DNA from: Yoonia ponticola
GTDB lineage: Bacteria > Pseudomonadota > Alphaproteobacteria > Rhodobacterales > Rhodobacteraceae
Direction of reading: 5' to 3'
DNA length: 64,000 nucleotides
Assembly (NCBI RefSeq): GCF_014199395.1
Contig: NZ_JACIJM010000003.1
Coordinates: forward strand, 1-64,000
The notes under the pieces: generated by a model
The model's input: only the letters and a program-made list of their open reading frames with translations
The model's database searches: none
Told to the model about the DNA's origin: nothing
Made by a program: the position numbers and the translations under genes
Shown here: one piece after another, positions 1 to 64,000 of the stretch
How positions within the stretch are numbered: the stretch's first letter is position 1
Layout: the number at the start of each line of letters is the position of its first letter

Positions 1-31
1 ACTCGTCTGTAAACCGTATTCCTTTGTTCAT
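1..31 (-). CDS. Start of a gene running off the left edge, possibly IS3-type transposase OrfA
   Basis: Only the first ten codons are inside the window; they read MNKGIRFTDE. A good ribosome binding site (AAGGAGAGA) lies just upstream. The opening resembles the N-terminus of IS3-family OrfA proteins of Rhodobacterales, which often carry an 'RFTDEF' motif before the helix-turn-helix. Ten residues are too few to prove this. The truncated ThiF gene immediately upstream fits an insertion-sequence junction here. Confidence 0.35.
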   Translation of the reverse strand, partial: MNKGIRFTDE

Positions 32-71
32 ATCCGTCTCTCCTTGGTTCCAAAATTACCAAGCAAAGCGT

Positions 72-308
72 CTACAAATCTAGGGGCACCTCAAATTGCA
101 TTCGGTTCAGGTATTCAGGGGTGATGTTCCCACCGTGCGCACAGATTAATTTCCCAACGCCCGACCGCATCAGATAATTAACCACGGTGCCACCGACACC
201 GCCGCACCTGCCCACAAAGACAGTGCTGCCTTTCAACCGTTCAATACCTTCGGAACCCATTATCGGTATCTGCCGTGAATACCGTTCTTCGACGACGTGT
301 TTGGTCAT
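72..308 (-). pseudogene. Truncated ThiF/MoeB-family adenylyltransferase (N-terminal part only)
   Basis: The 78-residue product starts like a ThiF/HesA/MoeB E1-type enzyme: RYSRQI near residue 10, a glycine-rich nucleotide loop (GRCGGVGG, about 33-40), and the LNR motif that follows the adenylate-binding acidic strand. It then stops at the point where the family normally continues with G(K/R)PKV. Full-length relatives are 240 residues or more, so the catalytic cysteine and zinc-binding half are missing. It lies directly downstream of the complete moeB-like gene. The gap to the possible transposase start is about 40 bases, so disruption by an insertion sequence is the simplest explanation. Confidence 0.6.
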
Positions 309-338
309 AGTATTTCTTTCGTTTCAGCCGTATTTTTC

Positions 339-1502
339 CTACAAAACAGGAAAATCCGGGTTTTCGCGTTTCCATTGAACGACACCACCATCAAGGGAAC
401 TTGCCTTGATATTGCGTTCGTCCAGCCGATCCTTAAGCGCGATCAGTACGTTTTTGGATCGCAGGCCAGATTTGCAATAAAAGACGATGTCGTGCCCATT
501 GGTTTGCTGCAAAATACGGTCAAGATATTTACCGTCAGCATCCGCTTTGCGCATCAGGGAGGCTGGAATTGAAATTGATGATGGCAGGTGGCCATACATG
601 AATTCAAAATTATCTCGCACATCGACAAGCGCAGTTTTGCCAGACGATATCTGTCGCCGTAACTGATGTGCAGTCACAACAGGCACTTGTTGAACGGGGG
701 CTGGTGGTGGCAAATCGATGCCACAAATAGCATCAGAGGGAAGATCGCCTACTTTGGTGAACTTACCCGCACAGGCGGGGCAATCGGCACGACGTGGCAC
801 GCGGACCATGTCATAATCGTGGCTTGCGATGTCCATGTTCAACATGCGCCCGCTTAAGCTTTCACCGAAACCGACGATGTATTTCACAGCTTCGGTCGCT
901 TGCATGCAGCCCGCAATGCCAGGAAGCATGCCCAAAACACCAGCATCGCCGCATGTTGGCACGTCTGCAGGAGGTTCGGGGAACAGGCACCGATAGCATG
1001 GGCCGTCTTCCATACCCAAAACAGTGATCTGTGCTTCAAATTTGTAAATGCTTGCATAAACGAACGGGATCCCGGCCAGTTTACACGCGTCGTTCAGGAT
1101 GTAACGGGTTGCAAGGTTATCGCAGCCATCCAACACAATGTCGTAGAAACTAACGATATCGTAAGCGTTCGCCGCATCGAGAAACTCGCTATAGATTTTG
1201 ACATTGATGTTTGGGTTTAGCCGGGCGATGGCTGCACGCGCGGAATCGACTTTGGGTTTTCCGACTTGGTCGGTGGCATGGATGACCTGTCGCTGAAGGT
1301 TGGTTTCGTCGACAACGTCTTGGTCGATGATCCCGATTGTCCCGACACCTGCGGCAGCTAGGTACAAAAGGGCCGGTGATCCAAGACCGCCTGCACCAAT
1401 GACCAGAACCCGTGCAGACTTTAGTTTTTCTTGGCCTTCCAATCCAACTTCGAAAAGCTTCATGTTGCGGTTATATCGTAGAATTTCGCTTTGTTTTAGC
1501 AT
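339..1502 (-). CDS. moeB: Molybdopterin-synthase adenylyltransferase MoeB fused to rhodanese domain
   Basis: This enzyme adenylates the C-terminus of MoaD/ThiS-like sulfur carriers, and its rhodanese domain can donate sulfur. The N-terminal E1 domain has RYNRN near residue 9, the nucleotide loop GAGGLGSP at 36-43 and the NLQRQ motif. Zinc cysteine pairs CYRC (about 170) and CPAC (about 247) and the conserved PTCGDAG cysteine are present. The C-terminal rhodanese domain (about 275-387) has active-site loop CKSGLRS. The start at 1502 was preferred over an in-frame ATG at 1562 because AAGGA lies nine bases upstream and the longer version overlaps the preceding gene. It follows the tungstate-type transporter genes, so a role in Mo/W cofactor supply is likely. 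Confidence 0.85.
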   Translation of the reverse strand: MLKQSEILRYNRNMKLFEVGLEGQEKLKSARVLVIGAGGLGSPALLYLAAAGVGTIGIIDQDVVDETNLQRQVIHATDQVGKPKVDSARAAIARLNPNINVKIYSEFLDAANAYDIVSFYDIVLDGCDNLATRYILNDACKLAGIPFVYASIYKFEAQITVLGMEDGPCYRCLFPEPPADVPTCGDAGVLGMLPGIAGCMQATEAVKYIVGFGESLSGRMLNMDIASHDYDMVRVPRRADCPACAGKFTKVGDLPSDAICGIDLPPPAPVQQVPVVTAHQLRRQISSGKTALVDVRDNFEFMYGHLPSSISIPASLMRKADADGKYLDRILQQTNGHDIVFYCKSGLRSKNVLIALKDRLDERNIKASSLDGGVVQWKRENPDFPVL

Positions 1503-1515
1503 AACTTTGGTTCCT

Positions 1516-2262
1516 TCATGGTCTTCTGTATCCAAATTTTTCGCTAATTCTGGGGGCTTCATTTTCCACCCAAAGAAGAATGTCCTGACCGGCCCCTTGC
1601 GCGAAATCGATTGCGGAAATGAGAGAGTAGAGGTTCGTTCCCGGATCGCGCGCGATCTCGACTAGCCCATTGCGTTGACTGGTGGAGAATGAACTTTCAT
1701 CGACAATGATATGGCAATTGCGGATGCCGCAGATGCGCAGGCTGTTGGCGGCTCCCCCCGACGACACCTGATAATTTTCCAGCGCATTAGGATCGATGCC
1801 CGCAATAGCCCACTGCGCCATTTCGTAAGCGTGCGTACCTGACTGATCCCCGCGGGACATAAAAGTCTCGTCGCTTTGTAATAACGCGGCCAAACATTCA
1901 TGTATTGATTGGCACGTGATCGTGCTGGTTTCAGGTCCCACAAATAGAAAGTCATTGGCAAATAGAATTTGCCGTGTGTGATCTCCTTGCGCGATCAATT
2001 CTTGTTCTTTGGCCGCGTTATGGGTGATCGCAAAGGGCACAAAACCATCCTGCAATACGCGCAATTGTTGCGACGTTCCCGCGATGGAATAGCTCAGGTC
2101 AAATGTTGGAAAGGCGGTCTTCATTTCGCCAAGCAAGGCATTGGCGAAACCCGATGCTTCTTGGGTAGTTGTCATGCCAAAGGTGATATCTTGCTCGGCT
2201 TTCCCGGGTGCGGCCCACAGTATCGAAAGTGCGGTAAGGACTTTAAATAACATGGTGTACAT
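1516..2262 (-). CDS. tupA: TupA-like tungstate/molybdate ABC transporter substrate-binding protein
   Basis: This is a predicted exported solute-binding protein of about 248 residues. A signal peptide (hydrophobic LFKVLTALSILWA, cleavage near GKAEQ) is followed by TupA-family landmarks: TTTQEASGF at the mature start, the ITHNAAKEQELI and NDFLFVGP segments, SRGDQSGTH, and a late VDESSFS segment matching the TupA 'TDRGT' region. Two in-frame starts, 2262 and 2253, are possible and neither has a strong ribosome site. The gene overlaps the end of the ATPase gene by about 20 bases, implying translational coupling. No permease gene is present between or beside the two. Tungstate versus molybdate specificity cannot be read from the sequence. 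Confidence 0.7.
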   Translation of the reverse strand: MYTMLFKVLTALSILWAAPGKAEQDITFGMTTTQEASGFANALLGEMKTAFPTFDLSYSIAGTSQQLRVLQDGFVPFAITHNAAKEQELIAQGDHTRQILFANDFLFVGPETSTITCQSIHECLAALLQSDETFMSRGDQSGTHAYEMAQWAIAGIDPNALENYQVSSGGAANSLRICGIRNCHIIVDESSFSTSQRNGLVEIARDPGTNLYSLISAIDFAQGAGQDILLWVENEAPRISEKFGYRRP

Positions 2263-2908
2263 TCGGCGGCTTGATGCTGACAAATGTCGGAAATTCGACA
2301 GAGTTCCAGCAAGGCTCATTGCCGCTTTCCCATAGAAAGTTGGGATCATGTGTACAGCAAATGATGTAGCCATTGCGGTTTGCGATGAATTCCCGCAGTA
2401 ACCGCATCAAGATTGCCGAATTGCTGCGGTCTAAAGCTGCTGTTGGTTCATCCAGCAAAAGCAGTTCAGCACTTGATGCGAGTGCCGCTGCGAGATGTAC
2501 GCGGTGCAATTGCCCACCCGAAATCTGCATCATGCTGGACAACAAGATAGAGGTCAGGTCGAAAGCCTCAATGATGTCTTGCAGCGTGTCATCGCACCCG
2601 ATGCAGTCATGATTTGCGACCAGCATCTTTTTGAAGAACTTATCTACTGTGAATTCAAAGCGGGGCGGATGTTGCGCGATGTAGCGGATATTTGCTATTT
2701 CACCATTAAATTTCAACAGCTTGCTGAATTTAATCCCCTTGACCTCGCCGTCTGCGTGGCCATTGGCAAGACCACGCAGGAACGTTGACTTGCCTATGCC
2801 GGACGGCCCGTAAATTGTGCAACACCGCCCATCTAATAACACAGCTGATATGTCGAACAGCGCACGATTATTTGCTTCGGCCCTAAGCCGTTTTATTGAA
2901 CAAATCAT
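2243..2908 (-). CDS. ABC transporter ATP-binding protein, tungstate-type (TupC-like)
   Basis: The 221-residue nucleotide-binding subunit has Walker A GPSGIGKST (about 35-43), a slightly unusual signature ISGGQ, Walker B LLLLDEPTAALD and an H-loop CTHD. AGGA lies eight bases before the start. It overlaps the TupA-like gene and probably powers uptake of the same oxyanion. The usual order in this family is binding protein, permease, ATPase; here the permease is absent and the order is ATPase then binding protein. Local base composition is more AT-rich than the rest of the window, consistent with acquisition by transfer. Confidence 0.75.
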   Translation of the reverse strand: MICSIKRLRAEANNRALFDISAVLLDGRCCTIYGPSGIGKSTFLRGLANGHADGEVKGIKFSKLLKFNGEIANIRYIAQHPPRFEFTVDKFFKKMLVANHDCIGCDDTLQDIIEAFDLTSILLSSMMQISGGQLHRVHLAAALASSAELLLLDEPTAALDRSNSAILMRLLREFIANRNGYIICCTHDPNFLWESGNEPCWNSVEFPTFVSIKPPNVHHVI

Positions 2909-2959
2909 TCAACAAGTCCTACTTTTTAAGAGTGTGGGTAGCCGGGTGTCCGACTTTAC

Positions 2960-3628
2960 TTAGTGCTCTGTTGTTCCGACCCCGATCCCGAGGTGGTGCG
3001 CTGCGTGATGGTCGTCTTGCACCATAAACCCCGAGAACCCGAGCGCCTGAATTTTTGCCACTTCAAGCGGATCGTCTGATGTAACCACTACGGTATATGT
3101 GTCACCTTCATTCGAGAAATCGATTGCCCAATCCGGGCGCACCGCTTTTAAGAATTCAGAATGTGCTGGGATCATATTGTTTACGGCACGTCTGGCTGGC
3201 CCTTCGCCCGTGATGATCATGTTGAGGCCGTTATCAAGTTCGGTTTTTTCGACCTTGGCGTATGTCATCAGGGCATCCATGTCTTTCAGGTGCTCCCAAA
3301 GGGCATCTAGATCAACCTTGTCCCAATCTGCGCCAGAATTCTCGATGATTGTGCTGATTTCTGATATCGCGCCAAACATCCCTTGACCCGGCTCAATTGG
3401 GCCAGCTGCGGTTTGGGTCATAGCAACATGATCATCGGTCATTGTGTCGGCATCGGCGCTTTCGTCCGCAGTTTCGCAGTCCTTTGGGAAATGCGTGCAG
3501 TGTAATGCAGCGTCGCCTTGATCTTCGGTGGTAGTTTGGGCCGATAAGTGCGTGATGCCAAATGGAACTGTACCGACAGTCAACGCAAGTACGGAACCGG
3601 AAAGCAAAGTGAATGCAGTGAGTTTCAT
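2960..3628 (-). CDS. Exported protein of unknown function with His-rich C-terminus
   Basis: A 222-residue protein starting at 3628, preceded by GAGG; an in-frame ATG at 3712 only adds a non-signal-like extension. A signal peptide (AFTLLSGSVLALTVG) is followed by an acidic linker with two cysteines (CTHFPKDC), then a conserved-looking domain containing DALWEHLKDMDALM and ending in QDDHHAAHHLGIG. I have seen this domain pattern in alphaproteobacterial exported proteins, often near copper genes, but no function is established to my knowledge. The histidine cluster suggests metal binding. It is oriented with the tungstate-type ABC genes, about 50 bases upstream of the ATPase, so co-transcription is possible. 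Confidence 0.6.
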   Translation of the reverse strand: MKLTAFTLLSGSVLALTVGTVPFGITHLSAQTTTEDQGDAALHCTHFPKDCETADESADADTMTDDHVAMTQTAAGPIEPGQGMFGAISEISTIIENSGADWDKVDLDALWEHLKDMDALMTYAKVEKTELDNGLNMIITGEGPARRAVNNMIPAHSEFLKAVRPDWAIDFSNEGDTYTVVVTSDDPLEVAKIQALGFSGFMVQDDHHAAHHLGIGVGTTEH

Positions 3629-4084
3629 GGAAACCTCATATAAATGATTAAGATGAACGGTGGTCGCAGGCTTTCGTTCATCAAATGTTAATGAGTACAT
3701 TGTGAATTGCAACGCAAATATTAACTTTTATTGTTTTAAAACAACAAGTTAACTTGCCGCATGTCTCTTGGTTGCTTAACGCCCACGAAAAACAATTCTG
3801 CAGCTTGGTAATTTTTTGGAAAGACATCGCTGACGTTTTGAAAGGAAAGGGTTTTACCCTTCATTGCACACAAGACAGACGGATCTGCGGCGCGCGCAAT
3901 GGCTCCGAAAAGTGGTCAGAAAATAGAGGGAAAACACAAATGAAAGGTTGTTTTTGCATAATGCCAAAATCAAAGGCGTTGTAGCAAACTTCAGGTCACC
4001 CGCCATAACGGCGCTGTGACGCGAAACCAAAACCAACAGATCAATTGGAAAGCCCGGAAATCGTCGACCAAACGTCAGCGAAAC
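3629..4084. other. AT-rich intergenic region of about 450 bases
   Basis: No convincing gene is seen; short open frames on both strands lack ribosome sites and recognisable products. The stretch must carry the promoter for the exported protein ending at 2960 and the end of the gene at 4085-4531. The most notable element is the large dyad at 3721-3752. Confidence 0.5.
3721..3752. promoter_or_regulatory. Large AT-rich dyad (operator or terminator)
   Basis: TTAACTT at 3721-3727 is matched by AAGTTAA at 3746-3752. Nested inside is a perfect 14-base palindrome, TTGTTTTAAAACAA (3731-3744). It sits about 95 bases upstream of the start at 3628. It could be a repressor site or a terminator with few G-C pairs; the sequence does not decide. 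Confidence 0.4.
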
Positions 4085-4531
4085 CTAGGTTATACGGGGG
4101 GGCAATTGGGGCGTCGGAGGCCTAATGCTAGGCCATAATGTGTCATGCCAAAGGTAAACAAGAACATGAACGTTGTCCGGTTTCGACCAGACCACTGGTT
4201 CGTTCAGCGTGCTAATAGGCATAAGCGCACAGCCAGCCACCATCTGACCGGACGAACAACACTTTTTCATATTGTGCCCGTTTTCAGATTTCCCCTTAAG
4301 TGCCGTGCCATGTGACTTATGCATGTTTAGGTCAGGGACATGCGACGACTTGGTAACGCGTTCAGGCTGGACACCGGCATGAACCATCGCAGTGGTTGAA
4401 TTCCCGCGCATATCCGCAACAGAATTCGATTGGTTATTGGTAGTCATCACATGGAAGGACTGAAGATAGCCCGATGCGCTTATCAAGATCATGAGCGAAA
4501 GAAAAATCGCAAAAAATGAACGCGGGGCCAT
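4085..4531 (-). CDS. Small exported or membrane-anchored Cys/His/Met-rich protein, CopL/DUF2946-like
   Basis: A 148-residue protein starting at 4531 with AGAGGA nine bases upstream. It has an N-terminal signal or anchor (SFFAIFLSLMILISASGYL), a polar His/Met-containing middle, a cysteine cluster (HNMKKCCSSGQMVAGC), and a proline-rich tail (SIRPPTPQLPPRI). The hydrophobic lead, cysteine patch and Pro/Arg-rich ending resemble small copper-associated proteins of the CopL/DUF2946 type. That is a resemblance in layout, not a proven family match. It stands alone on its strand, with an inverted repeat upstream at 4599-4617. Confidence 0.5.
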   Translation of the reverse strand: MAPRSFFAIFLSLMILISASGYLQSFHVMTTNNQSNSVADMRGNSTTAMVHAGVQPERVTKSSHVPDLNMHKSHGTALKGKSENGHNMKKCCSSGQMVAGCALMPISTLNEPVVWSKPDNVHVLVYLWHDTLWPSIRPPTPQLPPRIT

Positions 4532-4598
4532 ACGAGTGTCCTCTTCGGTTGCGGGACCGTTGCACATTTTCAACTCAGAAGACAGCCTTTCAACAAGT

Positions 4599-4617
4599 CA
4601 GTATTTTTCAAATACTG
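4599..4617. promoter_or_regulatory. Perfect 8-bp inverted repeat, candidate operator
   Basis: CAGTATTT, a three-base spacer (TTC), then AAATACTG. It lies about 70 bases upstream of the start of the Cys/His-rich protein at 4531. The position suits a regulator site for that gene. Confidence 0.35.
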
Positions 4618-5002
4618 CGACGACCCTACGTTTGGCTTGCATTGGCGGCTAATGAAACACTCGTCCGCTGCGGCCAACTTTGCTCAACCTGATCGCCGTG
4701 ACACAAGTTCGACCCAGGCCACTTCGTCTCTAAGGTCCAAAATTTTCACCAAAGGTTAGTTTTCGACCATCGTTACTCTTACCTGCGCATGCCGTCACTT
4801 TGAAATCAGCCTTTGGTTTTTCGGATACTAAGGTCCGGGTTGTCCCCCACAACCGACATCGCTGGAAAGCGCAGCGAATGACCGCTGACCGTCCGTTTAG
4901 CCTCACAACTTTCATCAGTGCCAGATTCCTGTGGGCATTCATCTCTGCGCACCACGTAGTAATTTGGCAGGTCTATTTATCTCGGCGGCTCTCGGCCCGC
5001 AG

Positions 5003-5017
5003 CATACTTAAAGTATG
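5003..5017. promoter_or_regulatory. Perfect 7-bp inverted repeat upstream of the TRAP operon
   Basis: CATACTT, one central A, then AAGTATG. It is about 110 bases before the dctQ start, and no regulator gene lies beside it. A compact dyad of this kind often binds a dimeric transcription factor; which one is unknown. Confidence 0.35.
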
Positions 5018-5124
5018 AAACGCCCAAAAATCGTGCAGGCCACGCTCCGCAGCAAAGCACCGTAAATTTCTAAGCTTTAACGCTTGACTAATTCAAATCT
5101 AAAGTACTTTACTGATCTAAACCA

Positions 5125-5619
5125 ATGCTAAACAAGGCGGAAATTGCTTTGCACCCAAAGTTAAATACTCTCTTTTCACTGTCCGGAGCCATAGCAGGGG
5201 CCGGTTTCGGGCTACTTGCGCTTATCGTTTCGGCAGACATTCTGATACGGAACTTAGGGTTGGCCAAATGGCCGTGGCTTAACGAGTTGACCGAATATCT
5301 GTTGACCGTTTCGACCTTTGGTGGCGCCCCATGGGTGTTGCGTCAAGCTGGGCATGTGAATGTCGATATCTTGTTGCGTGTTGTGCCTGCGTTCATTGCC
5401 ACTTTTCTGTTGCGTGCGTCTTACGCGCTGGGTTTGGCCATTTCAGTCATCGTGACATGGCTGGCGATCTCTGCGGCACGCGATAGCTTTAGCTCTGGTT
5501 CAATTGTCTTCAAAAATCTTGTCTTTCCCGAATGGTGGATGATGGTCCCTGTCATCTGGTGTTTTGCGCTGTGCAGCGTCGAATTTCTGGTGCGCCTCGC
5601 TTGGGGAGAAGTTCAATGA
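5125..5619 (+). CDS. dctQ: TRAP transporter small permease (DctQ family)
   Basis: The 164-residue protein has four predicted membrane segments, beginning around residues 18-38, 52-68, 88-112 and 132-158. This is the usual length and topology of the small TRAP subunit that joins the large permease. No strong ribosome site precedes the ATG. It overlaps dctM by the tetranucleotide ATGA, so translation is coupled. Substrate class cannot be told from this subunit. Confidence 0.88.
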   Translation: MLNKAEIALHPKLNTLFSLSGAIAGAGFGLLALIVSADILIRNLGLAKWPWLNELTEYLLTVSTFGGAPWVLRQAGHVNVDILLRVVPAFIATFLLRASYALGLAISVIVTWLAISAARDSFSSGSIVFKNLVFPEWWMMVPVIWCFALCSVEFLVRLAWGEVQ

Positions 5620-6929
5620 TCTGGTCAGAAATCCTGTTAATGATGATTTGTCTGCTCGCCGTACAATTCGCAATCGGATTGCCTGTGGCCTTTGCCTTTT
5701 TAGGGGCTAATCTGATTGGCGCTTGGATATTCTTGGGCGGTGAAGCCGGACTTGTCCAACTGGTGCGCAACGCCTCCGGTTCGGTCAATTCCTTTGCGTT
5801 GGCCCCCATTCCGCTCTTCGTTTTAATGGGCGAGTTGTTGTTTCACACAGGCCTCGCATACAAAGCGATTGACGCTGTGGAAAAGATGTTGGTGCGGCTG
5901 CCCGCGCGGTTGGCCTGTGTGACAGTTGTGGGCGGCACCACGTTTGCAGCACTTTCGGGGTCTTCTATTGCCAATACGGCGATGTTGGGTGGCACGTTGT
6001 CACAAGACATGTTGCGGCGCGGCTATTCACCAACGCTAACCTTTGGTCCTGCGATGGCGGTTGGTGGCATCGCAGTTCTGATCCCACCCTCGGCTCTTGC
6101 GGTGATGCTGGGATCATTGTCAGGCATATCCATTTCACAACTGTTGATCGGCGGCCTGTTGCCCGGACTGCTTATGGCTGTGTCGTTTTTGGTGTTCGTT
6201 ATCCTGACGGCTGTTTGGTCACCGTCCAGCGCCCCGCGCGAAGACAAGACCGTGATTCTGACCAAGCGCGAGCGGTATATCCCATTCCTCCGGGATGTCG
6301 TGCCTTTGTCCGGCATCTTTTTCGCTGTCATCGGCGGCATGTTAACAGGCATTGCCACACCAACCGAAGCGGCGGCACTTGGATCAATCGCGGCCCTGAT
6401 TGCCACCATCGCTTACCGCAAACTCAATCTGACCAATCTCGTGAAGTCATTGATGGAAACCGCTAAGGTCTCGATTTCGATCCTGTTCATCATCGTAGCC
6501 TCGATGACGTTCTCGCAGATATTGTCCTTCTCTGGGGCCACGTCAGGCTTTATGCAAGTCATCCGCGATGTTGACCCAACACCAATGGTTCTGATCCTGA
6601 CAATGCTCGGTATCATCTTGGTTATGGGGTGCTTGATCGACCAGATTTCGATCATGATGATCACCCTGCCCTTCTTTATGCCCATCGCCCAATCCGCGGG
6701 TATTGATCCGGTCTGGTTGGGCTTGATGATGCTGGTTGCGATCGAGTTAGGTCTGCTTACGCCGCCTTTCGGACTGTTGCTGATGGTCATGCAAGGATCC
6801 AGCCGACAAACACCGCTTCTGCAAATCTATAAGGCGGCCGTGCCCTTCATCCTGATCGAATTGGTTGTCTTGGCACTCATGTTGTTCGTGCCAGCGCTGA
6901 CGATGTTCTTGCCGTCCCTACTTCACTGA
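5616..6929 (+). CDS. dctM: TRAP transporter large permease (DctM family)
   Basis: The 437-residue integral membrane protein has about twelve hydrophobic segments. It is the ion-coupled translocation subunit of a tripartite ATP-independent periplasmic transporter. Family landmarks include the early GLPVAFAFLGANL segment, the SGSSIANTAMLGG motif and the GIATPTEAAALGS motif. The start at 5616 lies inside the dctQ stop codon; the longer in-frame extension from 5532 overlaps dctQ and is rejected. It is followed after 29 bases by dctP. Confidence 0.93.
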   Translation: MIWSEILLMMICLLAVQFAIGLPVAFAFLGANLIGAWIFLGGEAGLVQLVRNASGSVNSFALAPIPLFVLMGELLFHTGLAYKAIDAVEKMLVRLPARLACVTVVGGTTFAALSGSSIANTAMLGGTLSQDMLRRGYSPTLTFGPAMAVGGIAVLIPPSALAVMLGSLSGISISQLLIGGLLPGLLMAVSFLVFVILTAVWSPSSAPREDKTVILTKRERYIPFLRDVVPLSGIFFAVIGGMLTGIATPTEAAALGSIAALIATIAYRKLNLTNLVKSLMETAKVSISILFIIVASMTFSQILSFSGATSGFMQVIRDVDPTPMVLILTMLGIILVMGCLIDQISIMMITLPFFMPIAQSAGIDPVWLGLMMLVAIELGLLTPPFGLLLMVMQGSSRQTPLLQIYKAAVPFILIELVVLALMLFVPALTMFLPSLLH

Positions 6930-6958
6930 TCACTACATTCATCCAACGGAGACACATA

Positions 6959-7930
6959 ATGACTTTCAACGCCAAAACATTCGTATTCGCCACGACGGTG
7001 GCAATATCAGGCCTCGGCAGCATGGCCCAAGCAGAGGAAGTTGTCCTGCGTGCGGTTTCGGCGTTCCAACTCGGCACCGTCTTTTACGATCCGTTTGAAA
7101 GCTTTGTTGAGCGTGTGAACGAGAACGGCAAAGGGATCGTGCAGATCGACGTTATCGGTGGCCCCGAAGCGATGCCACCATTCGAAGTGGGTAACGCACT
7201 GCGCGGTGGGATCATTGATCTGGCCAACACGACAGCCGTCTATCACGCAAACCTCGTTCCCGAGGGTATGGCCATGACGCTGACGAATATGTCGATGGAC
7301 GAGTTACGTGAAAATGGCGGCTATGATCTGCTTGACCAACTGCACCGCGAGAAAGCCAAGATTCACTGGCTGGGGCGTCTTACACAGAACATTCAGTACT
7401 ACATTTATTTGTCGGAACTTCCCGATGGCGTCGACTTCGACGCATTGAAAGTTCGCTCTGCACCCGTTTACCAATCGTTCTTTTCCGCACTCGGGATCAC
7501 GCCAGTCCAAACGGCCCCGGGCGAAGTCTTTACAGCACTGGAGCGCGGGACAATTGACGGATACGCATGGCCGTCGCTCGGTGTGTTTGACCTTGGCTGG
7601 CAGGAAAAAACGGCGGCACGGATCGAGCCCGGCTTTAATCAAGTTGAGACAGGTGTTTATTTCAGCGATGCGAGCTGGAACGAACTGTCTCAAGAGCAGC
7701 AAGACTTCCTGACCGAGCAGATGATCGCATTTGAAGGTGAGGCTGATCGCTACAACGCGCTTGCAGACGCCGAATTTGCGCATCAGGCCGAATATGGCAT
7801 CACAACGATCCAGCTAGAAGGCGAGCAGTTGGACACCTTTGTTAAGATGTCAAACGAAGAGGGTTGGAAACCAGTCATGGCAGCGAGCCCAGACGCTGGC
7901 GGACGACTGCGCGACCTTCTGGTAAAGTAA
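6959..7930 (+). CDS. dctP: TRAP transporter substrate-binding protein (DctP family)
   Basis: A 323-residue periplasmic binding protein with a clear signal peptide ending near MAQAEE. The family's substrate-contacting arginine is expected in LKVRSAP (about residue 165), and the typical ALERGTIDGYAWP segment is present. It delivers a small organic acid or related anion to DctQM. The substrate is not assignable from sequence alone. It closes the operon and is followed by a hairpin at 7940-7959. Confidence 0.92.
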   Translation: MTFNAKTFVFATTVAISGLGSMAQAEEVVLRAVSAFQLGTVFYDPFESFVERVNENGKGIVQIDVIGGPEAMPPFEVGNALRGGIIDLANTTAVYHANLVPEGMAMTLTNMSMDELRENGGYDLLDQLHREKAKIHWLGRLTQNIQYYIYLSELPDGVDFDALKVRSAPVYQSFFSALGITPVQTAPGEVFTALERGTIDGYAWPSLGVFDLGWQEKTAARIEPGFNQVETGVYFSDASWNELSQEQQDFLTEQMIAFEGEADRYNALADAEFAHQAEYGITTIQLEGEQLDTFVKMSNEEGWKPVMAASPDAGGRLRDLLVK

Positions 7931-8439
7931 ACAACCGTTGGTGCGGTTTAGGCCGCACCATCTTTGGTACAGCCGCTGCGTCATGGGCACGGCATCAGCA
8001 TCGTGGAATGCGAGTGATATCTTCGCGATTTTGGCTCGAATTTTTGCTATTTCAGATCCACTCACTAGCTTCATCGCGTTGTGGGATGTGAAGTATGGGA
8101 CTCTCATGTTACCTATTTAGGTTTATTTACAAAGACTTGCGCTCAAACAGATGCGCACTTTCTCCTCGCCACCTTCCGCTAAAGCGTTTAATGACGAGCA
8201 CTGACCGATTGTCACTGACCAGCACAACTGAACCAGACCAAGCGCGGCCGATCTTCTGACGAGCACCCTGCCCTGTCGCACTGCAGACAGCAACGGCAAT
8301 TTAGTTCTCAAAAAGTCGTCCACGCAGAACGATTTCCCAGACCGGACGCCTTATGCGCGACGCTGGTCCTGTCTTTGTTCACGCCATTGAAGCATGCGTT
8401 AGACATGTTACGTGCCGCATTAACGAACGGAGAAATACA
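7931..8439. other. Intergenic region of about 500 bases
   Basis: It contains the dctP terminator-like hairpin and the presumed promoter of the amino acid ABC operon. No further gene, repeat or conserved RNA is recognised. Confidence 0.5.
7940..7959 (+). terminator. Hairpin after the TRAP operon
   Basis: GGTGCGG (7940-7946) pairs perfectly with CCGCACC (7953-7959) across a six-base loop, starting nine bases after the dctP stop. The following ATCTTTGG is a weak T tract, so termination may be partial. Confidence 0.6.
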
Positions 8440-9192
8440 ATGAACAAATCTTTAGCAACACTCGCACTTGCCCTTTCGACGTCCTTTGGCGCGGCACAGG
8501 CCGATACACTGAACGTGGGCATGTCGGGCGGCTACTTCCCTTTCACTTTCGTCAAGCTTGACGTTCTGCAAGGGTTCGAGGTTGATTTTATCAACGCAAT
8601 CGCTGCTGAAACAGGCGACGATGTGAACTTTGTCACAATGTCGTTTTCCGGTCTGGTTGGCGCGTTGGAAACAGGTCGGATCGACACGATTGCCAATCAG
8701 ATCACGATTACACCCGAACGCGAAGCAAAGTTCGCCTTTTCACAGCCCTATGTCTTTGATGGCGCGCAAGTTGTGGTCAAAGAGGGCAATGAAGATACAA
8801 TTGCCAGTGTCGAAGACCTCAGCGGCAAGACTGTCGCGGTCAACTTGGGATCTAACTTTGAGCAATTGTTGAGCGCGTTGCCGAATGCCGATCAAATCGA
8901 CATCCGCACCTACGAAAGCAATATTGCGCAAGACACCGCGCTTGGCCGCGTGGACGCATTTGTGATGGACCGCGTGTCCTCTGCCCAGTTGATCGCGGAA
9001 AGCCCGCTACCGCTGGCGCTTGCAGGCAAGCCGTTCAGCGAAATCCGCAACGCATTGCCGTTCCGCAATGACGAAGACGGCGTCGCCATGCGCAATCGCG
9101 TCGATGCGGCCATCACCACGTTGAAGGAAAACGGCACAATGGCCGACATTTCTGAAAAGTGGTTTGGCGTTGATATCTCGGTCGCGGAGTAA
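8440..9192 (+). CDS. Amino acid ABC transporter substrate-binding protein (family 3, cystine-like)
   Basis: A 250-residue periplasmic binding protein. The signal peptide ends near AAQADTLN. The mature part has the family-3 pattern: GYFPFTF, LQGFEVDFINAIA, then GRIDTIANQITITPEREAKFAFSQPY and a late KWFGVD. The start at 8440 follows GGAGAAA; an upstream in-frame ATG at 8353 is not signal-like. It is five bases from the permease gene. The closest familiar systems are cystine or polar amino acid importers, but the ligand is an inference. Confidence 0.88.
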   Translation: MNKSLATLALALSTSFGAAQADTLNVGMSGGYFPFTFVKLDVLQGFEVDFINAIAAETGDDVNFVTMSFSGLVGALETGRIDTIANQITITPEREAKFAFSQPYVFDGAQVVVKEGNEDTIASVEDLSGKTVAVNLGSNFEQLLSALPNADQIDIRTYESNIAQDTALGRVDAFVMDRVSSAQLIAESPLPLALAGKPFSEIRNALPFRNDEDGVAMRNRVDAAITTLKENGTMADISEKWFGVDISVAE

Positions 9193-9197
9193 CCTTT

Positions 9198-9872
9198 ATG
9201 CGAGCACTGGATTTCGCATACATGTGGGACTTGGTCCCCGTTCTTTTGGGATACGTTCCGCTGACGCTGTTTATGGCGTTGGTGGGGATGTTTTTCGCGC
9301 TTATACTCGCGTCGGTTATGGCCGTTGAACGGGTGTTTCGCGTGCCAGTGCTCGACGTTTTTGTACGTCTTTTCATCAGCTTCTTTCGCGGCACCCCGCT
9401 GCTGGTGCAGTTGTTCTTGTTCTATTTCGGCTTGCCGCAGGTGCTGGCATTTTTGACCACGATTGATGGTGTCACGGCGACCATCATGGGGCTAACGTTG
9501 CATTTTTCTGCTTATATGGCCGAGAGTATTCGTGCAGCTATTTTGGGTGTGGATCGCAGCCAGTGGGAAGCCGCCCAAGCCGTTGGCATGACCCAGACGC
9601 AAATGATGCTTCAGATTATCCTGCCGCAAGCCGCACGCGTGGCCGCACCAACGTTGGTGAACTACTTCATTGACATGATTAAAGGCACCTCGCTTGCGTT
9701 CACCTTGGGCGTCACGGAACTGATGGGGGCGACACAAAAAGAGGCTGCGGGCAGTTTTCTATACTTTGAGGCGTTTCTGGTTGTCGCTGCGATCTACTGG
9801 ATCATGGTCGAGGCGTTGTCCTTTGCCCAACGGCACTTGGAAACCTATCTGAACAAGGCGTATGCACGATGA
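9198..9872 (+). CDS. Amino acid ABC transporter permease (HisM/GlnP type)
   Basis: The 224-residue membrane protein has about five transmembrane segments. The coupling (EAA) loop is visible as EAAQAVGMTQTQMMLQIILPQA (about 122-143), and the early SFFRGTPLLVQLF segment is typical of polar amino acid permeases. It overlaps the ATPase gene by four bases. It likely forms a homodimer in the inner membrane. Confidence 0.92.
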   Translation: MRALDFAYMWDLVPVLLGYVPLTLFMALVGMFFALILASVMAVERVFRVPVLDVFVRLFISFFRGTPLLVQLFLFYFGLPQVLAFLTTIDGVTATIMGLTLHFSAYMAESIRAAILGVDRSQWEAAQAVGMTQTQMMLQIILPQAARVAAPTLVNYFIDMIKGTSLAFTLGVTELMGATQKEAAGSFLYFEAFLVVAAIYWIMVEALSFAQRHLETYLNKAYAR

Positions 9873-10627
9873 CCTCACATGCTGGCATTTCGATAAACGG
9901 GCTGAACAAGTCCTTTGGCGAGACATCTGTTCTGAAAGATATCTCGTTGGACATTGCCCCCGGTGAACGTGTCGTTGTGATCGGGCCGTCAGGGACAGGC
10001 AAATCGACGCTGCTGCGGTGTCTGAATTATCTTGACCGACCAGACAGCGGGACCATTCGGGTTGGTGATCTGACGGTTAATCCGGCCAAGGCATCGCGAT
10101 CCGACATTCTGGCCCTGCGCCGCAGGACGTCGTTTGTGTTTCAAAACTACGCCCTGTTTGCCAACAAAACCGCCCGCCAGAACATCACGCAGGCGTTGAT
10201 CACCGTCAAAGGCCAATCCAAAGCAGATGCACAGGCCCGCGCTGACGAGATTTTGCGCGAGACGGGTTTGGCCGACAAGGCAAATTCATACCCTGCAGCC
10301 TTGTCTGGCGGACAACAGCAGCGTGTCGGGATTGGCCGTGCTATGGCGTTGGATGCCGATTTGATGTTGTTTGATGAACCAACGTCGGCTCTTGATCCTG
10401 AATGGGTCGGCGAGGTTTTAGACCTCATGCGCCGCGTTGCTGAGAAACGTCAGACGATGCTGATCGTCACCCATGAGATGCAGTTCGCGCGCGAGATCGC
10501 GGATCGGATTATTTTTATGTCTGACGGACAGATTGTCGAGCAAGGCACACCCGAAAAGCTGCTAGAGACACCTCAAGATCCCCGCACCCAAGCGTTTTTG
10601 CGGCGTGTTGCTAAGACTGGGTCTTAG
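9869..10627 (+). CDS. Amino acid ABC transporter ATP-binding protein (GlnQ/TcyN type)
   Basis: The 252-residue ATPase has Walker A GPSGTGKST, Q-loop FQNYALFANKTARQN, signature LSGGQQQRVGIGRA, Walker B LMLFDEPTSALD and an H-loop VTHEM. This is the ordinary length and motif set for polar amino acid importers. It ends the three-gene operon 40 bases before the convergent HxlR gene. Confidence 0.94.
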   Translation: MTSHAGISINGLNKSFGETSVLKDISLDIAPGERVVVIGPSGTGKSTLLRCLNYLDRPDSGTIRVGDLTVNPAKASRSDILALRRRTSFVFQNYALFANKTARQNITQALITVKGQSKADAQARADEILRETGLADKANSYPAALSGGQQQRVGIGRAMALDADLMLFDEPTSALDPEWVGEVLDLMRRVAEKRQTMLIVTHEMQFAREIADRIIFMSDGQIVEQGTPEKLLETPQDPRTQAFLRRVAKTGS

Positions 10628-10669
10628 TCACGGGATTACGGTCTGGGCATGGCGTCTCGGATGAGCCAG

Positions 10670-11044
10670 TCACGATTGCTTTTCAGCGGCGGCAGCGTCG
10701 TAGTCCGCACGTGCAGCATCAATCGCCGCAAGATTATCCAAAGCCCAATACCCCAACGCGCTGACGGGTTCGCGGAATGACTGGCCCATGGGCGTTAGAT
10801 TGTATTCCACTTTTGGCGGAATCGTCGGATGGTAGGTCCGGTTAACCAAACCGTCGCGTTCCAGCTCTTTTAATGTGAGGCTTAGCATGCGTTGAGAAAT
10901 GCTCAAATTCCGCTTCAACTCGTTAAAACGAAGCGTTCCGTAGCGGGCCAGCGATATGATGACGAGCACGCTCCAGCGATCACCGACACGCGATAAAACC
11001 TCGTTGATCCGTTGGCAGTCGGGGCATTGCTGTGAGTCTAACAT
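10670..11044 (-). CDS. HxlR-family transcriptional regulator
   Basis: The 124-residue winged helix protein begins with a CPDC motif at residues 7-10. In redox-sensing HxlR relatives an N-terminal cysteine at this place reacts with quinones, diamide or aldehydes; that function is family knowledge, not shown here. The core GDRWSVLVIISL, RFNELKRNLSISQRMLS and LTPMG segments are typical. It is transcribed away from a nitroreductase and an alcohol dehydrogenase, which it probably controls. Confidence 0.9.
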   Translation of the reverse strand: MLDSQQCPDCQRINEVLSRVGDRWSVLVIISLARYGTLRFNELKRNLSISQRMLSLTLKELERDGLVNRTYHPTIPPKVEYNLTPMGQSFREPVSALGYWALDNLAAIDAARADYDAAAAEKQS

Positions 11045-11118
11045 GTCGGTTCCCTTTTTGTGACCGAGGTTCTTTTCTGTGCCTTCTTGTGGCTGAATTA
11101 GGTTCTCAATATATATCA

Positions 11119-11135
11119 GGTAACAAATGTATACC
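11119..11135. promoter_or_regulatory. Candidate HxlR operator in the divergent promoter region
   Basis: GGTA, nine bases, then TACC. The dyad lies between the HxlR gene and the nitroreductase, 35 bases before the latter's start, where a repressor dimer would block both promoters. Confidence 0.4.
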
Positions 11136-11169
11136 GCACTAAGTCAGTGCCCACAATAGGACCAATATT

Positions 11170-11811
11170 ATGACCAAAAGCACCCTACTCGACCAGTTGA
11201 ACTGGCGCTACGCAACCAAGAAAATGGACGCGACCAAAGTGGTTCCACAAGACAAGCTAGATGTCATCATCGAAGCAATCCGCATGACGCCAACATCCAG
11301 CGGCACACAGCCATTCGAATTGATCGTTGTAACCAACCCCGACACATTGGCAGAGATTCAAAAAGCTGCGGGCGATCAAGCTCAGATCACCGATGGCTCG
11401 CACCTGTTGGTCTTTGCTGCGTGGGATAACTACACAGACGACCGCATCGACGAGGTGACTGATCTCAATGTTGCGGCACGGGGCGATCTGCCAATGCTGA
11501 ACGCTTACTACGACAATTTGAAAAGCAACTATGTGCCACGCGACGCCGAGGTGAACTACGCGCATGCCGCCCGCCAAGCCTATATCGCGTTGGGCGTAGC
11601 GCTAGTTGCAGCCGCCGAACAACAAGTAGACAGCACCCCAATGGAAGGTTTTGACCCAAGCAAGGTAGACGAGATTTTAGACCTATCAGAGCGCGGGTTG
11701 CGGTCGGTTATTCTATTACCTCTGGGCTACCGTGATGCGTCTGGTGATTGGTTGTTGCCAATGAAGAAAGTGCGCAAGTCAGCTGAAACCATGGTCAGCT
11801 ACGTCGCTTAA
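11170..11811 (+). CDS. NAD(P)H-dependent nitroreductase (NfsB-like FMN oxidoreductase)
   Basis: This 213-residue flavoenzyme of the nitroreductase fold is predicted to reduce quinones, nitro compounds or related electrophiles with NAD(P)H. Visible landmarks are the N-terminal RYATKKMD, MTPTSSGTQPFELIVV (FMN contact region) and a late SVILLPLGYRD. It is divergent from the HxlR regulator and followed by an alcohol dehydrogenase, the usual arrangement for an electrophile-stress response. Confidence 0.9.
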   Translation: MTKSTLLDQLNWRYATKKMDATKVVPQDKLDVIIEAIRMTPTSSGTQPFELIVVTNPDTLAEIQKAAGDQAQITDGSHLLVFAAWDNYTDDRIDEVTDLNVAARGDLPMLNAYYDNLKSNYVPRDAEVNYAHAARQAYIALGVALVAAAEQQVDSTPMEGFDPSKVDEILDLSERGLRSVILLPLGYRDASGDWLLPMKKVRKSAETMVSYVA

Positions 11812-11844
11812 TCCACAAGGTCATACCTCGAATTGCGCCCCACC

Positions 11845-11876
11845 CCCAAGCAGGTCTCGACCATGTCGTGCTTGGG
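11845..11876 (+). terminator. Hairpin between nitroreductase and alcohol dehydrogenase genes
   Basis: CCCAAGCA (11845-11852) pairs with TGCTTGGG (11869-11876). A small internal GGTC/GACC stem lies between them. No T tract follows. It sits 34 bases before the dehydrogenase start and may be an attenuator or processing signal. Confidence 0.35.
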
Positions 11877-11909
11877 TCCGCGCAAATCTCATTCAAGAAA
11901 GTGAACAAA

Positions 11910-13043
11910 ATGTCCCTGCCCGATACATATCTTCAGATGATTTCCACTGTCAGTGCCGATGGTGAACTTCAAATGCGCCTTGCTGAAAAGCAGATGCCGA
12001 CACCAGGTCCAGACGAAGTCTTGGTCCGCGTAGAGGCCGCCCCGATCAACCCGTCAGATCAAGGCGTGATGTTTGGTTGGTCCTCAATGGACAAGGCCAC
12101 ATCAACAGGCACAGGCGCCGACACGGTGCTTAAAGCGCCAGTGTCAGAGCACGGCATGGACGTGATGAAGGCCCGCGTTGGCCAAGACCTGACCATTGGT
12201 AACGAAGGCAGCGGTACTGTTGTTGCTGCTGGTGAAAATGCTCAAGAGCTTATGGGCAAAGTGGTTGGCCTGATGGGCGGCGAAATGTATGCGCAATACC
12301 GCCTTGTGAAGGCTGCGATGTGTTTGCCGCTAGGGCCGGATCATACCGCAAAAGATGGTGCCGCCTGTTTCGTCAACCCGCTGACGGCGTCGTCTATGGT
12401 CGAAGTCATGCGGCTTGAGGGGCACACAGCCCTTGTTCATACCGCCGCCGCGTCGAACTTGGGCCAGATGTTGAACCGCATCTGTCAAGCTGACGGTGTG
12501 CAACTGGTTAATGTCGTCCGCTCTGCGGCGCAGGAAAAATTGTTGCGCGATATGGGTGCAGAGTATGTCGTGGATAGCTCGAAAGACAGCTTTATGGCTG
12601 ATCTCACAGATGCCGTACACGCATCTGGTGCGACATTGGCCTTTGATGCGACGGGTGGCGGACGCTTGGCGTCTGATATCCTAAGCGCGATGGAAGCGGC
12701 AGCAGCACGCACACCTGGTGCCTACAGCATCTACGGGTCCGTGAAGCATAAACAAGTCTATCTCTACGGTGCTTTGGACACGTCCGAAACAATCCTGACA
12801 CGCGGCTATGGTATGGCGTGGGGCGTTAGCGGATGGTTGCTGCCAAACTTCCTTGCCCGTGTCGGTCAAGAGGTTGCTGGACGGATGCGCGCGCGGGTTG
12901 TCGCGGAACTCACAACGACCTTTGCGAACGATTACTCTGACGAGATTTCGCTCGCCGACGCACTGCAAGCCGACGTCGTGGCACGCTACAATGCTAAAAA
13001 GACAGGCGCTAAGTTCCTGATCAACCCACAGCTTCCGTTGTAA
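11910..13043 (+). CDS. MDR-superfamily (zinc-type) alcohol dehydrogenase / quinone reductase
   Basis: The 377-residue protein has a GroES-like N-terminal half (PDEVLVRVEAAPINPSD) and a Rossmann half whose nucleotide loop reads HTAAASNLGQ, a variant of the usual AxxGxxG. The start at 11910 was chosen because an AAGAAAG stretch precedes it and the protein then opens like its relatives; the 14 extra residues from 11868 include the hairpin. It probably uses NAD(P)H to reduce enones, quinones or ketones. It is in line with the HxlR-linked nitroreductase. Confidence 0.85.
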   Translation: MSLPDTYLQMISTVSADGELQMRLAEKQMPTPGPDEVLVRVEAAPINPSDQGVMFGWSSMDKATSTGTGADTVLKAPVSEHGMDVMKARVGQDLTIGNEGSGTVVAAGENAQELMGKVVGLMGGEMYAQYRLVKAAMCLPLGPDHTAKDGAACFVNPLTASSMVEVMRLEGHTALVHTAAASNLGQMLNRICQADGVQLVNVVRSAAQEKLLRDMGAEYVVDSSKDSFMADLTDAVHASGATLAFDATGGGRLASDILSAMEAAAARTPGAYSIYGSVKHKQVYLYGALDTSETILTRGYGMAWGVSGWLLPNFLARVGQEVAGRMRARVVAELTTTFANDYSDEISLADALQADVVARYNAKKTGAKFLINPQLPL

Positions 13044-13351
13044 CGCGGTCGTTAATTAGTTTGCTAATAAGCGCTCCAGCACAATGTCGTGTTGGGGCGC
13101 GTTCTGCGTTTTAATGCGGTCCGGCAGGACGGTCAGCCACGAGCCCGATTAACGACCCTTGGGGTTTCGGGAAAACTTTGCTCGCGAAGTATCCCGCATA
13201 AATTATTGCGCCTCCTGCGTGAAATGTGCGAAAGCCCAGTCGAATACTCGGGAGTCACATATCCGCGACAAAAGCACGCCGCGTGCTCATGCGATATCTC
13301 TTACCGTTCTTGGCACCTGCAACTGGTGCGGTTTCGTAGAAAGCTATCGCC
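13044..13351. other. Intergenic region of about 300 bases before the polyamine genes
   Basis: It contains the dehydrogenase terminator (13071-13100). The remaining 250 bases should hold the polyamine operon promoter and leader; I recognise no riboswitch or gene. Confidence 0.5.
13071..13100 (+). terminator. Rho-independent-type terminator after the dehydrogenase
   Basis: GCGCTCCAGCAC pairs with GTGTTGGGGCGC (two G-U pairs) across a six-base loop. GTTCTGCGTTTT follows. It lies 28 bases after the stop codon. Confidence 0.65.
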
Positions 13352-14446
13352 GTGCAAACACCTTATTATCTCATCGACAAGTCACGCTTGCTGCCCAATC
13401 TCGAAAAGATCGCGTGGCTACGTGAGGCGTCAGGTGCAAAATGCCTGCTCGCGCTCAAGTGCTTTGCCACATGGTCGGTCTTTGATTTCATGGCCGAGTA
13501 TATGGACGGGTCGACGTCGTCATCTTTGTATGAAGTCCGCTTGGGCCACGAGAAATTTTCGGGCGAAACCCACGCCTATTCCGTGGCTTATGCGGATCAC
13601 GAGATTGATCAGGTTTTGGCATGTTCGGACAAGATTATCTTTAATTCGATCGGGCAGTTAACCAAGTTCGCGGGGCAGTCTCAGGGTCATATCCGTGGAC
13701 TGCGGGTTAATCCCGGCGTGTCCACGTCTGACTTTGACCTTGCTGATCCGGCGCGTCCGTTCAGCCGTTTGGGCGAACACGACCCTGCTGCGATTGACGC
13801 GGTTGCGGATCAGATCAGTGGTCTGATGTTCCACAACAACTGCGAAAACGATAGCTTCGCGCGGTTCGACGAGATGCTGAGTTTGATCGAAGACCGTTTC
13901 GGCGCGGTGATCCACAAAATGGATTGGATCAGTCTGGGGGGCGGTATCCACTTTACAGGTAAAGACTATCCGCTGGACCGCCTTGCTGCGCGGCTCAAGG
14001 CATTCGCGCAGAATTTCGGCATCCAAGTCTATCTTGAGCCCGGAGAAGCGGCGATCACGGGCGCTGCCACATTGGAAGTCACGGTGTTGGATACGATGCA
14101 CAACGGCAAGAACCTCGCTATCGTTGATAGTTCTATCGAGGCGCATATGCTGGATTTGCTGATCTACCGCGAGTCTGCAAAGGTTTCCCCGAACACCGGA
14201 AATGAGCAGTGGATGATCTGCGGCAAATCCTGCCTTGCGGGTGATATCTTTGGCGAGTTCCGCTTTGATGCGCCGCTCAAGGCGGGGGATCGGCTTTCGT
14301 TTCAGGACGCGGCGGGCTACACAATGGTTAAGAAAAACTGGTTCAACGGGGTCAAAATGCCAAGCATTGCGATCCGCGAACTTGATGGCACCACACGCAT
14401 GGTGCGTGATTTCAACTATGACGACTTTGCTGCGGCACTGTCATAA
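13352..14446 (+). CDS. nspC: Carboxynorspermidine/carboxyspermidine decarboxylase
   Basis: A PLP-dependent decarboxylase of the alanine-racemase fold (364 residues) that turns carboxy(nor)spermidine into the free polyamine. The PLP lysine lies in the early LLALKCF motif (about residue 35). Later motifs include the HNNCEND segment, LGGGIHFTG and LEPGEA. The start codon is GTG at 13352. It is followed 29 bases later by its partner dehydrogenase. In alphaproteobacteria this route usually makes spermidine or homospermidine; the exact product is not deducible here. Confidence 0.93.
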   Translation: MQTPYYLIDKSRLLPNLEKIAWLREASGAKCLLALKCFATWSVFDFMAEYMDGSTSSSLYEVRLGHEKFSGETHAYSVAYADHEIDQVLACSDKIIFNSIGQLTKFAGQSQGHIRGLRVNPGVSTSDFDLADPARPFSRLGEHDPAAIDAVADQISGLMFHNNCENDSFARFDEMLSLIEDRFGAVIHKMDWISLGGGIHFTGKDYPLDRLAARLKAFAQNFGIQVYLEPGEAAITGAATLEVTVLDTMHNGKNLAIVDSSIEAHMLDLLIYRESAKVSPNTGNEQWMICGKSCLAGDIFGEFRFDAPLKAGDRLSFQDAAGYTMVKKNWFNGVKMPSIAIRELDGTTRMVRDFNYDDFAAALS

Positions 14447-14475
14447 CTCACCAAAATAAGAGGTCTCTTGGATAC

Positions 14476-15717
14476 ATGAAACGTAATGTCCTGATCATTG
14501 GCGCTGGTGGCGTCGCACAAGTTGTTGCACATAAATGTGCGCAAAATAACGACGTTTTGGGCGATCTTCATATCGCAAGCCGTACAATCGCCAAGTGTGA
14601 GGCGATCATCGCAAGCGTGCACGCCAAAGACGCAATGAAACAGGACGGTGTATTCAAGGCCCATGCTGTTGACGGGATGGACACTGCTGCGGTGACCGCA
14701 TTGATCACCGAAACGGGTGCGCAAATCGTGATTAACGTGGGCTCGCCTTTTGTGAACATGACGGTGCTCGAGGCCTGCATCCAAACGGGTGCCGCTTATA
14801 TCGACACCGCGATCCACGAAGACCCGACCAAGATTTGCGAAACGCCGCCATGGTACGGCAACTACGAATGGAAACGCCGCGAAGATTGCGCCGCTGCGGG
14901 TGTCACCGCGATTTTGGGCGCTGGGTTTGATCCTGGCATGGTTAACGCGTTTGCGCGCTTTGCGGTGGACGAATTCATGGACGAGGTCACATCCATCGAC
15001 ATCGTCGACATCAACGCGGGCAACCACGGCAAGTATTTCTCGACCAACTTTGACCCCGAGATCAACTTTCGTGAATTTACTGGCACGGTCTATAGCTGGC
15101 AGCAGGGCGCGTGGCAGGAAAACAAGATGTTCGAAGTGGGCCGCGAATGGGACTTGCCCGTCGTCGGCAAACAAAAAGCCTATATGTCCGGCCACGACGA
15201 GGTGCATTCGCTCGCCGCAAACTACCCGCAGGCCGATATCCGGTTCTGGATGGGCTTTGGCGATCACTACATCAACGTTTTTACGGTCCTGCAAAACCTT
15301 GGCCTGTTGTCCGAGCAGCCAGTGACCACGGCAGAAGGCCTCGAAGTGGTGCCGCTTAAGCTTGTCAAAGCTGTGTTGCCTGACCCGTCCAGCCTCGCGC
15401 CGAATTACACGGGCAAGACCTGCATCGGCGATCTGGTCAAAGGCACCAAGAACGGCGAAGAAGTCGAAGTCTTTGTCTACAACGTGGCCGATCACAAAGA
15501 CGCCTATAACGAAGTTGGCAGCCAAGGGATTTCCTACACCGCAGGCGTCCCTCCGGTGGCTATGGCAATGCTGATCGCGGAGGGCACATATGACAAAGGC
15601 GTCATGATGAATGTCGAAGAGTTGGACCCCAAACCGCTGTTCACCCTTCTCGACACCATCGGCCTGCCAACCCGCGTCAAAGACGCGAATGGCGACCGTG
15701 AATGGAACGCGGCTTAA
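14476..15717 (+). CDS. Carboxy(nor)spermidine dehydrogenase, saccharopine-dehydrogenase family
   Basis: The 413-residue NAD(P)H-dependent enzyme joins an aldehyde (aspartate semialdehyde) with a diamine to make a carboxylated polyamine, the substrate of NspC. The Rossmann loop GAGGVAQVV is at residues 9-17, and family segments such as GAGFDPGM and DINAGNHG follow. Together with nspC this forms a complete two-step spermidine-type pathway. A hairpin terminator follows at 15730-15759. The antisense strand also carries a long open frame, judged a shadow. Confidence 0.92.
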   Translation: MKRNVLIIGAGGVAQVVAHKCAQNNDVLGDLHIASRTIAKCEAIIASVHAKDAMKQDGVFKAHAVDGMDTAAVTALITETGAQIVINVGSPFVNMTVLEACIQTGAAYIDTAIHEDPTKICETPPWYGNYEWKRREDCAAAGVTAILGAGFDPGMVNAFARFAVDEFMDEVTSIDIVDINAGNHGKYFSTNFDPEINFREFTGTVYSWQQGAWQENKMFEVGREWDLPVVGKQKAYMSGHDEVHSLAANYPQADIRFWMGFGDHYINVFTVLQNLGLLSEQPVTTAEGLEVVPLKLVKAVLPDPSSLAPNYTGKTCIGDLVKGTKNGEEVEVFVYNVADHKDAYNEVGSQGISYTAGVPPVAMAMLIAEGTYDKGVMMNVEELDPKPLFTLLDTIGLPTRVKDANGDREWNAA

Positions 15718-15729
15718 CTGCGCTTTAAC

Positions 15730-15759
15730 CAGCCAGCCTCGGAAATGCGGGGCTGGCTG
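15730..15759 (+). terminator. Hairpin terminator after the polyamine operon
   Basis: CAGCCAGCC pairs perfectly with GGCTGGCTG across a twelve-base loop, starting 13 bases after the stop codon. TTCG follows rather than a long T run. Confidence 0.55.
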
Positions 15760-15828
15760 TTCGCATTGGTTTCGACGGGACGCCGGAGACTGGTACTGAT
15801 GTGCTCCTGATCGCAAGAGGATTCACCG

Positions 15829-16437
15829 ATGCCTGAAAATGCCGCTGACGCTGTTATAGGCCTGTATCAGGACAACGCGCCATCTTGGAATGATCAGCGG
15901 AACCAAACCCTTTTTGAGCAGCCTTGGCTCGATCGCTTCCTTGCCCTCACACCGGCGGACGGGCGCAACATTCTGGATCTTGGGTGTGGCACGGGGCAAC
16001 CGATTGCGCGGTATTTTAATGACAACAACTGTCAGATCACCGGCGTTGACGCTGCCGTTGCAATGACTAAGCTTGCGCGTGAGACCTTTCCTGAGCAGAC
16101 ATGGATCACCGCTGATATGCGCAACTTTCAGTCCTTGGGTAAATTTCATGGCGTGATAGCGTGGCACAGCTTTTTCCATCTTAAGCCTGACGATCAGCGC
16201 CCGATGTTCAAGACCTTTAGCCGTCTGTGCTACCCCGGCGCTGCGCTGATGTTTACCAGCGGCACATCGCTGGGCGAAGCAATCGGGACATATGCAGGCA
16301 AACCTTTGTATCATGGAAGCTTAGACAGCACCGAATATCGTCGCTTGTTGCAGGAGAATGGCTTTGATGTGATTGGTCACGTTAAAGAAGACCCAACATG
16401 CGGTGGTGCGACGATTTGGTTGGCGCAGAAGGTTTGA
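15829..16437 (+). CDS. Class I SAM-dependent methyltransferase
   Basis: The 202-residue Rossmann-fold methyltransferase has motif I ILDLGCGTGQP (about 46-56), followed by the acidic GVDAA at the end of strand 2. A good AGAGGA ribosome site precedes the ATG. The C-terminal half is short and carries no recognised substrate domain. It is a single gene after the polyamine terminator; whether it acts on polyamines or something unrelated cannot be told. Confidence 0.8.
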   Translation: MPENAADAVIGLYQDNAPSWNDQRNQTLFEQPWLDRFLALTPADGRNILDLGCGTGQPIARYFNDNNCQITGVDAAVAMTKLARETFPEQTWITADMRNFQSLGKFHGVIAWHSFFHLKPDDQRPMFKTFSRLCYPGAALMFTSGTSLGEAIGTYAGKPLYHGSLDSTEYRRLLQENGFDVIGHVKEDPTCGGATIWLAQKV

Positions 16438-16727
16438 ACGGCGACTGAAGGTTCGGAGCGGTCAAGCGCTACAAAAGCGTGGATCGTTTAAATCTGACGC
16501 GCTGCAGAATCACCAAGGGCGCTGACGCCCCACCTGCAACCCAAAGCTGTATCCAAATCTCATTCACCGCAGTATATTTTCGCAAATTCTTTCCAGTAAT
16601 GCGGGAAATACCTCTTCCAGCGCTTTACCCTAGCGAAACACTCAACTATGACATTTTCGTGAACCGGTGCCATCCAGACTTCGTCAAGACAGCATATGCC
16701 GAGTGTTGTAATTGATGGAGAACTGCC
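16438..16727. other. Leader region of the iron-uptake operon
   Basis: About 290 bases without a gene. It should contain an iron-controlled promoter. I searched by eye for Fur, Irr and RirA-like dyads and found none convincing. Confidence 0.4.
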
Positions 16728-19190
16728 ATGTCTGCGCCCAAGACGCCGTCCAATACCTTAAATGCAAAGCCAAAAGCTTTGGGGAAACCACTTGTCAGTC
16801 TGTCTGCGGCTGCTGTGTGTTTTGCCAGTGCGGCCTATGCGCAGACCAGCGCTGATTCTGGTCTTGTCGTTCTACCTACGGTTGATGTCGAGACGACCCA
16901 AGCCCCTGCCCCGCAGGTCAGCGCGCCACGCGCATCAACGACCCCGACAGTGACGGATGCCCAACGTCGCGCCCAAGCTGCCGCTGCCGCAGCGGCAGCC
17001 GCCCGTGCAGAAGCTGCCGCCGCCGAGGCCCGCGCCCAAGCCGAAGCTGCAGCAACAGCGCAACGCGCAGAGGCCGCACGCCGCGCCCAAGCCGGTGCAA
17101 ACCCTTACGCCGATCCAGATGCGCCATTGCGTGCCTCAACCATCTCGAACAGCCGCGTCCAAGGTCCATTGTTGGAAACACCGCGCACAGTGACAGTTGC
17201 GACCGAGGAATACCTAGACACCACAAACACCACGTCGATCCGCCAGTTGGCGCGGTCCACACCGGGTGTGTCGCTGGGCTTTGGTGAAGGTGGTAGTTCG
17301 TTCGGGGATAACCTTTATATTCGCGGCTTCCGTGCCAACAACGACGTCTATGTAGACGGCGTGCGCGATTCAGGTCTGGCGGTGCGCGAGACATTCAACT
17401 CCGAGCAAGTCGAGATCGTCAAAGGTCCATCCGGGTCGATCGCAGGTCGCGGGACAACTGGTGGTGCGTTGAACATCGTCACAAAACGTCCACAAGACGT
17501 TGACTTCCAACAGACAACTTTTGAATTTACCGATGCTGGCACGCTGCGCACGACGCTGGATTACAACTGGGCGCAAAGCGATCAGCTGCAATTCCGTATC
17601 AACGGCATGTTGCAAGACGGCGAAGTCGCTGGCCGCGACGATGTGTACGACGACCGCCAAGGTCTCGCGCTGGCTGCCCGTTACAAGGTGAACGACAACA
17701 TCACAGTTGATGCAGATTACAGCTACACCAAATTCGACCAGATGCCGGATTGGGGCGTGGGCTACATCACCGACCCAGACGGGCTTGGTATTTCCGAAGG
17801 CCCGATTACCGAATCCGGTGTGTCGCGCGACACGTTCTACGGCATCGACGGACGCGACTTCCAAGAGTTCGAGCAAAACACCATGAGCGCGAAAGTGACG
17901 TGGGATTTGAACGCGACGACCACGCTGACCAATACGCTGCGCGGTGTGTCATCCGTGAACGACTACATCATCACAGCGCCGAGCCGTGTGAATGATAACG
18001 GCTCAACGGATGTGGCGGATTGGACCGTCGGGACAAGCGTGAAGTCGCGCTATCAAGAAACTGACGTCTATTCCAACACCACCGAGATCGCGGGCAAAGC
18101 GGCGTTCCTTGGCTATCAGCACAGCTACGTGGCGGGTGTCATGTTGCAATCTGAGAGCCTGAAGCGCGCCAGCTATGAAGACCTGCAATCCGAGGACTTT
18201 CCCATCGGTGAAAGCGGCTGTACCCTGCCTGCGCTCAACCCCGACCCATCCCGGTGCTGGAACGGATCGTCACCCGTGCGCGGTGATTTCAGCACCGAAG
18301 TCGATGTAACAACCACCTCTGCTTACGTCACGGACCGCGTCACCCTTTCGCCACGTCTGATCTTTGATGCGGGCCTGCGGGTCGATCATTACGAGACAAC
18401 GGCTTCTGGCACTAGTCGCGGCGTAGATTTTGATCGCGAACGGTCTGACACAATGCTCAACGGGAACCTTGGGCTGACCTATAAGCTACAGGATAACTGG
18501 ACCGTTTACGGTGCTGCGGGCACGTCTACCAACCCGATGGGCCAAGAAATCGAAGCGGGCGGCGGATCTTACGGCGGTCTGGATGCCAACGGCGAACTGC
18601 TTGATCCTGAACGCAACACATCGCTTGAAATCGGGACAAAGTACGAGTTGAACGAACACCTGTTGTTCACAGCCGCCCTGTTCCAGACAACCAAACACAA
18701 TGGCATGGAAACCTTTGACGGCGTCACGGACTCGACGCTGGAATACCGGATGTCGGGCATTGAGTTGGGTGTCGCAGGTCGTGTTGCGGATAAATGGGGC
18801 CTCTACGGTGGTGCTGTGTTTATGCAGTCCGAAATCTTGGACAGCCTCGACGATACCTTGGTCGGCGAACAGATCGCGACAGTCGTGAACGAACAGTTCA
18901 ACCTGCTCGCAACATACGATTACGATGATCGTCTGATGTTGGGCGCACAGATCAACTGGGCTGGTGACGTTGACCTTGGCACAACTGCGCCAAACGGGAA
19001 CAAACTGCCGTCCTATATGACTGTTGATCTGGTGGCGTCTTATGATGTCAGCGACAACGCTGCGATCCGCTTTGGTGTGAAGAACGCATCGGACGAGACA
19101 TATTACGACACCGCCTACCGTTCCGGCGAGCCGTTCACATATGTCGCCCCCGGTCGTGAAATCTGGGCTGCCATCGACGTGAATTTCTAA
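16728..19190 (+). CDS. TonB-dependent siderophore receptor
   Basis: An 820-residue outer membrane receptor. The signal peptide ends near AAYAQT (about 38). A linker then carries an alanine-rich stretch at about 79-123 built from AEAAAAEAR-like units. The plug domain (about 150-260) has SIRQLARSTPGVSLG, the RG(F) motif IRGFRANNDVYVDG, and EIVKGPSG. The beta-barrel ends in an aromatic residue (VNF), as outer membrane assembly requires. GGAG precedes the start. The family imports ferric siderophores with energy from TonB; the complete ExbB-ExbD-TonB set lies downstream. The alanine-rich linker between signal and plug is unusual. Confidence 0.93.
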   Translation: MSAPKTPSNTLNAKPKALGKPLVSLSAAAVCFASAAYAQTSADSGLVVLPTVDVETTQAPAPQVSAPRASTTPTVTDAQRRAQAAAAAAAAARAEAAAAEARAQAEAAATAQRAEAARRAQAGANPYADPDAPLRASTISNSRVQGPLLETPRTVTVATEEYLDTTNTTSIRQLARSTPGVSLGFGEGGSSFGDNLYIRGFRANNDVYVDGVRDSGLAVRETFNSEQVEIVKGPSGSIAGRGTTGGALNIVTKRPQDVDFQQTTFEFTDAGTLRTTLDYNWAQSDQLQFRINGMLQDGEVAGRDDVYDDRQGLALAARYKVNDNITVDADYSYTKFDQMPDWGVGYITDPDGLGISEGPITESGVSRDTFYGIDGRDFQEFEQNTMSAKVTWDLNATTTLTNTLRGVSSVNDYIITAPSRVNDNGSTDVADWTVGTSVKSRYQETDVYSNTTEIAGKAAFLGYQHSYVAGVMLQSESLKRASYEDLQSEDFPIGESGCTLPALNPDPSRCWNGSSPVRGDFSTEVDVTTTSAYVTDRVTLSPRLIFDAGLRVDHYETTASGTSRGVDFDRERSDTMLNGNLGLTYKLQDNWTVYGAAGTSTNPMGQEIEAGGGSYGGLDANGELLDPERNTSLEIGTKYELNEHLLFTAALFQTTKHNGMETFDGVTDSTLEYRMSGIELGVAGRVADKWGLYGGAVFMQSEILDSLDDTLVGEQIATVVNEQFNLLATYDYDDRLMLGAQINWAGDVDLGTTAPNGNKLPSYMTVDLVASYDVSDNAAIRFGVKNASDETYYDTAYRSGEPFTYVAPGREIWAAIDVNF

Positions 19191-19212
19191 AGTTCCCAAG
19201 CCAAACATGCGC

Positions 19213-19241
19213 GCGCGGGCAGGCTTTTGGTTTGCCCGCGC
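19213..19241 (+). terminator. Strong G-C hairpin between receptor and piuC
   Basis: GCGCGGGCA (19213-19221) pairs perfectly with TGCCCGCGC (19233-19241), 22 bases after the receptor stop and 25 bases before the piuC start. No T tract follows. It may stabilise the receptor mRNA end or attenuate downstream expression. Confidence 0.5.
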
Positions 19242-19265
19242 CAATTCAATCCAAAGAGGCACATC

Positions 19266-19949
19266 ATGCTGATCACTATTCCCGACGTCTTTACCCCCGA
19301 AGAAGTCCGCACAATCCGCGACCAACTCGACACTGCCGCTTGGGACAACAGCAACAAAACGGCAGGTGTGCAAAGCGCCGAAGTCAAACATAACCAGCAA
19401 TTAGATGCCAAGGACGCAACCGCGCAGAACCTTGGTAAACTGATCCTCGAACGGCTGGGCCATACGCCGCTGTTCCTGTCGGCGGCCCTGCCCCTGAAAA
19501 TTCTGCCGCCTTTGTTTAACCGTTATGAGCAAGGCGAGACCTTTGGCCTGCACGTGGATAACGCGATCCGGTTGAACCTTTACAACGGCGAACATATCCG
19601 CACTGATCTGTCGATGACCCTGTTTTTCTCGGAACCCGAGGAATACGACGGTGGCGTGCTGGAAATCGAAGATCATTACGGCACGCAAAGCGTCAAGCTC
19701 CCCGCAGGCCACATGGTCCTCTATCCGTCCACATCGCTGCACCGCGTTACCCCTGTGACACGCGGCGCGCGGGTGTCGTCGTTCTTTTGGCTGCAAAGCA
19801 TGATCAAAGCCAACGAGCAGCGCACAACGATGTACGAGTTGGACCAAACCATTCAAACACTTGCCGCCCGCTTTGGCACCAATGACCCCGAAGTCGTGCG
19901 TCTGACCGGGATTTACCACAATCTGATCCGCACTTGGTCCGAGGTTTAA
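19266..19949 (+). CDS. piuC: Fe(II)/2-oxoglutarate-dependent dioxygenase of the PiuC/YbiX family
   Basis: The 228-residue protein has the double-stranded beta-helix iron motif: HVDNAIR (H and D ligands, about 98-100) and a distal H in [11 protein letters not shown] (about 159), with the 2-oxoglutarate-binding arginine nearby in [15 protein letters not shown] precedes the ATG. Members are repeatedly found beside siderophore receptors under iron control, but the substrate is not established. Placement between receptor and exbB is typical. Confidence 0.92.
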
Positions 19950-19950
19950 C

Positions 19951-20775
19951 ATGACCATCCTAACCGCATCCTTTAGCCTCGTCTTTGCTGATTATCAGAC
20001 GCAAGTGACCCACTGGCTCGCCACCGCTGGCGAAGACCACATGTCCCCTGTTGGCATGTTCATGGCCGCTGACGTCATCGTCAAAACCGTGATGTTGATC
20101 CTGATTGTAGCGTCGGTTCTGGTATGGGCGATTTTTGCGGCGCGGCTGATCCTGCTGATCGCGGCGCGTATCCGGCTACGGCGTAACTACCGCGTGCTGG
20201 ACCGCGCGGGCCATCTGGACCGCAATGGCCCGTTTCGCAAAGGCGGCGGTGTCGTAGGGGCAATGGTTCGCGTGGCCATGAGCGAGATCACAGCGTCGCA
20301 AGGGGCCGATCGCGCGGGCATAAAAGAGCGCACCGACAGCGCCTTGTCGCGGATTGAAGCAGGCGCAGGACGCGGGATGCAACGCGGCACCGCACTGCTG
20401 GCGATCACCGGATCATCCGCGCCGTTCATCGGATTGTTCGGCACCGTGTGGGGCATCATGAACAGCTTTGTGTCGATTGCCGAAACCAACACGACAAACC
20501 TTGCCGTCGTGGCCCCCGGTATCGCAGAAGCATTGTTGGCCACGGCGATGGGACTTGTTGCGGCGATCCCTGCTGTGATTTTCTTTAACCTGCTGGCACG
20601 GTTCAACGGGGCGTATAAAGCAATGCTCGCTGACGCCTCCGCGCTGGTCAGTCGGCACCTGTCGCGTGATCTGGACCTTGCGGCAATGACACCGCAGGCT
20701 GAACCAGAGGCCGCCATTGCGGTGGACACCCCAGCCCCAGTGGTCGCAACTCCAGCGCTACAGGCGGCAGAATAA
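19951..20775 (+). CDS. exbB: TonB-system proton channel protein ExbB
   Basis: A 274-residue inner membrane protein of the MotA/TolQ/ExbB family. It has a membrane segment near 42-70, and two more around 150-172 and 190-215 within the conserved ITGSSAPFIGLFGTVWGIM and AEALLATAMGLVAAIPAV regions. With ExbD it makes the proton channel that energises TonB. The start is one base after the piuC stop; the end overlaps exbD by one base. Confidence 0.94.
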   Translation: MTILTASFSLVFADYQTQVTHWLATAGEDHMSPVGMFMAADVIVKTVMLILIVASVLVWAIFAARLILLIAARIRLRRNYRVLDRAGHLDRNGPFRKGGGVVGAMVRVAMSEITASQGADRAGIKERTDSALSRIEAGAGRGMQRGTALLAITGSSAPFIGLFGTVWGIMNSFVSIAETNTTNLAVVAPGIAEALLATAMGLVAAIPAVIFFNLLARFNGAYKAMLADASALVSRHLSRDLDLAAMTPQAEPEAAIAVDTPAPVVATPALQAAE

Positions 20776-21227
20776 TGGGCGCACGATTAGGTATCGGTGA
20801 CGACGACGATCTCACGGAAACATCCGAGATCAATGTCACGCCATTCATCGACGTGATGCTGGTGCTGTTGATCATCTTCATGGTCGCAGCCCCCTTATCG
20901 ACCGTGGATATTCCAGTTGAATTGCCCGTCGCCACAGCAGAAGCACCCGTGCGCCCGTCTGAACCGGTGTTCGTGACCATCAAAGAAGACCTGTCCATCG
21001 TTGCTGGCGAAAACACTGTGACGCTAGAGACGTTGAACTTTGAAATCGGCATTCTGACGGGATTGAACCGCGACGAACGTATTTACCTGCGGGCGGATAA
21101 ATCGGCACCTTACGGCGAAGTTGTGAATGTTATGAACACGTTGCAGCGCGAAGGTTATGTGAAAATCGGGCTTGTCGGATTGGACGAATCCGCAGCACCA
21201 CCTGAAGAAGACACAACCGCCCCATGA
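20775..21227 (+). CDS. exbD: TonB-system protein ExbD
   Basis: The 150-residue protein has a single N-terminal membrane helix carrying the essential aspartate in FIDVMLVLLIIFM (about 25-37) and a periplasmic C-terminal domain with YLRADKSAPYGEVV. It pairs with ExbB. Its stop overlaps the tonB start by four bases. Confidence 0.95.
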   Translation: MGARLGIGDDDDLTETSEINVTPFIDVMLVLLIIFMVAAPLSTVDIPVELPVATAEAPVRPSEPVFVTIKEDLSIVAGENTVTLETLNFEIGILTGLNRDERIYLRADKSAPYGEVVNVMNTLQREGYVKIGLVGLDESAAPPEEDTTAP

Positions 21228-22078
21228 GCCTCGTTTACACATCTCGCCAAGGGTTTGCGCCACTGGTCGCACTGGCGATTGGCGGCAGTCTAGCGCTTCA
21301 TGTGTGGGGGCCTGCTATGATCGTTAAGCGGTATGAAACGCCAGAGATGGTGCCGCAACCGCAAGACGATCTGGGCATCCAAGGTGCGATCATGTTTGAC
21401 CTGTCCGACGTGATCGCTGCCCCCTCTGAAACCTCTGAAGACAGCATCGCGGTCACGGAATCCGTCGCGGCCCCCACGGTCACGGAATCGCCCGAGTATG
21501 TCGATCCGGCGAAAGCAACCGACGCACCGATCTTGCAGCAGATCCCTTACGCGGTTGAGGACGACAGCCTGAAATTCGCCGTCGCAGCCCCCGAGACAGA
21601 GACTGAAACCGACGCTGCCGCCACCGATCTGGCGCAAGAATACGACGAGGAAATGATAGACAAGCCCAGCTCGGCAGGTGCGGACGACGTGGTCGAAACA
21701 ATCGCTGCGCAGTCCGGCGTCGCCTCGGATGCCACCGCCGATCAGGTCCAAGCCGAAGACGAAGGCATTTCAGCAGAGCAAATGGCCGAAGTCACCGAAT
21801 GGCAGAAAAGCATCGTGCTGCGCATCGCCCACGCCAAAACCTACCCCTCCGAGGCGCGGCGCGACGGTATCGAAGGCGAAGTGCGCGTGGCCTTTGAAAT
21901 GGACCGCTACGGCGCAATCATATCGCGGCGGATCGAGACGTCTTCGGGTCACGAAATCCTAGACAATGCAGCGCTGCAAGTCCTTGATGAAATCGGCAAA
22001 ATGCCCACGCCACCCAACCATCTGGGCGGCGACATATTTGCAATGCTGATCCCGTTTAACTTTGCGATTAAAAGATAG
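21224..22078 (+). CDS. tonB: Energy transducer TonB
   Basis: The 284-residue protein has an N-terminal membrane anchor (about 10-30) and a long acidic, Glu/Thr/Ala-rich periplasmic spacer instead of the usual Pro-Lys repeats. The C-terminal TonB domain (about 205-284) contains YPSEARRDGIEGEVRV and the final beta strand FNFAIKR. It closes the operon started by the siderophore receptor. The acidic spacer may simply be a lineage variant. Confidence 0.9.
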   Translation: MSLVYTSRQGFAPLVALAIGGSLALHVWGPAMIVKRYETPEMVPQPQDDLGIQGAIMFDLSDVIAAPSETSEDSIAVTESVAAPTVTESPEYVDPAKATDAPILQQIPYAVEDDSLKFAVAAPETETETDAAATDLAQEYDEEMIDKPSSAGADDVVETIAAQSGVASDATADQVQAEDEGISAEQMAEVTEWQKSIVLRIAHAKTYPSEARRDGIEGEVRVAFEMDRYGAIISRRIETSSGHEILDNAALQVLDEIGKMPTPPNHLGGDIFAMLIPFNFAIKR

Positions 22079-22489
22079 GTTGAAGTTTTTGAACGGCGGC
22101 GACCTAGGACCGCAGCAGTTGACCCTGTTCGGTCATAGCTACGTCAGCCTTACTGCACCCACATATATCGCTTGCTATTTGCAGTTCTGCTCTGTAATTA
22201 TGCATCTTCGCAATCAAACAGAATTGCGCCTAAAACGCTAAAAATTGCTCAATTTAGCGTATCTTGCCTACCTACCACACCATTTAATTGTCTTCTTTAG
22301 CCGCCGACTGGGTGCTTGTTCTCAGTTCACGCCGCTCTCTTCATTTTTGCTAGTTTGAATTGTCGAACGACATATGTGACGGCGTATTTTCAGGCCGTTT
22401 TTTCGAAATCGATTTGTGCCCTCTCGATGTTCACGCGCGTGTCTCGCACGTGGAGATATCATGGGCGTGGCGGCTTTGCGTCCAAGGGC
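22079..22489. other. Intergenic region of about 410 bases with a dyad
   Basis: No gene is recognised except the tiny open frame at 22461-22493. An AT-rich dyad is present: ACGCTAAA (22235-22242) and TTTAGCGT (22253-22260), extendable inward with a two-base bulge. It may belong to the promoter of the aminotransferase cluster or to tonB termination. Confidence 0.45.
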
Positions 22490-22493
22490 ATGA
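22461..22493 (+). CDS. Possible ten-residue leader peptide coupled to the aminotransferase gene
   Basis: ATG at 22461 has GGAG five bases upstream and encodes MGVAALRPRA. Its TGA overlaps the ATG of the aminotransferase (ATGA). The aminotransferase itself has AAGGG only one base before its start, too close to work well, so coupling through this short frame is plausible. This is too short to rest on coding statistics. Confidence 0.35.
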   Translation: MGVAALRPRA

Positions 22494-23704
22494 GGTCGAA
22501 AAAGATTGACCCTATTTTGGACAAATACCTGCTTTTCACGCCAGGTCCTGTGAACGTGGCTGCTTCGTTACGGCACGCAATCGGCAAAGAAGATATCTGC
22601 CACCGCGAGCCTGACTTTGACAATCTGTTGACGAGCATCGAACAAAAGTTGCTGACGCTGTTCGAGATCAAAAAGCGCAATCGTTACCGCGCTGTTGTCA
22701 TCACCGGTTCGGGGACCGCTGCGAACGAAGCGATTTTGTCGTCGGTTGTCGGGAACGGCTCGATTTTGATCCTGTCGAATGGCGAATTTGGCGAGCGTCT
22801 GCACAAGACGTCGGTTATTCACAACAAGCGTACCCATCTGCTACAGCAGCCTTGGGGGATGCCTTTTGATACTGATCAGATCGCAACGTATCTCGCCGCC
22901 CATAAGATCGATGTGATCGCGATGGTGCATCATGAGACGTGCTCTGGAATGCTGAACCCGCTTGCGGTGATCGGTGGGTTGGCAAGGGCGCATGGCGCGA
23001 TCTTTGTGGTCGATGGTGTGAGTTCTGTTGGTGCCGAAGTCATTGATATGGCGGGTTGTAACATCGCGTTTTGTTCGAGCTCCAGCTCCAAGGCAATCGG
23101 GTCTTATCCGGGGTTGTCGTTTGTCATTGGGCGCAAAAAGCAGTTCAAAAAGCTGAAGTTTCATGTCGCCAAAACGACGTATCTGAACCTTGCGACGTTT
23201 TATGGTTTTCTGAAACAACATGGCCAAACACCGAATACACCCGCTGTGCCGTTGTTTTTCGCCTTGGAACAGGCGCTTACCAATATTCTGACCGAGGGCG
23301 TCGCAAACCGTTTTGCACGGATACGCGCGCGCGCTGACCAGTTGCGCTTAGGGATGCGAAAACTGAACCTCGAATTCGTTTTGGACGAAGCAACCATGTG
23401 CACGATCCTGACCACAGTAAAGGTGCCGCCGTCGATTTCGGTCCGCGATCTGCGCGACAGATTGCGCGAGAAATCGATCATCATTTACGAAGGCAAAGGC
23501 TGCTTTGCAGGCAAGGTGTTTCAAGTCGGCAATATCGGCGAGTTGTCTGATCGTGACATCCAGTTCTTCCTCAGCACGCTGCGCGACGTCTTACTCAAAT
23601 TGCAGGCAGAGGCGGCCGATGTTGTGGCCCCAATCCGCACCAAGGCTGTCATTCCATCAATCGTGGCACGCGCAATGCCAACACGCGCAAAGGTACGGTC
23701 ATGA
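22490..23704 (+). CDS. PLP aminotransferase, class V (2-aminoethylphosphonate transaminase/PhnW-like)
   Basis: About 404 residues of class V aminotransferase. It opens with the LFTPGPVNV motif (about 14-22) typical of PhnW and alanine-glyoxylate transaminases, has GSGTAANEA for cofactor phosphate binding, VDGVSSVGAE before the PLP site, and the PLP lysine in SSSSKAIGSYPG. The PhnW family interconverts phosphonoacetaldehyde and 2-aminoethylphosphonate. It overlaps the CDP-alcohol transferase gene by four bases and lies in line with a nucleotidyltransferase. That neighbourhood suggests biosynthesis of an aminated head group rather than phosphonate breakdown. No pepM or ppd gene is in the window, so the substrate remains open. 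Confidence 0.8.
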   Translation: MRSKKIDPILDKYLLFTPGPVNVAASLRHAIGKEDICHREPDFDNLLTSIEQKLLTLFEIKKRNRYRAVVITGSGTAANEAILSSVVGNGSILILSNGEFGERLHKTSVIHNKRTHLLQQPWGMPFDTDQIATYLAAHKIDVIAMVHHETCSGMLNPLAVIGGLARAHGAIFVVDGVSSVGAEVIDMAGCNIAFCSSSSSKAIGSYPGLSFVIGRKKQFKKLKFHVAKTTYLNLATFYGFLKQHGQTPNTPAVPLFFALEQALTNILTEGVANRFARIRARADQLRLGMRKLNLEFVLDEATMCTILTTVKVPPSISVRDLRDRLREKSIIIYEGKGCFAGKVFQVGNIGELSDRDIQFFLSTLRDVLLKLQAEAADVVAPIRTKAVIPSIVARAMPTRAKVRS

Positions 23705-24468
23705 CAGGCAAAATCACACAGCTTTGGGCTACAAAAACCAAAGATGACGAATGGTGGTCATCGTTTGTGACAGCACCGCTTGGGATTGTAGCGAACGTGT
23801 GGGCCGTTGATATTCCCGCAATCACACCGAACCGGATCACCGCCGCGTCATTTGCGGTCGCTGTGGTTGCGACCCTGTGCATTTTGATCGGCGGTATTGG
23901 GTGGTTTATTGCGGCGGCTATACTGATCCATCTCAGTCACATCCTTGATTGTATGGACGGCCAGATGGCGCGTTATCGCAAGGTATCTTCGCCTGTGGGC
24001 AGCTACTTTGACCGCCTTACGGATCAGGTTCAGGTGACGCTATGGTTTGGTGCGGCGGGATATGCGGCCTATGCGCAAACACTAAGCGTCGTGCCTGTGT
24101 TCCTCGCCCTGGTCGGTATCTCGTTTTATGGGCTGCGCGGATATGTGAAGTACATTGCGTTAGAGATCGAAACAGCCCTTGATCCTGAATATCCCGCAAA
24201 GATGGCATTGCGCAAAAAGCGGGACCCTGTGGCCGGATTAGGCTTTGGCCTCACAGCCAATGTGAAATGGTTCATCAAAGAACAGGCCAAGGTGCTGGAC
24301 TGTGACGAGGGTGTGTTCATCTTTATGTTGTCAGTGGCGCTGATCTTTGACCAATTGACCCCCATGCTGTGGATTTTCGCAGCAAGTCAGCTGTATTGGG
24401 GCACCCTGAAAGCGTGGCAGCGCGGTATGAATATCGATGCAAACCAAAAGCTTGCGATCCAAAAGTAA
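23701..24468 (+). CDS. CDP-alcohol phosphatidyltransferase family protein
   Basis: The 255-residue integral membrane enzyme carries the diagnostic motif D-x2-DG-x2-AR-x8-G-x3-D-x3-D, seen as DCMDGQMAR followed by GSYFDRLTDQ (about 80-106). The family moves a phospho-alcohol from a CDP carrier to a lipid or other acceptor. Hydrophobic segments flank the motif. It sits between the aminotransferase (four-base overlap) and the nucleotidyltransferase (35-base gap), so the three probably form one operon making and transferring a CDP-activated head group. Confidence 0.88.
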   Translation: MTGKITQLWATKTKDDEWWSSFVTAPLGIVANVWAVDIPAITPNRITAASFAVAVVATLCILIGGIGWFIAAAILIHLSHILDCMDGQMARYRKVSSPVGSYFDRLTDQVQVTLWFGAAGYAAYAQTLSVVPVFLALVGISFYGLRGYVKYIALEIETALDPEYPAKMALRKKRDPVAGLGFGLTANVKWFIKEQAKVLDCDEGVFIFMLSVALIFDQLTPMLWIFAASQLYWGTLKAWQRGMNIDANQKLAIQK

Positions 24469-24503
24469 CTTTTCGAAACGCTGATCAAGTCAGGACGAGA
24501 CCT

Positions 24504-25325
24504 ATGAAATACGACAACAATCGCCCACCTATGGCCGTTATTCTGGCCGCTGGCATCGGATCGCGCCTCAGCCCGTTAACGGACAAAAGCGCCAAGTGCC
24601 TTTTGTCCGTCGGTGGCTCTGTCATTCTAGAGCGGATGATCCGCAATTGCCTTAGCTGTGGCATGTCCCAATTTGTGCTGGTGCTGGGCCACCGTGCCGA
24701 AGAGATCAAACAGTTCGTCGACAAGACGTTTCGCGGCATCCGCGTCACCTATGTAATCAATGACCGATATCGCGATACCAACACAGGCTATTCGCTGATG
24801 CTTGCCTCATCTGTTGTGGGCAATGCCGAGTTCATCAAATTTGACGCTGATGTCGTGTTTGACACCAAGATTTTACGCGGCTTGGTTGATAGCGCTTTGC
24901 CGAACGTGCTGTGCATTGACCGCAATATCGCACTGGCTGATGAAGAGGTGAAGGTAATCGCAGACGAGCAACTGCGCGTCAGCGAGATTGGCAAATCGGT
25001 CGACCCTGAAACCGCACTCGGTGAATCCATTGGTATCGAGAAAATCAGCGCGGTCACGGGGCCACTGCTGTTTGCCGAGCTGAAGGAAATGATGGAAAGC
25101 CCTGCCCACGCACAGGACTATTACGAGGCCGCCTATGCGCGGTTGGTTGATAAAGGGTTACCGTTTCACGCGCTGGACATCACAGGCTTGAAATGGACCG
25201 AGATCGACACCGTCGAAGATTTTGCGGCCGCCAATGCGAAGTTTGGATCACCCGTCATGACCGTATCGCGCGGACAACAACGGGCGATGGACGAGGCAGA
25301 CGCGAACGCACAGCGCCGCAAGTAG
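24504..25325 (+). CDS. Sugar-phosphate-type nucleotidyltransferase (LicC/PntC-like)
   Basis: The 273-residue protein starts at 24504 after AGGACGAG; a longer in-frame version overlaps the previous gene. The nucleotide-binding signature is AAGIGSRLSPLTDKSAKCLL (about 13-32), and the metal-binding segment is FDADVVFD (about 113-120). Relatives activate phosphocholine, aminoethylphosphonate or sugar phosphates with CTP or another NTP. Next to a CDP-alcohol transferase, cytidylyl transfer is the most economical prediction. Its exact substrate is not readable from these motifs. Confidence 0.82.
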   Translation: MKYDNNRPPMAVILAAGIGSRLSPLTDKSAKCLLSVGGSVILERMIRNCLSCGMSQFVLVLGHRAEEIKQFVDKTFRGIRVTYVINDRYRDTNTGYSLMLASSVVGNAEFIKFDADVVFDTKILRGLVDSALPNVLCIDRNIALADEEVKVIADEQLRVSEIGKSVDPETALGESIGIEKISAVTGPLLFAELKEMMESPAHAQDYYEAAYARLVDKGLPFHALDITGLKWTEIDTVEDFAAANAKFGSPVMTVSRGQQRAMDEADANAQRRK

Positions 25326-25430
25326 GCACATACACCCATTCATTCCGCGTCTTTGACGGACGCGCGATGCATACCGCAGCCTCTCTTTGCCGAAACGGCA
25401 ACGGATCGCTGCATTTTGGAAGGACAGACA

Positions 25431-25559
25431 ATGGCCAAAGGTAAGAACAGCAACAAAGAGTCCAAGAAACCGAAGCAAGAAAAGCCGAAAGTCTCTGCGA
25501 CGGCGAATTCTAATGCTGGAAAACCCCCGATCTCTATCGCGGGTAAAAAGGTAAAATAA
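25431..25559 (+). CDS. Small lysine-rich protein (42 residues) of unknown function
   Basis: The protein starts MAKGKNSNKESKKPKQEK and ends with SIAGKKVK, so it is strongly basic and probably unstructured. The start is set by GGAAGGA seven to eight bases upstream. I believe similar short MAKG...KPK proteins occur in other alphaproteobacteria, without a known function. Nucleic-acid binding is a guess from composition. Confidence 0.65.
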   Translation: MAKGKNSNKESKKPKQEKPKVSATANSNAGKPPISIAGKKVK

Positions 25560-25635
25560 GCGCGTGCGATTGACCGGATTTGTGCTGTTAATCAGCAGTT
25601 AGCCGAGGTGGTCAATCAGCGTAGCTATATCGAAG

Positions 25636-25667
25636 GCATTGGTACTCAAATGTGAGAGTGCCAATGC
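25636..25667. terminator. Twelve-base-pair stem-loop between convergent genes
   Basis: GCATTGGTACTC (25636-25647) pairs with GAGTGCCAATGC (25656-25667) with one G-U pair and an eight-base loop. It lies between the small basic gene and the convergent VWA gene, and could serve either strand. No T tract follows on the plus strand. Confidence 0.5.
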
Positions 25668-25748
25668 GCTATGGCTTAGGTCTCGAATTGATTGATCCGA
25701 TGGCAAAACTTCGCAGGGGGTTAACACCCTGCCCCGTGATTTTTCGGT

Positions 25749-27962
25749 CTATTTGTTCGCAGTCACCGTCAACGGGATCTCGCCCAGAACGACACCGCCT
25801 TGCCCCATGAAATACCGGATTTCGTAGTCACCAGCAGCGTCGGGCAAGCTGATCGATACGGGGTTACCGCTACTTGTGTAGGCATAAGACAGATACCCAT
25901 CCGCGCCCGCGTTCGCGATGCCGATATAGTCGCGCGAATAATCCGGCCCTTCCCACCCCACGATGATTTCGCCTTGCGTCACAGGAACCACCTGTTCCGC
26001 GACAAGCTGTGCTTTGACCTGCGAGACTGTCACGGGCTGGCTGTAAAGGATCACGCTATCTTGCGCCTGAATGTAACGGATTTCGAATTCACCAGCTGTG
26101 GCAGGCATGATTAGTTGCAACGGCGCGCCGTCTTTTGTGTAGGTGTAATTCACGTATTGGCCACCGCCGTCGCCAACGCTGGCGACGGAAATATAGTCAA
26201 GGTCATAGTTTGGACCGGTCCATGCGACCGTGACCGACGCCCCCATAGGCGCGGTGGCGGGCGCTGTCAGGTTGGCCGCAACTTCGTTGACGGTTAGGGT
26301 TTGGCGCGACAGCACAACATTGCCTTGCGCCACGATGTAGCGGATCTCGTAGGTGCCCGCCTCGGATGGCATCACAAGGTCAAGCGGTGTGCCTTCGTTA
26401 ACGTAAGTATAGTTTTCGTACTGCCCGCCCGCGACGTCAGGCTGTGCCACAGAGATGTAATCGCGGTCGTAGGCTGGACCCGTCCACCCGACCGAAACCG
26501 TTTCTCCTGCCATCGCTGTATCCGGTGCGGTCAATGATGCGCCCACGTCGCCCACCGTAATTTGGGATCGTGCGACGACGGTTTGCGCTTGATCCAAGAC
26601 ATAGCGGACCTCGTAATCACCTGGCTCTGACGGCATCACGAGCGTCAACGGATTGCCGTCTTTGGTGTAGGTATAGTTGATGTAAGTCCCATCTGCGGGG
26701 CCAACCGAGATATAATCACGCAGGTAATCGGGGCCATCCCAGCCGATTGTGATCGTTTCGCCTGCGGTGGCGGCTTCCGGTGCGATCAATGCGACTTTCA
26801 ACGGCGTGACTGTGATTTCACGCGCTGCCAGTTCGGTCTGATTGTCATCCGAGATATAGCGCAAAAGATAGGTGCCAGCGACGGGCGGCATTTGCAGTCC
26901 ATCCTCGGTCGTGTTCACGGTGTAAGTGTAGTTGATATAGGGCGTTCCGTTTTGCACGACGGCACCCACAGAAATGAAATCACGATCCGCATTTGGCCCC
27001 GTCCAATCAACCGCGATAGTCTCGCCAGCAATGGCGGTGTCTTGGGCGGTGATCGTGGCCTTTGGTTGCGGGACCGCAAGCACAACAGTCACGGTCTGCG
27101 CGGTCTCGGTGACGGTGAAATCAGCGATCGCCGCGATGTCGTTTACGGCATCATAGGCGCGAACTGTGTAGTTGCCCGCCGCAAGTTCAGTCGCATAGGA
27201 CGCAGCTGCGGGTGCTGCGATATTCACACTGTTACCCCCCGAAATATCCCATGTGACCTGCGCCGTTACATCGTCGCCACCCTCGCCACGGGTCGCGCGG
27301 AAATCGATACGTGTCAAAATCGGCTCGGGGTCTGGTTGGACAACGGCGGCGACTGTCGAGAGCGCTGCCGATAATTCTTCAGCATCTGACGCGGTTAGGA
27401 ACTGCCCGCCCGTCTCGTCCGCGATGCACTGCATTTGGGCCAAAGCGTCAGGTTCGGTCACGTCAAAGCCAACCACATGCGCCGTGAAGTCGATGCCAGC
27501 CTCGTTCAACGCGCGGGCTGCAGCACATGGATCGGGATTACAGGTCTCAATGCCGTCTGAGACGAGGATGACCGTGGCTGCGACTTCGGTATAGCGAAGC
27601 GCCTGTGCCGCCGCGATAATCGCGTCCGTCATCGGTGTTTTGCCGCGCGGGCTGATGGCGTTCACAGCGGCGAGAATTTCGCTGGCAGAGTTCGGAACCG
27701 GTGCCACGATGGTTTCGATATCGGCGCAATTCCCGCGCTCGCGGTGACCATAAACGGTCAGCCCTAGGTTCTCGTCCGGCGGAAAGTCAGCAAGGATCTG
27801 GCCAACAACATCGCGGGCAATCACGATTTTATTCACCCCGTCAATCTGGCCCCACATTGAACCGGACCCATCCAGAACGAGGATGGTGTTGGTGCGATCT
27901 TGGGCGGTAGCGAGGTTGGGAATAAAGCTAAGGCAAATGAGCAAGGCGGATAAAAAACGCAC
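25749..27962 (-). CDS. Exported VWA-domain protein with five C-terminal beta-type repeats
   Basis: A 737-residue protein. The signal peptide ends near ATAQ (about 21). A von Willebrand A domain (about 25-205) has a complete metal site: DGSGS at 31-35, the threonine in TPMTDA (about 109-114) and SDGIE (about 135). A linking beta domain (about 211-297) follows. The rest is five tandem repeats of 84-90 residues (starts near 301, 388, 472, 561 and 648), each with GET..V.W.GP, (R)DYISV, NYTYT and a MP..AG.YEIRY core. VWA proteins with MIDAS sites bind protein ligands in a metal-dependent way. It is monocistronic, and its partner is unknown. Confidence 0.85.
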   Translation of the reverse strand: MRFLSALLICLSFIPNLATAQDRTNTILVLDGSGSMWGQIDGVNKIVIARDVVGQILADFPPDENLGLTVYGHRERGNCADIETIVAPVPNSASEILAAVNAISPRGKTPMTDAIIAAAQALRYTEVAATVILVSDGIETCNPDPCAAARALNEAGIDFTAHVVGFDVTEPDALAQMQCIADETGGQFLTASDAEELSAALSTVAAVVQPDPEPILTRIDFRATRGEGGDDVTAQVTWDISGGNSVNIAAPAAASYATELAAGNYTVRAYDAVNDIAAIADFTVTETAQTVTVVLAVPQPKATITAQDTAIAGETIAVDWTGPNADRDFISVGAVVQNGTPYINYTYTVNTTEDGLQMPPVAGTYLLRYISDDNQTELAAREITVTPLKVALIAPEAATAGETITIGWDGPDYLRDYISVGPADGTYINYTYTKDGNPLTLVMPSEPGDYEVRYVLDQAQTVVARSQITVGDVGASLTAPDTAMAGETVSVGWTGPAYDRDYISVAQPDVAGGQYENYTYVNEGTPLDLVMPSEAGTYEIRYIVAQGNVVLSRQTLTVNEVAANLTAPATAPMGASVTVAWTGPNYDLDYISVASVGDGGGQYVNYTYTKDGAPLQLIMPATAGEFEIRYIQAQDSVILYSQPVTVSQVKAQLVAEQVVPVTQGEIIVGWEGPDYSRDYIGIANAGADGYLSYAYTSSGNPVSISLPDAAGDYEIRYFMGQGGVVLGEIPLTVTANK
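25752..27062 (-). repeat. Five tandem 84-90-codon repeats inside the VWA gene
   Basis: The repeated protein unit keeps a W-x-GP motif, a DYIS (or DFIS/DYIG) strand, an NYTYT (or SYAYT) strand and a closing EIRY strand. At DNA level the copies are diverged, so the array is old rather than a recent slippage expansion. The first copy is the most different. Confidence 0.85.
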
Positions 27963-28044
27963 AGTAAGTCCTCTCGAAAAGAAGATTTATGGTCGAAGGG
28001 TGCGCTCTATTTGACGCAGGGTCAAGGACGTCGTGGATTGCGTG

Positions 28045-28194
28045 TCAGGATCGCGCTGAAGTCGAATTGCGCGCATTGCGGCACCGGACCGAGCAATAGC
28101 GCACATCCTCCCAGTTCTTTTCCCACTTCTTGCGCCAGCTAAAGCTACGCATACAGATCGGGCATATCTTTTGCGGCAAGTTACACTTTTTCAT
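28045..28194 (-). CDS. DUF2256 family small zinc-ribbon-like protein
   Basis: The 49-residue product begins [16 protein letters not shown], continues with the conserved [18 protein letters not shown] stretch and ends with CRNAR. The cysteine pairs CPIC and YCSVRC look like a zinc ribbon. It overlaps the 3' end of the photolyase gene by 14 bases. DUF2256 is known to sit beside or be fused to this photolyase/cryptochrome type; its function is unknown. Confidence 0.88.
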
Positions 28195-29713
28195 CGGCTG
28201 CGATCTGCTTGAAAAACCTGTCGGTATCCATTCGGATCGCATCCCGCTTGTCGTCTGACATGCGATCTAAGGTTTTGTACATAAAACCCATCCTTGGATT
28301 GCCGCGCAGTTTGTCTGCGTTCCGGTCGATAAAATCCCAATACAGATAGTTGAAAGGGCATGCGTTGGGTCCGTTTTTAACCGTGTGTTTATACCGACAT
28401 GACCCGCAATAATTCGACATTTTGTTGATATAAGCGCCGCTGGCTGCGTATGGTTTTGACGCCATCACCCCGCCGTCTGCGAACAGGATCATGCCGCTTA
28501 CATTGGGCAATTCGACCCATTCATAGGCGTCGGCGTAAACGAGCAAGTACCAGTCATTGACCTGTTCGGGGTCCAATCCCGCGATCAAAGCGAAATTGCC
28601 CAAGACCATCAGACGTTGAATATGATGGGCGTATGCGTTCTGTTTGGTCTCGGTGATGCACTGCCGCATGCAGTTCATTTGCGTGTCTGCGGTCCAGTAG
28701 AATTCGGGCAAAGAGCGATTGGCATCGAGCGCATTCATCGTCTTGTAATCAGGCATTTTCAGCCAATAAATCCCGCGCACATATTCGCGCCAGCCTAAGA
28801 TTTGGCGAATGAAACCTTCCACCGCGTTCAGCGGTGCGTCCCCTTCATGATAGGCGGCTTCGGCGCGGGCGATGCATTCCAGCGGCGTCAAAAGCCCGCA
28901 GTTCAAATAGAGCCCGATGTGACTGTGATACATCCAAGGCTCGTCTTGGATCATCGCGTCTTGGTAATCGCCAAACATGGCGAGCCGTTCGTCGACAAAC
29001 ATGTCCAAGGCTTGCAAGGCCCCGTCGCGTGTCACCGCAAAATGAAACGGGTCGATGTTACCGAAATGATCCGCAAAATGGTCCGTCACTAGCGTGATGA
29101 CGTCTTCTGTGATCGCGTCAATCTCTGCGTGAAACGGCGCAGGCACAGACAGATTTTTGGGCGGCGATTTCCGGTTGTCGGCGTCATAATTCCACTGTCC
29201 GCCGATTGGCCCGTCGTCTGTCATCAGCACGCCGTATTTCTGGCGCATCTCGCGATAGAAATACTCCATGCGAAGCTGTTTTCGGTCTGTCGCCCATGTC
29301 GCAAATTCTTCTGTCGTACACAGGAACCGGTCGTCAGGGCGGATGGACACAGGGGTCCCGATCTCGTCGGCCCATTGCTGCATATCCATCAGCAAACGGT
29401 GTTCGCCCGGCGACGTGACAATGACTTCGTCAATGCTATGTTCGTTCATGAGACGTGCGACTTCGCCGCGCAATGACCCTGTATTTTCGGGGTCGTCATA
29501 ATGCACGTATTGCACGTTGAACCCATCGGTTTTGAGGGTCTGCGCGAAATGGCGCATCGCTGAAAACAAGAACACGATCTTCTTCTTGTGATGTTTGACG
29601 TAGGTCGCTTCCTCGCGCACCTCGCACATCAAAATCATGTCGTCTTTGTCGGCGTCAGCGAGGCTGGACATCGATAAAGACAGCTGGTCGCCTAAGATCA
29701 GTCGCAGTTTCAT
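28181..29713 (-). CDS. phrB: FeS-type (6-4) photolyase/cryptochrome (PhrB/FeS-BCP group)
   Basis: The 510-residue flavoprotein begins [10 protein letters not shown], the signature start of the photolyase-related group that uses a [4Fe-4S] cluster. Four cysteines fit the cluster ligands: one in CMRQC, two in YCGSC and one in NACPF (last three at about 430-450). In characterised members light-driven electron transfer repairs (6-4) photoproducts or signals. It overlaps the upstream MFS gene by four bases and the downstream DUF2256 gene by 14 bases, so all three form one tight operon. Confidence 0.93.
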
Positions 29714-30936
29714 TGCGGTGTCCCTTCTATATCGTCTGGTAATCGCGCCACGAACACGAGCGCCAACAGCTTGAGTGCACAGGGAAATAGCGCGTAGAGC
29801 ACGTTCAGCGACAGCACGGCCTCTGCAGTATTCTGCACACCGGGCGTGAACTGAGCGAGTTGAAGCGCGGGCAAAACGATTGCCGCTGCCACCGCCAATG
29901 AGATCTTAGCGGCAAAAGCCCAAACGCCAAAACCGATGCCTGTTGCGACCCCTTTCTTGACCAGTGCTGTGGCAAATAATGCAGGCAGGATCACCATGTC
30001 CGCGCCCAAGGCGGCCCCCGACACCAGACATATTACGCCGAACTGCCACGCCGCACCTGCTGGCAGAAAGAAGGCACCGATGAATGATAAAATCGCAAAG
30101 CTCATCGCACAGAGCAGAACCTGACGAGCGCCAAGGTTTGCTGCGAGCTTTGACCAAATTGGTGCGGACAATCCGGCGGCCAAGAAAAACAATAACAGGA
30201 ACAGCCCTGATAAGTCCGGTAGGCCTAACCTGTCCTCGACAAAGAACAAAAACAGCGTCGAGGTGACAGCAACGGGTAGCGCGTTGAGTAATGCAATCAC
30301 AAGCAGCTGAAGGATCGTCGGCTGAAACAATGCGCGGAACGGCTGGCTTGCGGTTTCCTGCGCTGCAATCGGCACCCAAAACGATTTACTGACGCGCCAG
30401 ACAATCAGCGACGCCGCGACCAGAAGCGCCCCAAAGATCGCGTAGGCCTGCAACGCGCCAAAATAGATACCAAGCACGCCGGGAGCGATGACGGCCACCA
30501 CGATCCCCGCAAGCGCGCCCGTCTCGCGCAAACCAGCGAACCGCAGGTGTTCGGCGCGTCCGTTATTGCCAATCAGTTCAGCGCCTTGGCCGTAGAAAAG
30601 GATGGTCCCAAGGCTAAAGGCCGTGAAGACTAGAACCAGCCCAACAGTCAGGCCAAATACGTCTGGCTGCATCACAAAGGCGATGAAAAACCCAAGGCCC
30701 ATGCCCGCAAAGGCAAGTGCCGCGAATAGCGCGCGCTTTGTCCGAAACTTATCAATCAACCGCCCGAGCAGCGGATCTTGTATAAAGTCCAAGGCGCGAA
30801 GCCCGAACAGAATAACCCCAATTGTCCCCAACCCGATGCCAAGCTCTGCGGCGTACCGTGGCAGATGGATATAAAGCGGGATGCCAGCCGAGGACAGAAA
30901 TGCGGCGACGGCAGGAACTGTTAATCGGTTATTCAT
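29710..30936 (-). CDS. MFS/GPH-type transporter in the photolyase operon
   Basis: A 408-residue membrane protein with about twelve segments. The DFIQDPLLGRLIDKFRTKRA loop (about 50-69) is characteristic of the glycoside-pentoside-hexuronide (MFS_2) group of cation symporters. The start at 30936 was chosen because GGAG lies five bases upstream; two upstream ATGs lack a site. Its substrate is unknown. Co-transcription with the photolyase recurs in this bacterial group. Confidence 0.85.
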   Translation of the reverse strand: MNNRLTVPAVAAFLSSAGIPLYIHLPRYAAELGIGLGTIGVILFGLRALDFIQDPLLGRLIDKFRTKRALFAALAFAGMGLGFFIAFVMQPDVFGLTVGLVLVFTAFSLGTILFYGQGAELIGNNGRAEHLRFAGLRETGALAGIVVAVIAPGVLGIYFGALQAYAIFGALLVAASLIVWRVSKSFWVPIAAQETASQPFRALFQPTILQLLVIALLNALPVAVTSTLFLFFVEDRLGLPDLSGLFLLLFFLAAGLSAPIWSKLAANLGARQVLLCAMSFAILSFIGAFFLPAGAAWQFGVICLVSGAALGADMVILPALFATALVKKGVATGIGFGVWAFAAKISLAVAAAIVLPALQLAQFTPGVQNTAEAVLSLNVLYALFPCALKLLALVFVARLPDDIEGTPQ

Positions 30937-31050
30937 GATATCTCCAAACACACTTAATTTACGCATCAAGCGCGTGTTTGGATCATTTTACGAGATAGGG
31001 ATGTGGCGCGGTGTTTGCGATTTTGGCTTTATGAAACCGCCTTTTTGGTT

Positions 31051-31380
31051 TTAGCCTTTTAGCAACGCACTCTGCACCGCGTCATCCCACCCCAGATAGA
31101 ACGTATCCTGCTCGCGGATAATCGGACGCGCCATCACTTTTGGGCGGGCGTTAATCTGGGCCTCAGCTTCGGAGTTCTTCAGCCAATCATTGAGTGCGCG
31201 GTAATCATTCGAGGTGCGATCCACCAGTTGGTCGCCAAACTCTGCGATCAATTCGTCCAGTTCGGTTTCGGTCAGCGGTTCTGCTCTGACATCACGAAAT
31301 GTAATTTCCTTGCCGTCCGCTTCCAAGGCTTTGCGTGCCTTTTGGCAAATCGCACAGGTGGGCAATCCATAGATAATCAT
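31051..31380 (-). CDS. ArsC/Spx-family thioredoxin-fold protein
   Basis: The 109-residue protein starts at 31380 after AAAGGAG. The N-terminal active site reads CAICQKA, and the Spx/ArsC-like RPIIRE segment is present near residue 88. The CxxC pair differs from classic glutaredoxin-linked arsenate reductases, which have one N-terminal cysteine. It may be a YffB-type reductase. No arsenic-resistance genes lie nearby. Confidence 0.8.
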   Translation of the reverse strand: MIIYGLPTCAICQKARKALEADGKEITFRDVRAEPLTETELDELIAEFGDQLVDRTSNDYRALNDWLKNSEAEAQINARPKVMARPIIREQDTFYLGWDDAVQSALLKG

Positions 31381-31564
31381 GTCGCAAACTCCTTTGGCGC
31401 ATAGCTGACCATCTTGCATCGACCGCGGCGATGCAACCGGTTCATGCATCCCTGCCCCAATGCACACCTTGGTTGCACGACGAGTTTTTGCGGCATCTGC
31501 AACAAAGAGACAGCTTTCGGTTGCTGTGTTATGCTTGCAAGGTATCCGTGTAATGAGGTCATTC

Positions 31565-31996
31565 ATGTTAACCACAACCCGCGTAATTCTAATCCTACTT
31601 GGCGTGTCGGCTATCGCAATCGGACTGATGGTCGTAGTCTTCGGAGCAGACGCAACGGCACGTATTTTCAGTGACACTATTGGCATGGCGATAGGATCGA
31701 CGCCCTATGCTGGCGGATTGGAACACGTCAATGTTGACAGCGAAATGCGGTTTTTTTCGGTGTTCTGGATTGCTTATGGCGCAGTGCTTTTGTGGCTTTC
31801 AACGAGACTAGTGAGCCACGCACAATGGGTCTATGCCGCAATCGCCCTGTTCTTTTCGGGCGGCGTCGCCCGTCTATTTTCGCTTGCGTCACTTGGCTGG
31901 CCAGACCCGTTGTTCATGGGTCTTATGACGATTGAACTGGCTGGTCCAATCATTGTCGCGGGAATTTTTACCCTTGGTCTACGCGCAAGAAAATGA
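31565..31996 (+). CDS. DUF4345 family membrane protein
   Basis: The 143-residue protein has four predicted membrane helices (about 5-25, 62-80, 88-106 and 116-138). The start at 31565 follows GAGG. The segment EMRFFSVFWIAYGAVLL is typical of DUF4345. Function is unknown. It is divergent from the ArsC-like gene and ends three bases before the convergent LysR gene. Confidence 0.8.
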   Translation: MLTTTRVILILLGVSAIAIGLMVVVFGADATARIFSDTIGMAIGSTPYAGGLEHVNVDSEMRFFSVFWIAYGAVLLWLSTRLVSHAQWVYAAIALFFSGGVARLFSLASLGWPDPLFMGLMTIELAGPIIVAGIFTLGLRARK

Positions 31997-31999
31997 GCG

Positions 32000-32884
32000 T
32001 CACCGCGCCTTGTGTTGCATAATAAAGTCGCTCACCGCAGCCACGCGCGCGATTTCGCTGCGTCCTTTACGTGCGATCATCCACAGATCGTGGTAGTGTT
32101 TTTGCGGCAGTCGAATGATCGCCACGTCCTGCTTGTTCGTAAAAGCATCGACGCCGGATTTGGGCAATATGGTATAGCCTAGCCCCTGTGCGACGGGCAT
32201 GGGGATTTGACCGATTTGGTTCACGAAGGTGCGAACCCGCAGGCGGTCCGCCCCTTTGTAATCCTTTGGGAAGTTCAGCGAAAACAGATCATTCGCGTAG
32301 GCGTAGCCGTCTGGATGCGCGACAAAACCGAGGTCGTTCAGCATTTGCAGATCAAACGTTTGCCCTGCCAAAGATCGCGGCACGACAAGACACAATTCTT
32401 CACGCCCGAGTGCGACGGCCTCTAGTCGCGGATGGTTGATCGGTTCGGCAATGACGCCCAGATCAAAATCTCCGCTCAGAACGGAAGTCACAATGCCGCC
32501 GTGCGGCGCGGCGGTGACGTTAATTACAAGTTCGGGCGCGTGCTGCATCCGGTTGAGCAGATGCGGATAAAGCCACATTGCAAAGCTGCCGGAACAGCCG
32601 ATACTGATCTCGCCGACGTCTGGACGATCGACTTGGATCGCGTCCTGAAGGGCGCGTTCTTGCTGGCGTCGCGCGGTCCCAATCGCCAACACCGCTTCGC
32701 CTGCGGGTGTCAACGTAAACGACTTTCCATCCTTTAAGATCAGCGGCTTGCCGACTTGCGACGCGAGCTTGTTCAAGTGTTGCGACACGCCCGGTTGGGT
32801 CATCCCCAACAGGTCCGCCGTGCGTGTGAAATGCCCGACTTCGCAGAGCGTCGTAAAGGTGTCCAACCACGTAGCGTTTAGCAT
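32000..32884 (-). CDS. LysR-family transcriptional regulator
   Basis: A 294-residue regulator with the LysR helix-turn-helix at about 5-65 (ATWLDTFTTLCEVGHFTRTA, TQPGVSQHL) and a periplasmic-binding-like effector domain. It is divergent from a VOC-family gene with a perfect dyad over its own start. The target is most likely that gene and itself. Confidence 0.92.
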   Translation of the reverse strand: MLNATWLDTFTTLCEVGHFTRTADLLGMTQPGVSQHLNKLASQVGKPLILKDGKSFTLTPAGEAVLAIGTARRQQERALQDAIQVDRPDVGEISIGCSGSFAMWLYPHLLNRMQHAPELVINVTAAPHGGIVTSVLSGDFDLGVIAEPINHPRLEAVALGREELCLVVPRSLAGQTFDLQMLNDLGFVAHPDGYAYANDLFSLNFPKDYKGADRLRVRTFVNQIGQIPMPVAQGLGYTILPKSGVDAFTNKQDVAIIRLPQKHYHDLWMIARKGRSEIARVAAVSDFIMQHKAR

Positions 32885-32897
32885 GTGAGTCTCACAT
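32883..32897. promoter_or_regulatory. LysR-type operator overlapping the regulator start
   Basis: ATGTGAG, one T, then CTCACAT: a perfect 15-base dyad that also fits the T-N11-A rule (T at 32884, A at 32896). It overlaps the LysR start codon, so binding would repress the regulator and could activate the divergent VOC gene 85 bases away. Confidence 0.55.
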
Positions 32898-32981
32898 ATT
32901 TATGAAAACCATATCGAATGATAATTTTTAATACAGGCGTAGTCCATCTAAATCACGTTCAACACTACAAAAGGAAATACC

Positions 32982-33479
32982 ATGCAACCGACACCGCGCT
33001 CATTCTCTCACATCGGTCTGTCTGTCCCTGATTTGGACAAGGCGATCACATTCTACGGCGACGTGCTAGGCTTTTACGTCATCATGGAACCGACCGTCAT
33101 TGTCGAAGACGACAGTGATATCGGCCAGATGTGCTCTGACGTTTTTGGCAAAGGTTGGGGCCGGATGCGTATCGCGCATTTGGCGACGGCTGACCGTATC
33201 GGGTTCGAACTGTTCGAATTTGAAGGAAACGAAGCACCCAGCGACAACCTCAACTACAGGCAACACGGCACGTTCCATTTTGCCATTCAGGACCCTAACC
33301 TAGAAGACCTGTTGGCCAAGATCGTCGCAGCGGGCGGAAAGCAACGGATGCCCGTGCGCGAATATTTCCCCAATGATAAACCCTACCGCATGGTCTACGT
33401 CGAAGACCCGTTTGGCATCGTCTTTGAACTGTATAGCCACAGCTATGAGCTAACGTATTCGAACGGCGCGTATTCTTGA
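32982..33479 (+). CDS. VOC-family (glyoxalase/dioxygenase fold) protein
   Basis: The 165-residue protein has two VOC beta-alpha-beta-beta-beta repeats. Likely metal ligands are H in SHIGLSV (about 9), E in GFELFEFE (about 79), H in FHFAI (about 96) and E in IVFELYSHS (about 151). AAAGGAAA precedes the ATG. Its substrate is unknown; the divergent LysR gene suggests a catabolic or detoxifying role. Confidence 0.85.
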   Translation: MQPTPRSFSHIGLSVPDLDKAITFYGDVLGFYVIMEPTVIVEDDSDIGQMCSDVFGKGWGRMRIAHLATADRIGFELFEFEGNEAPSDNLNYRQHGTFHFAIQDPNLEDLLAKIVAAGGKQRMPVREYFPNDKPYRMVYVEDPFGIVFELYSHSYELTYSNGAYS

Positions 33480-33500
33480 GGTCAGAGCCTGCATGTGACC

Positions 33501-35474
33501 TTATTCATCATGCACCCAAGGCCGTGCTTGTTTAATAACTAAGTCCCCGTCGCGGTCGATCTTAAACTCGATATCCATTGCGAATGTCGCGTCAGTGGAT
33601 CGACCGTACAACGCCCCGAAATGTGTTTGGATCAAGCGCATTTGTTCTGTCAGCACGAGCAAATCGTCGGGCTGGATCACACGGCTATCGTCGCCAATCA
33701 GCGACGACCTGCGGATATAGATCATCTCGTAGGGACGGTCAGGCGTGCCGTTCAAGTCTTTCATGATCAGCAGTTCTTCGGCAGTTTCCGCACCCGTTGG
33801 ATTTGTGATCAGGTCTTCACCGATTTGTGCGTTCACATAGTAGCCGTCGAAGGTGTCGAAATAGAGATTGCGTGTGATGGCTACGCCGTTGACCCGTTCG
33901 TCGTCAAAATTCGGGTGGACAAGTACGCCCATCGCCGAGGTCAGATGATCGATGCGGTAGAAGGCACGCTCCTCAAATGCGCGAAAATTCCACAGACTGG
34001 CCCAGACTTGTTTGATCGATTTCTGGATGTGGCCTTCGCCTGCGCGGTGCGTGTAGCTGTCGTAAAGGCCCGCGCCGGTAAAGCCGATCCGGTCTTCGGC
34101 ATTTGCGCTAGAGCGGCAGCGCGGTGTGGTCCCTTCTGGAAACGCGCGGTGCATCGCGTCCAACATGTCAGCCATCGGCGTAGGCATGTCGGCTGCTTTG
34201 ATTAGCTTACGAAAGTCCTTGAGCATGTCTTTGCGTATCGCGGCATCGGCAATGAAATCGGCATCAGCCATCATCGCGGTGGCGTGGTCGTAGAACCCGT
34301 TGGCGATCATGAAGGTGTCGTAGAATGAAAACGGCACTGCGAACCCATCGGGCACAAATTGTGGATCAATGGCGCGGCGCAACTCTGCCACACCTGCGGC
34401 TTTGCCGCCGTAGCCATTTGCCTGGCTGAAGGTAAGATCATCAAGCGGTAGGATTGCCCTTGCCTGAATGTCACGCTCTGGGAATGTCGCATCGCGTGGA
34501 CGTCTGGCGTTTTGGCTGTCACGCAATTCTTGCTGCGTCGCCTCGCGCACTTGGATTTCGTCAGGTGTCACGGCGAGCCAGATCACTTTGCCAATGAACT
34601 GATCCAATGGGGCGACTGTCGCCGCATTCCGCAGATATGCGTTGGGGATGCCGTTCTGTTGGGCGCGTAAATTCACGTGCGACAGTGGTGTTTGCGGCGC
34701 AGAGGTAATCACACCCGCGACAAGCGGCAGATCGTTCGGCAAGCGGTCATAGATCACGATATCAGAGGGTGCTGGCGGACGGCTATCAGTGTCGCTGATC
34801 ACGCGCAATTCACCAACCGCCTCGCCGAGATTCAGCGGGTTGTAGTCGGTTGCCTCGAAAATTTCCGATGTCGCGATGGTCCGAATCTTGTTGGCCGCAT
34901 AGGTCTCTGCCTCGCGCACAAAAAGCTGTTCCTGCATATCGCCAGACGGATGATAGGCGAGCGTTTCGCTTGCGAATGGCATTGCCGCGGCGAGCAGATG
35001 GAAACTGCGCCCGACGTGTTTGACGCTGACTGGATCCGTCGGCCAAAACTGAAGCGCATAAAGACCGGGTTCACCGTTGGGCCGCGTATAGTTGTCGAAC
35101 GCAAGGATCGACCCCACCAGAAAGCGGCGTTCATCCGTAAAATACGTCACGCGGTTAAAATCCGAGATCGACAAGTCGGACACCAAAAAGTCCCGCACAA
35201 ACCCATAGTGCAACGGATGCAGGTTGGAATTTATGAAAAACAACGACGGCATGTTAGTGTCGAAATCGGCCAAGACAAATTTCATTTCGCGCACACCTAG
35301 CGCACCGGGCACATCGTCACGCACAGCAAACGCATCAAACTCGGCGCGCGTTGCGAGGAAAATGGCACTATCCAAGCCTGAAATCGGGCGCGGCGGCGCA
35401 GGCGTATAGGGCATATCGATCAACGTCGGCAACGTTGGAAGGCGCGGAAAAGTCGGGGCATGGCGGATTGTCAT
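33501..35474 (-). CDS. PEP/pyruvate-binding dikinase-like protein with GWD-type domain order
   Basis: The 657-residue protein starts at 35474 after GGAGAG; the longer frame from 35618 adds an unlikely leader. An N-terminal domain of unknown type (about 1-225) is followed by a swivelling phosphohistidine-type domain with TPLSHVNLRA (H about 266), then a C-terminal ATP-grasp (PPDK_N) domain (about 375-657) with KAAGVAELRR and RCRSSANAED. In PEP synthase the ATP-grasp domain comes first; here it is last, as in plant glucan-water dikinases. Substrate and product are unknown. It stands alone near tRNA-Asn. Confidence 0.78.
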   Translation of the reverse strand: MTIRHAPTFPRLPTLPTLIDMPYTPAPPRPISGLDSAIFLATRAEFDAFAVRDDVPGALGVREMKFVLADFDTNMPSLFFINSNLHPLHYGFVRDFLVSDLSISDFNRVTYFTDERRFLVGSILAFDNYTRPNGEPGLYALQFWPTDPVSVKHVGRSFHLLAAAMPFASETLAYHPSGDMQEQLFVREAETYAANKIRTIATSEIFEATDYNPLNLGEAVGELRVISDTDSRPPAPSDIVIYDRLPNDLPLVAGVITSAPQTPLSHVNLRAQQNGIPNAYLRNAATVAPLDQFIGKVIWLAVTPDEIQVREATQQELRDSQNARRPRDATFPERDIQARAILPLDDLTFSQANGYGGKAAGVAELRRAIDPQFVPDGFAVPFSFYDTFMIANGFYDHATAMMADADFIADAAIRKDMLKDFRKLIKAADMPTPMADMLDAMHRAFPEGTTPRCRSSANAEDRIGFTGAGLYDSYTHRAGEGHIQKSIKQVWASLWNFRAFEERAFYRIDHLTSAMGVLVHPNFDDERVNGVAITRNLYFDTFDGYYVNAQIGEDLITNPTGAETAEELLIMKDLNGTPDRPYEMIYIRRSSLIGDDSRVIQPDDLLVLTEQMRLIQTHFGALYGRSTDATFAMDIEFKIDRDGDLVIKQARPWVHDE

Positions 35475-35630
35475 AGCAGTCTCTCCATTGGGCTGTCCCC
35501 ATATGACGATACTGCCGTGGCATTCCTTGGTGTGTCCATGTCGGTTTTTTGATTTATTTTGCGGGAGGATAGTTCTGCGCACTGGGTCTGCTGAAAATCG
35601 CGGCGATATCAGCGCCATTTCCCATAGAAA

Positions 35631-35660
35631 AAGGGCTTAGTGATTACTCACTAAGCCCTT
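35631..35660 (-). terminator. Rho-independent terminator of tRNA-Asn
   Basis: Read on the minus strand, AAGGGCTTAGTGA pairs perfectly with TCACTAAGCCCTT across a four-base loop and runs into TTTTTCT. It begins eight bases after the tRNA 3' end. Confidence 0.88.
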
Positions 35661-35668
35661 GAATTCTT

Positions 35669-35743
35669 TGGCTCCGACGGTAGGGGTCGAACCTACGACC
35701 AATTGATTAACAGTCAACTGCTCTACCACTGAGCTACGTCGGA
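35669..35743 (-). tRNA. tRNA-Asn (GTT)
   Basis: A complete cloverleaf is readable on the minus strand. The acceptor stem TCCGACG pairs with CGTCGGA, the D-loop is AGCTCAGTGGTAGAGC, the anticodon loop is CTGTTAA with anticodon GTT, and the T-loop is GGTTCGACCC. A discriminator G and an encoded CCA are present. The terminator follows directly. No integrase or attachment repeat is seen beside it. Confidence 0.97.
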
Positions 35744-35852
35744 ACACTGTATGCGCGGTCTATAGCAATGCGATTCAGAGGCGTCCAGAGGGTTCATTTG
35801 CTTTTTTCACTTTTCTCGCACTTTTTTCTCGTTTCTTCCTAAATGGCGGACT

Positions 35853-36758
35853 TCAAACCAAACGAAAGATCGCGTCTGGTCCGAGGTTTCCATTAACAGT
35901 GACGATCTTTTTCACATATAGATCAACGAGATGCGCCAATACGTTGCGCCCTGCTGCCCCGTGTAGGCGCGGGTCGATGTCTTGGTAGATCGCCTGCACG
36001 ATTTGCATAACGTCATGTGGGCCTGCCGTCAGTTGCGCCAATATTTGCGCGGTGCGGGATTCTCTGTGGGCGATCAACTCGGTCAGCCGTGCGTGTGGGT
36101 CTGTGATCGGCGCGCCGTGGCCGGAATAATGTATACGTACGGGGATGTTTTGCAGCTTTGCGCAGGACGCGAGGAAATCGGTCATGTCGCCGTCGGGTGG
36201 TGACACCAGCGATGTTGACCAGCCCATGACCAGATCGCCCACGAACACGGCGTCATTCCATGCCAATGCGATGTGATTGCCCAGATGACCCGGAGTGTAG
36301 AGCACCTTGAGTGACCAGCCCTGCCCCGCGATGATGTCACCATCGGCGACCAGCACGTCCGGCGCGAAACTATGATCTAGCCCTTCGCCACCGCCCGCCA
36401 TGCCCGCATCCGCAAGTTGCTGCATCACAGCACTGCGCCCCGCGTAGGTATCGCCAAACGCCAGAATCGGTGCGCCAACCGCATCTGCCAAAGGCCGCGC
36501 CAAGGGTGAATGATCCAGATGACTGTGCGTGACGATAATGTGCGACACGGGCCGTCCCGCAATTGCCGCCAGCAGCGCTGCAAGGTGCGCGTCGCTTTGC
36601 GGTCCGGGGTCGATAATCGCGAGCGATTGATCCCCCAGTATATAGGTATTGGTCCCCGGCCCCGTCATTGGCGACGGATTAGGTGCAAGCACTAGACCCA
36701 ATTGCGGCGCGAGCGGCGTAAAGACGCCCGCTTGGGGAGGGAAATTCATGTCTGGCAT
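35853..36758 (-). CDS. MBL-fold metallo-hydrolase (LACTB2-like)
   Basis: The 301-residue protein has the metallo-beta-lactamase signature THSHLDHSPL (about 77-86), with further metal ligands in TPGHLGNH (about 156) and SGHGAPI (about 209), and a C-terminal winged-helix-like extension. Two starts are possible (36758 and 36749), neither with a strong ribosome site. LACTB2-type members are single-strand nucleases or thioester hydrolases; which applies here is open. Confidence 0.87.
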   Translation of the reverse strand: MPDMNFPPQAGVFTPLAPQLGLVLAPNPSPMTGPGTNTYILGDQSLAIIDPGPQSDAHLAALLAAIAGRPVSHIIVTHSHLDHSPLARPLADAVGAPILAFGDTYAGRSAVMQQLADAGMAGGGEGLDHSFAPDVLVADGDIIAGQGWSLKVLYTPGHLGNHIALAWNDAVFVGDLVMGWSTSLVSPPDGDMTDFLASCAKLQNIPVRIHYSGHGAPITDPHARLTELIAHRESRTAQILAQLTAGPHDVMQIVQAIYQDIDPRLHGAAGRNVLAHLVDLYVKKIVTVNGNLGPDAIFRLV

Positions 36759-36803
36759 CGCTTGTCACTTTTGGTTTGGCGTTATGCAGGGTAGCGTCGC
36801 CCA

Positions 36804-38123
36804 ATGTTTCTACGTTGGATCAAAAACGCAATGCCACGTGGCATTTATGGCCGAGCCGCCCTAATCTTGGTGCTGCCAGTCGTCACGTTGCAATTGTTGG
36901 TGTCGGTGGTGTTCATTCAACGCCACTTTGACGGTGTCACCCAGTCGATGACAAGCGCTATGGCGATTGAGTTGCGGTATCTGCAATCAGAGGTCAATGC
37001 GGCGGATGATCTGGATGCGGCGGATGTGGCGCTTGACCGCGTGAATACGGGGCTAGAGCTGACAACCACCCTGCCCGCCAGCCCGATGTTTTCCGAAGAT
37101 GTGAAACCGTTTTGGGATTTAACGGGCCGCAAGGTCATCACCAATCTGCGCGAAAACGTACCTGATGTTCTACAGATTTCGCTCGCGGAACGGCGTGTCG
37201 TTCAGTTGTGGCTTGGCACGAACAAAGGACCACTTGAAGTGTCGTTTCGCCGCAATCGCGTATCTGCATCAAACCCCCACCAACTGCTGGTAATTATGAT
37301 GGTCATGGGTGCTGTGATGACGACGATCTCGTACTTTTTTCTGCGCAATCAGTTGCGCCCGATCAAACGCATGGCCGCGGCCGCCAGCGATTATGGACGT
37401 GGCCGGATGACGCCGTTTAATCCCACGGGCGCTATCGAAGTGCGCGCAGCAGGTATGGCGTTTCTTGACATGCGCAACCGGATCGAACGGCAGACCCAAA
37501 GCCGGACCTTGATGTTGTCAGGTGTCAGCCACGATTTGCGCTCGCCGCTCACGCGGATGCGCTTGGGTCTGTCGATGCTGGATGGTGAAGACGTGGACCC
37601 ACTGATTAAAGACGTCGATGAAATGCAGCACTTGTTGGATGGTTTTTTGGATTTCGCCCGCAGCGACGCCGAGGATGTGCTGGAACCGACTGATCCTGTT
37701 GCACTGTTGGACGCATTGTTAGAGGACGCCGCACGTAGCAATCTCGCCGTCACCTGTGACAACACGACGCCGTTGGGCACAATCGTCGCGATGCGTCCAC
37801 GCGCCATTCGCCGCGCGTTGGATAATCTGGTTGGTAACGCCCTGCGATACGGTCAAAGGGCCCACATCAGTCTCAGTATCACCGACCGCAGTATCCGCTT
37901 TACCGTCGAAGATGACGGCCCCGGTATTCCTGCCGAACAACGCGACGAAGCCACACGGCCCTTTGTGCGGCTTGACCCTGCCCGCAACCAAGATCGCGGC
38001 AGCGGCGTGGGGCTTGGCCTGTCAATTGTCAGCGATATTGCCCGCACGCACGGCGGGATGCTGCGGCTTGGTGAGAGTGATGATTTGGGCGGACTGAAGG
38101 CTGATCTGGTCTTGGCAAGGTAG
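36804..38123 (+). CDS. EnvZ-like sensor histidine kinase
   Basis: A 439-residue kinase with two membrane helices (about 17-37 and 158-178) enclosing a periplasmic sensor, a HAMP linker (about 178-232), the phospho-acceptor GVSHDLRSPLTR (H about 242) and a catalytic domain with N-box DNLVGNALRYG and G-boxes DDGPGIP and GSGVGLGLSIV. The pattern is that of EnvZ. EnvZ is normally next to OmpR, but the neighbours here are an MBL hydrolase and a convergent LuxR-type regulator three bases away, so the partner must be elsewhere or non-standard. Confidence 0.92.
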   Translation: MFLRWIKNAMPRGIYGRAALILVLPVVTLQLLVSVVFIQRHFDGVTQSMTSAMAIELRYLQSEVNAADDLDAADVALDRVNTGLELTTTLPASPMFSEDVKPFWDLTGRKVITNLRENVPDVLQISLAERRVVQLWLGTNKGPLEVSFRRNRVSASNPHQLLVIMMVMGAVMTTISYFFLRNQLRPIKRMAAAASDYGRGRMTPFNPTGAIEVRAAGMAFLDMRNRIERQTQSRTLMLSGVSHDLRSPLTRMRLGLSMLDGEDVDPLIKDVDEMQHLLDGFLDFARSDAEDVLEPTDPVALLDALLEDAARSNLAVTCDNTTPLGTIVAMRPRAIRRALDNLVGNALRYGQRAHISLSITDRSIRFTVEDDGPGIPAEQRDEATRPFVRLDPARNQDRGSGVGLGLSIVSDIARTHGGMLRLGESDDLGGLKADLVLAR

Positions 38124-38126
38124 CGG

Positions 38127-38741
38127 CTAGAACAGGCCCGCTTCGCGTGCCAACAACGCCGCAACCGTCCGGTTCGGCGCACCGATCTTGCGATATGTGT
38201 TCCTGATGTGCAGCTTGACCGTTGGTTCCTGCACGTCCAGATCGCGGGCGATTTGCTTGTTGGTTTTGCCTTCTGTCAAGCCGCGCAGCACCTGTAATTC
38301 GCGCTTTGTCAGCTGTTCAGACAACACATTGGTCGGTTCTGCGTCGCCTGCGGTCATGAATTCAATCGGGGCGTAGCGTTCGCCCATCGCCATAAATTTG
38401 ACCGCGTTGACCAAAGACTTGGCCGGTAGCGATTTAGGGATAAAGCCAGCGGCACCCATCGCGAGTGCTTGTTCCGCGACAGAGCGGCTCGCCTCGCCGG
38501 ATATCAACGCGAACCGCTGCGTCGCACAACTGGCGATTGCCGCCCTTAACCCTTCGAGACCGTTCATACCGGGCATATTGAAGTCCAAAATCACCAGATC
38601 AAACGGGCCATCGTCACGCAATTTCTGCTGCGCTTCTTCCAATGTTCCGGCGACTTCGGTCACGATCCCAGCTTCCACGTCGAGGAACATCGCAAGCGTG
38701 TCCCGCACCAGTTCGTGATCGTCTGCGAGCAAAACTTTCAT
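38127..38741 (-). CDS. NarL/LuxR-family response regulator
   Basis: The 204-residue protein begins at 38741 (MKVLLADDHE), dropping a 12-residue extension. The receiver domain (about 1-120) has the acidic pair DD near 7-8, the phospho-acceptor in VILDFNMPG (about 53) and the lysine in FIPKS (about 103). The C-terminal LuxR helix-turn-helix (about 140-204) contains TKRELQVLRGLTEGKTNKQIA. It is divergent from the molybdopterin-fold protein and hybrid kinase, its most likely partner; it is also convergent with the EnvZ-like kinase. Confidence 0.92.
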   Translation of the reverse strand: MKVLLADDHELVRDTLAMFLDVEAGIVTEVAGTLEEAQQKLRDDGPFDLVILDFNMPGMNGLEGLRAAIASCATQRFALISGEASRSVAEQALAMGAAGFIPKSLPAKSLVNAVKFMAMGERYAPIEFMTAGDAEPTNVLSEQLTKRELQVLRGLTEGKTNKQIARDLDVQEPTVKLHIRNTYRKIGAPNRTVAALLAREAGLF

Positions 38742-39087
38742 ACCGTACCCTGCGCTACGGCGTAGCGGCAAGTGCAAGGAAATGAAGATATATCAGTGAA
38801 ATACTTAGGAAATTTCAAAAATGAAAACTCTAAATCAAAGTGTCAGTTGTGCGATTTGCTACGATAAACGACGACGTGTCGGATACGTTGGCTACGCGTC
38901 GGGCCGCATGAAAGTATCGGCGTCATTTTGCCGATTGAATACGATTTGATCGAAAAACACAACAAATTATCGCAGAAAATCACGCATCAATCCCTGCTTA
39001 TGGGAAAATTTTTACCCAAAAATTAAGTGATTTCAGCTTTAAAGGTTTCGTGTCATGCTCGTGCAACCCAAACAAGAGGACCTTACC
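38742..39087. other. Divergent intergenic region of about 345 bases
   Basis: AT-rich. It should hold promoters for the response regulator (left) and the sensor operon (right). No clear dyad or RNA is seen. Confidence 0.45.
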
Positions 39088-39591
39088 TTGCGCCTGCCCG
39101 TTCTGTTATCTGCCTTTTTGATCTGCGTCGCAACTTTGGCCGCGAGCGACCCTATTTCCGCCCCTGAAGGAAAGGTCGTGTTGACCGTGACGGGCAATAT
39201 TGAACGGACCAACGACGGCGACGCGCTTCGGTTCGATTACGCGATGCTGAAAGCGTTGGATGCGACGATTGTGGAAACCAGCACGATCTGGACGGATGGC
39301 GTGCGAAAATTCCAAGGGGTCAATCTGGCGACATTGGTCGATGTGGTTGGTGCGAAAAGCGGCGCGTTTCTGGTCACAGCGATCAACAACTACACCGTAG
39401 AAATCCCGCTTTCGGATGCCGTCGATGACGGTCCGATTTTGGCCTATGCGATTGATGGTAAATCCATTTCTGTGCGAGACAAAGGCCCGCTTTGGATCAT
39501 TTATCCCTACGATCGAGACCCAGAGTATCGCACAGAAGTCATCTATTCGCGCAGCATCTGGCAACTCGACAGGATCGAAGTCGTAGAGTAA
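39088..39591 (+). CDS. Exported molybdopterin-fold domain protein lacking the Mo-ligand cysteine
   Basis: A 167-residue protein. A TTG start at 39088 is preferred because AAGAGGA lies seven bases upstream and a clean signal peptide follows; an in-frame ATG at 39055 exists. The mature part resembles the oxidoreductase molybdopterin-binding (sulfite-oxidase) fold: KVVLTVTGNI, TIWTDGVRKFQGV near the middle, then GPLWIIYPYD and YSRSIWQLDRIEV. There is no cysteine after the signal peptide, so it cannot hold Mo in the usual way. It lies 45 bases upstream of the hybrid kinase, suggesting a periplasmic ligand-binding partner. Confidence 0.72.
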   Translation: MRLPVLLSAFLICVATLAASDPISAPEGKVVLTVTGNIERTNDGDALRFDYAMLKALDATIVETSTIWTDGVRKFQGVNLATLVDVVGAKSGAFLVTAINNYTVEIPLSDAVDDGPILAYAIDGKSISVRDKGPLWIIYPYDRDPEYRTEVIYSRSIWQLDRIEVVE

Positions 39592-39636
39592 TCCCCAGAT
39601 TCTCTTCAATCCTGCCAAATCTCATAAGGCGATAGT

Positions 39637-42105
39637 GTGCCAGCAAATTTGCCACCCCGCAGCCTAACCGTTCGCACCCTCGCGGGCATCGCGGGCGCAA
39701 TCGCCATCGTTGCGATTGGATTGCTTGCGAATAATGTTGTGCGCGAAATGCAGATTTTACAGTCGGCCAGAGCGGGCAGCGCACAATGGTCGCTGGCCCA
39801 AGCCGAAGTTGAATTTCTCGACTTTGCCCATGCCGTCAGTACGTTCGACGAACCACCAACGACGATCAAACGCCGCTTCGATGTGTTTTACAGTCGTATT
39901 CAAACGATTGAAATCGCCAAGGTTTACCAAGTTTTACGCGAGGACCCCTCATTCGCCACGCACTTGGCCCACGCCCACGCCTTTCTGGATGACGCTGTCC
40001 CAATCATCGACCTGCACGACCCCGAATTTTCAGCGCAAAAAGACGCATTGCGGGCCATGGTCGACGACGCCCGCACGACAATGCGGGAATTGTCCAATTC
40101 GAGCATTGGAATTTTCGCCGAGAAAGCAGACGCGCAACGCGAGGCGATTGCATCGACCGTCCGGCGGCTCGTCACTGCAATGTTGGTGTTGATCGGCGCC
40201 TTGGCAACATCTGTTATCTACCTTAACAGATTGAATATCCTAAATATTCAACGCCAACGCGGCCAAGAAGAAACCGTGACACGCATGAACACGGTTATCG
40301 AAACCTCGCTAGACGGGATTATCGTCAGCGACGACGCAGGCCGCATCATCGAGTTCAGCAAAGCCGCCGAAAACATCTTTGGCTATACAGCCGACGAAGC
40401 GATTGGTCGGGACGTTGTGTCGCTGATTATCCCGCGGGATCAACGCAATGCTCACCGCGTCGACATGGATCGCCTTACCGGTGGCGGCACCATGCAGGTG
40501 ATTAACGCCGGACGGATGCGGATCGACGCGATGCGCAAAGACGGCAGCGTTTTCCCGGTAGAGTTGTCAATCCAGACCGCGAAACGACACAACACCCGCA
40601 TTTACGTGGCTTACCTGCGTGATTTGGTGCAGTCGGTTGCGGCCGAGCAAGAGTTGGTCATGGCACGCGACGCAGCCCTAGCGGGTGAAAAACTCAAAAC
40701 CGATTTTCTGGCCACCATGAGCCACGAAATCCGCACGCCGCTGAATGGGCTTTTGGGCAATCTTGCCCTGATGAAAGAGACGCGACTGTCGCCGCCGCAA
40801 GACCGCTATATCCAGAATATGGACACCTCCGGCCGGTTGCTGATGAACCACATTTCCGACGTGCTGGACATCACCCGCTACGAGGCGGGCAAGCTGCCGA
40901 TCTGCATTGTGCCGATGAATATCAGCATCTTGATGCAGGACATTATCGACAACCAAAGTGCGATGGCGCAGACCTCGAATACAACGCTATCTTGGCACTG
41001 GATCGGTCAGCCGCGCGACTGGGTGATGTCCGATCCGGACCGCGTTCAACTTGTATTAATCAACGTGATCAGCAACGCGGTAAAGTTCACCAATGGCGGC
41101 GAAGTTTGCGTCACCGCCGAAGTTTTGGCCAGCAACGATCACACCCGCATCTGTGTCCGCGACACCGGCCCCGGGATGTCGCCAGAACTGACGCGCCACG
41201 TGTTCGACGACTTTGTTACCGGAAACCCGGCCTATAACCGCGAAGTCGGCGGCACGGGTTTGGGGCTAAGTATCGCGAAACGCTTTGTAAAAGCCTTGGG
41301 TGGCACCATCACGGTCGACACAGCGCTGGGCCAAGGCAGCGTGTTCGAGGTGACGTTCCCGATGCCCGTCGCCGAAAAACCCGTTGATGATTACGCCATG
41401 CCGACAGCGCCAGAACAGCCGCAGCACCCGCTTGATATTTTGGTGATCGAAGACAACGATATTAACCGCATTCTGGCCCGCGAAATGTTGGAAAACGCGG
41501 GTCACACAGTGTCAGAGGCGCACAACGGCGAAACGGGCGTGAGCGTTGCGCGGAACATCCGCTTTGACCTGATTTTCATGGATATTAGTATGCCCGTGAT
41601 GGACGGGCGCACAGCCGCGCGGTTGATCCGGCAAGGGCACGGCAAATCGGCCAACACGCCGATCGTGGCGCTAACTGCACACGCCCTGCCCGCCGATCTC
41701 GACAGCTTTGTCGCGGATGGCATGGTTGCGGCACTCACAAAGCCGTTAACCAAGGCCGGACTGCTAGACGTACTGCATAAAGTCACAAATGTGCCGGAAC
41801 TCTGTAACACCACCACACCATACCAATCCCCCGCCTACGCCAAATTAACCAAACGGTTCATCGCTGAAACCGACAGTTTCGTCGGATGGGTGCAGACCCC
41901 CGACCTGCCCCTGTCCGACATCGCGGACCAAGCACACAAGGCGGCAGGCAGCGCCTCAACTTTCCAAGTCCCCGACTTTGCCGAACATCTATCCGCCATC
42001 GCAATCGCAGCACGCGCAAACGACACGGCAGCGGTGACAGCAGGCCTCGCCACTCTGCCGCAGGACTGGGACACCGCGAAAAAGGGTCTCGGTGCGCAAG
42101 ATTAG
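39637..42105 (+). CDS. Hybrid sensor histidine kinase (PAS-HisKA-HATPase-REC-HPt)
   Basis: An 822-residue membrane kinase. It has a first membrane helix at about 12-32, a periplasmic helical region, and a second helix near 170-195. A PAS domain follows (about 215-330), then HisKA with MSHEIRTPLNG (about 362), a catalytic domain with GTGLGLSIAKR, a receiver (about 605-720) with the phospho-acceptor in FMDISMP, and an HPt domain near the end with AHKAAGSAS. The start is GTG at 39637 with AAGG upstream. It can run an internal His-Asp-His relay and then pass phosphate to a separate regulator, probably the divergent LuxR-type one. Confidence 0.92.
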   Translation: MPANLPPRSLTVRTLAGIAGAIAIVAIGLLANNVVREMQILQSARAGSAQWSLAQAEVEFLDFAHAVSTFDEPPTTIKRRFDVFYSRIQTIEIAKVYQVLREDPSFATHLAHAHAFLDDAVPIIDLHDPEFSAQKDALRAMVDDARTTMRELSNSSIGIFAEKADAQREAIASTVRRLVTAMLVLIGALATSVIYLNRLNILNIQRQRGQEETVTRMNTVIETSLDGIIVSDDAGRIIEFSKAAENIFGYTADEAIGRDVVSLIIPRDQRNAHRVDMDRLTGGGTMQVINAGRMRIDAMRKDGSVFPVELSIQTAKRHNTRIYVAYLRDLVQSVAAEQELVMARDAALAGEKLKTDFLATMSHEIRTPLNGLLGNLALMKETRLSPPQDRYIQNMDTSGRLLMNHISDVLDITRYEAGKLPICIVPMNISILMQDIIDNQSAMAQTSNTTLSWHWIGQPRDWVMSDPDRVQLVLINVISNAVKFTNGGEVCVTAEVLASNDHTRICVRDTGPGMSPELTRHVFDDFVTGNPAYNREVGGTGLGLSIAKRFVKALGGTITVDTALGQGSVFEVTFPMPVAEKPVDDYAMPTAPEQPQHPLDILVIEDNDINRILAREMLENAGHTVSEAHNGETGVSVARNIRFDLIFMDISMPVMDGRTAARLIRQGHGKSANTPIVALTAHALPADLDSFVADGMVAALTKPLTKAGLLDVLHKVTNVPELCNTTTPYQSPAYAKLTKRFIAETDSFVGWVQTPDLPLSDIADQAHKAAGSASTFQVPDFAEHLSAIAIAARANDTAAVTAGLATLPQDWDTAKKGLGAQD

Positions 42106-42243
42106 GCGCGCCGATCCCGTACATATTTCCAAACATGCATCCCGACTTTCAAAACAATCAAAACACTCCTGTCCGCGAAAAGTCACTGGCCCGAACCCCG
42201 CCCAACCGTCATATCTAAGGTATCTCCTTGGATCGGAACCCTT

Positions 42244-43074
42244 ATGTCTGCGAAATACTACGCCCCAACCGGCGGTCACCCTCCACAAACGCAACTGCTC
42301 ACGGACCGCGCCGTCTTTACCGACGCCTACGCCGTGATCCCCAAGGGGACGATGCGCGATATTGTGACCAGCTATTTGCCGTTCTGGGATGATACACGGC
42401 TGTGGGTGATTGCGCGGCCAATGACGGGCTTTGCCGAGACGTTTTCGCAATACATCATGGAAGTCGCCCCCGGCGGAGGTTCCGACAATCCCGAGACTGA
42501 TGCAGGTGCTGAAGGTGTGCTGTTTGTAGTCGATGGGACCGCGACGCTGACCGTCAATGGCGACACGCATACCTTGCTTGAAGGCGGCTATGCGTTCCTG
42601 CCACCTGCCAGCGATTGGACCCTGCGCAACACGTCTGACGAGGTGCTGCGGTTTCACTGGATTCGCAAAACCTACGAAGCGGTCCCAGGCCTGCCGATGC
42701 CAGACGTAATTATCGCCAACGAGAACGACATCGCGCCGACATTGATGCCCGGCACTGACGGGAAATGGGGCACCACACGGTTCGTGGAGCCAACAGATTT
42801 GCGCCACGACATGCATGTGAACGTCGTGACCTTTGAGCCAGGCGCAGTGATCCCGTTTCTTGAAACCCACGCAATGGAACACGGGCTATATGTGCTGGAG
42901 GGCAAAGCGGCGTACCGGCTCAACACCGACTGGGTCGAAGTCGAAGCAGGCGATTACATGTGGCTGCGCGCCTTCTGCCCGCAAGCCTGCTACGCAGGCG
43001 GTCCGGGGCGGTTCCGGTATTTGCTGTATAAGGACGTGAACCGGCACATGGGGCTGAGACCGCTGACGCGCTAA
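42244..43074 (+). CDS. allE: (S)-ureidoglycine aminohydrolase
   Basis: The 276-residue bicupin hydrolyses ureidoglycine to ureidoglycolate and ammonia in purine breakdown. Landmarks are the N-terminal TDRAVFTDAYAVIPKGTMRD, the first cupin (about 65-140) and the second, metal-binding cupin with FLETHAMEHGLYVLEG (about 205-220). It is oriented away from the other purine genes, separated from them by the NYN-domain gene. Confidence 0.92.
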   Translation: MSAKYYAPTGGHPPQTQLLTDRAVFTDAYAVIPKGTMRDIVTSYLPFWDDTRLWVIARPMTGFAETFSQYIMEVAPGGGSDNPETDAGAEGVLFVVDGTATLTVNGDTHTLLEGGYAFLPPASDWTLRNTSDEVLRFHWIRKTYEAVPGLPMPDVIIANENDIAPTLMPGTDGKWGTTRFVEPTDLRHDMHVNVVTFEPGAVIPFLETHAMEHGLYVLEGKAAYRLNTDWVEVEAGDYMWLRAFCPQACYAGGPGRFRYLLYKDVNRHMGLRPLTR

Positions 43075-43081
43075 GTAGAGG

Positions 43082-43816
43082 TTAGCTGGCGACCTGCGCT
43101 ATTTTGAACCCCTCAGGCTTGTAACTTACTTTTGCGTTTTGGCCCTCGGAGACTACTATAAAAAGCTGTTCGTGCTTTTTCAGGTGCTTAGACCATGACT
43201 TTCCTTGAAGTTTGTCTGTCGTAACTTCATGGTTTTGCTTCATGTAATTACCTAGGATTTTAACCTGCATCCCACTATTCTGCGACTTAGTAGCATCAAT
43301 CGCTGCTTTGATCTGCCAGTTTATCTTGGAGATATCCGAGGTAAAAGATGACTGTTGCGCTACAGGTTTGGGTTTAGTTGAAGTTTTATCAGCAACGTTT
43401 TCTACGGTCTTTTTCTCAACCCCCACCAACTCCCGAAACTCCGTACACGCCGCTTTGAACCCTGCCCCGACCTTGGCTTCGCCGCAGCCCAGAACCTTTA
43501 TGCCGCGTTCTTTCAGCCGTCGTGCCAGATGCACAAAATCCGCGTCAGAGGTGCACAGTACAACCACATCTAAGTTTTGCAGATACGTCAGTTCGGTTAG
43601 CTCTATTGCAAGATGCAGGTCGGACGCATTTTTACCCGTTCCCGAATAAATGATTTGGAAATCAACGCAGTCAGACCAATTTGCCAGTGCTTGGCTGTTG
43701 CCGTAGACTTTTGCCGCGATCACGTCACCTTGCGCGGAGGCAGTGGCTAAAATGGCAGCTGCATGTTGGCTGCGCAGGTTGTCACCATCGACGAATACTG
43801 CAACTTTGGTGGACAT
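43082..43816 (-). CDS. NYN-domain (LabA-like) putative RNase with C-terminal LOTUS/OST-HTH domain
   Basis: The 244-residue protein has an N-terminal NYN/PIN-like nuclease fold with the acidic residues expected for metal binding: VFVDGDNL (about 7-14), NASDLHLA (about 63-70) and CTSDADF (about 88-94). A Thr/Lys-rich linker (about 135-160) leads to an OST-HTH/LOTUS-like domain (about 165-240) with KINWQIKAAID and KILGNYMKQ. AAAGG precedes the start. These proteins are thought to act on RNA. It sits between purine-degradation genes with no metabolic link, and its C-terminal half is AT-rich, so it is probably a later insertion. Confidence 0.82.
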   Translation of the reverse strand: MSTKVAVFVDGDNLRSQHAAAILATASAQGDVIAAKVYGNSQALANWSDCVDFQIIYSGTGKNASDLHLAIELTELTYLQNLDVVVLCTSDADFVHLARRLKERGIKVLGCGEAKVGAGFKAACTEFRELVGVEKKTVENVADKTSTKPKPVAQQSSFTSDISKINWQIKAAIDATKSQNSGMQVKILGNYMKQNHEVTTDKLQGKSWSKHLKKHEQLFIVVSEGQNAKVSYKPEGFKIAQVAS

Positions 43817-43918
43817 TTCAGGCGCCTTTCACTGATTAATGCATACTTTATTCCGCAACAGTTAGGCAGCATTTGGGCAAAAGCTTGGACAGACCGCGAC
43901 GCACCCTCCCCAAACAAA

Positions 43919-43948
43919 AAGGGCGCGCTGCCGGAACAACGCGCCCTT
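43919..43948 (-). terminator. Rho-independent terminator of the purine permease operon
   Basis: AAGGGCGCG pairs with CGCGCCCTT across a twelve-base loop. On the minus strand the stem runs into TTTTTGTTTGG, a proper T tract. It lies 24 bases after the permease stop. Confidence 0.85.
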
Positions 43949-43971
43949 CAATAACCATCTCGCCGAGCGAC

Positions 43972-45411
43972 TTAGCCCTTCAGCGATCCTGTGCCGTGAC
44001 CGGACATGCCGCCCGAGACTTCCTCGGTGGATTCGTCGGTTAGGTCTTCTGGCAGCATCAAGTTCAGCACAATTGCGATGACCGCAGCTGGTAGCAGTCC
44101 TGATGTCATTAGGATGCGCAGGGTGTCTGGCAAATATTGCACGGCTTTGGGTTCCAGTTGCAACCCAAGTCCGACCGACAAGGCAATCGCAAAGATCACC
44201 ATGTTGCGGCGGTTCCAGTTGACGTCTGACAGCATCGAAATACCCGATGCTACGACCATGCCGAACATGACGATGACACCGCCGCCCAAGACTTCGATTG
44301 GGACGGTGTTAATCAGCGCGCCGACCTTTGGCACCAAGCCGCACAGGATCAGGAACAGCGCCCCGATCGTCACAACATGGCGCGACATCACGCCTGTCAT
44401 GGCGATCAAACCGACGTTCTGGCTGAACGATGTGTTCGGAAAGCCGCCAAAGACACCTGCAATTGCAGATCCGATACCATCGGCATAGGTCGCACCGGTG
44501 ATTTCTTTGTCGGTGGCTTCGCGCCCTGCCCCGCCTTTGGTGATACCGGACACATCGCCCACAGTTTCCACCGCAGAGACAAACGCCATCAGGCAAAACC
44601 CGACAATGGCGGCTACGCTGAATTCAAAGCCATATTTAAACGGCACAGGTACGGCGAACACAGCGGCGCGGTCGATGGTAGCTGCAATGCCAAAGTCGCC
44701 GCCAAAGCTGATCATGCCAACCATCAGCGCGTAGAAATAGCCGACGATAATGCCGATCACGACAGCCGACACCGCGAGCATCCCCTTTGCGTAGAATTTC
44801 AGCCCAAGCGTCACAAAGACCACGACCAAAGCCGCAGACCAGTTCAGCAGCGAGCCATATTCGGGTTTATCCATCGCAGGGACGCCGCCCGCTGCGTATT
44901 GGATGCCAACTTGGACCAGCGCCAGACCGATCATCGTGACCACAAGGCCCGTCACCAACGGCGGCATCGCAAAGCGGATTTTGCCGATGAACGACCCGAT
45001 CAGACAATGGAACAAGCCACCGATGATGATACCGCCAAACAAAGCGGGCAATGCATCTAGCCCTTTGCCAGCCACAAGCGGGATCATGATCGGGATAAAC
45101 GCAAAGGACGTGCCTTGCACAATCGGCAACCGCGCCCCCACAGGCCCCATACCAATCGTCTGGAACAGGGTCGCGATACCCGCAAACAACATCGACATCT
45201 GAATGAGGTAGGACATATCAGGAAAGCCCTGCGCCCCTGCCTCTGACCCAAAGCCAAAACCAGCAGCGCCTGCGACAATGATCGCAGGTGTCACGTTTGA
45301 CACAAACATCGCAAGCACATGCTGAATGCCCAATGGAATAGCGAGGTGCAGCGGCGGGGTGAAATTAGGGTCCCTTAGCTGCTCGGGGGTGCCGATGGAT
45401 GTGTCTGTCAT
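43972..45411 (-). CDS. NCS2-family nucleobase permease (urate/xanthine type)
   Basis: The 479-residue membrane protein has about fourteen segments. The start at 45411 was chosen because upstream residues are hydrophilic and not family-like. NCS2 landmarks include LAIPLGIQHVLAMF (about 24-37), the substrate-site region AFVSAVETVGDVSG, and the QNVGL motif (about 325). Its place directly downstream of the ureidoglycolate lyase and PuuE-UraD genes points to import of urate or xanthine; uracil is less likely. It has a terminator of its own. Confidence 0.88.
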   Translation of the reverse strand: MTDTSIGTPEQLRDPNFTPPLHLAIPLGIQHVLAMFVSNVTPAIIVAGAAGFGFGSEAGAQGFPDMSYLIQMSMLFAGIATLFQTIGMGPVGARLPIVQGTSFAFIPIMIPLVAGKGLDALPALFGGIIIGGLFHCLIGSFIGKIRFAMPPLVTGLVVTMIGLALVQVGIQYAAGGVPAMDKPEYGSLLNWSAALVVVFVTLGLKFYAKGMLAVSAVVIGIIVGYFYALMVGMISFGGDFGIAATIDRAAVFAVPVPFKYGFEFSVAAIVGFCLMAFVSAVETVGDVSGITKGGAGREATDKEITGATYADGIGSAIAGVFGGFPNTSFSQNVGLIAMTGVMSRHVVTIGALFLILCGLVPKVGALINTVPIEVLGGGVIVMFGMVVASGISMLSDVNWNRRNMVIFAIALSVGLGLQLEPKAVQYLPDTLRILMTSGLLPAAVIAIVLNLMLPEDLTDESTEEVSGGMSGHGTGSLKG

Positions 45412-45469
45412 GGTGTGGTTTCTCTTTCCCGTTGGGTGTTTCAGGCCAGTGTTCCCCCGGCTCAGATTA

Positions 45470-45952
45470 TTATTTGGTAATTTCGTATGGCGTGTCGAAC
45501 CAGTGTTCTTGCAAATTTGCGCCCGCCCCGATCCGGTCCACGACTGCAAACAATCCCGTCGCTGAAATTGGCGTCAAAACGCCGTGCCAAGTGGCGCGAT
45601 GATAATTCACCGCTTGGCCCGGATTTGTCAGGAATGCACGCGGCTGGCCCGGTTTTCCGTCGTCGTCAGGGGCCACGATCACGACAAACGCAGTGTGTGT
45701 CATCGGGATAAACGCCTGTGACCCGTCGGGGTGGCGCTCCATCATATCCAGCGTGAACGGCAGGCTGCGGGCCTGCGCGTTGAACAAGCTGATACCCGCT
45801 TTGCCATCGCTGAAATCAAGTTGGGCGCGGTCATGGTAGCGGCCGCACAGCCCTTGGTTAATGATTTTATCCGGCTCGCCTGCGATTTCTAGCACATCAC
45901 CAAAGGGCGCGAATGCTGCGGCGGTGAGCGGTTCGAGTTGCAGCGCGCTCAT
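45470..45952 (-). CDS. allA: Ureidoglycolate lyase
   Basis: The 160-residue enzyme splits ureidoglycolate to glyoxylate and urea. Family segments include FAPFGDVLEIAG (about 14-25), INQGLCGRYHD (about 31-41), RHPDGSQAFIPM and NYHRATWHGVLTPI, the last carrying the active-site region. Its ATG overlaps the stop of the PuuE-UraD gene (ATGA). It is followed 58 bases later by the permease gene. Confidence 0.93.
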   Translation of the reverse strand: MSALQLEPLTAAAFAPFGDVLEIAGEPDKIINQGLCGRYHDRAQLDFSDGKAGISLFNAQARSLPFTLDMMERHPDGSQAFIPMTHTAFVVIVAPDDDGKPGQPRAFLTNPGQAVNYHRATWHGVLTPISATGLFAVVDRIGAGANLQEHWFDTPYEITK

Positions 45953-47361
45953 GCGTTGAACTTTGCGATGAGGCGCAATTCTGCGATCCGTTCGACCTGC
46001 TTGCAAGCCTCTTCGAATTCAACGGCTGTGTCGTTAAACAGGCGACGGTTAAAGGCCGCGGTGATGCTCGCCTTGGTGTTGTCGCCCACGGCAATGATGA
46101 AGGGAAAGCCGTGCTTTGCGACGTAACGGGTGTTCAGGTCTTGGAACATGGCGCGTTCCGCGTCCGTCAGCGCGTCTAACCCTGCGCCTGCCTGTTCTGC
46201 TGTGCTTTCTGCCGTCAGTTGCTTGGCCGCCGCGAGTTTGCCCGCCAGATCAGGGTGCGCGGTCAGCACGCCCATGCGTTGATCGGAAGACGCCGACCGG
46301 AACACCCGCGTCAGTGCATTATGCACGCCGCAGGCCGTGTCATGTGTCGGTCCCAGCTCCAGCGCATATGCACCTTCGGCAATCCATGGGCTATGTTCAA
46401 AAATCCCGCCAAATTCGCCCACAAATGTCTCGCAATCCATCTCGCAAGGGCGCTGTTTGCGCTGGGCTGGGTTTTGTTGCGCCCAATGATCCGCAATCTG
46501 TTCACGGGTGGCGAACCAGACGCCCTCATGCGCTTGGAAATGCGCAATCGCACGTTTCAGCGCCGCAGCCCTGCCCGGCCGTCCGATAATCCGGCAATGC
46601 AAACCAATCGACAGCATTTTGGGCGCACCCGCCTCGCCTTCGGCATAAAGAAAATCAAAGCTGTCCTTGAGATAGCTTTCAAACTGATCGCCAGTGGTAA
46701 AGCCCGCCTGAATCCCGAACCGCATGTCGTTGCAATCCATCGTATAAGGCACGATCAACTGGTCGCGGTCACCAAACGACGACCAATACGGCAGATCATC
46801 GGCGTAGCTGTCAGCAACATAGGCAAATTGACCCGTTTCCGCCGCCAGTCGCACCGTGTTGTTGGAACAGCGCCCCGTATACCAGCCGCGCGGCGGTGTG
46901 CCGACCACTTCGGTATGCAGACGGATGGATTCCGCGATAGCTGCGCGTTCCTCGTCCTCGGGCATGTCTTTGTGTTCGACCCATTTCAACCCGTGGCTCG
47001 CGATTTCCCAGCCTGCGGATTTCATCGCAGCGACCTGTTCGGGCGCACGGGCCAAGGCCGTGGCCACCCCGTAAACCGTCACAGGCAAGTCCGACAACAT
47101 CCGGTGCACCCGCCAGAACCCAGCCCGCGATCCGTATTCATACAGCGATTCCATGTTCCAGTGCCGCATACCCGGCCACGGCTGCGCGCCGGTGATCTCG
47201 GACAAAAACGCCTCTGATGCAGCATCGCCGTGTAAGATGTTGTTTTCGCCACCTTCTTCGTAATTCAAAACGATTTGCACGGCGATTTTTGCGCCATTTG
47301 GCCAGTTTGCAGTTGGCGGCGTGGCGCCATATCCGGTCATGTCACGAGGGTAGCGGATCAA
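45949..47361 (-). CDS. puuE: Bifunctional allantoinase (PuuE) / OHCU decarboxylase (UraD)
   Basis: A 470-residue fusion. The N-terminal polysaccharide-deacetylase-fold domain (about 1-300) has VLNYEEGGEN (about 25-34) and ASHGLKW, as in cofactor-independent allantoinase PuuE. The C-terminal domain (about 315-470) has EHSPWIAEGAY (catalytic His), LTAHPDLAGKLA and ST.EQAGAGLD, as in 2-oxo-4-hydroxy-4-carboxy-5-ureidoimidazoline decarboxylase. A TTG start at 47361 is preferred: AAAAAGGAA lies six bases upstream and the protein then opens MIRYPRDMTGYG as in relatives. Longer frames or a start at the later ATG break this match. Confidence 0.93.
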   Translation of the reverse strand: MIRYPRDMTGYGATPPTANWPNGAKIAVQIVLNYEEGGENNILHGDAASEAFLSEITGAQPWPGMRHWNMESLYEYGSRAGFWRVHRMLSDLPVTVYGVATALARAPEQVAAMKSAGWEIASHGLKWVEHKDMPEDEERAAIAESIRLHTEVVGTPPRGWYTGRCSNNTVRLAAETGQFAYVADSYADDLPYWSSFGDRDQLIVPYTMDCNDMRFGIQAGFTTGDQFESYLKDSFDFLYAEGEAGAPKMLSIGLHCRIIGRPGRAAALKRAIAHFQAHEGVWFATREQIADHWAQQNPAQRKQRPCEMDCETFVGEFGGIFEHSPWIAEGAYALELGPTHDTACGVHNALTRVFRSASSDQRMGVLTAHPDLAGKLAAAKQLTAESTAEQAGAGLDALTDAERAMFQDLNTRYVAKHGFPFIIAVGDNTKASITAAFNRRLFNDTAVEFEEACKQVERIAELRLIAKFNA

Positions 47362-47467
47362 GAGATGTTCCTTTTTAGGTTGGTTCAACTGTAACCCCAA
47401 ATAATCACAGCCGTTTTCAAAAAATACACGAAAGTCTGTCTTGCCCAAGGGCTTTGCGATTTCAATG

Positions 47468-47480
47468 ATACTTGGGGTAT
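47468..47480. promoter_or_regulatory. Candidate LysR box between puuE and uraH
   Basis: ATAC, five bases, then GTAT, fitting T-N11-A. It is in the divergent region between the two purine operons, 32 bases before uraH, and is the natural site for the LysR protein encoded at 47850-48782. Confidence 0.4.
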
Positions 47481-47511
47481 AGTCCAAACATATGCACATG
47501 GAGAACTGCAA

Positions 47512-47865
47512 ATGGCCGGATATCTGACGACGCATGTTTTGGACACGGCACGCGGTTGCCCTGCGCAAGGTCTGAAAATTGACCTCTACCGGATTGAGGG
47601 CGACAACCGCACACATCTGAAATCGCTTGTGACCAATGACGACGGCCGCACCGACGAACAGATTTTACCTGCCGCCGACTTTGCGCTGGGTACCTATGAA
47701 TTGGTATTCCACGCAGGCGACTATCTGGACAGTATCGGCACACCACCCGAAGAGCCACGTTTCTTGGATATGATCCCGCTGCGGTTTGGCATGTCAGAAG
47801 CATCACATTACCACGTCCCGCTTTTGCTATCCCCGTTCGGCTATTCCACCTATCGCGGAAGCTGA
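47512..47865 (+). CDS. uraH: 5-hydroxyisourate hydrolase
   Basis: The 117-residue transthyretin-like enzyme converts 5-hydroxyisourate to OHCU, the substrate of UraD. Visible are the N-terminal [14 protein letters not shown], which contains an active-site histidine, a central RTDEQ, and the diagnostic C-terminus YSTYRGS. It is divergent from puuE and overlaps the convergent LysR gene by 16 bases at the 3' ends. Confidence 0.95.
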
Positions 47866-48782
47866 GCCTGATAGCTGCTGTCGCGCACCGCTGCACTGAT
47901 CCGGTCAATCACGTAGTCCATGAACAGCCGTGACTTGGGGTCTTGGTTTTTGCGGTGTGTGAACAGGCACGCCATCTGGATTGGCACAGGCGGCGTTTGT
48001 GTGGCCACAGGAACGAGGCGTCCTGCTTTGATGTGATCTACGACCTCGAACACGGGTTTCATCGCGATGCCGTTGCCAGACAACGCCCAGTCGGTCAGCA
48101 CATCGCCGTCATCAGATTCGTAACGCCCTGTGATACTGTACTTTTTCACACCATCAGGGTTTTGCAGTCGCCATTGGAATTCCGTCGCACCGGGAAAACG
48201 CAGGTTCAGGCATTCGTGGCCCTCAGCCAGTAACGCCTTGCCGCTGTCGGGATTACCATGCGCCGCGATATAGGCCGGAGACGCGCATAACACCCGTTCC
48301 ACATCCGCGATCTTGCGAATTCGCAAGGTGCTGTCTTGCGGCTGGCCCAAGAAAAACGCGAGGTCAAGGCCTTCGCTGGTCAGGTCCACTTTGCGATCTG
48401 TCAGGCGCAAGCGTACCTGCACCTGCGGATATTCCGCAAGAAAATCGGGGACTTGCGGCGCGATCAGCCGCCGCCCGACCCCCAATGGGGCCGCCACATG
48501 CAACGCGCCTTTGGGGTTGTCGGTGATGTTCACAACCTTGGCCTCGGCACTTTGCACTGAGTCCAAAATCGCGCAGGCCCCCCCGTAGAACGCTTGGCCC
48601 TGTTCGGTTGCGGTCAGGCTGCGGGTGGTCCGCTGGAACAACCGAACGCTTAAATGTTCCTCAAGTTGCGAAATCCGTGATGAAGTTACAGCAGGTGAAA
48701 TGCGCAAGTCACGCCCCGCGGCCGACATGCTTCCTAATTCGTAGACACGCACAAAAGTGCGGATATTATCCAGATAAGACAT
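47850..48782 (-). CDS. LysR-family regulator of the purine-degradation genes
   Basis: The 310-residue protein has the LysR helix-turn-helix ([19 protein letters not shown], about 8-26) and an effector domain. It is divergent from puuD and flanked by uraH, so it very likely controls urate catabolism. The ligand, perhaps urate or a derivative, is inferred from context only. Confidence 0.9.
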
Positions 48783-48876
48783 TGTTTTGATTTATTTGAT
48801 GCTGCTTGGTTCTTTGACGGGATAGCAGAACAATCCAACGTCGCCTAGAGTAGCGTCGCAACCGCAGGAGATCACG

Positions 48877-50112
48877 ATGTACGATATGGCAATTCTTTGG
48901 GACTGGATCGCGTTTTCCGTCCGCTGGTTACATGTGATCACCGCGATGGCGTGGATTGGCGCGTCGTTCTTTTTCATCGCACTGGACCTGGGTCTGAAGA
49001 AAGCGCCGAACATGCCAACAGGTGTGAGCGGCGAAGAATGGCAGGTCCACGGCGGCGGGTTCTACCACATCCAGAAATATCTCGTGGCCCCTGAAAACAT
49101 GCCCGAACACCTGATCTGGCACAAATGGCAAAGCTATATCACGTGGGTCTCTGGTGCCGCCCTATTGATGATCGTCTATTGGGTTGGTGGCGAGCTATTT
49201 TTGCTTGACCCGACCAAGGCTGACCTGTCGTTGTGGGAGGGTATCCTGATTTCCGGTGGGTCGCTGACGATTGGCTGGTTGATCTACGACTTCCTATGCA
49301 AATCTAAATTAAGCGAGCAGCCTACGACATTGATGTTGCTGCTTTTTGTGATGCTGGTGGTGATGGCGTGGGGCTATAACGAAATCTTCACAGGCCGTGC
49401 CGCGCTGTTACATTTGGGTGCGTTTACCGCGTCGATTATGACCGGAAACGTGTTCTTCCAGATCATGCCAAACCAGCGCATCGTCGTGGCGGACCTCAAG
49501 GCTGGCCGCAAGCCCGATCCAAAATACGGCAAGATCGCCAAGGTGCGGTCCACCCACAACAACTACCTGACGCTGCCCGTCGTGTTCCTGATGTTGTCGA
49601 ACCACTACCCGCTGGCCTTTGGCACGGAATACGCGTGGATCATTGCCAGCCTGATCTTCCTGACGGGCGTCACGATCCGTCACTACTTTAACACGATGCA
49701 CGCCACAGGCTCGGGTCCGCATTGGACATGGGCCGTCACGGTCCTACTGATGATCGCAATCGCGTGGCTGTCATCTGCGCGACCAACAGAAACGATTGAA
49801 CAAGCCGAAGCCCGCGTCCTAACCCCATACGAGCAGCACTATGTCGCTGCCGCAGGGTTCGACGACGCCTACAACACTGTGCTTGGCAATTGTGCAATGT
49901 GCCACGCCCGCGAACCATTCTGGGACGGTATCCGCTGGGCACCCAAGGGCGTGTTCCTTGAGACCAAGGCAGACGTTGCACAACACGCCGACCAGATTTA
50001 TCTGCACGCAGGCATATCCCACGCAATGCCACCGCCCAACGCGATCCAGATGGACGAAGACGCCCGCGAAGTGCTTGTCGCTTGGGTCCGCAACGCCCGC
50101 GCAACAGACTAA
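48877..50112 (+). CDS. puuD: Membrane urate oxidase PuuD with C-terminal cytochrome c domain
   Basis: The 411-residue protein has about eight membrane helices, starting IAFSVRWLHVITAMAWIG (about 11-28), then HWTWAVTV, and a C-terminal c-type haem site CAMCH (about 344-348) with a distal methionine in HAMPPPN. PuuD oxidises urate to 5-hydroxyisourate and passes electrons to the respiratory chain instead of making peroxide. AGGAG precedes the start. It is divergent from the LysR regulator and feeds UraH. Confidence 0.95.
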   Translation: MYDMAILWDWIAFSVRWLHVITAMAWIGASFFFIALDLGLKKAPNMPTGVSGEEWQVHGGGFYHIQKYLVAPENMPEHLIWHKWQSYITWVSGAALLMIVYWVGGELFLLDPTKADLSLWEGILISGGSLTIGWLIYDFLCKSKLSEQPTTLMLLLFVMLVVMAWGYNEIFTGRAALLHLGAFTASIMTGNVFFQIMPNQRIVVADLKAGRKPDPKYGKIAKVRSTHNNYLTLPVVFLMLSNHYPLAFGTEYAWIIASLIFLTGVTIRHYFNTMHATGSGPHWTWAVTVLLMIAIAWLSSARPTETIEQAEARVLTPYEQHYVAAAGFDDAYNTVLGNCAMCHAREPFWDGIRWAPKGVFLETKADVAQHADQIYLHAGISHAMPPPNAIQMDEDAREVLVAWVRNARATD

Positions 50113-50215
50113 GCGGTCAAAATCGTCCAACAATTGCTTAAGTTTTGAACGGTGTTTGTGGCAGCGCAAGCTGGGCTTTTGTCGATCTGCCAAAACGCGC
50201 GTTTTTGGAACGCCC

Positions 50216-50958
50216 CTAACAGATCCCGAAGAACTCTTTAGGGAAGATCGCCTTCATCTCTGATCGCCTTGCATCAAAATTTTCGTATGCCTCTGACACG
50301 TCCATAATGCTATCGGACAGTGTGATGGCTACTCCTGATCCAATCACCTGTGTCGTAGCCTGACCGTATTGCCCCAACGTATCGGGGATGAAATCAGCGT
50401 AGGGCGGTCCTAGAAATGTAGACCAGCCTAGTTGAGGAACGCAGGTTGAGCCTCTTTGGCCAGTGAACCAAGTCGGCTCACGTGCTTGTGAAAGATCAGC
50501 CCTGAGATGCGCATCGCGGTGCAGATGTACGAAACCATATTGCGCTTCGGTAAGTTCATACAATCGATTTGCGAACCCACGCCAGTCGATTGCCTTGTGT
50601 GGCTTCGCATAAATAGACAATGTTGCTGGTATCAAACGACCACGAACATCCCTGCGCTCGTGCCGAATTTCTGCTTGATACCTTGTGGTCAGTTTGCGGT
50701 GCCAGCCGACACCCACGTGAAACTCTGACAGGGAGCCATTGATACGCATTGAACCAATACCAGCCCAGTGGGGTTGGGCTCTTCTATTTCGGATAAGTCC
50801 GCAGCTTTATTGCCCCAGATACTCAAAGTCTGTGGGGCGAGGCGTTTATCATGATTGGCAAAGAGTTCGAGCAATTGCTTGCCGAAATCCCATTCGATTG
50901 TAGGCCTGCCGATTTCAATATTTATGATTAGCAGTTCTTTGGCTGTTATGTCACGCAT
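50216..50958 (-). pseudogene. Frameshifted gene of unknown function
   Basis: Two minus-strand frames, 50689-50958 (start MRDITAKELL) and one ending at 50216, overlap but differ by one frame. Read through a shift near 50780, they give a continuous protein of roughly 245 residues: ADLSEIEE then AQPHWAGIGSMRING. The downstream frame stays open well past its first ATG (50749), supporting a single former gene. Residues such as WRGFANRLYELTEAQYGFVH and LGWSTFLGPPYAD have the flavour of immunity-type or small accessory proteins, but I do not recognise the family. No toxin gene is beside it. Confidence 0.5.
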
Positions 50959-51171
50959 TCAGGCTGCCATTGACTGGATCGGTTTGCTATCAATAATTTG
51001 GTACCGTTCCCGCAACGAGGCACCTGCATGTATTTTCCAAAAACCACCGTTTGTTAAACACGTCGCAAAGAAATATTCGTGAAATTTCCACGCGCTTATA
51101 CCTTAACCCTGTATTGCTCATCCTGTCCCGATTTTGTTTAGGTCAGCGGTGTTAGACTGGTGGAACGTCCC

Positions 51172-52284
51172 CTAAAGCTGATCCCGCAACACCTGCAACA
51201 CCACATCAGACGGCACGTCGCTGGTGATGAATGCCTCACCGATCCCACGCGCAAGGATGAACCGCAGTTTGCCGTCCACGACCTTTTTGTCTTGTCCCAT
51301 CAAGCCCAACAGGCCTTCGGCGCTGGGCAGATCGCCCGGGATATCGGCCAGATCGGTTTTCATGCCCATCGCTTTGAGGTGGGCACGCACGCGGCTTGGC
51401 GCTTCTTGGCTGCATAGGTTCAGGCGTTGCGATAGCTCAAACGCCATGGCACAGCCGATAGCCACGCCTTCGCCGTGCAACAAACGGTCGGAAAAGCCTG
51501 TCGCCGCTTCAAGCGCGTGTCCGAATGTATGCCCGAGGTTCAGCAATGCACGGTCGCCCTGTTCGGTCTCGTCGCGCGTCACGATGTCGGCTTTCATCTG
51601 GACTGACCGTGTCACGGCCTGCACTTGTGCCGCAATATCGCCGTCGGCCATGGTGGGCGCGTTGATTTCCAGCCAGTCAAAGAACGCCGCGTCGCCTAGC
51701 AATCCGTATTTCACAACCTCGCCGTAGCCTGCCAGAAAATCGCGGCGCTCTAGCGTGGACAGTAAATCAGTGTCGGCTAGCACAAGCGATGGCTGGTGAA
51801 AGGCACCAACAAGGTTCTTTCCCGCTGGCGAATTGATCCCCGTTTTGCCGCCGACAGAACTATCGACTTGCGCCAGCAGTGTCGTTGGTATCTGTACAAA
51901 GCGCACACCGCGCCGCAACACGGCCGCCGCAAACCCCGCCAGATCGCCGATCACGCCACCGCCAAAGGCCACAACGATATCGCCGCGCTCGACTTTTTCG
52001 GACAGCAGCCATTCGACCGTGCGTTCCAGCTGCGCCCAGCATTTTGTGGCTTCACCCGCAGGCAATGCCAATGCGGCAGATGTCAGGCCCGCAGCCGTGA
52101 GGTTCGCTTGCAGTGTCGCCAAATGCAGCCCTGCGACCGTTTCATCCGTCACAATCGTCACATGCGGACGACGGGTCATTTCAGCGATACGCCGCCCCGC
52201 TTGCGCCAAAACACCCGGTCCGATCTGGATGTCATATTCACGACCCGGCAGGTCAACACGGACAGATTGGGATGCGGCACTCAT
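51172..52284 (-). CDS. aroB: 3-dehydroquinate synthase
   Basis: The 370-residue NAD- and zinc-dependent enzyme makes 3-dehydroquinate, the second step of the shikimate pathway. Conserved segments are FGGGVIGDLAGFAA (NAD contact, about 105), DSSVGGKTGIN (about 140), GEVVKYG (zinc and active site) and LGHTFGHALE. It overlaps aroK by four bases. The 3' end region is AT-rich and borders the frameshifted gene. Confidence 0.97.
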   Translation of the reverse strand: MSAASQSVRVDLPGREYDIQIGPGVLAQAGRRIAEMTRRPHVTIVTDETVAGLHLATLQANLTAAGLTSAALALPAGEATKCWAQLERTVEWLLSEKVERGDIVVAFGGGVIGDLAGFAAAVLRRGVRFVQIPTTLLAQVDSSVGGKTGINSPAGKNLVGAFHQPSLVLADTDLLSTLERRDFLAGYGEVVKYGLLGDAAFFDWLEINAPTMADGDIAAQVQAVTRSVQMKADIVTRDETEQGDRALLNLGHTFGHALEAATGFSDRLLHGEGVAIGCAMAFELSQRLNLCSQEAPSRVRAHLKAMGMKTDLADIPGDLPSAEGLLGLMGQDKKVVDGKLRFILARGIGEAFITSDVPSDVVLQVLRDQL

Positions 52285-52847
52285 GCAGTTTTCTCCAGAA
52301 TATCGGGGTGTTGCGATAGCAAATCGATGACCATGTCGGTGGTTTGCTCAATCGAGGCGACGCCAGTGATCGTGGCATGAATACCCGCCATCGCATAGAC
52401 AGGCACACGGGCATCGAAGATGTCCGACAAGGTCTGGCGTGGGTTTTGAGTGCGCAAAAGCGGGCGCGTGTCCTTGTTGCGGACCCGTTCCCAAAGCGTT
52501 TGCAGCTTTGCATCAAGCCAAACCGCAGCCCCTTTGTCAGCAATCGCGTCACGCACGGACGGGGTCAGGAACGCCCCACCGCCCGTGGATAAGATGCAGG
52601 GTTCTCCGGCCAAAAGCCGCTCAATCACCTCTGCTTCGCGCTTGCGAAAGAACGCTTCGCCGTCGCGTTCAAAGATTTCTGCGATGGAAACAGAGGCTGC
52701 TTCTTCGATTGCGGCGTCACTATCCAAGAAAGGCACACCCAATCGGGCGGCCATTGCCTTGCCGATTGCAGTCTTGCCTGATCCCATCATCCCCACCAAA
52801 ACAACGGTTTTCTTGAGGTAAAACGCATTTTCACTGGCTTGAAGCAT
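52281..52847 (-). CDS. aroK: Shikimate kinase
   Basis: The 188-residue enzyme has P-loop GMMGSGKTAIGK (about 19-30), shikimate-binding DSDAAIEE (about 42-49), FRKREAEVI and STGGGAFL (about 84). It phosphorylates shikimate to shikimate-3-phosphate. It is the first gene of the aroK-aroB operon. Confidence 0.97.
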   Translation of the reverse strand: MLQASENAFYLKKTVVLVGMMGSGKTAIGKAMAARLGVPFLDSDAAIEEAASVSIAEIFERDGEAFFRKREAEVIERLLAGEPCILSTGGGAFLTPSVRDAIADKGAAVWLDAKLQTLWERVRNKDTRPLLRTQNPRQTLSDIFDARVPVYAMAGIHATITGVASIEQTTDMVIDLLSQHPDILEKTA

Positions 52848-53010
52848 GTCTGGTCCGCTGTATCCTTTAGCAAATCATCGGCTGTGACCCGCTTAATCAT
52901 GATTTATTACAGTCAATGGCGTGATCTTGCCGAAAAGGCCATATATAAACGCAGACAAATGCGGGACGATAACCGTAACATTGGGCAACGAGAGAAATCT
53001 GAGGCAATCT

Positions 53011-53163
53011 ATGTGGCGACTGATCAAAGCACTGGTATTTCTGACAGCACTGGCTGCGATCGGCTTAATAGGCTATGCCTATATCGGGCCGATCTTTTTC
53101 CCCGGTGACTTCTCGCCGCCCCGGATTCAAGTGACAGAGCCGGTGACATTGGACCTGGAGTGA
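53011..53163 (+). CDS. Small single-pass membrane protein (50 residues)
   Basis: The product begins MWRLIKALVFLTALAAIGLI, one hydrophobic helix, followed by a short periplasmic-looking tail with FFPGDFSPPR. GAGG precedes the ATG at 53011. It stops one base before the next start, so it is co-translated with the exported 513-residue protein. Function is unknown. Confidence 0.78.
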   Translation: MWRLIKALVFLTALAAIGLIGYAYIGPIFFPGDFSPPRIQVTEPVTLDLE

Positions 53164-53164
53164 T

Positions 53165-54706
53165 ATGAAACCGGTAGTTCTCGCGATTATCTTTGGCACG
53201 TTAGCCACATCAGCGCCCGCGCAAGGCAAAGACCCTCTATCAGCGATTGATTGGTTATCGCAAAGCGTGGAACCCGCCGCTGCGGCACCCAGCCGCCGTC
53301 CGTCACCATTGCGTCCTAACGAGGCCCCTGTGTCCTCTGGGGCTGGCACGCCGAATGTGACCACGACGCCGCTTGATGGACCGTCGCCCGACCCGATTGG
53401 CTTGTTGTCGTCTGACCTGACGGGGCTGCCGATGTCGCTGTGGTCTGCCAGTACCGAATCTACATTGGTCACGCTGTTGCAAGCCCAACAGACTGACGGT
53501 CTGCCCGCGATGCAGGATTTGTTGAAAACACTGCTCATGGCCGAAGCTGATCCACCTTTGGGTGCCTCTGCTGCTGGTGGGTTGTTCCAAGCCCGCGTGG
53601 ACAAGCTGCTCGACATTGGTGCGATTGAACCGGCACAAGCTTTGCTGGAACAAGCCGGTGCCGACACGCCTGATCTGTTCCGCCGCTGGTTCGACGTCGC
53701 CTTGTTGACCGGCAGCGAAGACGCCGCCTGTCGCACCCTGAAATCCCGCATTGATGTGGCTCCAACCTATGCCGCCCGCATTTTCTGTCTGGCGCGTGGT
53801 GGCGATTGGGCTGCTGCTGCTTTGTCGCTGAACACGCACCGTGTCTTGGGTGATATCTCCGAGGAAGAAGAAGCGCTGCTCTCGCGGTTCCTTGATCCCG
53901 AACTTTACGAAGGCGAGCCGCGCTTGCGTCGCCCTGAACGGATCAGCCCGCTTGTGTTCCGCCTCTACGAGGCCATCGGCGAACGGATGACCACGAACCG
54001 CCTACCCCGTGCTTTTGCTCATGCAGACCTGCACAATCAGGTCGGCTGGAAAAGCCAGCTTGAGGCCGCCGAACGTCTGGCCCGCGACGGTGCGATTTCC
54101 AGCAACGTGCTGTTCGCGCTTTACACATCGGGTCGCCCTTCTGCGTCCGGTGGTGTGTGGGACCGTGCTGATGCGATCCAAGATTTTGACCGCGCGTTAC
54201 GTGACCAAGACGAAGACGCTGTTGCCGCCGCTCTGCCCGCCGCATGGGAAGCAATGCAGTTTGTGAAAACCGAAATCGCCTTTGCACAAGAATACGGCGT
54301 TGATCTGGTGGATGTGCCGTTGACAGGACGCGCCGCTGAAATCGCCACTACGGTGGGTCTTTTGTCGCCATCCTACGAGGACACGGCACTTGTGCGCACC
54401 GACGGCGATCCGTTCTTGATCGCGCTTGCCCGTGGTATCCCGCAAACCGTGGACAGCAACGACCCGTTGCGCATGGCGATTGCAGCAGCCTTTGGCGACG
54501 CAGTGGCCCCAGACGGGCTGGCGGAAATGGCCGCGAATGATCAGCTTGGCGAGGCGATTTTGCAGTCCATCGCATTGGTACATGTCGGGATGTCCGGCGA
54601 CTACCAAACCTTGACCGAGGCGCTGTCGTTCCTGCGATCCGTCGGGCTAGAAGACGTGGCCCGCCGCGCAGGCCTGCAACTGCTGTTACTTGAGCGGCAA
54701 ACATGA
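53165..54706 (+). CDS. Exported protein of the group annotated as 'antifreeze' upstream of xerD
   Basis: The 513-residue protein has an N-terminal signal peptide (VLAIIFGTLATSAPAQG), a Pro/Ala/Ser-rich segment (about 35-75), and a mostly alpha-helical, leucine- and alanine-rich body that looks like tandem helical repeats. Similar proteins in Rhodobacterales are often labelled antifreeze glycopeptide-like; I know of no evidence for that role. It overlaps xerD by four bases (ATGA). Confidence 0.75.
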   Translation: MKPVVLAIIFGTLATSAPAQGKDPLSAIDWLSQSVEPAAAAPSRRPSPLRPNEAPVSSGAGTPNVTTTPLDGPSPDPIGLLSSDLTGLPMSLWSASTESTLVTLLQAQQTDGLPAMQDLLKTLLMAEADPPLGASAAGGLFQARVDKLLDIGAIEPAQALLEQAGADTPDLFRRWFDVALLTGSEDAACRTLKSRIDVAPTYAARIFCLARGGDWAAAALSLNTHRVLGDISEEEEALLSRFLDPELYEGEPRLRRPERISPLVFRLYEAIGERMTTNRLPRAFAHADLHNQVGWKSQLEAAERLARDGAISSNVLFALYTSGRPSASGGVWDRADAIQDFDRALRDQDEDAVAAALPAAWEAMQFVKTEIAFAQEYGVDLVDVPLTGRAAEIATTVGLLSPSYEDTALVRTDGDPFLIALARGIPQTVDSNDPLRMAIAAAFGDAVAPDGLAEMAANDQLGEAILQSIALVHVGMSGDYQTLTEALSFLRSVGLEDVARRAGLQLLLLERQT

Positions 54707-55665
54707 GCCCTTCTGACCGCCCGATGATGAACTGGGTCCAAGCGTTCCTAGAGGCGCAAGCCGCCGAGTTGGACGCCGCGACCAATACGCAGCTGGCCTA
54801 TGCCAATGACCTCAAGGATTTTGCAGGTTGGCTGACACCGCTGGGCAAACACTTTGCCAATGCGACCCAAGACGACGTTGAAGGCTACCTGATCGAATGC
54901 GATACCCAAGGGCTGTCACGCTCCACCCGTGCGCGGCGGTTGTCTGCGATACGGCAACTTTACCGCTTTGCCTTTGAAGAAGGTTGGCGCGAGGACAACC
55001 CTGCGATCCAGATCAAGGGGCCAGGTAAAACCAAATCGCTGCCCAAAACGCTATCCATTGTCGAAGTTGACGCGCTGATCTCTGCGGCTGCAGCCCACCC
55101 GAAAGAAGGAAAACGCAACGCCTGCTTGATGCAATTGCTCTATGCAACGGGGATGCGTGTTACGGAACTTGTGACGTTGCCTGTGTCGGCCGCACGTGGT
55201 GATCCGCCGATGTTACTGGTGCGCGGTAAGGGCGGCAAAGAACGCATGGTGCCCCTGTCGCCCCCCGCCAAAGCGGCGATGGCGGACTGGTTGCATGTCT
55301 GGGATGCGACGAACGATGCAGGCCGTGCGCTGGGCAAACCGGAATCAAAATTCCTGTTCCCGTCACGTAGTAAAGCGGGCCACCTGACGCGCCACCACTT
55401 CTTTGGCATGATCAAAGATTTCGCGGTCAAAGCGGGCGTATCACCGGACAAAGTCACGCCGCACACGCTGCGCCACGCCTTCGCGACACATCTGCTCGAA
55501 GGTGGCGCTGATCTGCGGGCGATCCAGACCATGCTAGGCCATGCGGATGTGGCGACCACCGAAATATATACGCATGTTGTTGGTGAGAGACTGACAGCAC
55601 TTGTGATGGAACATCACCCGCTCGCCAAAGTCCCGCCCCGCGACCGCGACGACACGTCCTCATGA
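54703..55665 (+). CDS. xerD: Tyrosine recombinase XerD
   Basis: The 320-residue recombinase resolves chromosome dimers at dif with XerC. An N-terminal SAM-like domain (about 10-95) precedes the catalytic domain, whose motifs are RVTELV (first Arg), HTLRHAFATHLLE (His and Arg), LGHADVATTEIYTHV (His and nucleophile Tyr, about 293). No attachment site or mobile cargo is nearby, fitting a core XerD rather than an element integrase. Confidence 0.92.
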   Translation: MSPSDRPMMNWVQAFLEAQAAELDAATNTQLAYANDLKDFAGWLTPLGKHFANATQDDVEGYLIECDTQGLSRSTRARRLSAIRQLYRFAFEEGWREDNPAIQIKGPGKTKSLPKTLSIVEVDALISAAAAHPKEGKRNACLMQLLYATGMRVTELVTLPVSAARGDPPMLLVRGKGGKERMVPLSPPAKAAMADWLHVWDATNDAGRALGKPESKFLFPSRSKAGHLTRHHFFGMIKDFAVKAGVSPDKVTPHTLRHAFATHLLEGGADLRAIQTMLGHADVATTEIYTHVVGERLTALVMEHHPLAKVPPRDRDDTSS

Positions 55666-55730
55666 CACGACTTGATTAGATTGAACCGAACCCCTATCTC
55701 ACACCAGTATTTTACCGATGAAAGACCCTG

Positions 55731-57032
55731 ATGGACCCCTCGACATTTGACGCCGCCTTTTGGTTTACAGCCGTGGCGATTTTGGTTTTGCTGGCATTAT
55801 CCGGCTTTTTTTCCGGGTCTGAAACCGCGCTGACCGCGGCATCGCGGGGCAAGTTACGCTCTGCGGCGGATCGCGGATCAAAAGGCGCGGAAACCGCACT
55901 TGATTTAACAGAAGACAGTGAACGGCTGATCGGCTCAGTCCTGCTGGGCAACAACGTGGTGAACATCCTTGCCACATCGCTGGCTACCGCCGTGCTGACC
56001 AAAGTATTCGGGCAAAACGGGGTCGCAGCCGCCACGCTGATCATGACGCTACTCGTGCTGATCTTTGCCGAAGTGTTGCCGAAGACCTACGCCATCACGA
56101 ACCCCGAATTGGTGGCATCGCGTGTCGCACGGCCCATCGCGTTTGTGGTGCTGGTCTTTTCGCCCGTCGTGTCGATGGTGCGTGTGCTTGTGCGCGCAAT
56201 CCTGAGGATGTTTGGCGTGCAGACCGACCCTGACAGCCATATCCTTGCGGTGCGTGAAGAAATCGCTGGCGCGTTGCAGTTGGGCCATTCCGAAGGCTTT
56301 GTGGAAAAAGAAGACCGTGACCGGATTTTGGGCGCATTGGACCTGAACGACCGTGCGGTGGAAGAAATCATGCTGCACCGCTCGAATATCGAAATGGTGG
56401 ATGCGGCGCTGCCGCCGAGCGAGATTTTAAAACAAATCCTACAATCCAAAAACACACGGCACCCGATCTACAAAGACGATCCCGAAAACATCGTCGGCGT
56501 AATCCACGCCAAAGACGTGTTGCGGTCGATGTACGAGCTGCTGACTGCAGAAACCGACACCAGCGACGCGATGGAAAAATTCGACATCATGTCGGTGGCC
56601 ACCGCGCCATACTTTGTACCCGAAACCACCACGCTTGATGATCAAATGCGGCAGTTCCTACGCCGCAAGACGCATTTCGCACTGGTCGTGGACGAATACG
56701 GTGGGTTGCAAGGTCTGATCACGCTCGAAGACATTCTGGAAGAGATAGTCGGTGAGATTGCCGATGAATTTGACGGCGATGAAGACTACCAGATCGAGCA
56801 ATGCGATGACGGCACGTATATGGTCGACGGCAGCATCACGATCCGCGATTTAAACCGTGCGCACGACTGGAACATGCCCGACGACGAAGCCAATACCGTC
56901 GCAGGTCTGGTGATCCATGAGGCACAGATGATCCCTGTTGAGGGCCAAGTATTCAGCTTCCACGGCTTCCGATTTGAGGTCGTGAGCAAAGAAGAAAACC
57001 GGATTTCCGAGTTGAAAATCCGGCCTCTTTGA
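55731..57032 (+). CDS. CorC/HlyC-family protein (DUF21, CBS pair, transporter-associated domain)
   Basis: The 433-residue protein has an N-terminal DUF21 membrane domain (about 8-200) with the early FFSGSETALTAASRG motif, two CBS domains (about 215-335) and a C-terminal CorC_HlyC domain with DGSITIRDLN. It is a CNNM/CorC-type protein linked to magnesium efflux or membrane damage resistance in relatives. It is monocistronic. Confidence 0.9.
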   Translation: MDPSTFDAAFWFTAVAILVLLALSGFFSGSETALTAASRGKLRSAADRGSKGAETALDLTEDSERLIGSVLLGNNVVNILATSLATAVLTKVFGQNGVAAATLIMTLLVLIFAEVLPKTYAITNPELVASRVARPIAFVVLVFSPVVSMVRVLVRAILRMFGVQTDPDSHILAVREEIAGALQLGHSEGFVEKEDRDRILGALDLNDRAVEEIMLHRSNIEMVDAALPPSEILKQILQSKNTRHPIYKDDPENIVGVIHAKDVLRSMYELLTAETDTSDAMEKFDIMSVATAPYFVPETTTLDDQMRQFLRRKTHFALVVDEYGGLQGLITLEDILEEIVGEIADEFDGDEDYQIEQCDDGTYMVDGSITIRDLNRAHDWNMPDDEANTVAGLVIHEAQMIPVEGQVFSFHGFRFEVVSKEENRISELKIRPL

Positions 57033-57103
57033 TCGGGCGCTGCGCCGGTTGCACCGACAGGATGCCTCCGGCGGGAGTTGTTTTGGCGACATGAAGGTGC
57101 GGG

Positions 57104-58645
57104 TTAGCGCCCTTTGAACAAGCTGCCCAAGATACCGCGAACGAGGCGGCGGCCTGTGGTGCCTTTGAGTTCCTTTGCCACCACGGATGCCAATGCCCCG
57201 CCAAAGCTGCTGTCTTTGCTGGACTTGCGCGATGTGGACCGGCCACTGGTGCCAGTGCCAGTGTAGCGGCGGGCCGCTTTGAATTCGCGGTCTTTTGCTT
57301 CGAGTTGGTCTTCTTCGGCTTCCGCTTTTTCAGCCGCTTTGGCGGCGTCATCGGCGCGTTTGGCCAGAATTTCATGCGCACTTTCGCGGTCGATTGTGGT
57401 GTCGTATTTGCCTGCCATTGGCGAGGCGGCCATGATTGCTGCGCGTGCGGTGGCGGTGATCGGGCCAAGGTGCGATGCTGGGGGACGGATCAGCGTGCGT
57501 TCCACGATTTGCGGGATGCCCTTGGCGTCCAGCATGGATGTAACAGCCTCGCCTGTGCCGACCTCTTGGATCGCGGCGGCAGTGTCGAAGGCCGGATTAT
57601 CGCGGTAGGTTTGTGCCGCGAGTTTCAACTCTTTACGGTCTTTTGCTGTGAAGGCCCGCAGCGCATGTTGCACGCGGTTACCCAATTGCGAGAGCACGTC
57701 GTCAGGCACATCGGCCGGGTTTTGCGTGATGAAATAGACGCCCACGCCTTTTGAACGGATCAGACGGGCGACTTGTTCGACCTTGTCCACCAGTGCTTTG
57801 GGGGCGTCGTCAAACAGCAGGTGGGCCTCGTCAAAGAAGAACACCAGTTTGGGTTTATCGGGATTGCCGACTTCGGGCATGACTTCGAACAGTTCGGACA
57901 ACAGCCAGAGCAGGAAGGTTGCATAAAGCCGCGGGCTACCCATGAGTTGGTCGGCCGCGAGGATGTTAATGATGCCGCGCCCGTCGGTGTCGGTCCGCAT
58001 CAGGTCAGCGAGATCAAGTGCAGGTTCGCCGAACAGGGCTGTACCGCCTTGGTTCTCCAGCACGAGAAGCTGGCGTTGGATCGCACCTACAGACGATGTC
58101 GCCACATTGCCGTAGCGCAAGGACAGATCGGACGCATGTTGCCCGACCCAGACCAGCAGTGATTGCAGATCTTTCAGATCCAGCAGCGGCAAGCCTTCTT
58201 CATCGGCCACGCGAAAGGCGACGTTCATCACGCCCTCTTGCACATCCGTTAATTCCATCAGGCGCGACAACAGCAACGGCCCCATTTCAGCGACGGTCGC
58301 ACGGATCGGGTGGCCTTGTTTGCCAAAGAGATCCCAAAATGTGACAGGGAATTTGTCGTATTGCAGGTCCAAGCCGATGGTGGCCGCCCGTTTCATAAAG
58401 GCGTCGTGCAGTTTGAAATCAACCGAACCAGCAGCCGCAAGGCCGGACAAATCACCCTTCACGTCCGATAGGAACACCGGCACGCCATTGGCGGAAAACC
58501 CTTCGGCCAAGATTTGCAGCGTCACCGTTTTACCAGTGCCCGTAGCCCCCGCGATTAGCCCATGCCTGTTGGATTTATCCAACAACAGCGATTGCGCCTC
58601 AGCGTAGTCTTGACCACCGCCACCAATGAAAATTCCGTCAGACAT
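57104..58645 (-). CDS. HerA-like ATPase (DUF853)
   Basis: The 513-residue ATPase has Walker [12 protein letters not shown] (about 33-43), Walker [15 protein letters not shown] (about 268) and a glutamine/arginine sensor region near [24 protein letters not shown]. The C-terminal tail is Lys/Ala-rich with a charged coiled-coil-like stretch. DUF853 proteins are cytoplasmic relatives of HerA/FtsK ATPases with no settled role. It is a single gene without a NurA-type partner. Confidence 0.88.
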
Positions 58646-58853
58646 GCGCTGCGTGCTCCTTTTTCTGTCGCGTCAAAATACATTCTTAACGTCTTTGCGC
58701 TAGGTCTAATGCACACACTGTCATCTTACCCCTCCCACGATGTGCAGCGTCACCTCCCTGTCAGACTTGCCGTGCCTTCGGGTACGGCATTTTTGGCCCG
58801 CCTTCGTTTTACCATTCGGCTCACAAATCCGTCGTATTTCGCAAAGTAACCTG

Positions 58854-58882
58854 TTGACGTAGCACAAACCCTTCCCTAAATT
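58854..58882 (+). promoter_or_regulatory. Sigma-70-type promoter for the small RNA
   Basis: TTGACG at 58854-58859 and TAAATT at 58877-58882 are separated by the ideal 17 bases. Predicted transcription would begin near 58889. Confidence 0.5.
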
Positions 58883-58888
58883 TCGCTC

Positions 58889-58955
58889 AATAAGTCGGCA
58901 AAGTCCGACAGGGAGATAGCGAAAGAAGGGTCCTTGCGTGCAGGGGCCCTTTTCT
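58889..58955 (+). ncRNA. Candidate small RNA of about 65-70 nucleotides
   Basis: Starting just after the promoter, the transcript would fold a GTCGG/CCGAC hairpin (58894-58909), then a purine-rich single-stranded stretch GGGAGATAGCGAAAGAA, then end in a terminator. The terminator is AAGGGTCC (58926-58933) paired with GGGCCCTT (about 58944-58951), followed by TTCTT. The layout of seed hairpin, open purine region and terminator is that of a trans-acting bacterial sRNA. No peptide of sense is encoded. It lies 130 bases upstream of ialB. Confidence 0.45.
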
Positions 58956-59080
58956 TATGGGGTTTGCACAGTCTCGTTCAGCTAATCAGCAGTCCTTTGC
59001 CACCTGCGACAGATTTGACCCTGACAGTTGCGATTTCGCGTGTTAACTCGTGACAAACTACAAACAATGGACTGATTTTC

Positions 59081-59764
59081 ATGTTGAAGACCGCTACACC
59101 GTTATTGATTGCCTTGATGTTGGCGACACCTGCTTTCGCACAGGAAACCGCCACAGATGACACCACAACCGAGCAAGCTGCGCCGGAAACACCGGAAACA
59201 GCAACCGAGGCTGAAGCCACACCAACAACCGACGCTGATCCAGCTGACGGTCTGTCGCTAGGCTCGCCGCTGGATAACGCCGAAGCACCGACCGTTGCTG
59301 ATTTGGCGATTGGTCAGCCGTATGTGCGTGGCGAATCCGGTGATTGGTTGTTCCGTTGCCTGAAAGCCGAAGAAGGCACTGACGATCCTTGCCAGTTGTA
59401 CCAACTTTTGAAGGACAGCAGCGGCAATTCCGTGGCCGAAATCAGCCTCTTCCCACTCGCAGGCTCTGGCCGTGCAGCAGCGGGCGCGACAATCGTAGCC
59501 CCGCTTGAAACACTGCTGACACAGCAATTGACTGTGGCTGTAGATGGCGGTGCGGCACGTCGCTACCCGTTCACATTCTGTAACACTGCAGGCTGCGTGG
59601 CGCGTGTTGGTTTTACGGCAGAAGAAGTGGCCCAGTTCAAACGGGGCAATGCCGCGACCATCACAATGGTTCCAGCAGCAGCACCAGACGAGACAGTTGA
59701 ATTGGCTGTGTCCCTGTCCGGATTCACGGCTGGCTACGACGAATTGGCCGCTGCGGCACAATAA
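59081..59764 (+). CDS. Invasion-associated locus B (IalB) family protein
   Basis: The 227-residue exported protein has a signal peptide ending AFAQE (about 22), a Thr/Ala/Glu-rich linker (about 23-60) and an IalB domain (about 75-227) with GDWLFRCLK and paired cysteines (CLK...DPCQLYQL and FCNTAGCVARVGF). IalB was named in Bartonella; in free-living alphaproteobacteria its role is unclear. It is monocistronic with a strong terminator. Confidence 0.88.
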   Translation: MLKTATPLLIALMLATPAFAQETATDDTTTEQAAPETPETATEAEATPTTDADPADGLSLGSPLDNAEAPTVADLAIGQPYVRGESGDWLFRCLKAEEGTDDPCQLYQLLKDSSGNSVAEISLFPLAGSGRAAAGATIVAPLETLLTQQLTVAVDGGAARRYPFTFCNTAGCVARVGFTAEEVAQFKRGNAATITMVPAAAPDETVELAVSLSGFTAGYDELAAAAQ

Positions 59765-59785
59765 GATCACCTTGTAAGCTATTGA

Positions 59786-59819
59786 AAGCGCCTTCAGTTT
59801 TACTGAGGGCGCTTTTTTT
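59786..59819 (+). terminator. Rho-independent terminator of ialB
   Basis: AAGCGCCTTCAG (59786-59797) pairs with CTGAGGGCGCTT (59803-59814) with one G-U pair, and seven Ts follow. It ends at the stop codon of the convergent ketoacyl synthase gene. Confidence 0.9.
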
Positions 59820-61026
59820 ATGCGGTGCGAAGTGCGATCACTGCGTTCAGCCCGCCGAAAGCAAAAGCGTTCGAAATCGCCACGTCCACCTTGGCCTCGC
59901 GGGCCGTGTTTGGCACCACGTCGAGCGCACATTCGGGGTCCGGTTGTTCGTAGTTGATCGTGGGCGCAATCACCCCGTCGCGCACTGCCATAATGCAAGC
60001 AAGCAGTTCCACAGCGCCGGTGCCGCCGATCAGATGGCCGTGCATCGATTTCGTGGACGAGATCATCAAATCATCCGCATGCGTCCCGAACACGTCCCTG
60101 ACAGCCGCGCATTCCGTCTTGTCGTTGGCCGCCGTCGCTGTGCCGTGCGCGTTGATGTAGCCCACGGCATTGGTCGGGATTTGTGCATCTGCCACGGCGC
60201 CCGCAATCGCCCGCGCGGCACCCTCTTTGGACGGCATCACAATGTCAGAGGCGTCAGAACACATTGCAAAGCCTACAACTTCGCATAATATCTCAGCCCC
60301 CCGCGCCATGGCGTGATCGCGGTCTTCGAACACAAACACGCCCGCGCCTTCGCCCTGTACCATGCCGTTGCGGTTGGCCGAAAACGGGCGGCAGCCGTCC
60401 TTGGACATGACGCGCAGCCCTTCCCAGGCCTTTATCCCGCCAAAGCACAACATCGACTCTGATCCGCCTGTGACCATCGCCGTGGCCATGCCGCAGCGCA
60501 CCATGTTGAAGGCTTGACCCATCGCGTGATTGCTTGACGCGCACGCCGTGGCAACCGTGAACGACGGGCCGCGCAGGTTCCATTCCATCGACACCTGCGA
60601 CACCGCAGCATTGTTCATCAGTTTTGGCACGATGAACGGGTGAACGCGGTTCTTGCCTTCTTCGTAAACAGCGCGAAAGTTTTCGTCTTGGGTGGTCAGG
60701 CCACCGCCGGACGTTCCCAGAATTACGCCGGATTTATCGCCAAGCGCTCCGTCAAACTGCAAGCCTGATTGCCCAATCGCCTCACGTGCTGCGAGCAGTG
60801 CAAATTGCGTAAAGCGATCATAAAGCGTGATCTGTTGGCGGTTGAAATGTGCGGTTTCGTCGTAATCGCGCACTTGCCCGCCGATCTTGATCTGCAAGCG
60901 GTCCACGTCGCGAATATCCAACGGGCCAATGCCGCAACGCCCCTCGCGCATCGCCTCTAGCGTCGTGGCAACATCGTGCCCCAGCGGGTTGATCGTGCCG
61001 GCACCTGTGATGACAACGCGGCGCAT
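59818..61026 (-). CDS. Beta-ketoacyl-ACP synthase (FabF/KAS II-like)
   Basis: The 402-residue condensing enzyme has the catalytic triad visible as C162 (TACASS), H in NAHGTAT (about 300) and H in SMHGHLIGGTG (about 335). The start at 61026 (MRRVVITGAG) replaces a longer frame that overlaps the ACP gene. It lies five bases downstream of a dedicated acyl carrier protein gene, which follows an LpxD-like gene. This suggests a special acyl chain rather than general fatty acid synthesis. Confidence 0.92.
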   Translation of the reverse strand: MRRVVITGAGTINPLGHDVATTLEAMREGRCGIGPLDIRDVDRLQIKIGGQVRDYDETAHFNRQQITLYDRFTQFALLAAREAIGQSGLQFDGALGDKSGVILGTSGGGLTTQDENFRAVYEEGKNRVHPFIVPKLMNNAAVSQVSMEWNLRGPSFTVATACASSNHAMGQAFNMVRCGMATAMVTGGSESMLCFGGIKAWEGLRVMSKDGCRPFSANRNGMVQGEGAGVFVFEDRDHAMARGAEILCEVVGFAMCSDASDIVMPSKEGAARAIAGAVADAQIPTNAVGYINAHGTATAANDKTECAAVRDVFGTHADDLMISSTKSMHGHLIGGTGAVELLACIMAVRDGVIAPTINYEQPDPECALDVVPNTAREAKVDVAISNAFAFGGLNAVIALRTA

Positions 61027-61030
61027 CCGC

Positions 61031-61294
61031 TTAGGCCTGTGCGGCCACAAGGCGCTCGACTGCTTTGACGATGGCCGCCACTGACGAGATGTCGAAATCG
61101 CTCTCTGATGGTTCGTTCGCATTGAAAGGCACGATGATATCAAAGGCTTCTTCGATACCAAAGATACTCTCAACAAGCCCCATACTGTCGATCCCCAACA
61201 TTTCCGGTGTGTCGGTCAGTTTGATATCGGAGGGGTCCATCAAGGCTTGTTCGGCAATGATTGCGACGACTTTGTCTTGGGTATTCACGGGCAA
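61031..61294 (-). CDS. Acyl carrier protein (non-housekeeping)
   Basis: The 87-residue carrier has the phosphopantetheine serine in LGIDSMG (about 33-39), where housekeeping ACPs have DSLD. The sequence IEEAFDI is followed by VPFNANEPSE, a longer loop than AcpP. It is the middle gene of the LpxD-ACP-ketoacyl synthase cluster. Confidence 0.9.
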   Translation of the reverse strand: MPVNTQDKVVAIIAEQALMDPSDIKLTDTPEMLGIDSMGLVESIFGIEEAFDIIVPFNANEPSESDFDISSVAAIVKAVERLVAAQA

Positions 61295-61318
61295 GTCCTC
61301 GGGTATTGGTGTTCGCTG

Positions 61319-62401
61319 TTATGTATCATCGTTCGGTTTGGAAACAAGTTTGCGACGGCCCGCATCTTTTGCCTCGTTACGTAAACTGCGTTGCTCCGCC
61401 CGAAAGGCCAGCATCGGTTTTGCGGGATAACCCATCATAAATTGACCACGAGGTGTATCACCCAGCACAATCGCGGCGCCACCGAGCAAGCAATCGGATC
61501 CAATAGTAATGTTGTCAGCAACACCAGATTTTCCTCCCAAAATAGAACGGTCACCAATCACAGCAGAGCCCGCCACAGCCGTTTGCGCGCAAAGCAAGCA
61601 ATTCTCGCCGACGATCACGTTGTGCCCGACTTGGACCAGATTATCGATCTTGGTGCCGCTGCCGATGCGCGTCGGTCTGATTGTGCCAGCGTCAACGGTC
61701 GAATTTGCGCCGATCTCGACATGATCGCCCAGCACGACGGACCCAAGCGAATGAATGCGGTGCTGTGTGGCGTCATCAATAGCCTCAAACGGAGTTTTGC
61801 CAAGCGTCCGCCTGCCCGTTTCGGCAATAGACGGCATCGCTGTGACAAAGGAAAACCCGTCCGCACCGATCACCACATTTGGTTGCAAAATCACATGATC
61901 GCCAATGACAACATCGCGACCAATACGCACGCCGGGATGCAGGATGCCTTGCGCACCGATCTGCACACCTGCACCGATGCTCACGAGTTCAGCCAACAGC
62001 GTATCCTGCCCGATCACCGCATCCGCGCCAATCACGCAGAACGGTCCAATCGTCACGTTCGCGCCGATCTTGGCGGCAGGATCAATCACCGCCGAGGGGT
62101 GAATCCCCTGCCCGACCAATGGCTTATCCATCATTTGCGTGAGAACGGACATCGCCAACCGCGGGCGCGGCACAACAATCGCCGCCTGCAACCCCAAGGC
62201 TTGCCAATCCGCATCGGCCCAGACAACTGCCGCTTGTGCGGCACTGGCCGTCAATGCATCGGCGTAGCGTTTCGACATTGCCAGCGCCAGATCATCCGGT
62301 CCCGCCATGCTAGGCTCGGCCAACCCAGACACGACAACACCACCATCCCCAAGAACGTCAGCGCCCAATGCGCGCGCAATATCAGCTACGGTTTGTGTCA
62401 T
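61319..62401 (-). CDS. LpxD-like UDP-3-O-acylglucosamine N-acyltransferase
   Basis: The 360-residue protein has an N-terminal uridine-binding-like domain and a left-handed beta-helix of hexapeptide repeats (about 105-330). The likely catalytic histidine is in QVGHNVIVG (about 248). LpxD adds a hydroxyacyl chain to UDP-acyl-glucosamine in lipid A synthesis. In its usual place lpxD is with fabZ and lpxA; here it is beside an ACP and a ketoacyl synthase, so it may be a second, specialised acyltransferase. Confidence 0.85.
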   Translation of the reverse strand: MTQTVADIARALGADVLGDGGVVVSGLAEPSMAGPDDLALAMSKRYADALTASAAQAAVVWADADWQALGLQAAIVVPRPRLAMSVLTQMMDKPLVGQGIHPSAVIDPAAKIGANVTIGPFCVIGADAVIGQDTLLAELVSIGAGVQIGAQGILHPGVRIGRDVVIGDHVILQPNVVIGADGFSFVTAMPSIAETGRRTLGKTPFEAIDDATQHRIHSLGSVVLGDHVEIGANSTVDAGTIRPTRIGSGTKIDNLVQVGHNVIVGENCLLCAQTAVAGSAVIGDRSILGGKSGVADNITIGSDCLLGGAAIVLGDTPRGQFMMGYPAKPMLAFRAEQRSLRNEAKDAGRRKLVSKPNDDT

Positions 62402-62448
62402 CTTGTCCTGCCCCTTGGCCCACCATGTAGCGGGCCGTTCAGACAGAC

Positions 62449-64000
62449 TTAGCCTTGAACGCCGGGAACAGCCACCCCTTCGCGGGTCAGCGCGTTCCAG
62501 ATTTTACGGTCGCGGTCATAGATATCGCGGCGGAATTCAAGCTGGCCGGAATTACTTGTGAACGCAGTCCGGTAGACCAGATGCACTGGCACAGGTTGCT
62601 CTAGGTTCAAGCGCGACTCGTTGCCGGACCGCAGAAGCCGTTGGAACAGACCTTCGGGATCATCCGTTTGCGGCGTCAAAAGCGCATATGCAAAATCAAA
62701 CGGGTCATTCAAGCGGATACAACCGTGGCTAAAGGCGCGAACTTCGCGGCCAAACAGGCTTTTGGCGGGCGTGTCGTGCAGGTAAATATTGTATTGGTTC
62801 GGAAACATGAATTTCACGAGGCCAAGCGCATTCGAATTCGACGGAGGTTGCCGCATCGAGAACGGGAACGTCCGCGCCGTGTAGCGGTTGAAGTCGATGT
62901 TGGACCGGTTCACAGTGCGGCCATTGCGATCTGTAATCAGCAATTGACCCGCAGCGCCCGGATTGCGCTGCATCTGCGGCAAGTACTCTTTGGTGACGAT
63001 TGAACGCGGAACGTACCAACTTGGATTGATGACCATATGGCTCATGACGTCGGAAAACTCTGGCGTCGCGCGGTCAGCCGGTGTGGCCCCAATTACGGAA
63101 CGGGTCGTGAAAGTCACCTCGCCGAAATCCACAATCTGCGCGGAATAATCCGCTAGGTTCACCCAGATATGGCGGTCGCCTTTGTCTTGGTTGAACCAAC
63201 GCTCACGCTCCATCGCGACAACGATAGACTGAAGCCGTTCACTGATCGGGCGGTTCAATTCTGCAATGGTGCTTGGGCCAGCGGTGCCGTCGACTTCTAG
63301 GCCGTGACCACGTTGAAACGCCTCTACGGCTGCTACGATCTGCGCATCATAAGACGCGGTGACAGAGCGATCCAGGTATCCCATCGCGACCAAACGGTTG
63401 CGCAATGCGATCACATCAGGTCCAGTTGATCCGACCTCAAGTTTCTCGGCATTGACGACTGGACCCCAACCGCCATTGGCTTGCAACGTCTCTAACCGCA
63501 GTTTCGCGGCGATCAAACGGGTGTATTCGGGTGAGCTGGGCGGCAATGACCGCAGGAATGTCGTCGGGTTGCTGTTGCGGAATTCGGCCAACAAATCGAG
63601 ACGCGGGGTATAGACAACTTCACGCACGATCAGCGGGTCTACGGATTTGGGGCGTAGGACGCCGGATTGCACATCGCGGGCGTATTGCAGGAATGTCTTA
63701 GTCAACAAAACTTCGATAGCGCCGAGTTCAGCTGGCGTGCGAGCAGACTGCATTTGAGCAATCAACGCGTCCACATCATAGCGATTGGTTGGCAGCCCGT
63801 GGTGGCCCGCGTTTTCCAAGGCAGACAGCAACGCATTGCGGTGGCCAACAGCAGAATCGCCGCTCCAGATGCCTTCAAAACTGCGCGCACGGTAGAATGC
63901 GGCAACATCTTCATCACGCGCAGCGGTTTCCGCGACAGCCTGACGAAATGCAGTGACCTGTGCGTGCGCCATCGGGGCAGCAACTGTTCCCGCCATTAAA
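62449..64000 (-). CDS. L,D-transpeptidase (YcbB/LdtD-like), N-terminus beyond the window
   Basis: About 517 residues are visible. The beginning (GTVAAPMAHAQ) reads as the end of a signal peptide, so the true start lies past the right edge; an in-window ATG at 63996 is probably internal. A scaffold domain is followed by a peptidoglycan-binding domain (GSTGPDVIALRNRL, about 187) and a C-terminal YkuD domain with catalytic cysteine in SHGCIRLND. The enzyme makes 3-3 cross-links in peptidoglycan. Confidence 0.9.
   Translation of the reverse strand, partial: LMAGTVAAPMAHAQVTAFRQAVAETAARDEDVAAFYRARSFEGIWSGDSAVGHRNALLSALENAGHHGLPTNRYDVDALIAQMQSARTPAELGAIEVLLTKTFLQYARDVQSGVLRPKSVDPLIVREVVYTPRLDLLAEFRNSNPTTFLRSLPPSSPEYTRLIAAKLRLETLQANGGWGPVVNAEKLEVGSTGPDVIALRNRLVAMGYLDRSVTASYDAQIVAAVEAFQRGHGLEVDGTAGPSTIAELNRPISERLQSIVVAMERERWFNQDKGDRHIWVNLADYSAQIVDFGEVTFTTRSVIGATPADRATPEFSDVMSHMVINPSWYVPRSIVTKEYLPQMQRNPGAAGQLLITDRNGRTVNRSNIDFNRYTARTFPFSMRQPPSNSNALGLVKFMFPNQYNIYLHDTPAKSLFGREVRAFSHGCIRLNDPFDFAYALLTPQTDDPEGLFQRLLRSGNESRLNLEQPVPVHLVYRTAFTSNSGQLEFRRDIYDRDRKIWNALTREGVAVPGVQG

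What the first reader, a model, noticed from the sequence alone, without database searches (positions are those of the whole stretch)
22490..25325. Three-gene head-group pathway: PhnW-like transaminase, CDP-alcohol transferase, nucleotidyltransferase
The genes are packed in logical order to make an amino head group, activate it with CTP and transfer it to a lipid or surface polymer. Related sets exist for aminoethylphosphonate activation (PntC-type) and phosphocholine (LicC-type). Here there is no PEP mutase or phosphonopyruvate decarboxylase, so the substrate may be imported, made elsewhere, or not a phosphonate. This may be an undescribed phosphonolipid or phospholipid route in marine bacteria.
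Basis: partly seen in the sequence, partly recalled or inferred. Interest (0 to 1): 0.7.

Follow-up and report, generated by a model that had tools for sequence, protein, structure and literature searches.

The report
Orphan amino head-group gene cassette
Three adjacent genes, found together in many unrelated bacteria, look like a small pathway that makes an amino-containing chemical group, activates it with CTP and attaches it to a membrane molecule, but the group is probably not the phosphonate that the gene names suggest.

Summary
Window 22490-25325 holds a PhnW-like PLP enzyme, a CDP-alcohol phosphotransferase (CAP) and a LicC/PntC-type nucleotidyltransferase. The set is a real unit: a CAP-profile scan of one genome per species gave 112 relatives; of the 80 loci kept, 69 have this order and 5 a variant order. 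It is patchy (5 of 292 genomes of its order), and its carriers are labelled as at least 8 phyla. The phosphonate reading weakens: by the models used, the own genome has no PepM, Ppd, C-P lyase PhnJ or second cassette-like PLP enzyme; PepM was found in 4 of 78 other cassette genomes, near the published ~5% background. The PLP enzyme has Gln where PhnW, the Treponema AEP transaminase and 26 of 26 fetched non-cassette relatives have Arg. The nucleotidyltransferase keeps the three catalytic residues tested in PntC. Best reading: an orphan CDP-amino-head-group cassette, substrate more likely a phosphate ester than home-made aminoethylphosphonate. Nine paper searches found no description. Substrate, acceptor and product remain unproven.

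The parts
22490..23704 (+). PhnW/AepZ-related class-V PLP enzyme, 404 aa; PLP Lys in SSSKAIG; the substrate-Arg position is Gln in KVFQVGNIGE
   Evidence: Pfam Aminotran_5; TIGR03301 291.7 bits, under its 360.8 cut-off; nearest solved 6pd1 164.6 bits, 9kk8 155.8, 1m32 155.7; Gln in 78 of 84 rows, Arg in 5, gap in 1
23701..24468 (+). CDP-alcohol phosphotransferase (CAP), 255 aa, with full D-x2-DG-x2-AR-x8-G-x3-D-x3-D motif (D83...D108; motif recalled)
   Evidence: Pfam PF01066 53.8 bits; motif residues invariant in 45 of 45 rows; nearest solved AF2299, then cholinephosphotransferase 1 and IPCT/DIPPS
24504..25325 (+). LicC/PntC-type nucleotidyltransferase, 273 aa; R21, K31, D116, K164, E208 and D235 kept; Asp114 at the PntC Glu104 place
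   Evidence: Pfam PF00483/PF12804; nearest solved 6pd1 (PntC half) 69.5 bits, then LicC 49.4 and IPCT 46.3; column counts
25431..25559 (+). 42-aa lysine-rich protein MAKGKNSNKESKKPKQ..., directly downstream; perhaps part of the alphaproteobacterial form of the cassette
   Evidence: A similar small ORF within 700 bases after the nucleotidyltransferase in 33 of 70 loci examined (counted by reading; 31 by the stricter pattern); a hypothetical gene is annotated at this place on the Sulfitobacter SK012 plasmid; no Pfam match; also occurs in genomes away from the cassette

Best explanation
The three genes are a self-contained, probably horizontally spread head-group cassette. Inferred steps: (1) the PLP enzyme, a PhnW/AepZ offshoot, puts an amino group on (or otherwise converts) a small compound; (2) the LicC/PntC-like enzyme couples the resulting amino-phosphate or amino-phosphonate to CMP with CTP; (3) the membrane CAP enzyme moves the head group from CMP to an acceptor, most simply diacylglycerol, giving an amino phospholipid-like product. 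Because PepM was not found in most carriers and the PLP enzyme has lost the anion-binding Arg, the head group is more likely a phosphate-ester amino alcohol (such as ethanolamine- or serinol-phosphate or a relative) than AEP made from PEP. Shown: gene unit, families, catalytic motifs, spread, absence of PepM hits, Arg-to-Gln change. Inferred: all substrates, direction, acceptor and product.
For: Conserved unit with correlated divergence. Catalytic residues kept: CAP motif; equivalents of PntC Arg15, Lys25, Lys153 and of the amine-facing Glu196 (residue roles from PMC6697681). No PepM, Ppd or PhnJ over cut-off and no second match to the cassette PLP profile at E 1e-20 in the own genome. No ORF of 80 aa or more with EDKxxxxxNS in any of the 80 loci. 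PepM in 4 of 78 cassette genomes. In one complete genome with both, PepM sits about 1.1 Mb away beside a decarboxylase and a second CAP. Gln for Arg in 78 of 84 rows, i.e. every main-type row with a letter there, against Arg in 26 of 26 other class-V relatives fetched from the same order. Kinase-like genes stand beside the cassette in some distant carriers: a P-loop protein in 5 of 80 loci, a uridine-kinase-like protein in 3 more plus one fragment among the 24 loci read, which would fit a phosphate ester.
Against: No substrate was tested. The kinase-like genes are in a minority and not in the window. The Arg's role in PhnW is recalled, not taken from a call; another residue could replace it. 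A Gln also removes the usual site for the alpha-carboxylate of an amino donor, so the enzyme may not be a transaminase at all. Five Verrucomicrobiota/Planctomycetota loci combine the same CAP with a different PLP enzyme that keeps Arg, so CAP may serve more than one head group. The nearest solved relatives of both soluble enzymes are AEP enzymes. Many of the 78 genomes are MAGs whose completeness the calls did not tell, so some PepM absences may be gaps. 16 of 50 carriers have paired ORFs matching the two halves of phosphonopyruvate decarboxylase below its cut-off.
Confidence: 0.45

Rival explanations
1. Salvage route: AEP from sea water is imported, activated by the PntC-like enzyme and attached to lipid by CAP; the PLP enzyme tunes the AEP pool.
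For: Both soluble enzymes are nearest to T. denticola PntC-AEPT; a PhnD-like binding protein (183.6 bits) beside what reads as an ABC ATPase is in the own genome.
Against: With imported AEP no transaminase is needed, yet it is present in 79 of 80 loci, the other being cut at a contig edge; its Arg is lost; PhnD-like proteins exceed the cut-off in 10 of 14 control genomes and prove little.
Confidence: 0.2
2. The product is a soluble phosphodiester (compatible solute), as in di-myo-inositol phosphate synthesis by IPCT/DIPPS, not a lipid.
For: IPCT/DIPPS is among the nearest relatives of both CAP and nucleotidyltransferase; hosts such as Shewanella benthica (pressure-loving by recall) carry the set.
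Against: Cholinephosphotransferase 1 is at least as near to CAP; PntC and LicC are nearer to the nucleotidyltransferase than IPCT. An inositol-phosphate synthase was not searched for.
Confidence: 0.12
3. A phosphonate head group made by a C-P bond-forming enzyme other than PepM.
For: AEP-type enzymes recur in 74 of 78 genomes without a PepM hit.
Against: No candidate for C-P bond formation was recognised among gene clusters shared by 4 or more loci or in the 24 loci read; the Arg-to-Gln change argues against AEP chemistry.
Confidence: 0.04
4. The PLP enzyme acts after activation, on a CMP-linked or lipid-linked aldehyde, as sugar aminotransferases act on nucleotide sugars.
For: Would explain the loss of the small-anion Arg.
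Against: The nucleotidyltransferase keeps the amine-facing Glu (E196 equivalent) in 77 of 80 rows, the other 3 being gaps, which suggests that the amine is there at the CTP step.
Confidence: 0.1

Closest known systems
PntC-AEPT phosphonyl tailoring (Treponema denticola Tde1415, PDB 6pd1/6pd2; PMC6697681)
   Same: A PhnW-type PLP domain and a LicC-type cytidylyltransferase work together; Arg15, Lys25, Lys153 and Glu196 have equivalents here
   Different: There the genes lie near PepM; here no PepM was found, the PLP enzyme has Gln for Arg, Glu104 is Asp, the genes are separate and a CAP lies between them
LicC / Lic phosphocholine pathway (PDB 1jyk)
   Same: CTP activation of an amino phosphate; Asp at the Glu104 place as in LicC
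   Different: A PLP enzyme is added and transfer is by a CAP-family protein; LicA and LicD were not searched for
CDP-ethanolamine/choline (Kennedy) pathway with CHPT1/CEPT1
   Same: CDP-activated amino head group moved by a CAP-family enzyme; CHPT1 is the second nearest solved chain
   Different: Here the amino group would come from a PLP enzyme; CAP is of another subfamily; the nucleotidyltransferase is of another fold family (recalled)
Archaeal/thermophile IPCT-DIPPS (PDB 4mnd, 2xme)
   Same: Nucleotidyltransferase plus CAP
   Different: Separate genes, weak similarity, and a PLP enzyme is added
PepM cluster with its own CAP in Lucifugimonas marina (L169)
   Same: A CAP-family gene in a cluster that by reading also has a cytidylyltransferase-like domain
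   Different: Has PepM and Ppd; its CAP is 31% identical to the cassette CAP (34.7 bits)

Membership tests
PntC/AEPT phosphonyl tailoring | PepM (EDKxxxxxNS) in the genome | tested here: not met
   Own genome best 39.7 bits against a 319.55 cut-off; found in 4 of 78 other cassette genomes
PntC/AEPT phosphonyl tailoring | Phosphonopyruvate decarboxylase in the genome | tested here: not met
   Own genome best 33.3 bits against 312.5; over cut-off in 1 of 50 cassette genomes, split and broken in G338, and paired half-matches (89-137 bits for the larger half) in 16 of 50
PntC/AEPT phosphonyl tailoring | Catalytic Arg15, Lys25, Lys153 of PntC | tested here: met
   R in 77 of 80 (3 gaps), K in 79 of 80 (1 gap), K in 74 of 80 (5 Asn, all variant type; 1 gap)
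PntC/AEPT phosphonyl tailoring | AEP amine pocket Glu104 and Glu196 | tested here: inconclusive
   Glu196 place E in 77 of 80 (3 gaps); Glu104 place D in 75, N in 5
PntC/AEPT phosphonyl tailoring | CMP-AEP formation | not testable with these tools
   needs an assay
AEP transaminase (PhnW / AepZ) | NCBIfam equivalog cut-off | tested here: not met
   TIGR03301 291.7 of 360.8; TIGR02326 210.5 of 400.8; NF010006 213.6 of 296
AEP transaminase (PhnW / AepZ) | Anion-binding Arg (Arg340 in Salmonella PhnW, role and number recalled) | tested here: not met
   Gln in the window and in 78 of 84 rows; Arg in 6pd1, 9kk8 and 1m32
AEP transaminase (PhnW / AepZ) | PLP lysine | tested here: met
   K in 83 of 84 rows, 1 gap
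CDP-alcohol phosphotransferase superfamily | D-x2-DG-x2-AR-x8-G-x3-D-x3-D (motif recalled) | tested here: met
   invariant in 45 of 45 rows
IPCT/DIPPS | NF041135 cut-off | tested here: inconclusive
Lic pathway | LicA choline kinase and LicD transferase | not tested
   not searched for

The most novel reading that the evidence does not exclude
A widespread, undescribed head-group pathway: a class-V PLP enzyme that no longer uses the canonical Arg makes an amino head group other than AEP, which is CTP-activated and placed on a membrane lipid in bacteria of many phyla; the CAP gene is the constant part and has been paired with two only distantly related PLP enzyme/nucleotidyltransferase pairs.
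Probability: 0.42. Interest if true: 0.75.

Novelty: new variant of a known kind. Interest (0 to 1): 0.58.

Why it matters
Genes of this set carry names such as phosphocholine cytidylyltransferase, choline kinase or IPC transferase/DIPP synthase in public data, and the PLP enzyme resembles PhnW, so surveys of marine phosphonate cycling that count phnW could count it wrongly (inference). If the product is a new amino lipid, it would be shared by bacteria labelled as at least eight phyla, and it can be looked for now in cultured strains.

Tried and rejected
The own-genome PF13714 hit of 239.6 bits was considered as PepM and rejected: 39.7 bits by the PepM model, and the protein as listed shows no EDKxxxxxNS by reading. 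The G313 (L092) hit of 285 bits was not counted as PepM: no EDKxxxxxNS. A HAD hydrolase upstream in 18 loci and GroEL in 17 loci (87 and 191 aligned residues only in L009 and L018) are treated as location, not function; GroEL was not found in the window, the HAD gene was not searched for there. The small basic protein was considered as a specific fourth member and toned down: 23 of 149 genomes of the family have it, and none of the 19 other loci fetched there shows cassette genes in the roughly 1.5 kb on either side (two loci are shorter). Viral contigs: no relative. Plasmids: one record. Papers: searches found no description of this set in open-licence papers; PMC6697681 was read in parts 1-3 of 8 and by passages, PMC9381506 and PMC8154272 by passages only, the rest as search listings. 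Rows: the 84, 80 and 85 rows include L086-L090: L086 is the window; L087, L088 and L090 appear to be re-fetched copies from the genomes of L012, L033 and L044 (same PepM-hit coordinates); L089 has a truncated PLP gene. L074 and L079 bear the same MAG name, as do L019 and L032; L032 and L079 were therefore left out of the 78-genome PepM count. L066 and L068 are near-identical and may be one contig binned twice; MAG phylum labels may be wrong. The Ppd search covered 50 of these 78 genomes.

Full report
What is there. Window 22490-25325 on the + strand holds three genes in a row: a PhnW-like class-V PLP enzyme (404 aa), a CDP-alcohol phosphotransferase (CAP, 255 aa) whose ATG overlaps the first stop by 4 bases, and a LicC/PntC-type nucleotidyltransferase (273 aa) after a gap of 35 bases. 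A 42-aa lysine-rich ORF follows at 25431-25559. Upstream are a TonB-dependent receptor, a PKHD-type hydroxylase, an ExbB-type channel protein and TonB; downstream on the other strand a vWA protein, a photolyase-related protein and an MFS transporter. None of these points to phosphonate metabolism.

It is a unit. A CAP profile scanned against one genome per species found 112 relatives, of which 80 loci were kept. 69 of 80 have PLP enzyme-CAP-nucleotidyltransferase order, 5 have PLP enzyme-nucleotidyltransferase-CAP, 5 show no nucleotidyltransferase beside CAP (three of them end within 560 bases) and 1 is cut before the PLP enzyme. In L034 the first two genes read as one open frame (not checked further). 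Pairwise identities of the three proteins correlate over 70 rows (Spearman 0.72 to 0.80; 0.70 to 0.84 in 65 rows without the variant type). The CAP tree holds rows labelled Pseudomonadota, Bacteroidota, Verrucomicrobiota, Actinomycetota, Planctomycetota, Chloroflexota, Nitrospinota and Chlamydiota. In the window's own order 5 of 292 genomes, the own one included, carry CAP at E 1e-30, and none of the 16 same-genus genomes listed does. One plasmid, Sulfitobacter sp. SK012 unnamed3, carries it. Two relatives show decay: G111 keeps only the PLP enzyme, and in G075 only the end of the PLP gene is left, with an ORF upstream that reads like a transposase. Transfer and loss are therefore likely; MAG labels may mislead. 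Many record titles name marine genera, but habitat was not tabulated.

Is it a phosphonate route? The own genome (3.73 Mb in 30 contigs, 99.99% complete) has no PepM over the TIGR02320 cut-off (best 39.7 of 319.55), no Ppd (33.3 of 312.5), no PhnJ match, and no other match to the cassette PLP profile at E 1e-20. It has one strong PhnD-like binding protein (183.6 bits) beside what reads as an ABC ATPase, and one more just over the cut-off; 10 of 14 control genomes also exceed that cut-off. Of 78 other cassette genomes (50, 28; the five further handles are three re-fetched genomes, G075 and G111, none over the cut-off), 3 have PepM over the cut-off (G336, G365, G367) and 1 (G338) has a fragment at a contig end with EDKxxxxxNS. 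That is 4 of 78, about 5%, the share of sampled microbes with Ppm given in PMC6697681. Completeness was not told for these genomes and many are MAGs. In Lucifugimonas marina, a complete chromosome with both, PepM lies about 1.1 Mb from the cassette beside Ppd, a dehydrogenase-like protein (by reading) and a second CAP; its PepM has an added N-terminal part that reads like a cytidylyltransferase domain. Ppd was over the cut-off in 1 of 50. In 16 of 50 the listed rows show a pair of adjacent ORFs matching its two halves (larger half 89-137 bits), which I take, from recall, for a sulfopyruvate-decarboxylase-like enzyme; this is the main result that could still speak for a phosphonate route in those carriers.

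The PLP enzyme. It scores under the cut-offs of the three AEP-transaminase equivalogs listed. The PLP lysine is kept in 83 of 84 rows. Where 6pd1, 9kk8 and 1m32 read FRIANIG or FRIGNIG, the window reads FQVGNIG. The column is Gln in 78 of 84 rows, Arg in the 5 variant loci and a gap in one fragment. 26 other class-V homologues, one from each of 26 genomes of the same order and all that were fetched, have Arg (more matches were listed than fetched). From recall, this Arg is Arg340 of Salmonella PhnW and the carboxylate/phosphonate anchor of the family. Its uniform loss suggests a changed substrate or reaction.

The nucleotidyltransferase. Its nearest solved relative is the PntC half of T. denticola Tde1415 (69.5 bits by profile), then LicC (49.4) and IPCT (46.3). 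By the alignment and the residue roles in PMC6697681, Arg15, Lys25, Lys153 and Glu196 are kept as R21, K31, K164 and E208, while Glu104 is Asp114, as in LicC. So it should activate an amino phosphate or phosphonate with CTP; which one cannot be read from this.

CAP. The full CAP motif (recalled) is invariant in 45 of 45 rows. By profile the nearest solved chains are AF2299 (42.5 bits), cholinephosphotransferase 1 (37.0) and IPCT/DIPPS (31.3). With a CDP-head-group maker beside it, a lipid acceptor is the simplest idea, but a soluble acceptor is not excluded.

The variant. In L074, L076, L079, L084 and L085 the same CAP (58% mean identity to the rest) stands with a PLP enzyme and nucleotidyltransferase of only 27% and 24% mean identity to the main type, with Arg in place of Gln and Asn at the Glu104 and Lys153 places. 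Two of three enzymes thus seem to have been exchanged as a pair around a constant CAP, which ties the PLP enzyme and nucleotidyltransferase to one another and to CAP.

Added genes. Some carriers have a further gene between or beside the core: a P-loop protein (by its motif) in L041, L049, L073 and, after CAP, in L074 and L084 (5 of 80 by clustering; the L041 copy has no Pfam or NCBIfam match); and, among the 24 loci read, a uridine-kinase-like protein in L061, L066, L068 and a fragment in L067 (L066 scanned), a HisB-like HAD phosphatase in L042 and a second CAP in L082. Kinase-like genes of two kinds in unrelated hosts fit a phosphate ester made from an amino alcohol, but the support is weak and none is in the window.

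Verdict. The set is an orphan CDP-amino-head-group cassette, a new variant of the Pnt/Lic kind of logic. It works like them; it fails the PepM, equivalog-score and transaminase-Arg tests for membership in the AEP pathway. Product, acceptor and direction are open, and no paper describing it turned up in the searches named, which cover open-licence papers only.

Noticed in passing
L007, L008, L009, L012, L017, L018, L019, L022, L023, L026, L027, L028, L030, L031, L034, L035, L038; plasmid locus L168: GroEL lies within a few kb of the cassette in 17 of 80 loci (only partly in L009 and L018), downstream in most and upstream in L030 and L035; on the Sulfitobacter SK012 plasmid GroES, a 2OG oxygenase and rpsU follow. 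It may be a mobile island with a second chaperonin. GroEL was not found in the window.
   Followed up: partly
window 25431-25559: Small lysine-rich protein family; 23 of 149 genomes of the family have it, away from the cassette in the 19 other loci fetched, yet it follows the nucleotidyltransferase in 33 of 70 loci.
   Followed up: partly
window 25387-25401: TTGCCGAAACGGCAA inverted repeat shortly before the small ORF; the translations suggest that a similar stretch is kept in other loci.
   Followed up: no
L133 (G111), L134 (G075): Remnants of the cassette: a lone PLP enzyme in one, a truncated PLP gene near a transposase-like ORF in the other.
   Followed up: partly
L169: Lucifugimonas marina PepM cluster with Ppd, a dehydrogenase-like protein and a CAP gene: by reading it looks like a hydroxyethylphosphonate tailoring cluster.
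   Followed up: partly
window 13352-15717: Decarboxylase C-terminal domain protein and saccharopine-dehydrogenase-like protein side by side, perhaps the carboxynorspermidine polyamine route (recalled).
   Followed up: no
window 16728-22078: TonB-dependent receptor, PKHD-type hydroxylase, ExbB-type protein and TonB in a row: an iron-uptake-like operon directly upstream of the cassette.
   Followed up: no
16 of genomes G292-G341, e.g. L143, L144: Pairs of adjacent ORFs matching the two halves of phosphonopyruvate decarboxylase in cassette genomes, likely a two-subunit sulfopyruvate-type decarboxylase (recalled).
   Followed up: no
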